From Ascidia mentula (lineage: Eukaryota; Chordata; Ascidiacea; Phlebobranchia; Ascidiidae): a stretch of DNA of 64,000 bases. Below the pieces are notes generated by a model. It ran no database searches. It was not told the DNA's origin and saw nothing but the letters and a program-made list of their open reading frames with translations. The position numbers and the translations under genes were made by a program. Positions 1 to 64,000 of this stretch are shown here, in pieces. The stretch lies in NCBI GenBank assembly GCA_947561715.1, contig OX387204.1, forward strand, positions 15,629,001 through 15,693,000, in the 5' to 3' direction. How positions within the stretch are numbered: position 1 is the stretch's first letter; each line of letters begins with the position of its first letter.

Positions 1-454
1 AATTGATTTTTTCGTCCGTTAACAGCGTCAATGACCAACCCACACTAGGCGTATTGATTAAATCGAGATTTCAGTTGTTTCCGTAATTAATCCCATGTTC
101 ACTTTTAGCGTTTTCTCCGTGCCCCAAAGGACAGGGCCCTGACACGTCCAAATAATTATTTTCGCACGTCCTGTTCAATCCACAGTTGTGGGGTTCATTT
201 ACTTTAGTTTTTTTGTATGTTGGTCAACCGTGTTATAGCTCGAAAAGGGAGTAGGTGTGTTTAATAGTTTCTCTTAGTAAATAAGAGCAATTGTTGCGAT
301 TTACTATCAGTTGGTAAAAGGCATCACAAATGTCAACTTCATATAACAACTAACTGCACTTGTGAGCGTCTCATGAGGCGTTCGGAGTAATTATTGTTCC
401 TGTTTTTTAAACTCACACTTTATGTTAAAACCAACGCACTGTGTGACATCTTAC

Positions 455-2479
455 CGGTATATCAGTGATATCGTTGTTCGCCAAATCAAGTACTTCCACC
501 TTCGAGAGCTTCTTAAAAACATTTCTTCTCAGTTTGTTAATACTGTTGTCTCTCAAAACCAGACGTTTCGTTGACTCGGAGAAGGCAGATGGCAAAGTTC
601 TTAACCCTCTGCCTTCGCAATTCACGTAGTTCTGTAGATACACAGGTAAGAGATTGCAAGTAAAGCAGAAAGAACGTGTTTACAATTTTACAAAAGCAAA
701 GTAACGTAGGTAATGGTATCGCGACATTCCAATGCTTTTCTTAAATGCATTGGGGAATTTTACGCATATATTGGTTCACAGATTCATCGATCACGTTTGT
801 TCATTACGAGATTTATAGGATTTGTATTAAACTGTGGTTGAATAGGAATAATGCGCTGTTGTCTGTTTTCTTGTTCCGACCACAGTTTGTTTTACGTTTA
901 TTTGTCCCATTTACATTTGCGAAGTAACCAAAATTCTCTAGCATCTATTACAGTTGTATTAAAAAGCACCTGTGATCTATACCCATATACCCAACACTCA
1001 TTTATTTATAGAACTTTGTGTCGCCTCCCACCCTGGTGAGCTACTTCGTTAGCGGGCGGGTTGGGGAGGGGGGTCGGCCCGCTGCGCTTTAATTTAATCG
1101 ATGCTCATTGTTCGGGCTGACCATGGTCAATGTTCAAGACCTTTGCGTTTTCCACTGCAACAGCTGAGGTCGTTTTGAAACCACAGCCACAAATGCATTT
1201 AGTGTGACCGTAATTTTTTAATGTATCTGTTTCTACAGCAAGTTATGTTGGCATTAGTTCTCTGTCTTTTGAATTGGATTAATATGCTGGGCTGTCTTCA
1301 TTTCTGAACAGTTGAAAAAAACACCAGTTTCGTCAGTTCAAAACACGTTGGGTAATCCACACAGGGCTGACAACCACTATCAGGTTGTACAATAGAAATG
1401 CATTACCGTGGCAAAATACGTGGATTATTTATGGAAAACTCGCCCACCCCAACCTTGGTCTGTTCGTTTTCTTTAGCGCCGTTGCCATAGAAACTCGCCC
1501 AAAGTTAAACCTTCATACACACCGACCTGTTTTCAAGAAGGTATTTTGAAACTTAAACGTTACGAAAATGTTCCAAAAACAAGAGCGCTTGCGTCAGTTT
1601 CCGCTTCACCGTCTTGAGCCCCCAGTAATTGCTGGCATTACCCAACGGCAAGCGACCAATTCTAGCTCATCAATAATTTATCCGCACGTTGTATTTTGAC
1701 AATTTCTGTCTTGAAGTGCAACTCGGAGTGCGGGGGCATTTCGGTGGTGCGATTTATGGAGGTGGCTGCACACCTTGACCCCTTAGCGCACCTGTTGTAC
1801 TGGACAGTGCGCCTCGGCGAAAATCAAGTTCGTCTGAAAAGAGTGACAACAAAAACTGCCGATGTCTAGTGCGTGCAGTGTTTGATGTTTGTTGTAACCT
1901 GTTTCATTTGGAGCAATGGTTGCTAAAACTATTTTATCTCATTTCCAGTTTAAACGAACTCCTTATCTCCCACAAGTATTTAAATTTTGAAACTTGAAAT
2001 TTAAATGCCAATAAGTGTACGACACACAAAGCATAACTCTTGTAACCACTTTTGTATATTTCGGTGCCGACTAATTACTCACCTACAACCCTATAATTTC
2101 CTAAACTCCAACCCCTACAATTAATTTCGCATATATTTGAAAACATAAACAAATATTTATAATTCTTCAACAAAAAAAGTTCTACGAGTACGAAATTGAT
2201 AGAGGACTACAGATTAAACCACGGTTTCGACCACTTTCAAAAAGCACACAAAAAACTCACCATATTTTGATCGTAGCACTGGCATTCCGAGGGACAGGTT
2301 ACAACTTGTGCCTCTACTTGTACGCAGTTATCAAAGTGGAAACACCACCACGTTGCCATTGATACTATTAACACTCTCCTTAATCGACATACGCCTGCGT
2401 TTGCATTTGAAACTCTTCTGCAGCGTTCGCCTACGCTGCTTTGTTGCATGAGAGGTGCTTCCCTTTTTCTGTCGCCCAT
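455..2479 (-). CDS. Leucine-rich repeat protein, N-terminal part (partial)
   Basis: Two exons are seen: 2261..2479 (first) and 455..631 (second), joined in phase 0 across GT-AG sites. The first ends with a hydrophobic stretch that could be a signal peptide or anchor, followed by a cysteine cluster (CPSECQC) typical of an LRR N-terminal cap. The second continues the cap (VNCEGRGL) and holds about two leucine-rich repeats (KRLVLRDNSINKL, VEVLDLANNDITDIP). A donor follows at 450-454, so the gene runs out of the window to the left. The family suggests an extracellular or membrane recognition protein, but the part seen cannot separate a receptor from a secreted LRR protein. The start is uncertain: an ATG at 2479 gives a long basic leader before the hydrophobic stretch, and a downstream Met is possible. 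The intron is about 1.6 kb, with no other exon recognised in it. Confidence 0.65.
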
Positions 2480-4280
2480 AATCGCTGGGGTGTGACTGTT
2501 CCGCGTCCTCTGATTGGTCGATATGATTTTGTATCAGGTGGATGGCAGAGCCGGACACATATGAATTTATGTCGCTTATTTTGTTCAGGTAAATTAAATG
2601 AATTTTTGCTAATCCCGTCAAATCGGATGAAAATCCTAATTGAGGCAACGGTTTACGAAAATCTGTGATGAATCCTAAAAGAAAAAAGGCTGATTTGGTT
2701 GGACGTAAAACGAATTTCAACAATGTGGCTTTAAGGCGACGTGAAAAAATCTGGATTCGTTATTACGTTATGTTGTGTTTTCCATGCACGCTCACAACAA
2801 ACTATCGGTTTAAATATAAAAAAATAGCACTGCCGTAAAAAGCAGTGGGAAAAAAAATCACACGAATTTTTTTTGCCAATGTTTTTTTCTGCTTTGCTGG
2901 CAAAATTAATCATTGTGGGCTAAGTTTGAAAATTTGCACTGCCTAACGACTTATCTTCAAACAACGAAAAAATGCGCAAGCAGTTCTATGAAAATATTTG
3001 TAGTCGCCAGGGGGCGCGCTTTATCCTGCTGTTGCAAAAATGTTTATCGACCTTGGAACAAATGAAAGAACGTCTCCCCATACATTCGCCTTCATAATTC
3101 ATGACGCACGTGCTACGTTTGGAAAACTTATCTATAACACGTCCCGGGTGAAGAAAATAAGCTCGGGGTCCAAGTTTTTGGGACGTTCAATATTTCATGC
3201 TGTGTAGGCGTATACGACTTAAGTTTTTTTGCCAATTGTTCTTTGTGATTTAAGACACAGCAGGGTAGGGTGTATTTGAGTGAGACGTTTACTGAAGATA
3301 ACATTTGGTGATATAAATATATGTTTTTTAAATGAAATACTGTCCGCCACACTGAACATTTTTTGACGACACAAGGTATTGTATTCAATTTTTAATTGTT
3401 GTCAACGTAAACCCCGGTACAAAACCTCCTTGCAATTCTCCACGATCTTTTCGGTTGGTTTTTCGGAAGCAAAACGTGTTCCCAAAGCTATTTTTCTTGG
3501 CCTATTCAACATCAGCCTCTGTGGATTTATTTTTATGCAAAGCTCCACATTATAAATCCTAAACAAAAAGTCTCTATAAAAAATATGCTTCGATAACGTC
3601 GCGCTTTTCGCTTTTTGCTTACGGTTTCACTGCATCATATGGCGCCTTTTGCGGATAATTATAATGAATGTCTTTTTTTAACGTAAACTGTTTTGAGTTT
3701 TGTCTTATTTTGTCACAAAATGGGAATAATTTTTATTTTGTCATTAGATTTTAGTTGTACAGTTGTTACTGTTAAATACAATCACCTAATTATTTAACGA
3801 AATATCGGCCCACGTTTATCGTAAATGAACGAATCAAAAAGCCACACCAAAATGAAGACCAACAACCACCCTGTGTGCCTTCTCTCGCCTCGACTCGAAA
3901 AGCTCAAGCGAGCGCGTAATATCCCGCAATCGGTGCCACGTGAGTTAAGTGCCGTGGAAGTCGGTTGTTGGGGAGGCGAGTTATCAATTATTTATGCCGA
4001 TCAATACGCCACAATAAACACACAACCTCAGGCCGCCATTTGTGTGACTGATGGCCACGGTTGGTCCTACGTACACGATTGTGGATTAAGACCGATACGA
4101 ATCCTTGCCCCGCGCGGAATCACTGGCGATTGGGTTTTTAAGTCACTGGGATGTTACAGTGGATTAACGACGCAGGTTTAAAGATCAAGTGCACCTTGAG
4201 AACTCGGGCTTTCGGAGTAGCTTTTGTCCAATGTCATTAATTTGAAACCACAATGAAAAAAATTACAGGTAGAAAAAGGA
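2480..4280. other. Intergenic, upstream of the LRR gene
   Basis: No exon is supported here. A 118-codon open frame on the plus strand at 3825-4181 has no recognisable domain or splice partner, so it is left uncalled. The stretch just right of 2480 should hold the promoter of the LRR gene; an ATTGG (inverted CCAAT) lies near 2513, but no TATA box is convincing. Confidence 0.4.
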
Positions 4281-4582
4281 CAAAAATTGTACTTATTTCT
4301 AGGCTCAAAATTGTACTTATTTCTAGACTCAAAATTGTACTTATTTCTAGACTCAAAATTTTGCTTATTTCTAGACTCAAAATTTTGCTTATTTCTAGAC
4401 CCAATATTGTACTTATTTCTAGACTCAAAATTGTACTTATTTCTAGACTCAAAATTTTACTTATTTCTAGACTCAAAATTTTACTTATTTCTAGACCCAA
4501 TATTGTACTTATTTCTAGACTCAAAATTGTACTTATTTCTAGACTCAAAATTTGTACTTATTTCTAGACTCAAAATTTTACT
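4281..4582. repeat. 24-bp tandem repeat with a higher-order period
   Basis: About twelve head-to-tail copies of a 24-bp unit beginning CTTATTTCTAGACTC. The units differ at their 3' ends in three ways: ending AAAATTGTA (A), ending AAAATTTTG or AAAATTTTA (B), and CCCAATATTGTA (C). In order they run A A B B C A B B C A A' B, so most of the array is copies of a four-unit (A B B C) block of 96 bp. The unit length is a multiple of three with no stop in several frames, so long repetitive open frames on both strands are by-products, not proteins. Confidence 0.95.
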
Positions 4583-7575
4583 TTCCAAAATTCCCCGAAC
4601 TTAACTTTTGCGAGAAAACTGTTGTAAATACGTCATCGCATGATGTCACCGGATTTTTCGTCACAGCCAAAATCCATCCCTCCTCCGATGGACAATTAAC
4701 GGCGGAGATTATGTCTAGCCGGGGAATCTGTCTTAGTAAATAATTCAGCTTCCGCGGGTCGACCTTAAAAGCGTGCAATGATCAGAGTCATAAAACACTT
4801 CCCCCATCGACCGTCCTTCGCTTAATGAACCGAACGGAGCGAATATCTCTGCGTTATAATTAATGGGCAACTTTATAAATTCCGTAATTGTGCGCAAGAG
4901 ACTTCTGAGCCACATTTTTACCCGTCGTTTGGCACGGGGTAGAATCCCAGATTTTTTACGTCTGAATAATTGTATGTTTTTGAGATGGTTATCAACAAAT
5001 GATCAATCTTAGCGGAACATCAAAAGCACACTTCAAGCCAATTTTTGGCTAATTTTATTTTTACTACAGCCTCATACAATACCGCTGCTTAGTAACCATT
5101 TTTAATCAATGCTAAAAACTGTTTTGCTTTATATTACAGTCTAAAAATTGCTCTATATAGGAAAATATGTTAACTTGACAAAAATTAGGCAAATTTTCTT
5201 AAGACCCAAAAGTTTTATTGCCTGTTGCAACCTTCCACCATCTTAAGCCTCGCGAGTTAAACAAACTTTCTTCAAACACTATCGAGCTGTGGTTCTCAAA
5301 CTTTTCTTTTAATGTCTTTAGTTTCAGAAACCAGTTTAAAACTTTAAGTTTGTAAGGGGTCGCATAACAACAACCCCATTTCTTTAGAAAATCGTCCAAA
5401 TAGGAAACAAAAACAAACAAGAACGCAACAAAATGACACAATTTAATAAACGTAAAAACGCCATGTAGAAACGTCAATCCTTTTTCCAACAGTGTAATGA
5501 GAGCCACTGCTACGAAGGCAATCGTTCACTTTACTTAAAAAAGTAATAACACCCCACTATCAAGTCACAGAAACAGGTCAACGCACGCTGCCTAAGTTGA
5601 AAGATGAACGTAACAATGGTCAATTCCACGCAAGCCTTTGAAATTTTGCATTGTCAAGCTAGCTGTACAGACAGCCAACCTCCACACGTTTGATAGACTG
5701 CCATAGCTTTGCGCCTTGCCTGTCACTCAAAACTTCACTTCTGTATTGCAGGGAGAAGAGTATTGATCGCTTCTTACATACCCAGCGTATCTCGTTTTGA
5801 ACAAGCTCTACCGGGTTTGTTGACCAATATTGTTTATTTGATGCAGTTTGCCTCCACAATGTCAGTTGCCATTTAGGCATTTCAGGCACTGCATCACCGA
5901 CAAGTATCTCAAGTAAAAAACACATGTTGCGTTAAATTTTTACTTTACTGTCACTTCCTTGTTTCTTTAACTCGTCTTGACAACTTTCAAATTTCATCAG
6001 TTTCAATCCGACCACCGTAAACCTTACACTCAAAACAACTGTGTTTTGGTCATTGACATTGCGGGCAAGTTAACCCCCAAGCTGTGCCTCCTGCATATTT
6101 ACTGGATATTACAGAGGAGGCCTGACTTCCAATGGTTAAACACTGCCAGAAAAACGATTTGCAAGGGTTTTGTTATTTTGCGGAAGTTCAAAAATATATC
6201 AGAAAACTTGGTGTTGTCAATACGACTTATCATATGTCATTTGTGGAAAAGCTTTTCCAAGGAGCATTTGAATCGATATGCGTGTGTCAACAGCAGCCAG
6301 CTCGTCTTATTATTCCCTGTCTACCTGACCTATTCTCAAATGGAGAAAAACCTTTTAGTCAAAGTTTCGACAAAATTTCATAATAAAACTTGAAATATTT
6401 ATCATTGAAATAGGGGAAAAAAGTTTGTTGTCTGCCTTAATGTGACTCGAAGGCAAACGAGAGGGGCGAGGTTCACAAAAAAAGGTCTAGTATTTCTTTT
6501 TGTTCACACACCTTCCTTTCATCCCAAACATACCTTTGACCACACTCTGCTCCTAGGCTCATTGACAACATGTAGAATTTCCACCCGTACTAGGGCTTAG
6601 TTTCTTACTGCCCTCAACATCCATTCTTTCTTTACTCTTAAAAATACCCTTTGCCATATTTACCGCTTGAGACTTATTCATAACGTATTTAAGAGTTAAG
6701 AAAACTTTCAACCAAACAAATCGGTGATTTGGGCCTCTGCACGCGGCGCCTCTCGAAAACACTTTGCTGCCAAAACGCCGCTGCCGCATATCTCCTTCAA
6801 TTAATCAATGCCCGAACGTGAACCTGATCTAGCAAGAAAGTCGTAGCGTGTCTGCCAGTCGCCCGGCCCTGCGTCACAGTATATCTTTTCCTTGTAAGAA
6901 GCCTTTCGGCGCGTGATTTCCTGCGGGACTTTGCTTCCAGACCGTGCGCGGAAAATCGTTAACCTCTCCTCTGGAAGACCTTGCCTACCCGCGCCGTGGA
7001 TTAACGTTTGTTTTGTTTAATTGCGGCGCAACCCGGGCCCCTCGCGGACGACAAACCCCCCGAAATTACTCTATCATGTTTGTCGATTGGTCCACGCGTG
7101 CGATGGGAAAACGATGACTGAAATGGATGGGGCGACTCGTCGATATGCCAACGCTTTATCAGCTGAACGACAAAAGAACGAACATTTCCAATTCCCTAAA
7201 CTGGATTAGCAACGAGGCCACTTGTGGGATAACATTTAATGGCTGCAAAGGCGACATTTGTCTCGATATACAAATCCCTTATCGCCGACAAGGTTACACT
7301 TCCCACGCGAGTTTTTGCCTAAAATGGAAATGATTTTCTTGTCAACAAGAACCCGAACTTTAAGAATATTTAAAAGGAACTTATATCTTGTATACGCAAA
7401 TAAAAGTTTGTTTTCTTGAAATCGGCTGTTGTCTCTATGACTAACGGAGAGTCCATAAATACTTGAAACAGACGACTCAGGATTATTTCTGGCATTTTCT
7501 TGTGTAAGCAACATACACAATAATGTTTTTATATTAAGCTCCAGACAGGGCCACTGTTACTAGGTTTATTTCCGA
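4583..7575. other. No gene recognised
   Basis: AT-rich sequence with short open frames on both strands (for example 5659-5925 minus, 5977-6393 plus, 6559-6789 minus). None shows a domain, plausible exon borders or codon use unlike random sequence. A GC-richer patch lies near 6840-7060. Nothing here looks like an upstream SND1 exon. Confidence 0.4.
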
Positions 7576-7720
7576 CTGGTTGCACCCGATTTGGTACCGA
7601 ATAATTGACAGCGACTGTGTAGTCACCACAAAGTGCTTACTTGGCTAGTTAGAGGTCAAGATCATTCCAAAGCTGCACTGATGAGACCTGTTAGGTCGAA
7701 CTATAGTCTACAGCTCACTA
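7576..7720 (+). repeat. Hammerhead-bearing repeat, copy 1
   Basis: About 145 bp that clearly align with 8261..8430: both share GGTTGCACC, TTTGGT, then TAGTCACCACAAAGTG, TTGGC, GGTCA and the block AGCTGCACTGATGAGACC. The two are direct repeats about 690 bp apart. The shared part ends soon after the ribozyme motif. No protein is encoded. It could be a short non-autonomous retroelement of the kind that carries self-cleaving ribozymes. Confidence 0.75.
7671..7715 (+). ncRNA. Hammerhead ribozyme motif (type I), slightly degenerate
   Basis: Reading 5' to 3': helix I strand AGCTGCA (7671-7677), core CTGATGA (7678-7684), helix II GACCT / AGGTC closing a short loop (7685-7697), then GAA followed directly by C where GAAA-C is expected, a TATA loop, cleavage triplet GTC (7706-7708), and helix I return strand TACAGCT, which pairs at 6 of 7 positions. 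The layout matches a type I hammerhead with a very short helix III. One A of the conserved GAAA is missing, so this copy is probably weak or inactive. Confidence 0.65.
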
Positions 7721-8260
7721 TAAAATAGCATGCAATATCTGCTCATCAAACTAGCTAACACCCCACTCATTTTTACTGATGTTCCGCAGAAAAAAATAAC
7801 CAAAATGATAATGTTTTGGCCTTTTTATATTGCTTGTCTCGGTGGTGTTATGGGAATTCTTTGTAGTTTGCCAATTTACGCCGCGCAAATAACACTCAAA
7901 AGAACGCGTTATCTTTTGATTACAGTATAATTGCACAAACCTTCTTATCTATTGCGTTTAGGCATCCATAGCTGATGCTACACAAGCTTTAGCGATGTTA
8001 TCAGAACCCACGTTATCTTGCATGTTCATCAAGCTCCTATACCGCATCATACAATTGCCTGCTGACTAATGGAAGCCACTTATGTGGTGACAAACAAATT
8101 GCCTTTTCCATCTGTGGGTGTGTGAGTTCAATTTTGGAAAGAGTTCGTTCGGAGAAGTGTTGTTGGGATTGTTCGGGTGCGATATTGGGCGCGGTTAAAC
8201 ATATATGCACTATTGGTTGAGCTTGCTTGGCTATAGTGTTTCCACCTTGTTTTCTCCGTT
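7721..8260. other. Spacer between hammerhead repeats
   Basis: No gene or repeat recognised. The spacing of roughly 690 bp between the two ribozyme cores is short enough for both to sit in one transcript, but nothing in the spacer shows an internal promoter or open frame of note. Confidence 0.4.
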
Positions 8261-8430
8261 TTGGTTGCACCTAGTTTGGTGCCCAACGGATGACGGTGAT
8301 TGCATAGTCACCACAAAGTGGAAGTCTTTGCTTGGCCGTTTGGTCAGCAAAGTCGTCTTATAGTCACACCAGCTGCACTGATGAGACCTTTTAGGTCGAA
8401 ACAGTTGCCATCTATATGCAGCTTATACAC
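8261..8430 (+). repeat. Hammerhead-bearing repeat, copy 2
   Basis: About 170 bp, the better preserved of the two direct copies (see 7576..7720). It carries extra bases around 8325-8365 (TTGGCCGTTTGGTCAGC) relative to copy 1 and ends with a complete hammerhead motif. No flanking target duplication is evident by eye. Confidence 0.75.
8371..8423 (+). ncRNA. Hammerhead ribozyme (type I), near-intact
   Basis: Helix I strand AGCTGCA (8371-8377); core CTGATGA (8378-8384); helix II GACCT / AGGTC (8385-8389 with 8393-8397), five perfect pairs with a TTT loop; GAA (8398-8400); helix III ACAG (8401-8404) against CTAT (8412-8415), three of four pairs around a seven-base loop; cleavage position after A8416; helix I return strand TGCAGCT (8417-8423), seven perfect pairs. 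All invariant core bases are present. The helix III mismatch is repaired in the partial copy near 17.2 kb, where the same strand reads CTGT followed by C. Hammerheads cleave their own RNA backbone and are known in several animal retroelements. Confidence 0.8.
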
Positions 8431-11253
8431 AATTGCTTATATATGCACATGTTGCTTTAGTTCTAGTGATTCCCAAACTTTCGCGTTGATCGATAATTTA
8501 GTATGGTGATTTCGTACCACTTTTATTCGAAAAAGGATAAACCAAGCGAAATTGAAAGAAAGGCCAGGGTTGAAAGAAACTTATATATCAAAAATATGAA
8601 CAAGACAGTTTTATTATTTAATATTCCCGATGTACTATTGTTGAACTTGTTGCGTCACCAACGTGTGAAACGCGAACAAGTGAATATGAAACAATAATTC
8701 ACAGTACGTAATCTGTATCACAAATTCTACCTAACCTTTAAAGACCACAAACACCCACTCATTGTTGAGTATTTCTATGGCGATCGCAAGTTAAAAGTTT
8801 TTTTTTAGAAAGGGGGAAACTATTCATGATAATCAAACGTTACACATGTCGGTGAACTTGCTTCACAATCTCTTAACTTCCAAAATGCTTCTACTCCTTA
8901 CTATTTTAAATGTAGCTTCTCTTACGCAACATCTTGTCAAAACAATTCGCATTAACAGCGTTTGCAATTAAACTGACGCTGAAGAGTCCATTTAACTTTT
9001 CAATCAAACGTGCTTAAAAGCTTCCTCTAAATGGCTGTCGGCGTTTTACCGAAACAGCAAAGCAAAAAATTATCTTTCTCAGTAGGGATTTTGAGAATTT
9101 CAATTACCCGGCAGTTTCACCCTAGTAGTGGAATGCGTTATCTCAGTGTTTAAGTCAAGCTGCGGGCAGCGAATTCGCTTTCTGATTGTACAGAAAATGT
9201 ATGGTTAAAAAGAGATCACTGCGTGTAATTCGATTTACTGTGAACAAAATAATATAGGCGTGTGTCTGGTATTAAATAGACTTTCCTTGAAGAGTTTGGT
9301 GTAAATCCGAAATTAATTGATACACAGTGAATATTTAATGAGACTGCATAGTCTTCTTATGGCTCTATGTATTTGCTCTTCAATAATTAAACAAGGCCCC
9401 CAAGAGCTTTGTTTCCTTTTGCAATTCTGAAACGGATGCATTTCAATACAATCCCGTATTTTTTCTTGGCTCAAGTTGTTTATGCCCAAAAATATTTTCG
9501 CCATTTTGCCTGAAGTCTATAACTGCCGAAATATTGTAATCTTTTCACACAAATCCGAGCTTCTAAAACTTACTGGAACGACGCTTATCTTGTCATGTAA
9601 CTCGACGCTCTGCATTCCCCAGCGTTCATGCCGAAACTTTGTGTTCGAATATCGACCAAAGCGGCGTTTAAATAAATCTAATTCGGCGCCAATTGAATTG
9701 GCATTGAGCGCGCGCACGCCCAACTCTAGAATGGAAATTAATTGCGCCCGAAGCGCCCGAAAACTTTATTAAATCCCTCTTTGCTGTCCCCACAATAAAA
9801 AAAAACTAGGGATAAAAATCAGGCCGCCGTGTAAATTGGGCGCCCCGACTCCTCTACTCATCCAGACAACCTCTCAAGCCTTTGTTTGGCGGGAATCAAT
9901 TGCTCGGAACGGAGAAATTACATGGCGTAATCCCTAATCTTAGAAGATATATTGTGATGATCGCGTTAAGTTCGTTGTTTTGCGCAAGAAAATCTGTCGT
10001 TTTTGGATGTTGAGTTGAGATGGGTTTGGAACGAGAAAATTTCCCTTTGCCAAGTTCGCGTCGAATTTATGCTGTAGAGTTACTGTAACGCCCGGAAATT
10101 TTGCCATAAGTTTCAAAATGCTGCAATTTTTTATTAGTAATGTGTATTTTTATGTAATTACTCATAAAAACAAGATGTTGTACGAAAAAAGGTTAAATTC
10201 GTGACAAGTTTTGTTTTGTGCTGGGGGATCCCAAAAAGGAGTAATTTTTTAAAAAAATGTATTTTTTTGTTTAATTTTTTGAAATTCAACAAGATTTTTT
10301 ACACAAAAAATGCCGTGAATGCGATCAAACAAATGTCGTCTTCGGTCAGACGAACCGATAAGATAATCCTCGTCTTATCAATCGATCCTCCACTTTGATT
10401 ACAATCAACGAAGCCACGGATGAATTGTAATGTCTACAAGCACGCGCTTTTAAAGCAACATCAATAGAATTAAAGTTGATTTTTTTAAATAATCCACGGT
10501 CGCCCTTTCCCTGATACAAATCCAACCACTCGGTGGCGTGTTTTTTTTCTGTGTCAGTGTTATTTATGCAGGCATTCTTTTATCAAAACCCGATTTTTCA
10601 ATGTCACTAAAGGTTATTATCTTTGCTCTTTCCCAGAGAGACGCTTCGGTTTTTATGCTTACCGACTTAGTGAATGTTTGTGTTGCAAGTTCCATGTACA
10701 TTACTAAGCATAACAGTCACTAAAAGCCGATTACCATCCCTTTCCGTGCTGCTTTAATGAATGTGTTGACAAATCACCCCCAAACGCAAATGCTAAGTCA
10801 GATTAAACAATCACCGCTTATTACGTCACCATTGACACGTCATTCCAAAAAAAACTCACCGCCGCCTGGATTCTGTTGCCTTCATTGTGACGCAACAATG
10901 AATAATTTATTTCGGAGGAAATTGTTTGAAACTCGGCAGTCGCAATTGTTCTGTGGCGAAAACGCCCCTTGTGGTGATTTTTTTTATTCACGCAAAAATA
11001 TTTAAATTTTCACAATCGTTGCGCACGTTAATGTTTTACGTCTGGCTTTTCATGCAACTTTGACAAAAGAAAACTTTGATTTTACTTTTAATGAGGAATT
11101 GTTTTAACAAATGGAGTGTAGGCTGCGTTACCTTTTATCTTCCCAACACTCTTGATAAAATCGTAGTGAAGCTGTGAATGAAGTTGCTTGTCAGTTTTCA
11201 ACACAGCCTTAACCATTTCTATACGACACTTACCAGCGCCACCTTGTGTACAG
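8431..11253. other. No gene recognised, upstream of the SND1 exons
   Basis: AT-rich with short unsupported open frames. I looked in particular for the missing staphylococcal-nuclease exons of SND1 on both strands and found none. A minus-strand open frame at 11088-11327 overlaps the first SND1 exon and has a possible donor near 11230, but no recognisable product. Confidence 0.4.
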
Positions 11254-14200
11254 GTGATGGTTGAAGTGGAAACCATTGATCGGGCCGGAAACTTCATCGG
11301 GTGGCTGTTCGTGGACGGTGTGAACATGTCACAAGCCCTGCTTGAAAACGGTCTCTCCCGTCTTCACTTCACAGCCGAGAGAAGCAGCTACTACAAGAGT
11401 TTGCTCGTGGCTGAACAAACCGCCAAGGAAAAGAAACTAAACGTGAGTTACTTTTTCCAAGCTTTGCACCGGTCCGCTATACTTTATCGTTGGATATAAT
11501 AAACTCTGTGTATGAGATATAGACCTGAAAGGTGTAAACCTTTTGGTGATTTGGGCTGTTGTTACTGACCAGCTTATATCCTGATTGCTGAATTCGATTT
11601 AGAATAATATAAGATTTTGCGATAACATAAAACTGTTTCAAAAAAAACGTAAAACGAACCAAAGTGCTACCTGTCGTTAAGTCAATTTCCAAAACATAGT
11701 CAACCATACATTGCCACAAATATGACACCAAGCATTTCATATAAATAAAGCATCTGTCCATATGTTTTCCCCAACAAGGCGATAGGTAGCCCCTAGCCAT
11801 TACTTGTCACCGTTTGGTTGCTTTAAATTCATCAAAGTACCGACGACGAGTGACGTCAAATATTGTAGCCAGTTTCCCAACCTCCAACTTATGGCTCGCA
11901 ACACAAAGTTAGGTTACTTGCTGTAAATAACGGTGTTTGGTATTTTTTTTGTTGTTGTTTCTCACGACAAAGTCACTGCATAAATTTTATGCTTGGGTCG
12001 CGAGCATTATTAAAAATTAGGGACGCCTTCAAAAAAGTTTAGGAGCAAATATTGTATCCAGTTTCATTTTCGTGCTTTTAACCCCAAACAAACCTTACAG
12101 ATGTGGGAGAATTATGAGGAGCCGAAGGTTGAGGAGAAGGTTGAAGAACCAACCGAGAGAAAACAGACTTTCAAGAACGTTTACGTCACTGAGGTAACCC
12201 CGCAACTGCATCTCTACTGCCAGCATGTGGACAAAGGAGCACAACTCGATCTGTTGACCGAGCAGGTAAAAATTGGAAAATTTTCTGAATCTCATAAAAG
12301 TGTTGATTTACGGTTGCAAAAGAGACTTATTTTCGTCATCGTTGTCAACGACAGTTTGGAAATATTTTAAGCACTAAGGGGGACTCTTGACGTTATTCAT
12401 GTGTTAGAAACATTAATACTTTTTCTGCTAAAAGTTTAGCATTTCTTTTTTTAGCATGGCAGAAACACTAAATATGCACATAAATACTCTTGCACTTACA
12501 ATGACAATAATTTACCGACAAAATCTTGTTTAAATGGTTTTACCGACAAAAAATTGCTTTTACCGTAAAATCTTCCTTGAACTTGCGTTAATACATGTCA
12601 TTGTTACGTCATAGATGCGCAGTTTCCTCATAAGCGACCCACCACTTCCGGGAGCTTACAAACCGCGACGAGGCGACTTTTGTGTGGCCAAGTTCGGTGA
12701 AGATGGCCAGTGGTACCGAGCCAGGATCGAGAAAGTTGAACAACAAAATGACAAAGTTCACGTTCATTACATCGACTTTGGGAATGTAAGTTTGAGTCGC
12801 TTTTCAATCGGACGCTGATGTTGATGTTAGCAAATACGACAATTAAATGCTACAACCGGTTTTAGATGCCATTACTGCGTCATTTTGTAAAAGCTGTTTC
12901 GAAAGTTGATTCTATCACAAAATTTAAACGGTTCCAAACCTACACATTATTTTCATTAAGTCTTGTCGCAACAAACGAATGGGAAAAAAACGAAAAAAAA
13001 AAATTTGTAAAGAACGTTTAGGTTTATTTGGGGGCGTTTCTAAAGTTTGGGGGATTCCTTGTCAACTCAAATAACCTTGCTGGATTTTGCGGATGAAAAA
13101 ACTTTTGTAACACTGCAATCTTTTTTATGTATTTTTTACAGAAAGAAGTGGTGCCGTTCAGTCAAGTGAGTTCACTCCCTGCAGAGTACAACACCCACAC
13201 TTTACTCCCTCAGGCGCACGAGTATTCACTCGCTTTGGTGAAGGTGCCGGACGACGTAAGTGTTTGATCGCAATTGCCCAGCTGTCTTTTCTCTAACTGG
13301 GTTTAACTAACGTCGCATCTTCACAGCCAGAATCTGCCTCCGACGCTTTCCGAGCTCTCTGCTCACTTGTGGGGGATTCCCAGTTCAAGCTCAACGTGGA
13401 ATACAAGGATGGAGGAAGTGATTACGTCACTCTTACTTCCGCCGCGGTAGGGCTTTTTTTCGAAACGCTTTTTTGGGATTTTCGCCCCAGTGAATCCTAA
13501 ACATGTTGACCCGGCTGAGAACATTAAACTTTTTCTGTCGCAAAAAAACATAAGCTAGATGTTCGATGTGATTCTTGCAACTTTGACGTTGTATTCTATT
13601 TTATAACTAGTGATATTATTGACGTAAAAAGAATGACATTTTATTGTTGTGTGTAGGACGATGACGTTGAAGTTGGACGCTCGCTGGTGAAGGACGGTTT
13701 CTGTACTGTTGCCAAACGTAGTGAGAAATGGTTGAAGCCGCTCATGGCGGAATATTTTAAGGAGCAAGACAAAGCAAAGAAGGAACACGTAAGTACATGT
13801 AGCGACAAAGTAACCTAGAATATCTATGGATTTTGGGCAGTTTTAAGGATTAAAAACATTATTTTTTATTTTAAAAATCTGTTCTTCTGGCACAAAAAAG
13901 GTAACTTTTATTCACATGGTATATGGTACCATTACCCTGAGGAAGCCTATCTGGATAACAGGCGAAACGTCGGTGAATACAAGTTACGTTTTAATGTGGC
14001 AGAAGAACAGACTATTAAATTACAATGTGTCTGATAGCAACAGAAACACTATTTTTTATGAAAAATAAAGTAAAAATAACATTTTTTATATGTAGTGCTC
14101 TCCGATAAGTTTAACGAAAATTTAATATAGTGCTCAGAAAAGGCCTTACAGAACAATAGACGTAACAATGGATGTAATAAATTTTTCGTGAAGCCAATAG

Positions 14201-14348
14201 TATGAGGAGCATCACTGAAAATTTATAAAATGCCCGATAGTTCCCATATCCTTAAACACATTTTTATTCGATTTTTCAGTTGAATTTGTGGAGATACGGA
14301 GACATTACCGAGGACGAGGCTTCTGAGTTTGGCTACAAGAAGAATTAG
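11254..14348 (+). CDS. SND1: SND1 / Tudor-SN, C-terminal part (Tudor and last SN-like domain)
   Basis: Seven exons join in phase 0: 11254..11442, 12101..12265, 12615..12785, 13142..13255, 13327..13446, 13657..13788 and 14280..14348 (stop TAG). They give 319 aa. The protein follows human SND1 closely from within SN4 ([30 protein letters not shown]), through the Tudor domain ([31 protein letters not shown]) to the final SN5 segment and the end ([20 protein letters not shown]). SND1 is an RNA-binding, nuclease-fold protein involved in RNA processing, edited-RNA decay and transcription co-activation; the aromatic and Asp residues of the Tudor cage are in place. The first roughly 600 residues (SN1-SN3) are not found in the 11 kb upstream, so either a long intron, a genome rearrangement or an assembly join precedes 11254. 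An ATTAAA near 14427 may be the poly(A) signal. Confidence 0.93.
13879..14010 (+). repeat. Fold-back element with hammerhead-like motif, in SND1 last intron
   Basis: Inverted arms at 13879..13915 and 13973..14010 (CTGTTCTTCTGGCAC against GTGGCAGAAGAACAG, and GTAACTTTTATTCAC against GTGAATACAAGTTAC). Between them: CTGAGGA (13937-13943), GCCT paired with AGGC, then GAAACGTC. This matches the hammerhead core consensus CTGANGA...GAAA with one extra base before helix II. The element lies wholly within the intron 13789..14279. Confidence 0.75.
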
Positions 14349-15262
14349 CTCCCTACGCAGACCTAATATAAAGTGGATGTTTCAATTGAATGCGTTGTAA
14401 CAGAACTAAATACCAAACAAATATGTATTAAAGCCCGGTAATGTTTTTCGCGCGGGATCAATGGTATATGGCATATGGTTTGGTGTGTTTGTGTCCATTT
14501 GTGTCCATTTGTGTGCGTTTGTTTTCGCGTTGCAGTGAAAGTGTGAAGTTTAATTAGTTTGCCATTTAAAATTCTACGTTTCTTTGTAATTGAGCAGGCC
14601 TGCCGATAAGCACGGACGGTAAGGCATTATCGTGGTTTGTTATAACGTCACAGTAACGAAAACCATATACATTCGTATGTAGTCATCCATGGAAAATATA
14701 ATTATACAACAAAACGTAAATATTAGATATTTCCCAGATTGGGTTGAATAGTAAATTTTTACTTTTAATTGAAAGGTTCAGCATCGAGTCTGAGCTAGGT
14801 ATATCTTGTTTGTGATAACTTGAACATTCCGTTATTTTCTTGAACTGCCTCGCAGACTCCCATGATCAATACACTCGCAGTTTAAATATCGTCACTTAGT
14901 TCAAACCCTCGATGCCTTTTCACGCTTCTCGTGTTTCTTGAGTAAATGTTTTCACAATCAGTTATTTTTCGTATCGATCTGTTCGGCATCTCTCCCTCGA
15001 AAACAAACGGTGTGCAATTTTTTCTTGCGTGATTAAAATTTTAGGACGGGTGAATTTGTGTGTTTTTCAATTGTTCAAACATGAGTCTGTAACCGGAATT
15101 AACGAATCCCCAACTTGGTTAACGCCTAGGCTAGTTGGCATTGACGGCCTATCGCAGAGACCTGGAGTCGCACGACCAAGGTGGCTACTATTGTATTAAA
15201 ATAGAAAGACGCTAATACGTATAAAACGATAAAAGCGCGAATAAACAACGTTTGTTCTAAAG
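14349..15262. other. Intergenic, after SND1
   Basis: No gene seen. Contains a short run of TTTGTGTCCA-like units near 14490-14520 and AT-rich sequence. Confidence 0.4.
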
Positions 15263-15506
15263 CAGTGGTTCCCCCTGGGGGCGTTTGCAATTGTACGGGG
15301 GGCGCTGGAGACCAAATGGGCAATTGGGAGGCGCTAGGAAATAAATGACCGATTGGTGACAGGGCAAATTTTCTCTTATAGCGTAAGTCAGTGTCGCATT
15401 AATTGACGAGCAACAAATAAAATCGTTATGTTTTTTGTCTGTTCTGTTGTTAAATGACTAAGGTGTTTTGGGGGGGCGGTGCTGAAAAAAAGTTTGAGAA
15501 ACACTG
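15263..15506. mobile_element. hAT-type MITE with 8-bp target duplication
   Basis: The element starts CAGTGGTTCCCCC and ends AGTTTGAGAAACACTG, whose reverse complement starts CAGTGTTTCTCAAACT; these are the short imperfect terminal inverted repeats common in animal hAT elements. It is flanked on both sides by the same 8 bases, TTCTAAAG (15255-15262 and 15507-15514), the target-site length made by hAT transposases. At 244 bp with no open frame it is non-autonomous. Confidence 0.88.
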
Positions 15507-17163
15507 TTCTAAAGCTTACACAAACACAATAATACACTCCAACTAGCGTCCGACAACAAATATATCTCACGATAAACACACAACCATTGGTTACAACTCG
15601 CCACCACCAGAGAACTACTCGGTTTGTCGTTCATTATTTCCGCCGCCAGCACTTTAACCAATCATTACAACCCACGTTTGCCACGCAAGTGTAAGGTTTG
15701 GACCTCACCAGCAAACCGTTGTATCCGAATAAACAGTTTATTATCGGGCTATGGGAATAAATCCCAAGCCGGCGAATAGCTTGTAGAGTCTCAGTAATAA
15801 TAGCAGTGTAACAGTAATACGATAGAACAAGTAGAATCGAATGGAATCAAATAGAATGAATTTACCGGTCTAAACTGGGCTCTTCAACGCTCTCCATTAT
15901 GAGAGCTGGTTGGTCAATAATGTCACGTGATATCATGAGGTGCTTGAAGTAAAAAATACAAGAACATAGGTGTGATGTGACCTAAGCATAGGAGAACATT
16001 TTATGTGGTAAACAGGATGTTGAATGAATCACTTTACTCGAGAATATTCGATGGCTAAATCATTTGTGTCACATTATGGGATTATGCAGTACATGTGCAA
16101 AGCTGGGCGCAAAACATTACGCAATTCAAGCACTGCTTTCTGTGACGTAGGTTACACAAGCATTACTGATCGAGCGTATATACAAATAAGCGAAAAGGCG
16201 AAATAATAACATATACATGCTAATGGTGAGTGCGAAATAAACAAAGAAAAACATGTTAGCGAAGATGAAGTGGAAATGCAAAATGAAATAAAGCGTGTGA
16301 AAAACAAAACTAACAAGGACGTTTACAAATCTACGAGCAAAGAATACATGAGATCAGACATATTGGGCTTGTCCTTTCGGTAAGCCACAATTTATCCTTA
16401 AAAAAAGGCCATGTTTGTCGTATACGTAGTCGTCAAGTTTACATTGCAGTGAATAGAAAGTCAAACGACACTGTTATTGGAATTCCGGGGCGTTTTTGTG
16501 GCGCAATAATGTAATTGAACTTAAAAGGAGTAAAACTCTGCTAATGGTGAAATATTTTATTGCTAAATGATTTTATGCAACAGTTTGCCATGTAAAATGC
16601 CACATTAATTTTTTTCCTAATGCAGGAACGCGACCCCGTGCTCTGTTCCTCGCACTTGTACTTGACATCCAGTTACAAGTGACAGCAAAACTTACAAGAA
16701 CAACAACAACGTAAAAACTGTTGGGGTCCAGGCGGCAAAATCCAATTTACCCTTTTAAGTAAACTATACCATGCTTTTTGTTACTAAACAACTCAGCTGT
16801 AAGCATAACTGACACAGTAAATTGACGTCAAACTATACAAATACAGCACGTTACACTACCAGAAAGGACCAATAGTAAAATACATACAAGGCCCGGAAGG
16901 CCGGAGTACATGTTCAAGCACTCACTATTACGTCACAGCCGCTAGACGTCACAAAGCAAGTGGCGGGATCTCACACAAACAACTTAAAAAAGCCTAGCTG
17001 TAACAGCTTTGAATAAGTCGCGTATCAGAAATTGGAAAGCAATGATGTAACAATAATTGACAAAATAAAAATGCACGTGTTTTTTAAAGCAAATGGTTTT
17101 TCCGCGCAATCTATCAATCCATTTCTAAATTCGTGCAAAATGTTGAAAACGATTGTGCGTTAA
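15507..17163. other. No gene recognised
   Basis: AT-rich intergenic sequence between SND1 and the kinase pair. One plus-strand open frame of 60 codons (16024-16206) has no support. Confidence 0.4.
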
Positions 17164-17257
17164 ACCATAGAATATTAAACCATAAAATACTAAACCATTA
17201 TTCTATGGTGTATAAGCTGCAGACAGATGGCCACTGTTTCGACCATTATTCTATGGT
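17164..17257. repeat. ACCATAGAATA hairpin and repeat cluster
   Basis: ACCATAGAATA (17164-17174) and TATTCTATGGT (17199-17209) form 11-bp inverted arms; a further TATTCTATGGT lies at about 17247-17257. On the minus strand these read as short tandem copies of ACCATAGAATAATGGT around a 40-base insert that is the 3' half of the hammerhead repeat. The same motif makes a perfect hairpin at 32760..32790. Confidence 0.7.
17205..17244 (-). ncRNA. 3' half of a hammerhead ribozyme (remnant)
   Basis: On the minus strand from 17244 downwards: GGTC (end of helix II), GAA, helix III ACAG, loop TGGCCAT, return strand CTGT, then C at the cleavage position and TGCAGCT, the helix I strand. It matches 8394..8424 nearly base for base, but helix III pairs perfectly here. 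The 5' half (helix I first strand and CTGATGA) is absent, replaced by the ACCATAGAATAAT repeat, so this copy cannot cleave by itself. It shows what the intact family sequence looked like. Confidence 0.75.
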
Positions 17258-17409
17258 TCAACATTCCAAAATGTCGTTGCACACCATTGGTCTAATTGCT
17301 TTATCTTTCCTTTCAAGATACTTTGTTTTCAAATTAGTTTTTTGACGTAACAAACATTGCCACCAAATCAGGGCAATTGTAAATTTCATTTGGAATCTTT
17401 TATGTAACT

Positions 17410-19414
17410 TCACACATTTTGGCATTGTTCCCTTAGATTATACAGTTCTTCCTCATAACCATCGTGATCACCAACAATAGCAAGAATTTGTCTCAATGTT
17501 ACTATTTTGCCTGGAATATCAGAAATAAAGCCTTGGCATTTTCTAATAGATTCCAGACAATCTAATTCCCGAATGCATGCTTCCTGTTCATCCACATTGT
17601 CCAAATTTCGTATCTTGTTCATCATCTTTTGCATAAAAGGTATCACGTGCTTTTGTACGACTCTTTCTCTTCTTTGCTGTGTCAAGCTGTCAAGTTGCGT
17701 TTCGTTAATTAGTTTTTCAGCAACGTTTTTTAGTTCCTCAACGCACCCTGTTATTCCCAATGCAGCTTTATCCCAAACATATCCTCTTGCAAACTGCTCG
17801 AACGCCATTTCGTAAAACATCATAGCTTCCCAATACTTTTGTGCTTTAAAATATTCGTCAGCCTTGCTTCTTAAAACATCCTCTTTTGGACTTTGGAGTG
17901 AAACCATATATTCCATTTCCACATGTTCGGCAGCCTTATAGTTACCGATTTCCATGAGTCTAAAATACTTGGATATCAGTTCGTGTTTTGCAGCTTTTTT
18001 ATCTGCAACAAATACAATAAAATAAAAGAACGTCAAACCGAAGATTAAAGCCACTTATATGAGTTACCCGCTTGCGAAATTGACAGTTCCATTTGCATTT
18101 CACTTTCTGCGTTAGCGCCAGAGGACGATTGGACTCGTGTGACGTCGTGCCCGGATTCGCTTTCTGTAATTTTTAAAGTTAGCATGATGGATTTCCTTCA
18201 ACAATTGTGTGGTGTAGGTTTGCTTTTACCTTTGAACTTTCTGTCCCTCGTAGAAAATTGATGAAGTGGAACACGTGGATTGAAGTTGTCCAGTGGAGGA
18301 TTGTTAATCTGCTTCACTCGTTTTGCTTCCTCTAATTGATGTGTAATTTCTTCAGAATTTTGCTGATGAAAAAGATTCTTCAATCTCGTGTAAACTTCCG
18401 ACATCGTGGGTCTCGAAGCAGGATCTTCATCCCAACATTTTTTCATGATTGACTCGAGCTCTTCCACTATTACTTTGTCATTGTCGCTTAGAGTTTGCTT
18501 CAGCTCATCCAATGTACTACAATCTGGCCTTAGTCCTCCAATTATCGCGTCCGGTGACGTATTTAGGGGAAAGGGTAGTTTACGGAAGATAACCGCATAC
18601 GTCATGATACCAAAAGCGTACACGTCAAGTTTTTGGTTTGATTTCATATCAAGCCGTTGCAGTTTTTCCGGTGCACTGTACATAGGCGTGTATTGTGGTC
18701 TTTTCTTTTTGGTTTTTGCTGAAGAATCCACAGTGGTCGATCCAGTTAAAGTTGCCAGTTCAGAAGCTCCAAAATCACAAAGTTTGCACATGAAATTAAT
18801 ATCGAGCAGCACATTTTCGAGTTTGATGTCATTGTGAACCAATCGTTTATCACCAGGTAAACTGTGACACTCGGCCAAAGCCCTTGAGGTCATTGTAAGA
18901 AGCCACAGACGGAGTGGAACTCCCAGTGGAATTAAATCATCCAAAATGAGTTGTTTTAGATTTCCACCTTGGCAGAATTCCATCACAATTCCAAATGCAA
19001 AATCCCATTCCACCCATCCAATTACACGCACTATGTTCGGATTGTTTATTTTCTGCAAATAACCCATTTCTTCTTTCAATCTACGACAAATACAAAATAT
19101 ATTGGGTATGATGGAAAATCTACCACTGTTAAATGTAAACAAATAATTACATTCTTTTAATCAGCGTTTTGTCTTGAAGTCCTCCAGTAACGTTGGTGAT
19201 TTTAATGGCCACGAATTCCTTTGTTGTTCTGTGAAAACCGATCACAACATCACATGAACCACCAGATCCTGCTTCATATTTATCTGGGTCACATATGATG
19301 TCACGGGATGAGATTTCATCAAACTGCAAGTACATCAAGAACAAAAATCTTTGCAAGCCATTACAGCACACAGAATAAAATAACGAATAAATTTACATTT
19401 CCCATTGGTTCCAT
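17410..19414 (-). CDS. Protein kinase with helical C-terminal tail, paralogue 1
   Basis: Five exons: 19397..19414 (six codons), 19151..19323, 18230..19080, 18068..18163 and 17410..18002; phases agree throughout and give 576 aa. The kinase domain (about 20-290) has a Gly-rich loop GSGGSC, the VAIK lysine (K47), a catalytic HND in place of HRD (H146-N147-D148, so the catalytic Asp is kept), DFG (166-168) and an APEKL motif, so it should be active. The pattern (RVIGWVEWDFA, MEFCQGGNL) suggests the TKL group, near RIPK-like kinases. A linker rich in Ser and Glu follows, then about 200 helical residues (DEYFKAQKYWEAMMFYEMAFE) that look TPR-like. I do not recognise this tail joined to a kinase elsewhere. 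The neighbour at 20938..22976 is a clear tandem duplicate in the same orientation. The role is unknown; signalling is inferred only from the kinase fold. Confidence 0.85.
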
Positions 19415-19612
19415 GTTATATGTCCTAGAGAACGTTCACAAAACATCAACAAAACGATTGAATAAAACAACTAACTATCTTAAGCAGGACCCTTGAAGCT
19501 AAGATAGAATATCTTTCAATGTGACTGGTACTGTTTGAAAGAGGGTTGCAAATACTGACTTTGTAGCCAATACTGCTCTCCCACACTCCTTGCAACAGCT
19601 CGCCACTTTATT

Positions 19613-19685
19613 CTTTATTCATCCGCGAGACACACACCGACATGCATCACTAGACACACGGACACACATGACTACACACGCATAA
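19613..19685. repeat. Imperfect CA-rich microsatellite
   Basis: A degenerate ACACAC/GACACAC tract (ACACACACCGACATGC, ACACACGGACACACATG, CTACACACGCATA) between the two kinase genes. No function is suggested. Confidence 0.6.
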
Positions 19686-20002
19686 TGACGCACAAAATCG
19701 CTACAGCAGCTTGTTTTGTTGATACGCCTGGTTGCGTATTTACATTTTCGCTAAACTCACAATATGTGTGTTTGAAGTATAGTCTACAAAGGTGTACCAG
19801 TCCTACACAACACATTTCTAGTTTTGTTTGCGACTGCTTCAAAATCTTGGTTGCCAGAATTCGATAAAAGCTTACATTCGAGTCAAAATGAATGTGAGTG
19901 CCAGGAGGCGACAACGACGACCCCCTTTGAATTTTCCCACGTGTTTCATTTTCGGACTTTTTAAAGCCAACCCCAATATATCCAGAAAAGCTACGAGGGG
20001 TC

Positions 20003-20084
20003 GAAGATTGAGACTTTAACTGCAGCTCTACTGCCGCATGCGGACAATTGGGCACAACTCAGATTGCTAACGGAGCGGGTAAAC
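20003..20084 (+). pseudogene. Degenerate copy of SND1 exon 12101..12265 (3' part)
   Basis: The stretch aligns with the last third of the second SND1 exon in this window and its donor: CTGCAGCTCTACTGCCGCAT here against CTGCATCTCTACTGCCAGCA there, then GGACAAT / GGACAAA, GGGCACAACTC / GGAGCACAACTC and GGAGCGGGTAAA / CCGAGCAGGTAAA. By eye about three quarters of the bases agree. One base is lost relative to SND1, so the peptide is split between frames (LQLYC in one, QLRLLTERV in the other). No neighbouring SND1 exon accompanies it, so it is a fossil fragment of a wider duplication. Confidence 0.7.
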
Positions 20085-20555
20085 GTCAAGGATTCTGTAA
20101 ACCTAAATTACGATGATATTCTGTTAAATTGTTCAGTGATTAAATATAAGGGAAACAATACTGACTAGTTGACAGAAGGGGCTAAAAACCATTTGCTTTT
20201 AATAGCATAGTTACGGAACGTCGGTAAATAAAAGTATACGTTTAATTGAGTAAGAAAAACAGATGAATTGAAATACAATATGCCTGGTAGCAACAGCAAC
20301 ACAATCCTAGGAATTTGTATGAAAAAATGTAGGACTATTAGTGTACTGATAAAAAAAAACATTACATTTAGCGAAAGCAAGATATATGTCGTCCTTTTTT
20401 CTTAACTGTCGCCCTTTTTCAAGCGCAGAGTCCTCACAAAATCGCGGGGCTCAGTTATCGGCCATATGTGCTAAGGGCGGCCCTGGTCCGGATAGCTATG
20501 AAATTTTGAGGGAACTTTGATTTGATATACTGCTATTTTTGTTGCCAGACATACT

Positions 20556-20814
20556 AATTAATCGGAATTGCTCTTCTGGCACTCAGTTTCTAAAGTGTTT
20601 ATTTGAAACCAACCTTTCGTCTGCCATCCGGCGAGACTTCTATTCCTTTTTCCTTGTGTTTTTCTTGCGTTTTTCCTGCGTTTTTAGTGTTTTATGCGCG
20701 TGATGCTTCACTGTTGACATAACCCTGAAGAAGTCTCGCCGGATGGCAGACGAAACGTTGGTTTCAAATAAACACTTTAGAAACAAAGTGCCAGGAGAGC
20801 AATTCCGATTAATT
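20556..20814. repeat. Long fold-back element with hammerhead-like arms
   Basis: Two 85-base inverted arms (20556..20640 and 20730..20814) differ at only about four positions, separated by an 89-base pyrimidine-rich loop. The right arm holds CTGAAGA (20725-20731, just entering the arm), GTCT paired with AGAC, and GAAACGTT (20752-20759); the left arm holds the reverse complement. Tail sequence GTGCCAGGAGAGC parallels the tails of the elements at 13.9 and 38.1 kb. A transcript would form a long near-perfect duplex. Confidence 0.85.
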
Positions 20815-20937
20815 TGATTTGATAGTTTGGCGGGTATTATCGCTTGCTGTCAAAATACTAACGTTTGTTGAACATTGTGTCGCCAGTGCTAAAACCAAAA
20901 CAAATGGATGCAATCTGGATCTGTTGAAATTGAAAAC

Positions 20938-22976
20938 TTATTGGTAGTTTCTCCACCAAAACGCTTCCTTCGGGCCGTTATGGGCATTTGCAATTTGCAA
21001 AGCCTGCTGTATTGTTTGTTTTTGTGCTGAAATGTCCCCCAGGAAGTTGTAGCATCGTTGAATCGATTCCAAACAGTTGATTTCACATTCACAAGCGATG
21101 TCGTCATCCACGTGGTCCAACTTCCGCATCTTTTCCCTCATCCTGTGCATGAATGGGATCACGTGATGTCGAACCACTGATCGTACCCTTCTTTGTTCCA
21201 AATTAATTTCCACCAATTCTTCATTCCATTGCAGGAGTTTTTCCGAAACGTCTTTCAATCTCCTCACGCAGGTGATCATGCCCTGCGCAGCTTCATCGAA
21301 TAAAAAGCGCCTCGTAAACATCTCGAACGCCATTTCGTAAAACATCATGGCTTCCCAATACTTTTGTGTTTTAAAATATTCGTCGCCGGCGTTGAGCAAA
21401 GTGGAATCGTGTGGGGCTGATGGACCTTCGAATGAACGCAAATACTCGAGTTTCACATGTTGCGCAGCATCGAAGTTTGCTATCTCCATTAGTTTGCAAT
21501 ACCTCGATATAAGATGTTGTTCATTTGTTGCTGGGTCTAAAGTGAATAGCGTAAAAATATCTTTTAATGTTTCTAAATAACAAGGATCACCTGGTTGTGG
21601 TAGCAGCAATTCCACTTGTGCTGCGCTATCAGTGGTGGCGCTAGGGGGGGGGGGGGACGGATGTTGTGTGACGTCATCGACGGGGGCAGTTTCTGTAATT
21701 AGTAACGTGAAAATGATGGAAACTATATTGCTCGGTTATATGTTGCCAGTATTTTATTTTTCTTGAGCTACCTTTGAACTTTCTGTCCCTCGTAGAAAAT
21801 TGATGAAGTGGCACACGGGGGTTGAAGTTGTACAGTGGAGGATTGTTAATCTGCTTCACTCGTTTTGCATCTTTCAACTGACGTAAAATTTCATCTGAGT
21901 TTTGCTGATGAAAAAGATTCTGCAACCTCGTGTTAACTTCCGACATCGTGGGTCTCGCGGAAGGATCTTCATCCCAACACTCTTTCATGATTGACTCGAG
22001 CTTTTCCACTATTACTTTGTCATTGTCGCTGAGAGTTTGCTTCAGCTCATCCAATGTACTACAGTCTGGCCTTACACCTCCAATTATAGCGTCCGGTGAC
22101 GTATTTGGTAAATACGGGGGCGTGCGGAGTATAGTGGCGTACGTCATAATACCAAAAGCGTACACGTCAAGTTTTTCAGTTGGATAACTGATAAGACGTC
22201 GAAGTTTTTCTGGTGCCATATACGCAAGTGCGCAATCCTCTCTGTTTCTCGATGAGGAAACCTTAGCAATTGAACCACTTATAGTTGCCAGTTCAGCGCT
22301 TCCAAAATCGCACAGCTTACAAACTAAACTGTGAGTGAGCAGCACATTTTCGAGTTTGATATCATTGTGAGCCAATCGTTTACCACCAGGTAAAGTGTGA
22401 CACTCGGCCAAAGCCCTTGAGATCATTGTGAGAAGCCACAGACGGAGTGGAACTCCCAGTGGAATTGAATGATCCATAATAAGTTGTCTTAGATTTCCAC
22501 CTTGGCAGAATTCCATCACAATTCCAAATGCAAAGTCCCATTCCACCCATCCAATTACACGGACTATGTTTGCTTGGTCAATCATTTGCAAATAGCCCAT
22601 TTCTTCTTTTAGTCTGCAGCAAATACAACCACCACATTTTTCAATCACGAAAATCAACTACAATCTAATTTAAAACAAATGCTTACATTCTTTTCATTAA
22701 CGTTTTGTCCTGAAGACCTCCAGTGACATTGGTGACTTTAACGGCCACGAATTCCTTTGTTGTTCTGTGAAAACCGATCACAACATCACATGAACCACCA
22801 GATCCTGCTTCATATTTATCTGGGTCACAGATGATGTCACGGGGTGAGATCTCAACGACCTGCGATCATCAACCAAAAACTAATGTATGTTACGGATATT
22901 CCGTGCGGAAATTTTATGCAAGACTTTTTAACGCAAGAAACTTAATTCGCAAACTTACATTGTTTTCTAAATCCAT
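20938..22976 (-). CDS. Protein kinase with helical C-terminal tail, paralogue 2
   Basis: Five exons mirror paralogue 1: 22959..22976 (MDLENN), 22687..22859, 21772..22613, 21591..21692 and 20938..21536, giving 577 aa. Exon 2 is 173 nt in both genes, and introns sit at the same phases. Kinase landmarks are the same: GSGGSC loop, VAVK lysine (47), H146-N147-D148, DFG (166-168), APEKL. The tail repeats the TPR-like helices (DEYFKTQKYWEAMMFYEMAFE). Two oddities: exon 4 carries a run of 13 C on the coding strand, read as a short poly-proline; and the intron 21537..21590 is only 54 nt and stays open if retained, adding 18 residues. Splicing is preferred because it restores the exon border of paralogue 1. 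The function is unknown. Confidence 0.85.
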
Positions 22977-24870
22977 TCTTCAGCAAAATGATATGAGTAC
23001 TCTATGTTCTATGCTGCTTTAGACACTATCGTGTATTCAGACGAAACCGTGACACAAACTCCAGCCTACACACTTCAGCCCACACAATGCAGCCTAAAGC
23101 TATGCGCCGATACATCGAATAGTCAGGAAAGAAGAGAACTCTACTGGAGCCCTTTTGTTTTGGAAACTTGATAAATATTATTCAATCCTTTTTGAATAGC
23201 TCGCTGTTTTTATTTCAAACGTGGTCAAACAAAGAAATACATCATTTGTATCAGAGTTTGCTTTGTATTGTTGTGAAAACACCCGTGGCTTTATCTTTCA
23301 GTGCGACTTGGACCACTTCCCTGAAGTAACGCCTGGGCCAATGTACAATATCAATCAATACTAAACTTTTAAGATGGCCTGGATTTTGAACGGCCCCAAA
23401 GCATGTGCCCTGTTTGCCTTAGGGTTTATTCGACACTATATGCCTATATCGTGCAAGCTGAATAATGGAAAACTTTACCCAAAAATTGAACCCAAGATTT
23501 TGACCGTGTTTTTAAGTTCTCTGGAAAAAAACAAAAATGGTGATACGATGACGAAGGAAGTTATACAATTAATCCACTCTAAGCAAGGTATTTGTAATTT
23601 TGTGTGTAGTAAAAATCGGCTATTTGGTTGCATAATACATCAAACTAGGATAAATGTACTATATTCCGCTTTGAACCTCAACTGCCACATGACCAACTGT
23701 GTAGGCTATATACCTGCGCGATACGCAATGTAAAAGCCATCAGAAGCCTGTCTCCGATGCATTTTCACGTTTCGCGTGTGTGTTTGCGTCATCACTTCCA
23801 ACGCCACGTTTTTACAAACATTTATTCTTGTTAACCATGTTCGGTATTAATTGTTATACCGCGACAAACATAGGCTACATCAAAAGATGTTGATTAAGAA
23901 TTAGTGTATTTTTACAAGTTCCTAGAAAGCTAAATTATGTTCGTTTAAACTTTGAAGTTTCGGATTAGTTTCAGGATCAACGTTTTTGTAGCATGTGCTG
24001 TTTTTCTTTGTGTCAACTTGGCTGTAAGTGCCACATCATATTTCCCTGCATAGTGTTTCTTCAGTTTGTTGGAACAAAAACTAATCCTAGTAACTTTTGA
24101 ATGACTGGAGGTAAAATATATAATGGCACTTATGTTTCTGGTGGATGAGCATTAAGTTTTCCTCTGAAAAATCGTAAATGACAAACAAGGCCAGATGCAG
24201 AAAAACAATGTTACTGTGGAAAATGACTCACGTGCGATAGCAGATAAATCGTACTTTTGTGCGGCGATGCGTGACACCAGCTGACGTATAAAAACAAAAC
24301 TTCTTCCTTGTTAGGTTCAATCGGTCGGCGGCTGTTTTTAACGTGTTGGTTTGGCAGCGTTGTTGGTAAACAAGTCCGTGTTACGCATTTTGTAGTATGC
24401 AGGCTGTTTTGGTGAATGTAATTTATGACGGTAAGGATTTGTGACCGAGTTTATCATAAAACGGTTGAGTAATAGTTTATATTCTGATACGTAAACTAAA
24501 GTGTCATAAGAATGTTCTGTTCAAAACCTATTTTACTATGCATTCGATTCGAATAAAGGTAAACCGAAATGGTGCTGTACTGCAAAAACGTTACAACCTA
24601 ATTGAAAAGTATGTCCTTCCTCTTCGATTGTTTCCGAAATTTTATCAGAAACCTGTACATAAAATGTTAATATGCAATGATATACGAACAATGTTGGCCA
24701 GTCCACGCACAATCAACGTTTTTTTGTGTGAACAGTATGGTAAGGTGTAGTGTATTCATTAGAGTATCAGTCATTGGTGAGTATTGCAAGCATTGAAAGG
24801 CAATGCCTCAACATATCTGCTGGTGAAATCTTGAAGTTGCTTTTTGAGATTACTTTTGAATGACCAGAAG
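22977..24870. other. Divergent intergenic region, kinase 2 and Rabin8-like gene
   Basis: The two genes face away from each other, so both promoters should lie here. An ATG at 24397 opens a short frame ending in a good donor (GACG then GTAAGG, 24431), possibly a 5' exon of the Rabin8-like gene; joined to the next exon it does not stay in frame with MENGVES, so it would be untranslated or unrelated. A 119-codon plus-strand open frame at 23374-23733 has no recognisable domain. Confidence 0.4.
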
Positions 24871-27800
24871 ATGGAAAATGGTGTTGAGTCGGGTTCAAAG
24901 AGCATAATGACCCTTAACCACGGCAAGATCCAAAATGGTGTTAGCTCGGATGAAGTTGACTTGATATGTGTGGCACAGATGCAGCTGGAATTGGATAAAC
25001 TGAAATGCGTAAGATGGCCTTCACCTGAATAAACATTGTGTTGCCTTGTTATCTTGTTTTGTTAGGTCAATTATCAATACAATTAGATTTACAATTCTTA
25101 AACTGCAATTTGATTGTAAACATGTCTCATCACTACACATTTTCTCTCAAACTATGGAGAAAGTTAGGGACATATGTTATGCTGTTATATAATTTAAAAA
25201 TGGACAATAGACAATATAGCATTTGCTGAGATGAGTACGTACACAGTTATATGGAGAAAGTGTTTAAAAAGATCAAAATGCTTAACACTACATATAAACT
25301 AAATATATAAATCCTGCTATTAGATGTATGTTGGGTTTGCATGTGACAAGTTAACATAATTTTATGATTCAGGAGTTAAAAGACAAAAATGTGGAGTGTA
25401 AAAGACTGCAAGACAGTCAGCTAAAAGTGGAGGCAGAAATAGAAGACTTGACTGCAAGTTTATTTGAAGAAGCAAACAAGATGGTTTATGATGCTAACGT
25501 TAAGCGCCACAAAGCTGAAAAACAACTGGCTGAAGCAAAAGGAAATGTAAGAAATGTTTTGGTTGCTAACATTTCCATTTGTAAATTGTGTTGCAAAAAT
25601 CAAATCAGGTCTAATTAAAATGCAAGGTCTGACAAAGGAATTTTTTTCATACTGCCATGGTGTTTTTGTATAAGATTGACGCTCTTCAAACTGAGGTGGA
25701 AGCCCTGAAATCTCTTGTCATCACTTCAACACCTAGCAATCCCAACCAGTGCTCTCATCCACAACTAATCAAGAAAAAAGATGAGAACAAACTAAGTAAG
25801 ACTATACTGAGAATTCTCTGTTCTCTGCAAAAACAAATTTATGTTCATTATGAACAGAGTATTGTTTACTCCTGTTATGTCCAGGCCTAAATTATTTATG
25901 TCTATGATTATGTGAGCTCTGGAGTAGTGTGATGAAGCTGGGATGTTTATTTACTCAAATGTCATTAAACCTAGTATGTTAGAGTTAAAAGTGTAATCCA
26001 TTAGATTTTTCACTAAAATAATTTAAAATTATGTGTTAAGTGTCACCACTGCGACGTCACAGGAGAAACAATAGCCTCATCGAAGCAGAAAAGACCAAAG
26101 AAGCTGAATCGTCATCTTGCAGCACAAGTATTCACGAATTCACTGTGTCTAATGGCACTTGTAATGCAAACAACTTTAATAACATGAACAAAGAGGTACA
26201 CAATATTTCTATTAATAGTAAATCTTTGTTGTGGTAGATTTTGTGGCATATTCTCCTCAAAGACATATGTAATCATAGACACTGTTTTGTTTTTGTGCCA
26301 ACCTGCCCTGTGTGTTCATTGTAGATCGATCGGTGCCTGTTTAACGAGATCGACAAATGGCACAGGGAACTCCACAACTCCCTAGAGACAGGCACGCCAG
26401 ATGGGAGATGCAATTGTCATCAGGCCACCACTGGCGATGCAAAAGCATTGACTGATTGCATTATGATCACACAATCTCCTTTCATGAGCAGAGTCTACAA
26501 AGAGGACATTGCTCTTTGCTTGACTTTTCAAAATGAAGACTTATCGGATAGGGTTTCTCAATGTATTCACAACAATTCATTATCAGTGGAGCTCATTTCC
26601 AACCCTCTTGTTTTGGAGTAAGTTTTTTTCATACTGTATTGTCTGTTTTCCTCAAGGCGTATAGCTATGGTAATGTAACAAAATGGCAGAGAGGTAAATA
26701 GTTATTTTTGCTCATTTAGGATTTTTCAAGCACATTTTTTTTCTCATGTCAAAGCATTTGTATAGGCCTGCTGTCTTGAGATACAATATGTAGTGCTGAG
26801 TCATTTACATACTGCAATAAACTGATCAGACACATGGTAAGCATTTCCTGTCCGTCAATCGGAGATGCAGACAGCTGAATTATGACATCACAAGTAGTTT
26901 TGTCATCACGTTTTGAAACGTTTTGGGTCATTTTTCATTCTAACTGAAGTCCCTATTTTATCAATTTTCTCCACCTTAGTCATGGTACTATGTTTTGGTT
27001 GTTGCCTTAAGTATGTTCACACAAAGCCCAAACATTAATTAGCCCATGCTGACACCTGCTTTGTCGCTTGTAACTCGGAAGTCACCTAATCTATAAGGGC
27101 AAGGTGTTTATAATTTTATACAACACAACTGAACCTTAAAATTAAAGGTTATAATGTTGATGACTTAAACATTTGCTAGACGTTTAGACTTGTTAAATTA
27201 CATTTAAAATCACAGACAATAATATGGATAAGTGTAATCCTTTTGAAATCATTTTTTAATTTCATGTGATAAGGTGCAGAAGCTTATCTTTGCAAATTCT
27301 TAACAATCTGTTGTCACAACAACATGAGTGAACATGGCATTGGCTGCTGACAACTGGTGTTAACACTTGGTTTATCATCACCTTGGGTCATACTATGTCT
27401 TGTAAACCTATTAATGATAAAACCAATGTCCTGTACCAAGCTGTCCAGCAACCCATTTCCTGAGGGAATTTGTTTCCTTAATTTTGTGTGGGTTACAACA
27501 GTTCATTTTTCCCCAATGGAAATGTATTGATTTGAATTTTGCCTTTTGTGGGATTGGACTATTTTTTGTGGAAACTGTGCAATGATATACATTTTAATTC
27601 CAAACTGTTGTAAGTTTCGAGACATCTCTTACCAGATTATATCACAGATGTGTGGTTTTGTCACTTTATATTTACCGATATACCATTTTCATGCAATTCA
27701 TCCATTGTATTGGCACACATAAATAGTGAGGAAATGTGCTTGGCACACAGATTTGCTCATAAAATTCCCCCAATTGCTCCGTCATCATTAACAGTTTCCT

Positions 27801-29236
27801 TACGCAACAGGAAATGCAGATTGTCTGGAGTGGTTACACAATGTCGACACCGTGTACGTCTCGATGAATCTGATCAATATTTCCCGATTTCACAGTCGTG
27901 CAGAAATCGAGTAAGTTTGTTTCAGATGTTACATAATGCCTGTTGTTTTGTCTACTGCATTCTTGTTTAAATTATCAGAATAATACATGTCCAGCATGTC
28001 ACCCATAAATAGGTGTTTAGTATTTTAAATAACAATTTTGTAAATACCAAGCAGTATACTATGGTTAACTGTTAATCTTATAATGAGGATCATGATAAAC
28101 ACTAAATTATGGCATGGTAATCGCTATATATATCACAACATCATTGTCCAAATGTCATTTAAAAAGAGCATCTATCAAACGTTTGGGTGACGTCAATAGT
28201 GAATGTGGAAGGATATGGTTTTGTTTAAATACAGAACAGTTAACATTAAAAAAAAGTGTTTTAAAAATCTTTACGCACTAATGGTGCTGCATATTTTAAT
28301 TTGTACTCCCTCCTCAACAATATCACTTAAACCACATTTACATGGGTAGTATAATGCTGAAAAAGTGCGTTATCTGCCATGGCACATCTGTGTGTGTGCT
28401 CCCTTGTGTGCAGCTGGCATATCACTGTTTGAGTGGTGTAAGAGCTTTGCAAGTATGGGCTGTGAACTGTCCCATCTCACACAATCATGTTCTCCCCTTG
28501 TGGTTCAAATAAAATTCCTCTGTCATTTTGTTGTACAAGTAATTTGAAGCTGTAATAAATCTCACAATGGAAGGTGAACTTGTAATTGCTTTTGAGGCAT
28601 TTGTGATCAAGGTGTTGCCCCAGGGGCGGTCACTAAAGAATTTTAATTTAATTGCCGATTAGAACCTTCACAACCTGCATGGAACCTCAAATGTTTACAC
28701 TGCCGCTGGCAAATAACATATTTATATGATAAGGTGTCAACACTTCTTACACTATATATCTGAAATCAGTGCTATGTTGCTTGAAAACAACCCTGTGCAG
28801 TTTAACTGTTTCCTCTATTTTTCAGTTGACAACAGTTTGCGATTTCCTTACCTACATCCGATATGTGAGGCAGGGTCTTGTTAAACACACAGGTAAACAT
28901 TTTACATTTCCTCAATTCAAAAGCAACACAGCTAAAATTCTGCACTCAAATAAAATTTATTCTTGAAAATCATGAAGAGAAAGTGAATCTTATCATAATC
29001 CCTTTTCTGTCAAGTGCTAACACAATATTTGCTGGATGTTGTTGGTGTTTGACTATTTTCAATATAAACTTCTAAGAAATAGGCTCTTTATTGGAAATTG
29101 TAGAGTAATTAGGACGGCAATTGTGGTAAAATTGTGAAATTGATCCGTTGCAGTTGAACAAATCTACTGGGAGATAATCAAGCTTCGAATGGAGATGACT
29201 TTTGCCCGATTGGGATATTTCCGTGATCAGTCATAA
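24871..29236 (+). CDS. RAB3IL1: RAB3IP/RAB3IL1-type Rab guanine nucleotide exchange factor (Rabin8 family)
   Basis: Eight coding exons keep phase: 24871..25008, 25373..25546, 25675..25795, 26041..26195, 26325..26617, 27751..27910, 28826..28892 and 29154..29236, giving 396 aa. Residues about 47-130 form the Sec2 coiled coil that opens Rab8 for GTP loading, with the family signature [17 protein letters not shown] and [16 protein letters not shown]. The C-terminal region also matches RAB3IL1 ([54 protein letters not shown]). The family acts at the cytosolic face of vesicles in Rab8-driven exocytosis and cilium formation. Length sits between human RAB3IL1 and RAB3IP. The start Met lies only three bases after a consensus acceptor (TGACCAG, 24861-24867), which could accept a cis 5' exon or a spliced leader. 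A single gene probably serves for both vertebrate paralogues. Confidence 0.92.
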
Positions 29237-32200
29237 CCTGGGAGGAATTTGTTTTCTTATCTCTACCTGCAACTTCTTCAATGCATGTTTATTTGGATCT
29301 AAGCCAGTGGTTGATTTGACAACATTTGTTCAAAAGTTACATTTAATTGTGCCAGAAGGACAGATTATTAAAATATTTGTTCATTTTTCTGCACATTACC
29401 TGGGGTTAATCAATGATTGCAGAAAAAGTGTAGTAATGGATGAACTTTGATGTTTAATTCACACAAAAGTTTTTGTAAAAAGAATGTTTGAATGATTTCA
29501 ATCTTGTCAGTGGTGTAGCAAAAGGAGTTTCTTTTGTGTTGTTTTGTGTGCTGGCGAGTTTCCGACCATCAACTGTTCCAATTTTGCTCCACAAATTACA
29601 TTATTTTCAATCTGTGTGTAAACATCAACTTCAATCCATTTCAACTCCCCTCAGGAAGCTTGTGTGCATGCTGCTTGCATTTTTCAAGCTTCTTCTAGCA
29701 ATGTATATTGTTTTTAGGACTTTTTTCATCGTTTAAATTGCTGCTACAGTTCTTTTGTTGCCATACTTGGTATACAGACACAGTACACCTCTGCTAACGG
29801 CGCTGCCTTTACTGTTAAACAGACTGTCGAATGCACAATGTTCTCTCATGATGTCTATACTTGCATTTTTCCATGTGAACATGTACTGATACCATTAGCA
29901 GTGTAGTTTGTACCTTTTGTAAGAAGTGCACGCTTGTGTACACAACAAGTGTTCACTGTTTCATGAAATGCATGTACACACTTTCATAACTTTGTCCTAT
30001 ATTACTTTCGTGTTATCTGTGATCCTTGTCTATACTCAAATGTACGTCCATCAGATTAAACAGTAATTGTGCAATGTTATTTTGCTTGGCTTTCCTTGTT
30101 CTTGTCAACAGTTGTCCACACCATGCTCCTTCTTGCAGTGTTGTGTTGTTCTACCCCCCTCCGCTGTGTTTGAAGCAGCAAATTTCACTTTCCCGACAGT
30201 TTCTTACAGTGATAATCCCACCATTATTTTCCATACTTGATTTGGTTGTGGAGTTATGAGAAGTTATTGGAAAAACCGCCCCAACATAGCAGACAAAAAC
30301 ATGTTTTTTCTGTCGATGTTTTAACATTTTAGCGCAAAGTTTCTGATTCAACTTTGCCTTTTTGTTGTCTCTTCCTTCTATTGCCTTTTAAGGAAGGCAC
30401 CATTGTCAACTGCACTGGGCACACATTTTTGCCGCTATAGATTGTTATTAAACGTTGCACCGAATTTCTCATATATTTCTGCCGTAACGGACAAAAGTGT
30501 CTGGAACGAAATTATTTGGATATAACAGGGTCCATTGTCGTGTTATCAATCGTTTACTATCTATACGTATATGCGTTTCTTTTTCATATGTGCTCTATAT
30601 CTGCCATTTGTGTTATGTTACTATTCTTACTTAATGTTCCTTTGGTGGTCGACTTGAAAATAAACGAAATTTCGCAACAACAAATTTCTAGCCGACGCAA
30701 CAGGAGGCGTGCTCTCTAGTAAATGTCGTCGATGCACTATAGGCCTGTTAGTGAAGGTGCATGTTTGTGATTAGACGTCTGAAAACTGGCAGAAAATCGA
30801 TCAATGCGATGAATATTTAACATATAATTGCTTATGTCTGTCAACAACGCTGATACGTGAGAATCCAATAATTGTGTCATCACTGCCTGGTTAATCAGGG
30901 CTTCTAAACCTTCTTTGCTTTTGATTAAATCCCTTCAACAACAAAAAATCCTGCGGAAGCATACACGTTACGATATTGCGCAAACAACTTATACAACTAA
31001 TAGTGTGGCACACAAAGTTTAACCCACAAAAGGCAATTTGCTTTGCCACAACAAAAATTACATTTTGCGACTCCATTTCGGGTTCGATAAGCTGTGGTCA
31101 TGAGTACTTGTAATCAAGCCATGTCAAGGTGCAAAGAATGCAAAGCATCCCTTGTTGACATACGATTGATTTTTCCGTGAACTTTTGGCAATTAATACTA
31201 ATGTGTAAAGTAACCGTGCGTTTTTTTTTAGTTATCTCCATTACGTTAAAACCGTTAGTCTGTCGCTCCATTAAATGATATTAAATGAACCTCCGTGTAT
31301 AAGTTGACATAAGGTGGACGTCGGTAGATCCGGATGGGATTTATCCAACAATTTTTGTCCGAATTAAAGCGAAGTTCCGAATTCTCCGAAGACCACTTAA
31401 TCAAGCCTGGCGCTATGTAGTTACTATAGGAACATCCCCAAATTCATCAAAATTAAAACATATTTGTAACCTGAAAACTTTTCAAGCACCGTCACATCCG
31501 ATTCTAATCTATGCACTGATTACCACAAAACATAGAGCGAATAAAAATGAGTAAATTTGGTACGGATTAAATTTTCTGGATTATCCGAAACGTTCTAGTT
31601 AGAATATAACTTGCTTAAGAATTATTGGTATCTCCACTTTCGTACGAATATCCATGCAAAATAACTAACGTTTTGCTGAGTCGTTTTTTTTGTGCCCTGT
31701 TAAAGCTTAGCCAACAACAAAAATAGACTTAAAGTCAACCATAAAATTAAATTATAGCATTCTATTATTTGGGCTAGGTAGCCCTATCTAAATAGGTTAG
31801 GTCTGCTTAATGTTACAACATTACTATAAAAGTGGCTGTCTTTCAATCGCCTCAGCAGAATTACTGTCGTTGTACACTTTTTACATGCGTCGAACCCATT
31901 GTTTGGCCGCAGCATAATTTAAGATCTCGGTTTTTATACACAGCAGTCATATTTCATGCAAACCTTTTTATACACAGAAAAGTTTTGACAAATAGTCTGG
32001 ACAACTTTTTTACAAATTTTTTTGGTAAAACAGATCAAATATGCCAAGGTATATAGCGCCACATGTGGTAGAGGGACATAGTTGTTTCAACCGTTTGGTG
32101 TAGCAAGCGAGCTTCATGCAGAAAATGTTCTCAGTTTAGGATTACTAGCGGTTTGAACTGAGTGGTTAACAAAGAAATGGCTTGGTTGGTGTTTTGGAGG

Positions 32201-32759
32201 AATAGTAAAAGGGTACTTGGAACGTTTTTATGTTCCAGTGTCTATTTAATACAACAACAAGACAAAGTTGACTTATGTTGAATTAAACCAGCATATTATT
32301 ACGTACTTGGGCGCTGATGATAAAAGACGACCATTTTTTTCTGCAGACAAACACACATCTCATGGCCGCTATTGGTAGCAAGCTAGCAAGACATATAAGT
32401 CACGTGACTTACATTTCCGCAAACATTGACTGGTGTTGCATCACAGTACAAAAAAATTAAATCAGGCTGCGGTTTGCCAGAGCAAACAGTCTGCATGTGT
32501 TCTTATGGTAAAGAGGAACTTGTTGTTTGATAATTTAAGCATAAACAATGTGTTTTGTGCGGATATGTGGTGCTACTGCCTCTGTGTGTTTGAGAATTTA
32601 AATTGGAAAGGAGCGATGTATGGGATATGGTGTGAATACATCAGTGTATAGCAAAGCCGTGCTACAATCATTATGTTATCAAGATATTAGATGTACGAAA
32701 TTAGCGGTGGCATTTTAAGCACTACATGAATAAATTGCTGGCTTAAGTAGCTGCGTAGC
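29237..32759. other. Probable long 3' UTR, then intergenic
   Basis: No further exon of the Rabin8-like gene is needed after the stop at 29234-29236. AT-rich sequence with an AATAAA near 30658 that could end its transcript. Open frames here (for example 29202-29450, 30026-30259) show no domain. Confidence 0.4.
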
Positions 32760-32790
32760 ACCATAGAATACTGTTTTAGTATTCTATGGT
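32760..32790. repeat. Perfect 13-bp hairpin
   Basis: ACCATAGAATACT (32760-32772), loop GTTTT, then AGTATTCTATGGT (32778-32790): thirteen perfect pairs. The flanks TAGC on the left and AGCACC on the right are not part of the perfect stem. The core ACCATAGAATA is shared with the cluster at 17164..17257. Confidence 0.85.
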
Positions 32791-33799
32791 AGCACCAACG
32801 GAAGCTGTAGCTGTTTTGGTGAGTGTGCCAGACATCGTGAGATGGACTTTGAAGCTAAAAGCTGTTGCGTATTACAATTCACCAGACGACCGCGTGTGCC
32901 AACCCAGCAGGTCACGCGACATCTTTTGAAAACATTTAAATACACTCTGTTTCCAGCACCAGAACCAGCAGTGTGTCACCGCGGTTACGTAAGGAAAGGG
33001 GAAAACATCACGCTGCGATCACGCAGCCGGCGCGTGGTCGGTTGCCGACACGCGCTTTGTTCAGTTCGTCGTTGAACTGGCAAGGGTTCGCTGAGAAAAT
33101 TGAGAAGCGCTGCATCGATGCAGCGAGTAGTGGTAGCGACTAGTGATAACAAAGCCGCCACAAAGAAAACATATCGAAGCTGATCTTTGCATGTTTGGAC
33201 TTCCTGCTGGAAAAGTTTTGAAGTGGTTACGTTTAGTTTAGGCAGCGGTCTTGATAGACAAAACGGAATGACATATTTACATAATTGCTGATTTTCATAT
33301 TTTTAATCCTATATAATGTATTGATGTCTGCACATCAACTGACAAGCAGGAAATTGGAGCTTACACGGTTGATGTTGCTATTGCGCAACATTTAGCAAGC
33401 ACGTTAATAAAAGGGATAGTGTCAAATGAACAGCACGCGGTTGTCAGTGGCAACACTTTTGTGAAGACCAAGTGCTAAAATATACATTTTTTTGTATTAC
33501 AGCAGTCTTTACATTTACCAGTTTATTTCAGCTTTGGGTAGATGTATTGGCTGGTTTATTACACCAGCTATACAATGCACATAACAAGCTTGTGCAATGC
33601 TGTAGCCTATTTAGGAATTCAAGAGGTTGAGTTAAAAATAGGCAGAGAAATTTATTTGTGTAAACAAGTATGAAAAAGTCAAGCATTCGAGTACTGTGTT
33701 CAAACTATACTAGTGTTTTTTGCTTTTTGCTAGAGCTGTAGCACGTACTTTCTAGCTGTTGTCTTTTGTGTTGTTTGCAAACAAACACTGTTTGCCAAA
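32791..33799. other. Upstream region of PPDPF-like gene 1
   Basis: A GC-richer patch at about 32880-33130 (GCCGGCGCGTGGTCGG) stands out from the AT-rich background. It could be a promoter or 5' UTR, but also overlaps an unsupported 77-codon open frame. No splice pair to 33800 was established. Confidence 0.3.
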
Positions 33800-34404
33800 A
33801 TGTCTAGTGTACCGAGCATCACTGCTTTTGTAGCAACTCAAGCTTGTCATGGTACTGAAGAGAATGTACCAAAATCGCACCAAAACTATAAGAAAACGCT
33901 TCCTGCAGAAACAGGTACGTTTGAATTTGTATCATTGCACAGGTGCAAGTAGGACTGATATGCCCAATCTTGCCTTTTCACATTTTGGCAACTGCTTTCA
34001 AAAGATATGTTTTGTTTGTTTAGAAAAGTCGTGGTTGTCTTCGATGTTCAACAAATTTACTCTGATTGGCCATGATGGGTGAGTAAAACAAACCTGCTTT
34101 ATAGTTAGCTAGCAAGTGGTTACCATGGGGTATATTGTCTGCAAAAATATTGATGTTTAACTGAATGGCAATTTGAGAGTACCATTACACTTTTGAACAA
34201 AATGTTTTGTGGTTTGGCAGAATTCTGACAGCAGAGATAAAGCAGAATTCTGACATGGAAGCTCAAAGGCTGTCTAATCAAGAACATGACATTACATCCA
34301 GAGTCCGCCACCTTTCAGAGGCTAGCTCTGATGGGTCATCATCTCCACTTCCACCTTTATCTCCAAGCAACAAGGACACAATGCCTTCATTTCCAGAGCG
34401 ATAA
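33800..34404 (+). CDS. Small PPDPF-like protein, tandem copy 1
   Basis: Three exons: 33800..33914, 34024..34078 and 34221..34404, phases 1 and 2, giving 117 aa. The protein starts MSSVPSITAFVATQ, has a middle block SWLSSMFNKFTLIGHDG and a Ser/Pro-rich tail. The spacing and motifs recall vertebrate PPDPF (exdpf), a protein of about 114 aa with a start like IPSSGSLVAT and a middle HWWxSFFF block; that protein is linked to exocrine pancreas differentiation. The match is short and from memory, so the family call is tentative, but the gene is real: a second copy at 36641..37301 keeps its exon borders and motifs. AATAAA lies at 34723-34728. Confidence 0.75.
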
Positions 34405-36640
34405 ACTTTTGGCTGCATGCAAGAAATTTCTAAAACATTTAAAGAAAGTTCAATATTTCATGCAGTAGTTGCTAGTTTTTGCTCAGAAAAACTGGCACAA
34501 CAATGTGCAGAAAATATGTAAATGCAAAAAATGTATCTTGACAATTTTTGTGTACTAGCGGAGTCTGCAACTGGTTTATTTCAAACAATGTACTTTGCAT
34601 GGTGCTTGCTTAGAATGTGGGAAGCTTGCTTGGTTGTTAAGTATCCTCTTCTGTGATTTTGTCCATAGTTTTTCCCTGTTTTTTTTTTTCTTTTTATGTT
34701 TATGGAGCTGTTAAAAGTGTTAAATAAACCATGACAAAACATTTGTATGATTTGTATGTTTGACTACACTATTAATAACACACTGCAAGTTAAAATTCAA
34801 CCTACTCTTACAAACCTATGTGCTAAATGTTTACGGCAAAGACTATACATCAGGTTGTGTGAGTATAAAAACCCTTAGTTGCATATTATAGATGCCTGAA
34901 TTCATTACACTCCTACATGTTCATTTCATGCAAAACTTGAATTCAAGTCAAAAAGCTCAATAGTGTTTTTGAAAAAGAAAACAACATTTGCATATCGTAT
35001 CGGTTGGAGTGTATTGCGACATCGAACTTACTATCTTAGACGAAGCACAACAGCTGTAGCCGCAGGTAATAAGTGGGCTTGTGTTCTTTGCAACGCGCAG
35101 TTAAAGCAAATATTGATGGCTGTATCTCGCTCAGCTATCACATCTGTAATCTGTGAGTAGGTCGGATGTTTCGTGTATATTTTGTTTACATCTTATACAG
35201 CACAACAATAAAAGATAATGAAGGCCTGCGCACAATTCCAACTCAAATTGTACACTTTTACTCGCAATAACATGTCACGACGGGAGGTAACGACAACCCT
35301 TAAAACAGACCGGTGATTTACACAGTGCCTCGATGAGCCGACAATTAGAAGCGCATGATCATGCTCGTATTGCGCAATGTATGGGTTACATAATTGTTTT
35401 GAACGCACGCTGCCGCAAGCCGAATGCGCAGTGGAATCCATTAAACTTTTGACGCTTTAAAGTTTCCTCTCTCATAAAGCTTTGATAAATTTATTGAGCC
35501 TTGTATGTTTTTATTCCAACCTTTATGTGAAAGGTCTTGTATGTTGATAATCAATGGTTTCCGGCATGTTGCCGTATTGTATTAAAGTATTAAGTGAAAA
35601 ACCCTTACAGGGGTACTACTGACACTATATACCATCTATACCAGGAAAAGTCCGTGTAAACCTCTTCTGTATGTGTGCTGCAACCGCGGGTATTTTGCAT
35701 GCAGTGGCCAACTCATGGGTCGACAACCTTTCCGTATCTTCAGGCCAAAGCTACACTCCGCCAGGTCTCAGCGGACCGTACTATTTTTCTACTGACATTT
35801 ACGCTCCCTTCACTGTTTATGACGTTGTTGAACCTTGTGAATTTGGGGTATTTTACATGTATCGTCCCATTATTGGGTGAAGATAATCACCTTACTTTGC
35901 ACCATAACATAATAGCAGCCGTCGGACCATAAAAAACTTTTTTATTTTTTTATTTAGGTCCGTATAGGTTGCCGAACCTAGCTTAACTTGCACGTGCAAT
36001 CAATGCGCATAGTTGAAAGATCCTGTTTCAAGTTAACTGGAACTGGCGTTGACCTGTTAAGTAGTCCTAAGTATCGATAAAAGGCTATCAACCCTCACTA
36101 AATACACTGGCCTGCAGCTCATGTGTTCCCGCGTCTTGTTGCTCCACGTTGCAAAACAAAAATAGAACATAACAACCCGGTGAAACCCTTGCCAGCACCG
36201 TCTTTGTTCTTCACGTGTTCGTTCGATCAAATAACATATTCACAGAAACAATGGTCGAAAGGAACAATACTAAATTTCGCAATTTTTTCAGGCTGTCGGT
36301 ATAAAGTGGCCTGGCTCGGCACAGGATGCGTCGCAATCGCTTCGGTCCCAGCGAGGTTGTTGATGTACATGACGTGAGAATAAATGTAATTAGCTGCTAA
36401 AAGAAAAAAATTATCAAGTTATTGCAGGCTCGTTGGATTCGCTACTTTCGCCGCTACCAAAGTAGCCTATTTCAGTTACCTGTAGTTGATTCGACTAATT
36501 CACTCTAGTTTAATCAGTAAAATTTTATGTTGCACAAAACTACTGAGTTTGCAATTAACTAACGACCTGCTTCATTCTAAAGCTAACAGACCTTTGACCT
36601 AGCATTTTCTTTTGGCCACTATCTAATATAAGTTTACGAT
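34405..36640. other. Intergenic between the PPDPF-like copies
   Basis: Holds the 3' UTR of copy 1 to about 34750, then AT-rich sequence with unsupported open frames (35193-35441 minus, 35671-35932 plus, 36123-36377 plus). Confidence 0.4.
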
Positions 36641-37301
36641 ATGTCGTGCGTTCCAAGCATCACCGCCTTCGTTGCAACGCAAGCACGTCCGAGCTCTGGT
36701 GAAGGAAACTGCCCAGAATACCAACAAACCTCAAAAAGCAAGATACATTCAACAGAAATAGGTGCGTTAAAAGTTCGTAACGCCATGTTAATACCAAATC
36801 TTTTGATGCTGAAAAGCAACCCTTAGTTAAGCTCTTCTGTTCTGTTTTAGAACATCACTGGCTATCTTCAATGTTCAACAAATTTGTTCTAATTGGACAT
36901 GACGGGTAAGCGAAACAATCTGTTGTTTGGTGACATCGCAATTAATTTCATGCCATATCTCTGTGAAGATTATCATGATGTAGTTGTATAACACATTAAA
37001 TTGGGTGCAACATAAGTGGAGTTAATAACTTTGATTAAAAAAAACAAAGCTAAGATGCTTGGTACTAGTACTGATGATGAACCAAGTATAGGTTCGAAAC
37101 GTTTACTGAAAATAATTAACAGCACCTTAGATTTGGCTTTTTTATTCAACATTAAATTGTTTGCACCGCATTCCATCTAAACATGTATACTGTTCCAGAA
37201 TTCTTACCACTGAAGCAATCCAGCATTCCGACTTAGAACGGCTAACTCCCAGTCCAATAACGAATGAGGAATGTGACATTGTGTCACGTGTCCGAAAATA
37301 A
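36641..37301 (+). CDS. Small PPDPF-like protein, tandem copy 2
   Basis: Three exons: 36641..36761, 36851..36905 and 37199..37301, giving 92 aa. Exon 2 is 55 nt in both copies and splice phases are identical. Shared with copy 1: VPSITAFVATQA at the start, WLSSMFNKF and LIGHDG in the middle, then ILTTEAIQHSDLE. The tail is shorter than in copy 1 and lacks the Ser/Pro-rich end. The TAA stop at 37299-37301 lies inside an AATAAA (37297-37302), so if that signal is used the 3' UTR is tiny. Intron 2 contains a hammerhead-like motif. Confidence 0.75.
37049..37130 (+). repeat. Hammerhead-like motif in intron 2 of PPDPF-like copy 2
   Basis: CTGATGA (37071-37077), one extra T, GAACC (37079-37083) paired with GGTTC (37091-37095), then GAAACGTT (37096-37103). 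Short flanking arms (GCTAAGATGCT and AGCACCTTAG) suggest the same fold-back family as at 13.9, 20.7 and 38.1 kb. The extra base before helix II departs from the canonical core. Confidence 0.6.
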
Positions 37302-38060
37302 AATTGGTATCTTGCAAGCTACGATGCCCGCCCAAAAGCTTTATTTTTTGTTTTGTGTTAAAAACCGACGTTGCAGTTTCATGCTATATTCTTCAGGCCG
37401 GCATTTGTAATTAATCTGGGGTTCTGTGGATGATTCTATTTTCCGCCAACATCAAGACTTGTAGTTTTATATTATTTCTATTGCCTTTATGCTGATGTAT
37501 GTTTTTTTATGTTTACAACGTTGTTCAAATTACATCATTATTACACCATAAAAATACGTAAACTGTGCTGTTGAACCAAGGCCGTTCTGAGTGTAGTTAA
37601 ACTGCAACCTTTGGATAACGGTATGATCATGGTGATGGCTGAATATACATCCACTGTGGTTTGGTCCAAACGTTGACATACGCCCACGAAAAACAAACAA
37701 CGCTTGTTAGCTTAACGGAGTTCAATAACCATATACGTCTAAAGTCACAATCAGGCTGGCGTCGTTTTCTTTCACAACACCACACGTCCCAAGAGCATAT
37801 ACAGTGCTACAAGTAGTCAAGTTTGCCCCTTCTTCGATGACGAAAACACAGAATCTGTCTGGTACATAATTAAACATGCATGTTTTTGACACAAGCGCCT
37901 ATTCCAACTTTGGGCATCCTATATATAGTTAGGGTATGGCCGCTTTTTGAACAGTAACTGCTCGAAAATCAATTGCTGCCAGTTCCCCATTGCACAGACA
38001 ATGCAAATTGCTGAATACTAATTAGCATAAATTACTACCGGTTATGACAGACATGTTTTA
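37302..38060. other. Intergenic between PPDPF-like copy 2 and USP22
   Basis: Nothing recognised. The genes converge here (plus strand to the left, minus strand to the right), so this is expected to hold 3' UTR sequence. Confidence 0.4.
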
Positions 38061-38232
38061 TTGCTGCAGTACGGCTCTCCTGGCAATATTTTTATTACAT
38101 CAACGTTCGGCCACCATGCAGCAGCCTTCATTGAGATGTAGAAAAATATAAATAATACAATGTGGAAAATGTATAGAGGCGCACAAACGTTGATATAATA
38201 AAATTATTGCCAGAAGAGCCGTACTGCAGCAA
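38061..38232. repeat. Fold-back element with hammerhead-like motif, downstream of USP22
   Basis: Inverted arms at 38061..38107 (TTGCTGCAGTACGGCTC at the outer end) and 38186..38232 (GAGCCGTACTGCAGCAA). On the minus strand, 38135 to 38102 reads CTCAATGAAGGC, a loop, GGCC, then GAACGTTGATG: a decayed version of the hammerhead-like core seen in the other elements. The arm tails ATTGCCAGAAGAGC match the family. Confidence 0.75.
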
Positions 38233-38485
38233 ATCAGCATCTTTGTACAGAATTCTGATGCTCAACAAGCACTCATACAAACTCAATTGCCGCTATTGTA
38301 TTTGGCCTTCAAAGTGGTCCACGATGTCCATAGTCGCAAAAAAGATAAAACAAAGAGTAATTAAAAATAAAGGGAAAGATGCTTTCAATTTCGACGGGAA
38401 AACAACAGTGCCTCTACAGCATGCCAGCTTGGAACTCATTATCAATTCAAGTTTATAATTGTCAGAAAACATTTCTGCATATCTA

Positions 38486-41400
38486 TTAGTCATAATCGAG
38501 ATACTGCTTGTGATAGAACAACAAGTAAGCCTCTGATTGCATGACATCCGGTATGGTTGCTTTTAGTATTGTGGCGTCGTTGCAACGAAACCACTGGTCT
38601 CCGTGCTGACGAACAAAGACTGAATAGTGGCCGCTCTGCAAGGATCCATGATGATTCACCACAGCAAACAGGGAGTACCTGTAATGATGGACATTTGTGA
38701 ATTGTTTAATAGAGAATTGGTGAATGTATTTGTATGCTTTTTCACGCAAGTTGTTTCGCAAAATTTGGGCTAGTAAACCGTTTTTTTTTATTATCAGCTC
38801 GCCAATGTTTAAATCAGTTAGGTTGCAATACAAAAAATTCTAGGATTCAGTAATTTTTTGATACATATAGGCTGCACATTGGATTGTACTACGCACAAAT
38901 GGGGCTTTCCATGCTGTTCAAGGGAGCACGAAGCGTAAAAACAAATTAGAATCGAAACTCCGCACCACAGTGGTTTTGCAAAACAGTGTAAAGGAACATT
39001 ATGACGTCACAGATACATCGATTGTTGACCGGACACCAATTTCACGTGATGAAAAACAGTGCAATATCCCTCCCGCTTGAACCGCATTCGAAATCAACAT
39101 GTGTTATGGAGAAATAATCACCGCAATAAACACTGTTTATTACGTCACAATGTGACGCACAGAGCTTTCGCAACTGCCCCCAACAAGGCTGATTTGACGC
39201 GCGGTATTGCCCAAGCGCTGTATGAGGTGTAACCCAAGGCCTTTCGGTTTTCGAAAGTTGCGTAACATTTACAGTAAGATCAGTCATGAAAGACGTACAC
39301 GGGTTTTCGTAGCGGCACTCAACGTATTCGGTTACGTTTAATGCGATAGCTTTGCGCAGACAATGGGCTAATTTAAGACTGTCAACAACCAATACGTCCT
39401 CGCCGGGCCTTCCTTGGAAAACTTAAATGTTTTGTAAAGTTGATTTATTGGGATGTTCCGACGCCATAAACAGCATTATTTTGGTAAATACTAATACACC
39501 GGGACGCAAATTTGACACCAAACTTATAAGTCTATGTAATGTAGAAATCTGAGCGAATGTTAACGGTTTGGTGTGAATAAAGCAACCACCTGTAATTTTG
39601 TTTATATATTTAATTTGAAATACTACACAAACATTTTAGCTTAATATTCGCACAGATTTCTATGTTACAGAGGCTTATACATAGTTCAGGTTTGCGACGA
39701 ATTTGTATCCCGTTGTATTTATATTTTTCCATTATTTTTACACGCGCGAATAGCCAACAACTTAGACCTGAGATTATATCAATAACATATGGTCTAGCTA
39801 TACGAAAGTGCATTAAATGTTATGTATACGGCAAGAGACATCAACACATTAGTGCTAAGATTTAGTGGCAGCTTTTAGGAATTCGCCTTTGGTTGCGCAC
39901 CGTGATAAGCAAAACTGCTTGGCTGCAATGTTGTTGCAATTTCAATACATTTTGCATCTGCGCAATTACTCCGATTAGAGCAACTCGAACAGTTCAACTA
40001 GTTCCTGTTCGTAAGGGTTGGCGGTACGAACGAACGCGCTTGTGAAAATAAACCTGGTGCGTGAGCTTATAACGTGACAGCGTTCGAGTGTCGTGGAGCT
40101 ATGAATAACTTCGCATGTTCCGCAACAATATTTTTTTTTTAGTTTTAACGTTGTTGTGTTTCAATTAAATCGATGACCGTCTGTCCCAAGACGTTTTTAT
40201 ACCGTTGAAGATTTTAACGTATACGTGCAGATACTCCTTTTCAGGCAATAATTACTATATTATTCATTTAAGTCACTATAGTTACACCAAATTTATGTCA
40301 CTAGTTACACCAAATTTATGTCACTGGTTACACCAAATTTATGCCACTGAGCACAGTAATTGTGAGTCACTGTTAGCAACAAACAGTCCCATTGATTTTG
40401 AGTACCGGATATTATTAGTGCTTAATCTGCGAACGTCTGTGTGCAAATGTAGTACAGCGCACAGGAATAACTGATGTCACATTCAGCAATTCGCCGAACG
40501 TGCGGTATATATGGTGTTTTATGACCTTTTCAGTGACATTTGACATTTTGTTATTTCGCCGATTTCTGATTTTCGGTATAATGTACTTTGTACCACGACT
40601 TACTAATGGTTCATATGCTACTTTTAATTTGTATATTACACGTCGAAGCATGACAATATGAACATTGCGAAATACCGACAGGCACATTGCACAATTACTC
40701 TCAACGCCGTCTAGTGGAAGACATAAAACGACCAAGCTGTACTTACTTGTTTTCCTTGAGCACGTCGTCGACAGTGTTTTCGTCTCTGGTGTTTACGCTT
40801 CGTCTCGATGCCATGAATGGACTCATGTCCAGATCCATGGGAAACGAAATGTAGGTCGGGATTTTACGACGCGACTGCGCATGGAAACATTGTAAATGCT
40901 GAGACACTAACAAGAGTATTTAACAGGTTTTATGAGTGTTTTTCGCCGATGAATCTGCGTGTTTAAAATTGGGTACGACTATTGTTATAGTCAGGACTAC
41001 CATGCTGGTCTTGACCCCCAAATACGCACGCTTTTGATCAAAACTGTTTCAGTCATTTTTCCCGATTTCGGTGACATTATTAATTACGCTGGGATGACTA
41101 TTTTTGGTCCAACAACGACACGGGCTCGTCTAACAATAAAAATCGCAAATGGAAAATGGACATATTTCTATTTCTAGGATACTGCTGTTGAAAATAGGCA
41201 CGATATAAAAACCCCGGTTATACAAAGACCGAGTCGAAATTAAAATATTGCGTAGAGGTAAAACATATGCAGTTTAATCATGGTATGCTCATATGGTAGT
41301 CCAACTCCGACTTTCCATAGTCTCCGTCACGCATGAGTACTACAGAACTTCCAAAACGACTGGTGGTTATGGCGGTTTGTTGTCAATCAAGTGCACGAAG

Positions 41401-44400
41401 CGTTGTACAACTTAACGAAGTACTCAAGCGTAACGAACCCAAAACGTCACAATGGAACCCTTGAAGTTGGATTACTATAAGAGTATTATGGTTTAACCCT
41501 AACTTTCTTGAGCAGGTACAATTATTCATATGAACGATATGGGCACACTCTATAATACAGGTGCGGTCAAAAGTCTACGTCGTGCGAGGAGTTATGTATT
41601 TTTCCTCTGTTTAAAAGTTTCAGTCAAGGTTAGCTTCTTAATCCAAATGTTTTAGTTTGAATAAAAAAAAAAATCTTTCACTATAAGGAAACTTGTACCG
41701 AATTCTTGCCATTACGCGTTTTGAAAGAGAACAAAAAAAGCAGCTAAAAGTTGCAAACTCGGCCAATGTGAAACCTTTTATTCTTGCCTCAAACGCCTGT
41801 TTTTTCTGACGTGAAGGACAATTTGCATGTAACCGCAAAAACAGATTTCGTAAAGTTGTTGGCATTTTGGCATGACCTAAACCGTGTGACACATACCACT
41901 TCCTCTCCGCACCGTGGTTTACCTTAACAGGAATACACACACCGCCTATCACGTCTCGGTTCACGAACAGTTATGTGTGAGAAGAGGCTGCTGTCATTTC
42001 CTGAACACATCACTGCGCAACAACTGCAGTGTTTACGTTTTTCTTTGCAATGACGATTACAATCACAACAAAACTTTTTATAGTCGAATTAATGGAGATG
42101 TCTGCTTTAAATTGATGTGAAACGAATAAAAACTCGAACGTAATGCTCAAAGGCAATGTTATAAACGTTTGGCCTTTCGGCAAAAAAATGTCGCAATCTT
42201 TCGACAAAAACAGTGGCCCACTCAGCACACTTTAAAAATATTGTTGCCTCCACTGCTTATACAGAAAACATGTACTGTAATTATACTATGTCATGGTACA
42301 AATATGTGATACAAATAAGTTACCTTGTTGGTATGTTCGAATCTCTTCAAGTGAAAGCACAAAACTATGGGCAACTTATTCAACGTCAGTTGCTTGGTGG
42401 ATTCTTGGTAGCTATGACAACGGCTGCACTTAATTTTGGCCGCGCTGCCAAGGTGTTCCGGTCGAGTGAACCTAAATCACGTGACACGCAACATGTTGGG
42501 TTTCTGATCGGGTCGGTAATCAGGGATATATTGAGAAGAAACCGCATTACCTGTTTAAACAATCTTTGAGCGACATGGGCCGTTGCTCTGAAGTCACGTT
42601 TACTCCTGCGGCGATAGGTGGCGCCATACCAGGTGCGTTGGTTTGCGTGGGTGACATGCAGTGCCATGGACTTGACATTGAACCTTACGACAATTGGCAA
42701 AGATTTAATTCATTTACATCGCATGTTGTTTATTTAGCACCAAAATAGTTGAGTTGTCTAACGAAATTGTTTGACTACGACTTGATCAAAAAAGCCCCAG
42801 TTGACTCACAAGTATAAGAAAAAAAGATTGCCCCAAACAGACGTGGGCTACGCTTCAAACTCGTAACTTTGAAACCACAAGATTCAAACAAATTTACCAT
42901 CTTACCAGGAAGGTCGAGAGAAATGTCCCAGAATGGGTCGATTGTGGTCGAAACGCCACTGCACCGCTGACAAGTGACGTCAGACTGCCACCCACCGGTG
43001 AAGATTTGGTCGATAATACATCCGCATGGGTTCCCACTGCTGCCGTTGCTATCCTCGTCTACGCCGTTAACCATTTCCCGACCGAGGGAGTTGTCAGTGG
43101 AGCTTGTTGACGGTCGGCCCGTGATTACCTTGTTATTGTTGTTATTAACAACATCAGTGCTGAAACATAAGAATAATATTTTAGCAATAACGTCTATTGA
43201 CCAGGATTGTAAGATTAAATTTAAGTTTAATTTTTATTATTCAAAATGGTTTCAGATGTGTTTTTGTGTGGATGTTGTCAGGCGTTTAAATTAGTTCTGA
43301 TTCTTGAAGGAAAACATTTTATTGTATTTAAATTAATATTACCTCTTTGCCTAACCAATTGGCAGCAAACATTTTTACAGCAAAAGTAAAATAAAAAATA
43401 TATCATAAAAATATGCACACTTGTGATCCACGAAAACACCTTAAAACAAAAAAGTTTGTAGCCATCTAAACTGACACACATCTGAATAGTTTGCCATGCA
43501 AATACCTAGAAAAGCTATTCTTTCACCACAGAAGTGTTCCACAGAACTCACCTCGCACTCAAGTGTTGATGTAACAAATCCAAAGCAGCGATGAGAAATT
43601 CATGGGCGTCTTGTTGTTCATATCCAGCGAGATGCCGTGCATTAGTCCACACTAGGTGGAGCAGTCGAAATGGAACATAAGCAGTTCGAACACCGGCATA
43701 GAATTCCTTAAAAAATGCTGTTTGTAGCTAAGGAATTATAAGAAAGATGTTACAACAAGAAAATTCTTTGTAATGCAAATACCAAGTATATACTTTGACA
43801 GCACCCAGGATAGGACTCCTAAAAATTACAAACAAACGCTTGTTCTATAATTCCTAGAAATTATAGTGAATCAAAAACAACAAGCTAGTCTACTATAACA
43901 TTAATGAAAAATAACTTTGAGTACAAAGTGCTGTTACCTGAAAAAGGCTGGTCATTTCACAAACAAGACACTGTTCTTTTTCACACTCGTGCCTCTCAGC
44001 CAAGAAGTAATCTCTTAGCATCGGGGTGTGTACAAATGCCTGAAAATTTCATTTTTCCTTCATGTCTTATACCAAAGGTTTTTGACAAATTTTAAATACA
44101 AAACTTTCAGTCATGCAACTTTTACATCCAAAACGATTTTTCAAAATGACTGCAAAACCCATACCTGTAAAATGCAGTTCATAAAACAAGTGTTTCCCAG
44201 ATTCACCAACCCTCTTAGACCAACATAACTGTCTGAAGCAATTTTTCTTCGTTTTGGATTCAATCGAAGACATTCCAACTCATCACCTGTAAATATTTTT
44301 GCTTTAAAATGCTGAAAAAAACGATGCTGATAAACATATGAAAGTCAAATTTACTGCCATATTAGAGGAAATCATAAACCAGACATTTTTAGACTTCTTC

Positions 44401-45548
44401 TCCAAACAATTTTTTTTAAAAAGTTTTAAAAAGACTACAAAATAACAATTAGTTGCATAAATAGAAATGGAATTTTGTCTTTTTGTAAACATCAGTTAAA
44501 AGTTTTTATAAAATGCAAGCAAAACACAATTACTATACATGTGAGTAAAACACTAAAAACAAAATTAAAAACTTGATTAAACATGGCCAAATTGATTGAT
44601 ACTAAAGTGCGACGATGGTGGTTTAAAAGATTTCGTTGATACCTGATGGTTCCCAGTAAGGCAATGTACTCAGTAGAGTTTCACTCCAGCCATTGAACTT
44701 GCAAACTTTTCTCCATTCATTCTAAAAAAATGGACAAACAAAATGAAAAGTGTACAAAACTGCTTACATCTACACATTTGGATTACTGGTTTCCCAAAGT
44801 TGTTTTTCATTTGAGAACAAGCGAGTTAATAGAACTTTGACGACAACTGGTTTTATAAAGTTGAAAAACTTGTGTTTTGCAATAAAATTTCTTTGCTAAC
44901 CTGTGAAATTTCTTCAATTTGCTTGTCATAAATGTAATCTTGACAGTGAAAGCAGTATGTCTGTCCATAACTGAGGTCCATAGCAAGAAAATGGTTTGTG
45001 TCTTGTGCATGGCGATGAATATGATGCCTGAGCATAAAACAACATTTTTCTTTATTTGTGATACCATGCTGCTATCAAAGATCCTAAATATAGTGGCATG
45101 TTTTTCTGCATTATACTGCAAAAAAATTCGTATCACGCTAAGCTTTACATTGTATTTAAAAACCTAATAACAACAGAAACCGTAGGTTCATTTTGGAATG
45201 CAATGGACCTCTTCATATGTATTAAACAGCACAAACACATAGGTAACTATGTAGCTGTCCCACCTCTCGTAGCAGCCAAAGTAGATACAGTGTAGACATG
45301 TGTGCAATCTTCCAGAGTATGAGTTACAAACTTTACAAGTGCAGGATCTTGCCCGAACCTATATGAAAAAATAATGCAGGTAAAAAAACGCAGATAAATC
45401 ACACAATACAAAAATAAAGCGGCCATGTTACCTGTCTTGCTTCAGGTGTGCTACAGTGGACAAGCCATTTTTGTGTAATCTTGAATGGCTCCAGGCCGTT
45501 CTGTTCCTTAAACGACGCGATATGCGGACAACATTGAATAGCAGTCAT
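38486..45548 (-). CDS. USP22: USP22-type ubiquitin hydrolase (SAGA deubiquitinase)
   Basis: Twelve exons in 5'-3' order: 45432..45548, 45264..45358, 44901..45027, 44643..44721, 44165..44286, 43938..44039, 43552..43706, 42906..43159, 42551..42683, 42324..42471, 40747..40874, 38486..38678. All phases agree; 550 aa against 525 in human. A zinc-finger UBP domain lies near the N-terminus ([47 protein letters not shown]). The peptidase domain has the Cys box [12 protein letters not shown] (C173), the [13 protein letters not shown] block, zinc-ribbon pairs ([16 protein letters not shown]), the His box SGHYSVF (H504) and CNDA (D521). USP22 removes ubiquitin from histones H2B and H2A in the SAGA complex in the nucleus. 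A Ser/Asn-rich insert in exon 8 (VVNNNNNK) is longer than in human. One gene probably stands for vertebrate USP22, USP27X and USP51. Confidence 0.95.
40270..40350. repeat. 22-24-bp tandem repeat in USP22 last intron
   Basis: About three and a half copies of a unit GTTACACCAAATTTATGTCACT within the long final intron (38679..40746). Copies differ by single bases. Confidence 0.85.
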
Positions 45549-48500
45549 GATTAAATAAATAGAAAAAGCAAATCAGGAATCAGCTACCTATACCAAGTAT
45601 TGTTAGTGTACACACGACATGAACTGCAACATAACGTTTTATGTGGCAATCATAAATGTGAATGTAATAGCTTGCATTATTGAACAGATAGAAAACGGCA
45701 CGTTAGGTAATAATTTACACGTTTTAGCAAAGTTCCACAAGCATACTATTGTTTTTGTAATGAGAAAATAGCTGAAAAGGGGGATTTTCGGAGCTTCCCA
45801 AAATATGCAATGTCGTCACGCTTGATTGCACTGCTGACTGACGTATCCCATTTTGCATGTGGAAACTGGCCGGTTGCATCTGCATTTCACTTTTTACATA
45901 ATTTTAATACAGTAACATTTTACAAAAAAAAACAATAAGGTTAGTGAGACTATTTACGGTTTCATTTATTATTGATATGGGTCAGCTTTGTCAGGAAGAG
46001 TGTTATTTTCTGCGAAGAAGCATATTTACTAACTTTGTTATTTTCTTTGAGGAACAGCATGTAGGCTACGTCCTTTTTTTGCTATCTTATTTAAGGCAAT
46101 TTACAAAAGATAATTCCTTGTCCTTTCAATAAAACTATGTATTTTCAAAAATCATTGCAAATTTTTAATGCGAAGACTGCCCTGTAGCGGACAAGGACAA
46201 GTTTTACCAGTAATTGTGAAACCATAGTATACATTTTCTATTTTTCCTCTTCCTCTGGTGTCGCTGTTATGACTGTGTCACGTGATCTCCCGTTTCGCAG
46301 TGTATTTACAGTTTCCAGTAGAGTTTAGGGTTGTTAGATTATTGGGTACAACCATTGCGCGACCTTCAAATACACTGCGGGACTTTTTTAAGGACAAGTA
46401 GGTAAAACGCAGTTGCGGATGGATAACGACTAAAACGTCAACCGAATAAATAAGTTTACCCAGAAGAGCTTTAATTTTATTGCAAATATGCCAACTATTA
46501 GTACACAAGTTGTTGACACGTTAATAGCGATTTTTGATGTTGAGCAAGAAGCCATTCGCCAGACAAAAACACGTACGCTAGTGTGATCACTGCAGCGTTT
46601 TCTCAGTGCTGTAATTGTTTTAGGGCGTGGCGATAGCCCATTGCTGGATCCGCTCCTGTAGACAGGTGAAGTCTTTGTTAGGCCCATCACTTGCCCAAAC
46701 ATACACCGTTGTTAGATATTGTATATGCAAAATCTTGTTTTGTGCTCCTGTCCAACAAGGCAGTTGCAATAGGAGTGTTTTCGTTGGAGAATATTAGTGC
46801 CTTCCACCAATCACAAGTAAACTGTATGTTTAACTTAATTTTCGTGCTGTGGTGTCGCTTATTTTTTTGTATAAACATAGACGTGAAAAACAATTTGTAA
46901 ACTCTTCTCTCATACACAAAATACCCAAACTCAGAATACGCGCTTTGCAGTCAACAGCGGACAATAGAAAGAATGTATTTTATTTCATCTGCAGCTGTTT
47001 CGACACACAACAAAAATAAACCCAAGACACAAATTATCGGGAAGTAGACTGAATTGAATGACAAACTCCTACTAAAGTGCAAGTTCAACTGTTAGTATTT
47101 TGTAGCACACGATAAAGCCTCCTCAGGTAGACACAACACAACGTGAACCACCGGCATTAGAACAGCTGAAAATCGGTAGCTACGGCGCAAAGCGAAGGTG
47201 TTATGGTGAAGCGAGGCGGTTTGAGGCAAATGAAATTGTTGTAGGTTAGATTCAAAACGAAAAAACTCTTTGATAGCTTAAAAAATACAATAAATTAAGC
47301 CGAGTTTAAACGGAAAAGATTAAAAACTTGGGCTAACGCTAAACAAATGTCGTTGAACACGACAAATTTTGTAGATGAATTACCAGTGGCGCATGTATCG
47401 CATAAAAAGGCCAACGCAGCAGCTTCGCTCAAGACATAAACACAACACAACGTAAGGATCGGCCACCAACGCTTCTAGCACCACAAGTACACTGTTGTAA
47501 CACTATCACGACGTTTCGGTGACTTAACATACTAGAAATGATCGAATGGGTGCGGAGGTGCATGGTTGCAAAATATATTGTGGGAAATGTCAATTTACTG
47601 CTAGGAATGTGACATTGTAGAGGAAGGTTACAGTTTTGGGGACCACACATACATAACATTAAATTGCCTAAAATAAACTTGGAAAATGCGTACGCGGTAC
47701 CGCGACGGTATTATTGACACAGCACCAGCACTTGGACACATACCACCTGCGAAGCGACGTGTTGACGATGCTTGCGCTTGCGAGGGTCAAAACTGAGGGG
47801 AGCTTACGAAAATGCCGTAACACTGCACATGTGGCAAGGGGGTTTCTAATTGCCTATTATACGCCATGGTTTTGTATTGAGGCTTTGCGCTTGCATAAGG
47901 GTCTGGTCCGTACGTTTAAACAACAGCCATCTTTACGCATGGGAAGTTTTGCGAAATCCGACTAAGGCTTTGGAGTAGCGCGAACATTTACATTGCATCT
48001 TGTTGTGTAAATTGCAGAAGATTGCGACAAAAAAGTTTTTTTGAAGATATTAAGTGAACAGAATGTGGTTCTGTTTTGGAAAACGTTGATACGCGTTACT
48101 TGGAAAGAAACAAGCAACAACAAAATAAGTTGTGAAAGCAGACAATTGACCTCGTATACACAAAATGCACATTACTAGACATGGAAAATTCCAAGCATTA
48201 TCCAATACAATGAAACTTCACTTTTGATGGAAAGAAAATATTTGTCAGGGCGTTCATATGAGCAGATTTGTTATGGAACAGGGAGGTCTAAAATAAAAAC
48301 ACATACGACTGAAAATACTACGTTGTTCTTTGTTTTGCGTCAAATTGCAATCACCGGTTTTGCCTAACATACAAACCGCCAAGCGTATGTACATATTTAT
48401 ACAGTGGTAAATAACATTTTCGAACGCTTACTAGTTCATATGTGAAAACAAGGTGTCAGACACACTTGTCACAGCACTTGGTTGACCGTTTTTTTTTTAA

Positions 48501-48768
48501 TTTTTAAATACTCGTGCGTGTAAAAATAATTATTTTTGGTTTTAATTTTTCAATGTTGAAAAACGTGTGAATGACAACATTTGCCTCGGATGAAAAAATA
48601 CAAACACTGAAGAACAGAATATACAGAAACGAAAAACGGATCAAAACACAAATTCGTTTGTCCTCTCTACAACGCCTTATTATCTTTCTATCACACAAAT
48701 AAAACAAAACATACATAAGGAAACAGAGCATTTACACCTTTCTTAGTTGCAGCCAAGCAGCCTTTCTA
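45549..48768. other. Intergenic between USP22 and lipin
   Basis: Holds the USP22 promoter and the lipin 3' UTR, both on the minus strand. Two related stretches near 47100-47170 and 47400-47540 share CACAACACAACGT and probably belong to one dispersed repeat; the second includes GAAACGTCGTGATAG on the minus strand, a possible decayed hammerhead-like core. Open frames such as 46430-46702 minus have no recognisable product. Confidence 0.4.
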
Positions 48769-51700
48769 TCAAGCCAAGTTGAAAAGGTCGAAATCTTCTT
48801 CAAACGAAGCCACGTTTTCTTTCCAGTAAGTGAAGTCGCTGTAATCGTGAGCCTCGGCGAAGTCCTGCTCCTTGTGTAGTGACGGAAAGTAATTGTCCAC
48901 CAACTCACCAAGACCAGAGTATCTGCGTATGGGAACCAATGCTTGTAAACTCAGATGGAAGCTAGTTTTTCGATAAGTTAAGCTATTTGGTATAATACAT
49001 CGGCCAAGTCTTGAACGAAAAAAACTAACAAGCTTCAAGAAAGATGTGGCTTAGTAGGCACCAATAATCGTTGAAGAAAGGCTTAGCCACTCTTTTTCCA
49101 AAAAATAGATATTTTTACGCAATTAGACTAAAGTTTGTTGTTGTGTAACAACTGCAACCACGTATACCAACATTTCTTATGAAAAATACTTCGAAACTTG
49201 TAACATAATCTTCCTTGGTAGTGTTGTTTTGTCCTACAAGGCACGACACAAAATAATCAAACCATAGAAATCGTATTGCTTACGAGCTTGTGTAGGTTGG
49301 CAGGGTCTCGTGCTTTAGCTCCCCCTTGTGGTTAATGGTAAACATCCGGTTGGTTGGCATGCCAACTGCAGTGTATGCTGAAACGTCCTGCAAGACAAGC
49401 GATATTTTTACTTAAATATTGATTTATTTGATTAAAACATGGATTTAAACAGCTCGTTTGCATGCTCCGTATTACAAGTGATAACAGGTTGCTTTTGGTT
49501 TGGAATAGATTAACAATTTTAATGACGCATGTTAAAAATTACATAAACAATATTTTCTTCAAAAATTCTTACATTGGTCTTGTTCCCAAAGCCTGCCGCG
49601 AACGGGTTTTCGGGGAAGAGTGTTTTGATGTCTTTCAAACACTCGATCTTGAATTTTTCTGGTTTCTTTTCAATCACCTCCCTGAATACAGCGGTTGATG
49701 TTGGTATGCATTAAAATATCATAATTAAATTCTTTTATGCAGACTAAATTCGGTGATTTTCCGCAACAAATATCGTGTTCGTTCGAAAAACATATCCTCC
49801 AACACCATTTTTAACTTAAAACATAACCAACACTGGCATGGAGTCACGAAATACGAACCTGTGGAAAGCGGTCATGAGGGAGGTGGGCGAGAGAAGGAGG
49901 GGTCCAGGAGGTAGGGAAACTCCCTGTTGGTTTATCCAGTTGAGGTAACCTTTGGTCATGGAAGCTTGGCCGATGGCGCGTGACGAAACGTAGATGAACT
50001 TGTAGCCGTTTCTATGACAACAACAATTCACAATCGAGGTTTATTCTTAAACGCAGAAATTAAAGATTTTTACTGAATTTTACTTCAAAAAGTGTTGAAA
50101 ACGTTTGAATAGACAAATTAAATAGCTTCAAGTAGGAACATCACTTAAATACAACAAAACACAAAAAATCAGATACTAAATGGTATATTTGCAAATGTTT
50201 CTGAAACGTAATCTGGTTTTGTCGTCGGACATTCCAAAATTCGACTTTCCAAAACCTCGCCACAAAACAGCGAAATCACTCACTTGCTGATATTTTGATA
50301 CAACTGCGCCACACCGCCCTGCGTCCAATCCTTGCCAACAACCGGCAGAATTTGACCGAACACGTCGGACTTCGTAATCGTGCCATCAATATCTGACACC
50401 ACAATCTTGTCGGACCATTTCCAGAGGAACACGTTCGCCGAACAGCGGGTGGTTCCCTGATATTTGGTTGTCACACTGAAAGTAATGGTGTTGGCGCCTT
50501 CCTCCAACTGCAAGGCTTTCTGTACGAGATATGTATGCGTTTGCTTGTTAGTTGTGATGCTCCAAGAGGAGTTGGAACAAGGAAGTAATTGTCAAAAACA
50601 CAAGCAGCATAATAGCTCTAGAATCCCGAATTTACTAATAAACACAAGCATAGGGGTAGAGTTTTGCACATCAACGGGGGTGCGGCGAAAAAAAATACTA
50701 ACGTCAGAAGGTCGTTTTGCACGCCATATACAAGTTAAAGCGTCGTCTATGTAAGCACGTTCATCACCAACGTAATTTCGCTTGTTGCGTAATTGTTGTT
50801 CGCGAATACGAGACAAACGAAACAGCGTGTTAAGCACTTTGCGTGCTATCAGAAGGAAATGCGCCTTTATTTTTGCTGCGGTTTAAACCAGCGAAAACCG
50901 AAAGGACACGATGCGATTGCGTTGTAAATTTAGAAAAGGTCGGGGGTGCGCGGCACCCCTGCACCCCCGTACTCTACGCCAGTGAACACAAGTTACAGTT
51001 TAGATGCTTCACAGTAAACTAATTTTACAAAACTTTTTTGTGTTAAAGGGCAGCTGGTATTTTAAGGACAAGCAACAATATACATTGCTCTACAAGTCTA
51101 CATCATTGTTGCCTTGAACCCCTTGGAATAATTTCAACAATACTGACCAGTTTGTCGGAACACAAACGCGTCGTCTTCCTCATCACCTTTCCACCACAGT
51201 GAGTGCTTGTTGACGATTTTACGCTCAAGAGTTGACTGTCACTTTGTGGGTAGACAATTTCACGTGCTGACTGGGACCTGAAAACATTTACCGATTCCAC
51301 ATTAAAACGCGGCAACCATATTGTATCAGGAAGTTTAACATATGCGGGACAAACAGTCCAAGTTGTGTCAGATAATTTCATATTCAGATTTTTAGGCTGT
51401 GTTGCATTTAATTCATTGCGTCAGAATAGGATATTCATTGATTTGTTCAAGCCATAGCTGTTCTACTTGATTGATTAAAATAAAGTCGACACTCATAGTA
51501 AGTCTTCAAGGATTGGATTCCAGGCAACACGTAACAATATATACATAATTTTTGTTTTGCATTATACGTGATCCATCGTACCATAGCAATAGTGTTAATA
51601 ACATTCTCAAGGTGTAAGCAGACGCCCTCAGATAACATATGTATAACATAATCAACACATGTAATACGTTCGCAAAACACGTTTCCTCATTCGATTTGTC

Positions 51701-54700
51701 GAGCTTGCCGATGCGAGCGGAAGTTTCGTAGAGCCGCGACACGGAAGTGATGCATTGATAAACACGGAAGTGACGCATCGTCACAAATGTTTACGTTTTT
51801 TTCGGAATTATAGATTACGTCACGGTACCACCTTTAAATGTACGGGTGTTTTTCAAATAATGTTCATCTCTTTGTATTTAAAACACTTTGTTTATAGTTT
51901 TACTTTGATTTTCCACAAAAGAAAGCAAAGTTGACCTTAAGGTTCACAGGCTTCGCAGCCAAGGCATTGCAGCCAACCTTATTGGTAACTTTTATTACAG
52001 TGTAAAATCTTTTTTTTAATGGACAAACGATCGTTTTATTTGTGTCTTTGATGGAGGGACAACATGGTTTCAACCCTATTTTAGTTGCACAATTAATTTC
52101 TGCAACTTTTATTTACACGAACCTTTTGAGTTCCGGTTCCATAATTTCAGCAACTTCGGCTTCGGTGTTTGCGTCGCCCTCGGTCTGTCGCCTGTCGCGT
52201 ACACTGAGTGGCGTCGAACATCTTCCGCTGGAGGGAGCCGCTGAGAAGGACTTGTTGACAGGAAGGTGTTTTGGATGAGCCTCCGCGCCCTTGCTAGGCG
52301 AGTTGGGCGGGGAGTTCGCGTCTTGTCCATCTGTTACGTCACAAAACACGGTTATGACGTAATGAAACATTGCTTGAACAAAGTTTTCATTACTTCAACG
52401 GGCTAATTCAAATGTATGAACGTTCGCTGATACCGTATATAACAGTGATTCCCAACCTTTTTGTGGTTGCGTACAACTATGAGGTAATCAATTTTGACGC
52501 GTACCACCTAGTTGAGTGTTACAAATTAACCCAGGAGATGAAGTAATAAACATTATGATATCACTTACGATTTTTAAAATGCGAACTTTATCCGCAAATT
52601 ACAGAAAGGTGCTCGCGTACCACATAGAATTCCGTCGCGTATCACTATATTGGTACACGTACCACCGGTTGGGAAACAATGGTATATAATTTACATGCCG
52701 ACTATTAAATCAGCAACTCGGACACGACAACCCAAGCAAGGAAATCAATGGCCATTGGCCAACAACACAGGGTTAAGAAAACCGCATGCGACCACCTCAT
52801 GTTTAATTCAGGTTGATCGATCGTGTTATGGCTTGCAATATCGGTTCAGTCAAGGACGAAGGAAAACAAAACATGCCACGGGAAAACGCATCATAAGCAA
52901 GCGCGTGGACAAACACATGCGTTTCTACGTATGATCATTGGGTTCGCGGTAAACAGGAAATAGACGAAATATACGTCATGTTTTTAATAACGGCAAATAT
53001 ATTATTGTATATGTTTGTAGTTGGGGAACAAAATTTGGCATCGGTTTAGCATTATTAAGGTAATAAAAGTGCCTTTACATAAAGAACTGATGCTTTTAAT
53101 CGAAAGTGGCGACCTACAAACAAATTAATAGTTAAAATATAAAGTTTTTTAGACCCTTTAATTTTATAGCCTAGTTTTTCTTATGCGTATGTTGTACATA
53201 AAATTTGCAGGAATGCCTTCAGTACATAAATTCCTATGGGGGGCTAAATTTATTTTCTATCTGCGAGTTGAGTGAAGCCAACAGATGTATACGTTTATAC
53301 AGGACAAGCTTACGAGCTGAGTCGGTTTTGCTCTGTCGTCTCCACAGCCATCCCATGATACGAGATTGTGGTTGAGATGATGGCTGGGTGGGCTGCACAA
53401 TACGTTCCAAGCAATCCTGACAAAAACAATATGGTTTTGAAAGCACGGAAGAGAAATGCCAAAGCTAATATGCTAATAACGTTTCGTACTCTGCTGTGCT
53501 CATCATTAGTGCTGTGAACTAACTGACTGAGATGCAACTAAGCGCCCACAAAAGCGGACAAGCGAATGCGGACACCAGCAAAGGCTATTTTAATAACTTT
53601 TGAGAAAAAGCAACCATACAATTCTGTGGAGTTACCAACTTAAACATGAGCCCAGCCCATGACATTAATACAGTAATGTGTTCATAAAAACGTGTTTTGC
53701 AACTTCACCGCGCAACAACACCATTATAACGAGCCCCAGTTCGCAGTATATTCGCTAATCGAGAGAACTTTTCAACTTACGCTGGTAAGTGGTCTTCGAA
53801 ACACGGCCAAAGACATGATTACAGGAGCGGCGTTTTGCCAGGTGAGGTACCGTGATTCCCCGAGTCTAACAACGAGGTTTGGGTCGTTTATGATGGGAAG
53901 AGGGTCCCGGATGAAGGTTTCGTACGAAATCTGCTTTTCGGCGAACTTGGCTGCATAAAGAAAGTCGATCGGGTTCGTAAAAAAATTTGGGAAAGTTATA
54001 TTCGTCGTAATGGTATGGATAAAGGTGTCTGAAGGCACACTGACTGTATATATAGCCAAATAAACAAACCTTTAACCGCCATAATCTTAAATATAAAAAA
54101 AATTTGAATATTTAGTTCAACAAAAAGGCCTGGTTTGCGCTATTTAACTCATTAATGTGCATATTTGTGATCGGTGGATGATGATAACTTCCACCTATTG
54201 TGGTACTAACATTTAAATAAAAGCTTAGCAGCAGAAGCAAAAAAGAACAAGTAAGTGGAAATGAGGACGGTTAAACCAAGTCGTTATGCAAACAACCATC
54301 CCACCTGAATCAACGGTGGTAGAAGCAGATCCGAAACCACAGAGAGATATTGTCACGTCGGCTAAGTCCTCGATTCCGTCACTAAATAGAAAACGATAAA
54401 TTATCGCAAATATTTCAAGGGTTACAGTACAAAGTATATAACCAGTACCAAACGTCAACGTTTTACTTTTAGTCTTTAATACAACTTTATCAATTATGCT
54501 TTACTTGACAATTAACTAATATATGCTGAGGTTTTGATTTATTCCCAGCGTTACGTTAATTACCAGATATCGTTTTAAGTTTAAATAGTGTTTCTTAACC
54601 AGTCGTTGGTTAATAGCGCTGTGGGCAACAATGCTAGTTGAAAAACTAAGCTAAAGGTCACGATGCTTGGAGAAAGCATACCCAAGTTTACCATAATAAA

Positions 54701-57700
54701 TCCGGACCACGTAAGGAAAAGGTTGGTAAACACTGATTTAAATGAAAAAAACCTTTACAAGCACACGTTTAAGGTATGGATTATGGCCCCAAGAAGCTAA
54801 ACATCATAACATGGCAAACATACATATTCGATCCTATACCTATTATCATCCTGATTCTGACAATCGGTGCCACTGTCGATATCGCTACCTCCAGGACTCA
54901 GAGCTCTATCGTAACCATCCACCTGTTGGTGGCTCCGGTTAATTGGGATAGGATTGGGTTGCTGCTGAATAAAATAGTAAAGGTTAACCTTGATAACACC
55001 AATTCGTGCATACTGTACAGTACATGCAAGCTATAAGAAGTAGAACGTACGATAAAGAAAGTCTAGTTGGAAAGTCCTGTAGCGGTAGGTTTTAAATCGT
55101 ATTACAACACTTTGAAAATTCATGCAAGGTACTTTGAACACTTACTTGGAGGTACAAGTTGGCTTGTGACGGATCCAGGCTGAGTACGTCATCGAGATAC
55201 AACCCCTCTGTGTCCTTTCGTTGACGGGTAGGATGCGATTGGACCGAGTTTGTGGAAGTGTCTGATGGAACAATAACTTCCGATAAATACAATGCATCCG
55301 ATTAAAAATAACTTTCAAAATAGTTAAGAGTATGGGTAAAAATAGCTGTGTTGTTTACTGAATTGCAATTTGGGGTTGGTTATGATTATGTTTTGCGGTT
55401 GCAAGCAAGAACTTAGAGGTAGTTTTGAATTTTCAACTTACGTCGACTTTTCTTGTTGATCTCTTTCACCTCATTCTCAACTGTTACCGAGTCGACCCCA
55501 GTCACCGAAACCGTCCTGTGATATCCACGTATAAATTGTTAAAAAGAAAAAAATTGCAAGGGATTTTATGAGGAGTAAGTCCATTAACATAAATAATCAT
55601 GAAGGTTTTTAATAGGTCCGGGACGAAACAAATTGCTGGAAAATGACGCAATTGTTTCTGACCAAATAACAAGGGACAGGAACACAGTACCATGTTTACT
55701 CAGTTAAAAGTTGGCCTTATTTTAGCGCAAAAAATTATTCATTTTAACAAAATTAAAACCGTTGCGGCAGTGTCATCCACACAAAAAGTTTAAGTCAAAT
55801 CCAGACCTGAAGTGGGAATTGTCAAAAGCTCCATCAACCTCTTCCTTCAAATCGATATGCTCATCCGACGACGACGAGTCTTGTCCTATGAGAGGTCATT
55901 TTTTTTCAAACAAATCTACACAGCAAACCATACGCATACACATACGCCAGCATTCACACAACCAAGCAACTAGAAATCAATTTAGGCGCACAGAGCAGCG
56001 CAACACAAAGAGGCGAAATTCGATTACATCCTCACCTTCGTTTCGTGCAGGCAACTGTCCCCATCCCCACATCACCCCTGTCCTCATGCGAGGATCGTTG
56101 GCTTCAGAATCGCTGAACGGACTTGGTGGGACCATTATACCGGCAGAAGAACTGCTGTGTAAAAAAATGACACATAAGGAAATGGGTTTACTTGTTATGC
56201 AAAGCATTTATCTTTATTATCGCTGTTACAACAAAAATGACGTAATTTTTGTTTTGTAACCACTTATCATGATTATCACCGCACCAACAAAAATGACGTA
56301 AATTATGACGTAACCATATCATTAAGATAATTTATGTCGAAGTCCTATGGCAGGTTTCATGAACACCGTATTTGAACCAACTTTCTACAGGCGCATGTGC
56401 AGTGGCGTGTGGCCATGCAAAAATTTTCGTGTAATACAAATGAATAAGGTTGTTGGTATGAATCATGGTCCGACGAAACAGAAAAAGACGCCCATATGAA
56501 ATAAAAAGCCTTACTTGTCCCTCATCGGCAGTTCGCTGTCTGATTGGGCGCATCGCATAGTTGTAAACTCCGCCCCTTCGACGTCACTAAAAAGGAGGTT
56601 ACAAAAGGTCAAACAATGATTTCTTGGCAAATGTTTTTGTGGTAATTATTGACGAACGAAGCATAATGCGCCTGCAAACTAGTATTTAAAACATGTGACA
56701 AATTTTGTGTGTTTTCTGAAAGTCCAATTCTGTCTGAAAGTATGAAAATTATCCTCTCCAAAAAAAACTAGTTGTTATGGTCTAAGTCATGTGGTCCTGT
56801 TTTAGACAGTGCTACAATCATTGAAAGAAATATGGATCGAACTAAACAAGGAAATTCCCCACTACTAATAAAACGAAAATCATGCACTTTGGTTAGATCA
56901 AACATAGCAAAAGCAAATATTTAAACCAGATAACGAAAAGATATGTTAGGAAACAGAGATTCTACTTTTTCTGAATTCATTTAAAACAGAAAATTTAAGG
57001 TTATAATACCAAAACATCAAGTAAGCATTAATTTCCTTCATCGCAAATACATGCATTTATGCTTTCTAGGCAAAAGTTTTTTATATTTCGTTTGCGGACA
57101 GGGCAAAGTGGAAACAATATTTTTATGAAACAATTACAGCTCTGTAAGTAAAACTAAATTTCTGCTTACAATTCTGAAAACAATTATTTGTATTGCCAGA
57201 TATCCAATTACTTGGCATATTTTTATTGCAGATAGTACTACCAATGAACAATTGGGCAAGCGCATGAAGGATGGCTGAAATTAAACTTTGTCTGGTGTGT
57301 CAATCAGTAAGTTTCAAAATAGGCATGACAAGTTCGAGCAGCATTCCCAAACATTTGGCACTACCTTGACCAACTATCACTGAGCGTTGCACTTTGGTCA
57401 CTGCCTTCGCTTGGGCTTTTAGTGATGCTCAATTTTGGAACACAAGTCTGAGCCAATCTGTTTTATGTTAAAGGATGAGGGATAAAAAATATCTCTAAAT
57501 TAAGGAAAAAAAAAATTTTTACAGCAAGGACACATGTGAAAAGAAATCGGATTTCTTGTTTTTGCGTGCACGTTACAAAATCACACCACATTCTATATTT
57601 ACAAAAGAAGTTAACTGCAACTAAACTTGCAGAATAGCTTGGATAAACAATGTTATTAAGGTATCAGCAAATAAGATTAAATGTTATTATTCATGTTAAT

Positions 57701-60700
57701 AGGTTACTGACATATACAAAGATAATTTTGGTGATTTCGTATCACTCTAAATTCAAAACACAACATGGCAACATGTTTAAATCAAGGTCTTTCAGCTAAA
57801 GTTCTGGTACAAATCATGTTGATGGAACTTCTATATACCATTTTAGTTAAATTTCTAAGGCAACCTGTATGTGAAGACAAATTTTTTAACCAGGCACATG
57901 AACTAATGACACTTACTGGTAACTGTCATTAGAGTTAAGGCTCATGCTTCTTGTCACGTCCAGAGGTTGATGGGATGGTGGCGGTGAAGTGGTGTTACAA
58001 ACTATAACATCGTCATCGCTTTCAGAACCAGATCCAGCTTTGCTGTCATCAAGTAGAATTGAGTTGCTGGCAGCGATGATGCTTCTTCGCTTTCGCTTCT
58101 TGCGCTTTTTCCGCTTGCCACTTTCCCCAACACTCTGCATTGCATCACGGAGATCACTGTCACTGAGTAAAAGAAGATATGATAAAAATGCCGAAGTTCA
58201 TTTGACAAAAGTTTGGTTTTAACCCAGTTAGGTCCATACAATTGTAAATGTGAGAACTATATGTTCATAGTAGATACAAAAAGAAAGATTTCAAAATAAA
58301 TTCTGATTGCCAAAATTTGGTTTCATAATGAAAGGGTGCATTTGGATGTATTCTTTGACATGTTTGGGGCCATATTCAACAACAGTCCACAACATAGCAG
58401 ACTAGTCAATTTGTTAGTTCAAATGTGCAGCAAAAGATGCGTTGTTATGACATGTTTTAATCAAGACGCAGGTGTCCTTGAATGTGGCAGAAAGGCCAAA
58501 AAGGTTTTGCGGAGAAATGAAAAACCATTCAACTACGTTTCAGAAGCAAACACCGATGAAGTTAATAATCGATGCGCGACGACCAACGGAAAAACCACGT
58601 AACCCGAAGAAACCCTATGCAGCTACGTGCCAAATTCCACGCCATAAACCATGCGCAACAACGTTTGGGTGACATGCATCCACTCACTGCCATGTGACAT
58701 GTGACATGTTGTAGTTAGCACCACTTCGGTCCAAACCAGGTAATAATTAGCCACAGTTTTGTGACCAAACAATGTACAAGTGTAAGATAACATTTGAAAA
58801 AAGCGATTGACGTCATTGCGGAGCTTAGTCAGCATATTTGAGCTAAGTTCATATCTGTTGGCGCAATGTTTATTATCAAGGTGGTCTGTGTATTTACTGG
58901 GCGCCGGTTTACGTACATGTTTGCAGGGTTTTAACCCTGAAGATACCTTCTCAAAGGTCACCAACAGGAAGCATTATTTGAAGGAAAATTAAACATGTAC
59001 GTCAGCATGTATTTTAAGTGGGTTGGCGAGTGAATAATGGGTGCCAAATTTTGTTCCTAATTCTCGAAAAACAGCATATACATGTCTTATTAAAAATAGA
59101 AACGTTCGTCAGGAAACTACGCAACTAGCTGACGTAGATCCATCGTTAAAGTCACGCCATTCCTTGGGTCTGTTTAGAACACAGGACAAGTCAATTTGAC
59201 CAACAAATTTTTCCCATCATTGCGACCTGAGGTTACTCACTTGGCGGGTTACTGTGGGCCAAAACAATCTGGGCGTATTGTTGCGCCACCGCTGGCTCAC
59301 TCCAGAAAAATGCGTGACCTGCAGCAGCTTCAAATAAAGGTCGACCTACACTTCCGTTTATTGAGGAAACCGCGTAAACAGCTACAACTGATACGCTATG
59401 CAAAACGCATTCGACTGAAAATGTTTGTGTATCGAAACCTAGAGATGTTTATGATTGGTGAATAAATTTTTAATACAGATAAAATGTGATTCCGCAAACG
59501 ACAGAAATTCTGACATATTTTTATGTCCCATTCGCATATCAAGCTTCGATAGGAATATACCGGTCATTATACTTTTACTATTAATACGTAACAAAAAGAA
59601 AACTATTTCTCTATTAAACATATATGTTTTACGCAGGTCTTAACAACTTTAAATCACTTAGTGCTAAATTATTGCAGTGCTGGATGAAGTCAATTGCAGG
59701 CATTAATGATTCGTTTTACGGTGACCTACATTGTATGCCCACCTAAAGGATACAAATTACACAACGCAGCATATTTGTAGTCACTACTACATTAAAGTTG
59801 CATGAAATTTACATAACTTTTGGTTAATATGTTTAGAAGTTTGTCCAGAGACAAAAAATAAAGCCTTTGTGTTTTCACCAAATTATTGTGTGTATGGATT
59901 TTGGCTGCTGTTAAGGTATTTTGCGGCAGACGCCAAAACAAATTCCTTTAAATACCACGCATTCCCAGACGACTTGCACATGTAGACATTTCAAGAAATT
60001 ACCAGCAACCGCAAGAACACGAAAACCAAACCGACGTGTCACTGACCACGTAACTCCCTTTCGCTGCCGGCAAAGTAGGATTGCACCAGAGCGACTCAAA
60101 CTTGTTGAGTAAAGCATTTGTAATCCGAAACTATGACCGGACTCGTGACAACCTAGGTTGTATATTATAGGGACACTACCTTCATTTACTTAAGTTACAC
60201 AACGGCACGGTGAAGCAACTTCAACACACATGAGGAAGTACGTGCTAATAAACATACATCGTCATGGATGCTGAAGTGTACAACAACGACCGATCACTAG
60301 ACTTTTCTTAGAGTCATCGAAGACCAAAACGTGACCGACAAACAAAGAACACGTGCAGTTAAATAATTAATGCTTGTTACGCACACCCAACTGCCAAAAC
60401 TAAATCTTAAGTACCACAAGTCTTAACAGCAGCTAATGACAACAAATCGCACAATGTTATTTTTAACAGTGAACTTTCTCGCTGTAAGCTTGTAATCGCT
60501 TTATCACAGCTTAAATCATTATTAATTTAGGACCATAAGCCGAAGAAACTGTTCTCATTTTGAACATCATGTAGCAATAACTTTGCCAATGCCAGCATTG
60601 GTAATTTCAAAACAATAATGATCTTAAAATATTGTTTAATAAATTAATATGACAGGAATGTCAGATAGGTTGCAGTCAAAACTTATTTTTATTTGGTTTA

Positions 60701-62399
60701 TTTTTTAAGCTTTTGCAAAAAGCCCTGCAATGTGTAGTTATTTGCTTTTAATTGTTTACAAGTTGGTAGCAGTAAACTGCGAAAGGGAAGTTCCTTTGGA
60801 AGTTCAAATACCAGGCGCCGTTTCGCAATACAGTGCGGGTAAACAATCACCAGTCGAATATTTTGACAGAAACATCTTTAATTAACAGACAACCTCGCTT
60901 TGTTAATAGCAATTAAATGCCAGAAAAATGCATACAAAAACACCGCTTATCGCCTGCGGGAATCAGTCTGTCAACAAAGACGCCCATACGATAGCCAATC
61001 AGCGCAAGGCCGGAAGGTAACTTTAGGTCGTATGAGATCGCGCTACGGTGGGACCACACAGTATCACTAGAAGGATCGGACCTCCACGAAGTATGCGTGC
61101 GCGTGGACTACAAAATGCAAGGTCAGCATTGCCGTGCTCAACAACCGGCGCTTGTCGAGCAAAAGGTTGGCAAGGGCGTGCTCGACGTGCGGCATTGAGG
61201 GCGCTTATTGCGTGTTTAATGTCTCTCACTGTCCCACTCACCGACACTCCAGGGCTACGGTCTTACAACAATCGCTTTCCACCAGCTCATAGGCTTAAAT
61301 ATTACTACTGAGGGGCATTTTTGCAAATATTTTTTGCATTTTGCTGAAATGTACTGTGCTGCTATTCAAGCAAGTTTAGTTGTTGTTTACAATCACAAGG
61401 CTCAGCACAAAAATTTTTTATAAGTTTGTTTCTTTTCAGCTTTAAGCAAATTAAACTTTTTTGATTGATGGATGATGGGTACCAAAAAGTGGCATAAACA
61501 TTAAGGCGGACCTGCCCAACGATTGCCAAGAAATGCTGTGCAAATGATAAAAGACACTTTAGAACATCAAACCTCAATATTAATCTGCCACATGACGTAA
61601 AAAATGGATGGACAAAAATTTCACAACAAAGTTTAAAAAGCATATATCAAAGGTTTGACAACAGTTCAAGTTGCACAGTTACTCACAAAACATCAGGTTG
61701 CTGCTCATCTGTTGGTGTGGATGGTCTCGATGGAAGAGGAGATGTCATCAGACGAAGCGGAATTGCTTCTTCCTCATCAAACTCCTCCAAGAAGAATGCC
61801 TCCCCTTGATCCCCAAGCTTCATGTGTAAGTTCTTGATTTTCTCATCATTAATAGCTATGTTTACCTGTGTGTATTAGGATTGGTTGAAACTCATGTTAC
61901 AGATACATGTAACAAACAACCAAGACATGTATGCAAAGCACACATGCAAGCTGAAATATTGCACACATATTTGCGATATGAAACAGACAGATTTTTTGGT
62001 GGAAACATGGCAAGCAAACAATTTACAAATACTTTAAAACAGCATATTGATAAACAAAATAAAAGTTTGTGCAGATTTGCAGTTTCATTGACCTTTTTTT
62101 TTGAAGAACATAACATTAGTTTAATGAAACAACAAATCATCAGACTAACCCTTTTTTCTTTGGCACGAATTACTCCTAATTTTCCAAAACGAACATGGAA
62201 TGGTGAAGCCACGAGTGTTCCATCTGGTCTTTCAACAACCAAAATGTCTATTGCACCTACAGAAAAAGAAACAAAATTTCAAATCAGAAAAAATCCCATC
62301 TAAACTTAAGTAAAGAAATAAGTTACCTGTAAGAGTAGCTGGATTCACTTGGCTATACCAGTGCTTTAAGTAGTCCAAGCTCCTGTAGACCATATTCAT
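48769..62399 (-). CDS. LPIN: Lipin, phosphatidate phosphatase (PAP1)
   Basis: Twenty coding exons in 5'-3' order: 62327..62399, 62150..62256, 61687..61865, 57917..58162, 56515..56586, 56036..56154, 55807..55885, 55442..55515, 55146..55261, 54840..54964, 54305..54381, 53781..53950, 53314..53416, 52123..52330, 51148..51277, 50284..50519, 49859..50011, 49573..49681, 49284..49387, 48769..48922. Phases agree at every junction; 877 aa against 890 for human LPIN1. The N-LIP domain is clear ([32 protein letters not shown]). A polybasic nuclear signal [11 protein letters not shown] sits at 136-146. The C-LIP domain carries the catalytic DIDGT (D669, D671, T673). Lipin converts phosphatidate to diacylglycerol in triglyceride and phospholipid synthesis and can act as a nuclear co-activator; the co-activator LxxIL motif reads FGQIL here. 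One gene probably serves for the three vertebrate lipins. The donor of exon 15 (GTCAGT) is weaker than the rest. Confidence 0.95.
52443..52681. mobile_element. hAT-type MITE with 8-bp target duplication, in lipin intron
   Basis: Starts CAGTGATTCCCAACCTTTTT and ends CCGGTTGGGAAACAATG, imperfect terminal inverted repeats. The flanks are the same 8 bases, GTATATAA (52435-52442 and 52682-52689). It is 239 bp, has no open frame, and lies within the intron between lipin exons 13 and 14. Confidence 0.88.
53473..53519 (-). repeat. Hammerhead-like remnant in lipin intron
   Basis: On the minus strand: CTAAT, GATGAGCAC, a loop, AGTAC, GAAACGTT, then ATTAG, which pairs with the first CTAAT as a helix I would. 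The core lacks the leading CTG of CTGATGA and helix II is only partly paired, so this is a decayed copy. Confidence 0.5.
54587..54736. mobile_element. Short hAT-like MITE in lipin intron
   Basis: About 150 bp with termini AGTGTTTCTTAACCA and AGGTTGGTAAACACT, inverted with a few mismatches, flanked by TTTAAAT on both sides (54580-54586 and 54737-54743). It resembles the ends of the elements at 15263 and 52443. The exact ends are uncertain by one or two bases. Confidence 0.6.
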
Positions 62400-63206
62400 C
62401 TTGGCTGGCCTTGATTTACTTTAGCTCAAGTTGTATAAATCTTTAATACATCACACTTACTAGAAATACACAATGTGTAATGTCAGACATCCTTGTTCAG
62501 ACAAAATAGGTTTGACAAAATTGAGTGTATATCAAAAAGACAATTATGTTTCCTGGAATACTGTTTGCTCATTACCTTGCTTGTTACAATAGCTATTAAG
62601 TTGCTGACCAATAAACTGCATGTTGCTTGCCTTGAGGCCATATAGCAGTACTGCTTTGTGCTTTCACTCTCATAAACCTTAGCAATAGGTGACCGAATTG
62701 AAAATATCTTGAAAACACAGTGTAAAATAGTCGAACACATTTTGTAGTGGTACAAAATACATCTTAAGGAAACGATTACCTATATAAAAAGTTTAATGGT
62801 GACTTGAGTGCCGCTACAAACAAACGTACACGGTACTACACAGTACACAACCAGCAACTTGTTTCTAAAATGTGTCATTTTTATTGACACTCCTTTTCCT
62901 TTGTCCACAATTTTATAAAAAATAATTACATTGAGCACATGCTACACAAGATTTTGGGATAGCATGACCTCAACGCACGAGGCTTTACCACTACCAGCCA
63001 GTCAGTACTTAAAGCACTCCAGTCTTTTGTTTTTCAACTAGCAGCCTTTTTCGCGTTGCCGCTCAGCCAATGGCATCGCTTACTGTTTGTGACGTCACAG
63101 AGGTAGTATCAGCTGATGTCGCCCACCTGCAGGTCAGGCTGTCATCGCGCGGCTGTCACGCGTTCGATCGCTGCCGATTCCAAGATCTATAGTTTTTCGC
63201 TTAAAC
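62400..63206. other. Upstream region of lipin
   Basis: Promoter and 5' UTR of lipin are expected here. No clear TATA box. A minus-strand open frame at 62483-62755 has no recognisable product. A CCAAT at about 63067 and the TGACGTCA below lie at the far right. Confidence 0.35.
63090..63097. promoter_or_regulatory. Consensus CRE palindrome TGACGTCA
   Basis: A perfect cAMP-response-element palindrome about 690 bases upstream of the lipin start codon, with a CCAAT box about 20 bases to its left. CREB/ATF binding is inferred from the motif alone. It could serve lipin or a neighbour. Confidence 0.3.
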
Positions 63207-63606
63207 TTTTATTGACCAACAACCACTGTGGCACCACCCATGTCAACTGACTCACTATAAAGTTGCTCAGAGTAAAGCATGTATGTAGAAGCATGGGAAT
63301 TCGATTAACTTTACAAATCTCAATTGAGTGATTTGCATCACTGTATTTTAATTTAACATAAAATGCCAGGACTATATTGTGTGGTATGGACTTCTTTAAT
63401 GCTATGTCACGTCGTGAATAACTTTGCAATTACGCATGAAAGTAGTGTTTGTGTCGCTCATAATTATGCAATCGTGATGTAATAGTGTAGAACAAAAAAT
63501 ACAATGTTTAATTGATGCTCGTTACTGCTTTCTCTCGAAATACCTTCACTGAGAAACAGAAATGATATCATATCCGTCGGTCGCACCAATCCATCATGCG
63601 TATAAG
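63207..63606 (-). CDS. Possible 3' end of another minus-strand gene
   Basis: 63544..63606 looks like an internal exon: it has an acceptor after a pyrimidine tract (TTTTTCACAG) and a donor GTATTT, is 63 nt long, and stays open as YTHDGLVRPTDMISFLFLSE. A terminal exon could follow, after an acceptor near 63333, with AATAAA on the minus strand at 63208-63213. The peptide is not recognised, the terminal exon is weakly supported, and the gene would continue beyond the window. Confidence 0.25.
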
Positions 63607-64000
63607 CTGTGAAAAAGGATATACACATGCATGGTTAAAACTGAACCTTCTTACTGTTGTAAAGCTACGTATTTGTCGGCATAATCTGAAGATCAATGAT
63701 AATTAAAATGTTCCCAAGTTTGCATCGTAATAAAGCATTTAACTGATAAAGTGTACCGAGTAATTGCATTTCATGAGGTTGCTGCATAAACATTGCACAT
63801 ACAAGCGAATATTCGAAAAAGAAAACGCTCGTTTCAGCACAATAACATCACAGTGAGTTTGATCAAACAACGCATGTATTTTTTTCAATTGGTTTTGCTA
63901 GTAATGAATCGTTGAATTGAACAGATGTTATTAGATTATAATTCTGCAGGATTTGTTTTCTGCGTGGTCGAATTGTTGGAACCACAACCTCGGTATTTCC

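What the first reader, a model, noticed from the sequence alone, without database searches (positions are those of the whole stretch)
8371..8423. Near-perfect type I hammerhead ribozyme in an unannotated repeat
All invariant core bases (CTGATGA, GAA plus A) are present with a 7-bp helix I, a 5-bp helix II and a 4-bp helix III with a single mismatch, in the correct order for a type I hammerhead. Chance assembly of this arrangement is very unlikely, and a second copy of the surrounding repeat conserves it. The repeat encodes no protein, so the ribozyme may be the main working part of the element.
Basis: partly seen in the sequence, partly recalled or inferred. Interest (0 to 1): 0.8.

Follow-up and report, generated by a model that had tools for sequence, protein, structure and literature searches.

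The report
Ribozyme-bearing mobile repeat in sea squirt
The window holds one worn copy of a small non-coding mobile element whose ribozyme is present over a thousand times in this sea-squirt genome, and the way its copies are inserted carries the fingerprint of Penelope-type retrotransposons, the suspected but unproven movers of such ribozyme repeats.

Summary
The hammerhead is real. At 8371-8423 the sequence has the type I core; sibling copies show the intact form, with a perfect 4-bp helix III and C at the cleavage site. An exact core pattern occurs 1474 times in this genome and never when read backwards. The window copy is a decayed, 5'-truncated, one-armed copy of a 285-nt non-coding element flanked by a 10-bp target duplication. 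The mitochondrial code makes the host an ascidian. The element fits the metazoan retrozymes. New here is the insertion anatomy. Many fetched insertions are two head-to-head arms, with duplications of 12-15 bp in 44 of 51. Outer ends fall at two sites, about 16 and 45 nt after the cleavage site, and 53 of 53 classifiable two-armed main-family insertions use one of each (55 examined). Penelope-like elements of the same genome, with GIY-YIG ends and minimal hammerheads, do so in 9 of 9 pairs fetched. Best reading: Penelope machinery copies retrozyme RNA from both nicked target strands, one start site per strand, and joins the two cDNAs by microhomology. Cleavage, circularity and the enzyme were not tested.

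The parts
8211..8438 (+). 5'-truncated, one-armed copy of the 285-nt retrozyme; the 3' end is either the short end plus a few nt or a tailed end with an internal deletion
   Evidence: 8207-8440 aligns to unit coordinates 76 to 24 at 93%; bounded by the target duplication
8201..8210 (.). left target-site duplication ATATATGCAC
   Evidence: identical 10-mer at 8439-8448
8439..8448 (.). right target-site duplication ATATATGCAC
8371..8423 (+). type I hammerhead ribozyme (decayed copy)
   Evidence: sibling copies
8371..8377 (+). helix I, 5' strand AGCTGCA
8378..8384 (+). core CTGATGA
8385..8397 (+). helix II hairpin GACCT-TTT-AGGTC
8398..8400 (+). core GAA
8401..8415 (+). helix III hairpin ACAG-TTGCCAT-CTAT with C8402/A8414 mismatch (CTGT in siblings)
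8416..8416 (+). nucleotide 17 (A here, C in most siblings seen); expected cleavage between 8416 and 8417
   Evidence: cleavage inferred, not tested
8417..8423 (+). helix I, 3' strand TGCAGCT
8423..8434 (+). short-end motif TTATACACAATT (region of the nearer start site)
7577..7720 (+). older, diverged copy of the same repeat with a degraded hammerhead
   Evidence: 76% over 59 nt and 97% over 30 nt to the 8262-8400 copy; 70% to the unit over 7578-7700

Best explanation
The feature belongs to a non-autonomous metazoan retrozyme family of an ascidian tunicate, with a 285-nt unit, no coding capacity and one type I hammerhead per unit. Inferred: multimeric transcripts cut themselves at the hammerhead and the monomers are ligated into circles. 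Supported by insertion anatomy: a Penelope-like enzyme nicks both strands of the target about 12 nt apart, each free 3' end primes reverse transcription of the retrozyme RNA, one strand starting about 16 nt and the other about 45 nt downstream of the ribozyme cleavage site, and the two cDNAs are joined head to head through a few bases of microhomology. The strict use of one site per strand points to a single coordinated complex, for example a protein dimer on one RNA. Arms that contain ribozyme sequence or run several units show that the template was continuous across the cleavage site, as a circle or an uncleaved multimer. The window copy is one 5'-truncated, decayed product of this process.
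For: 1474 and 1613 exact hammerhead pattern matches, 0 in reversed controls. Tandem 285-nt units with one hammerhead each. Neighbouring hammerheads within 1.5 kb among the 100 listed of 1474 places: (-,+) 12, (+,+) 6, (+,-) 0; GIY-YIG places within 6 kb among the 150 scored of 382: (-,+) 22, same strand 12, (+,-) 0. Two-armed main-family insertions with one short and one long end: 51 of 51 in the script after duplication bases are removed (49 of 51 before) plus L006 and L100 by eye; L108 and L113 of the 55 were not classifiable. Penelope-like pairs 9 of 9 fetched, out of 22 (-,+) pairs; second retrozyme subfamily 2 of 2 by eye. Duplications of 12 bp or more in 44 of 51, against 0 of 2550 cross-pairings. 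Junction overlap of 2 nt or more in 28 of 51, where a simple random-join formula gives 16%; inner ends within 10 nt of each other in only 5 of 51. Arms of one insertion are more alike than the between-insertion median in 26 of 32, equal in 1, lower in 5. The published Anolis Penelope protein PAc cleaves and extends both strands and starts at two adjacent sites (PMC11167929).
Against: No RNA data: self-cleavage, circles and expression are untested. No particular Penelope family was linked to the retrozyme: their terminal repeats look unrelated by eye. The PAc study saw no difference in start site between strands (pooled products), no reads ending at the cleavage site, and no need for hammerhead activity in vitro. 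RNAfold prefers an alternative fold slightly for the commonest copy (-17.4 versus -16.0) and clearly for the window copy (-16.3 versus -10.0). Arm identity is below the between-insertion median in L004, L008, L012, L034 and L109. L108 starts inside the hammerhead; L113 has mixed arms. In 7 of 51 the duplication is shorter than 12 bp and some of these (for example L008, L031) are within the range of cross-pairings; 13 of 51 junctions show a gap instead of overlap. The 216-aa ORF core (L139) has no Pfam match; calling it Penelope reverse transcriptase rests on GIY-YIG ends, architecture and motifs recalled from memory.
Confidence: 0.8

Rival explanations
1. A retrozyme moved by an ordinary LINE through single-strand target-primed reverse transcription, with inverted arms made by LINE-type twin priming.
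For: RVT_1 reverse transcriptases, not sorted into LINE and other types here, are plentiful in this genome (150 of 1254 candidates scored); LINE twin priming can invert the 5' part (recalled).
Against: Both outer ends are 3' ends at fixed internal sites, and the ends printed show no poly(A); the two-site rule is the same as in GIY-YIG elements of this genome, and the tail is called unique to Penelope-like elements in the abstract of PMC11167929.
Confidence: 0.06
2. The head-to-head arms come from self-priming (snap-back) of one cDNA, as proposed for Adineta Penelope elements from an antisense template (PMC3846280).
For: Head-to-head inverted repeats are known in Penelope elements and were explained this way, with palindromes at the inverted junction (passages).
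Against: Snap-back predicts near-palindromic centres and matching outer ends; inner coordinates differ by more than 10 nt in 46 of 51 and outer ends differ in 53 of 53 classifiable insertions.
Confidence: 0.08
3. The template is an uncleaved linear multimer transcribed from genomic arrays; circles play no part and the ribozyme is incidental to integration.
For: Arms run through the cleavage site, which an uncleaved multimer also allows; hammerhead mutants of PAc still inserted in vitro (PMC11167929).
Against: Between the main and TTAC subfamilies the hammerhead stretch is 91-98% alike over about 35-47 nt against 70-76% elsewhere, which suggests constraint, although most of these loci were found by a hammerhead pattern and are biased towards intact ones. 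Unit length is the same in both arms in 9 of 9 insertions with a listed whole unit in each arm, which fits a circle but does not exclude a homogeneous multimer.
Confidence: 0.25
4. A C/D-box snoRNA-derived repeat and not a ribozyme (UGAUGA core inside a terminal stem).
For: Weak Rfam hit to SNORD25, 15.2 bits against a cut-off of 39.
Against: Complete hammerhead core including GAA, helix III variants of several lengths that keep the outer pairing, C17 and tandem units.
Confidence: 0.01

Closest known systems
Metazoan non-LTR retrozymes (Cervera and de la Pena 2020, PMC7229834)
   Same: type I hammerhead, short tandem repeats of about 300 bp, GC below 50%, no protein, target duplications longer than 4 bp, co-existence with Penelope-like elements carrying minimal hammerheads
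   Different: unit sequence not compared with published ones; the head-to-head arms, fixed two-site ends and one-tail rule are not in the parts read (the word inverted has 0 occurrences in its main text); expression and circles untested here
Penelope-like elements with GIY-YIG endonuclease (Adineta, PMC3846280; Anolis PAc, PMC11167929)
   Same: head-to-head inverted copies, tail of about 30 nt on one arm, target duplications of about 10 bp, type I hammerhead (PAc)
   Different: the retrozyme has no ORF and carries a full helix III; in the passages read the tail is called optional, while here each classifiable two-armed insertion has exactly one
Type I hammerhead, Rfam RF00163
   Same: all core bases and all modelled pairs in an intact sibling
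   Different: 20.8 bits against the 34-bit gathering cut-off; helix III has a 7-nt loop; no internal loop in helix I was recognised by eye

Membership tests
Metazoan non-LTR retrozyme | type I hammerhead in each repeat | tested here: met
Metazoan non-LTR retrozyme | tandem repeats of about 150-450 bp | tested here: met
   285-nt units, arms up to 1680 nt
Metazoan non-LTR retrozyme | GC below 50% | tested here: met
   47.4% for one genomic unit
Metazoan non-LTR retrozyme | non-coding | tested here: met
   no ORF of 130 aa or more over the window copy; none of the ORFs of 180 aa or more listed for 60 loci overlaps the repeat by coordinates
Metazoan non-LTR retrozyme | target-site duplications longer than 4 bp | tested here: met
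   12-15 bp in 44 of 51, 6-10 bp in 7
Metazoan non-LTR retrozyme | no LTR, PBS or PPT | not tested
   no dedicated search was made
Metazoan non-LTR retrozyme | expressed as linear and circular RNA | not testable with these tools
   no RNA data
Rfam RF00163 model | score at or above gathering cut-off | tested here: not met
   0 hits in the window and in 8 loci; 20.8 of 34 bits for an intact copy; a genome search gave 0, but its 14 controls gave 0 too
Type I hammerhead (structural definition) | CUGAUGA, GAA and NUH core with three helices, open helix I | tested here: met
   intact siblings; the window copy has one helix III mismatch and A at position 17
Type I hammerhead (structural definition) | self-cleavage | not testable with these tools
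   needs an in vitro transcript
Penelope-type insertion | head-to-head arms with 3' ends outward | tested here: met
   (+,-) pairs 0, (-,+) pairs 12 and 22; one mixed case, L113, among mapped loci
Penelope-type insertion | tail between two start sites | tested here: met
   53 of 53 classifiable of 55 examined; Penelope-like elements of this genome 9 of 9 fetched
Autonomous Penelope-like element | ORF with reverse transcriptase and GIY-YIG | tested here: not met
   the 285-nt unit has no such ORF; the retrozyme is therefore not filed as a Penelope-like element

The most novel reading that the evidence does not exclude
Penelope-type integration is a coordinated two-strand reaction: one complex holds an RNA at two fixed start sites about 30 nt apart and each nicked target strand uses one of them, never the same one; retrozymes are parasites of this reaction, and a single circular retrozyme RNA templates both cDNAs.
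Probability: 0.5. Interest if true: 0.8.

Novelty: new member of a known kind. Interest (0 to 1): 0.6.

Why it matters
The element is a retrozyme family in an ascidian, but its insertions speak to two open points. The 2020 retrozyme paper calls Penelope-like elements a strong candidate for moving metazoan retrozymes on grounds of shared hammerheads, tandem copies and co-existence; here both kinds also share head-to-head geometry and a two-site end rule. The tail of Penelope elements is described as optional in the passages read; here it sits on exactly one arm of each classifiable two-armed insertion. That constrains how the enzyme works and can be checked in any genome with such elements.

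Tried and rejected
Chance hammerhead: rejected by reversed-pattern controls. Rfam confirmation: failed at gathering thresholds; the genome search with RF00163 was uninformative because its 14 controls were empty too. Long autonomous element around the repeat: the multi-kilobase similarity of some loci looks like segmental duplication of host genes such as kinases. Linking the retrozyme to one Penelope family: by eye, none of the 100 hammerhead places listed on C1 lies within 40 kb of a GIY-YIG place listed on that stretch, and tail sequences look unrelated; left open. Pfam on the core of the Penelope-like ORF: no match; PDB sequence search: no match. Species name: a text search for assembly size found nothing; only the ascidian mitochondrial code was established. 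Covariation statistics were not run.

Rows dropped before counts (one search lists every two-armed mapping). The script mapped 62 two-armed loci; 51 were counted. Repeats of a counted insertion: L015 and L063 (L012), L035 and L036 (L034), L057 (L002). Other subfamilies: L039, L059, L060, L069. L100 was added by eye, L108 is unclassifiable. L006 (second arm missed by the script) was added; L113 has mixed arms. That makes 55 examined: 53 classifiable, 2 not. L065 repeats L064 in the TTAC subfamily. Before duplication bases were removed, 49 of 51 read as discordant, L123 as undecided and L129 as two long ends; after removal 51 of 51. The prediction was written after the coordinates had been seen, which show some long end pieces but not both ends of each insertion, and after L099 and L100 had been fetched but not mapped; it was not fully blind.

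Full report
OBSERVATION. Helix I has 7 bp, helix II 5 bp, helix III 4 positions with one C-A mismatch, and A8416 sits at the cleavage position. The core plus helix II is found twice in the window and in none of 100 shuffles. Rfam gives no gathering-level hit in the window; with a relaxed threshold the region matches the type III hammerhead model at 21.7 bits, E 0.098.

GENOME CONTEXT. The window is part of a 195.8-Mb assembly in 79 contigs. Its mitochondrial COX1 puts glycine at the places where I recall glycine in this protein only if AGA and AGG are read by the ascidian code, table 13, of the six tables tried. The host is therefore taken as an ascidian tunicate; the species was not identified. 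Type I hammerheads have been counted in another ascidian, Didemnum vexillum, 9 loci (PMC8704543, passages).

COPIES. An exact core pattern matches 738 times forward and 736 times reverse, 0 in the reversed control; a pattern reaching the cleavage site matches 824 and 789 times, 0 in the control. A 201-nt query around the window copy had 2058 first-look candidates, of which 40 were scored; the long matches listed are 95-100% identical. Siblings read GAAACAGTGGCCATCTGTC-TGCAGCT, so the window copy's helix III mismatch and A17 are its own changes. The first places listed include several helix III lengths that keep the outer ACAG/CTGT pairing, single losses of a pair, and varied helix II loops. 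Between the main and TTAC subfamilies the hammerhead stretch is 91-98% alike over about 35-47 nt, other parts 70-76% or not alignable; most of these loci were found by a hammerhead pattern, so this contrast is biased upward. An intact sibling scores 20.8 bits on RF00163 with all pairs standard, below the 34-bit cut-off, which explains the empty Rfam results. By energy alone the hammerhead fold of the common copy is -16.0 against an alternative at -17.4, and that of the window copy -10.0 against -16.3; one TTAC copy folds into the hammerhead as its minimum.

UNIT AND ARMS. The unit is 285 nt (GC 47.4%), as in an array of six hammerheads on C1. Mapping fetched loci on the unit shows that many insertions consist of a left arm in reverse orientation and a right arm in forward orientation, so that both outer ends are 3' ends; others have one arm. 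In the 100 listed places neighbours within 1.5 kb are (-,+) 12, (+,+) 6, (+,-) 0.

TARGET DUPLICATIONS. The longest match between the two flanks is 12-15 bp in 44 of 51 two-armed insertions and 6-10 bp in 7; in 2550 cross-pairings of flanks it never reaches 12 (maximum 11). The 44 duplications average 80% A+T. The window copy has ATATATGCAC at 8201-8210 and 8439-8448.

ONE TAIL PER INSERTION. Outer ends fall 9-19 nt or 38-55 nt after the cleavage site once duplication bases are removed. In a first set of 22 insertions each had one of each kind. I then wrote down the prediction and scored a second set chosen by similarity to the unit or taken from the list, not by ends; some long end pieces were already visible. 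The script total is 27 short-long and 24 long-short, 0 equal, in 51 (49 of 51 before trimming); L006 and L100, read by eye, agree. Two further two-armed insertions, L108 (one end inside the hammerhead) and L113 (mixed arms), could not be classified. One search lists all two-armed mappings and those left out. Two insertions of the TTAC subfamily, by eye, also have one of each.

PENELOPE-LIKE ELEMENTS OF THE SAME GENOME. A GIY-YIG search had 382 candidates, 150 scored, in ORFs up to 953 aa, in tandem and head to head: (-,+) 22, same strand 12, (+,-) 0 within 6 kb. In the eight terminal regions read, hammerhead-like cores occur in front of the insertion end, for example CTGAAGAAGCC...GGCGAAACGTC, which look like the minimal hammerheads described for such elements (description in passages of PMC7761336). 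Nine of the 22 (-,+) pairs were fetched at both ends (seven of one family, two of another); each has one short and one long end differing by 30-40 nt. A 216-aa core piece of one ORF matches the other families at 31-50% but has no Pfam match; of two C-terminal pieces scanned, one passes the Pfam GIY-YIG cut-off and one, cut short, does not. Calling the core a Penelope reverse transcriptase rests on the GIY-YIG ends, the architecture, and motifs recalled from memory.

HOW IT WORKS. The published Anolis Penelope protein cuts and extends both target strands and starts at two adjacent internal sites, whose interval is the tail (PMC11167929, parts 1-2 and passages). The retrozyme insertions look like the in vivo result of such a reaction. 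If the two strands chose sites independently and equally, half the insertions would have equal ends; none was seen in 53, so the two starts are coordinated. The arms overlap by 2 nt or more in 28 of 51 (16% expected from a simple random-join formula) and by 1 nt or more in 36 of 51 (44% expected); 13 of 51 have a gap instead. Their inner coordinates differ by more than 10 nt in 46 of 51, against snap-back self-priming, which had been proposed for Adineta elements (PMC3846280, passages). In the 32 insertions with both arms of at least 80 nt, the two arms are more alike (median 98.8%) than arms of different insertions (96.9%): above the between-insertion median in 26, equal in L104, below in L004, L008, L012, L034 and L109. 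In the 9 insertions for which one search lists a whole unit in both arms, unit length is the same in both (284 in four, 285 in five; a further unit of L062 has a deletion). This fits one template species for both arms. Because both start sites lie downstream of the cleavage site, every arm that contains hammerhead sequence was copied from RNA that was continuous across it: a ligated circle or an uncleaved multimer. I favour circles by analogy with other metazoan retrozymes, whose circles were shown by northern blot and RT-PCR (PMC7229834, parts 1-3 of 6), but nothing here proves it.

WHAT IS KNOWN. The family fits the metazoan non-LTR retrozymes in the features that I could test. [quoted passage not shown] I met no description of head-to-head, single-tailed retrozyme insertions in the open-access library (searches; listings only, apart from the papers named). 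Two papers on Penelope hammerheads of 2014 and 2017 were not held, and older Penelope papers in subscription journals could not be read, so the one-tail rule for Penelope elements may be partly in print.

VERDICT. The thing itself is a new member of a known kind. The value lies in the insertion rule, which ties retrozymes to Penelope machinery and makes its mechanism testable.

Noticed in passing
window 17410-22657, minus strand: Two neighbouring protein-kinase-like genes of similar layout; related kinase genes on C1 sit in loci that resemble each other over kilobases and carry hammerhead repeats (L050, L053, L055, L059, L060).
   Followed up: no
L004, L009, L019, L029, L033, L037, L038: Inner ends of several arms gather at unit coordinates 237-241, the 5' edge of helix I, as if reverse transcription stops on leaving the ribozyme; some of these loci were chosen by a pattern that starts there, so this may be partly selection.
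   Followed up: no
L108: A two-armed insertion whose left end lies inside the hammerhead (about unit 267-274) while the right end is the long one.
   Followed up: partly
L073-L080: Several Penelope-like families with hammerhead-like cores and long open ORFs, in tandem and head to head, which suggests recent activity.
   Followed up: partly
L002:1633-1683: An intact type I hammerhead of this family falls below the RF00163 gathering score, so annotation at Rfam cut-offs is likely to miss the family.
   Followed up: yes
window 8423-8438: The 3' end of the window copy reads TTATACACAATTGCTT; it may be a long end that lost the middle of its tail by deletion.
   Followed up: no
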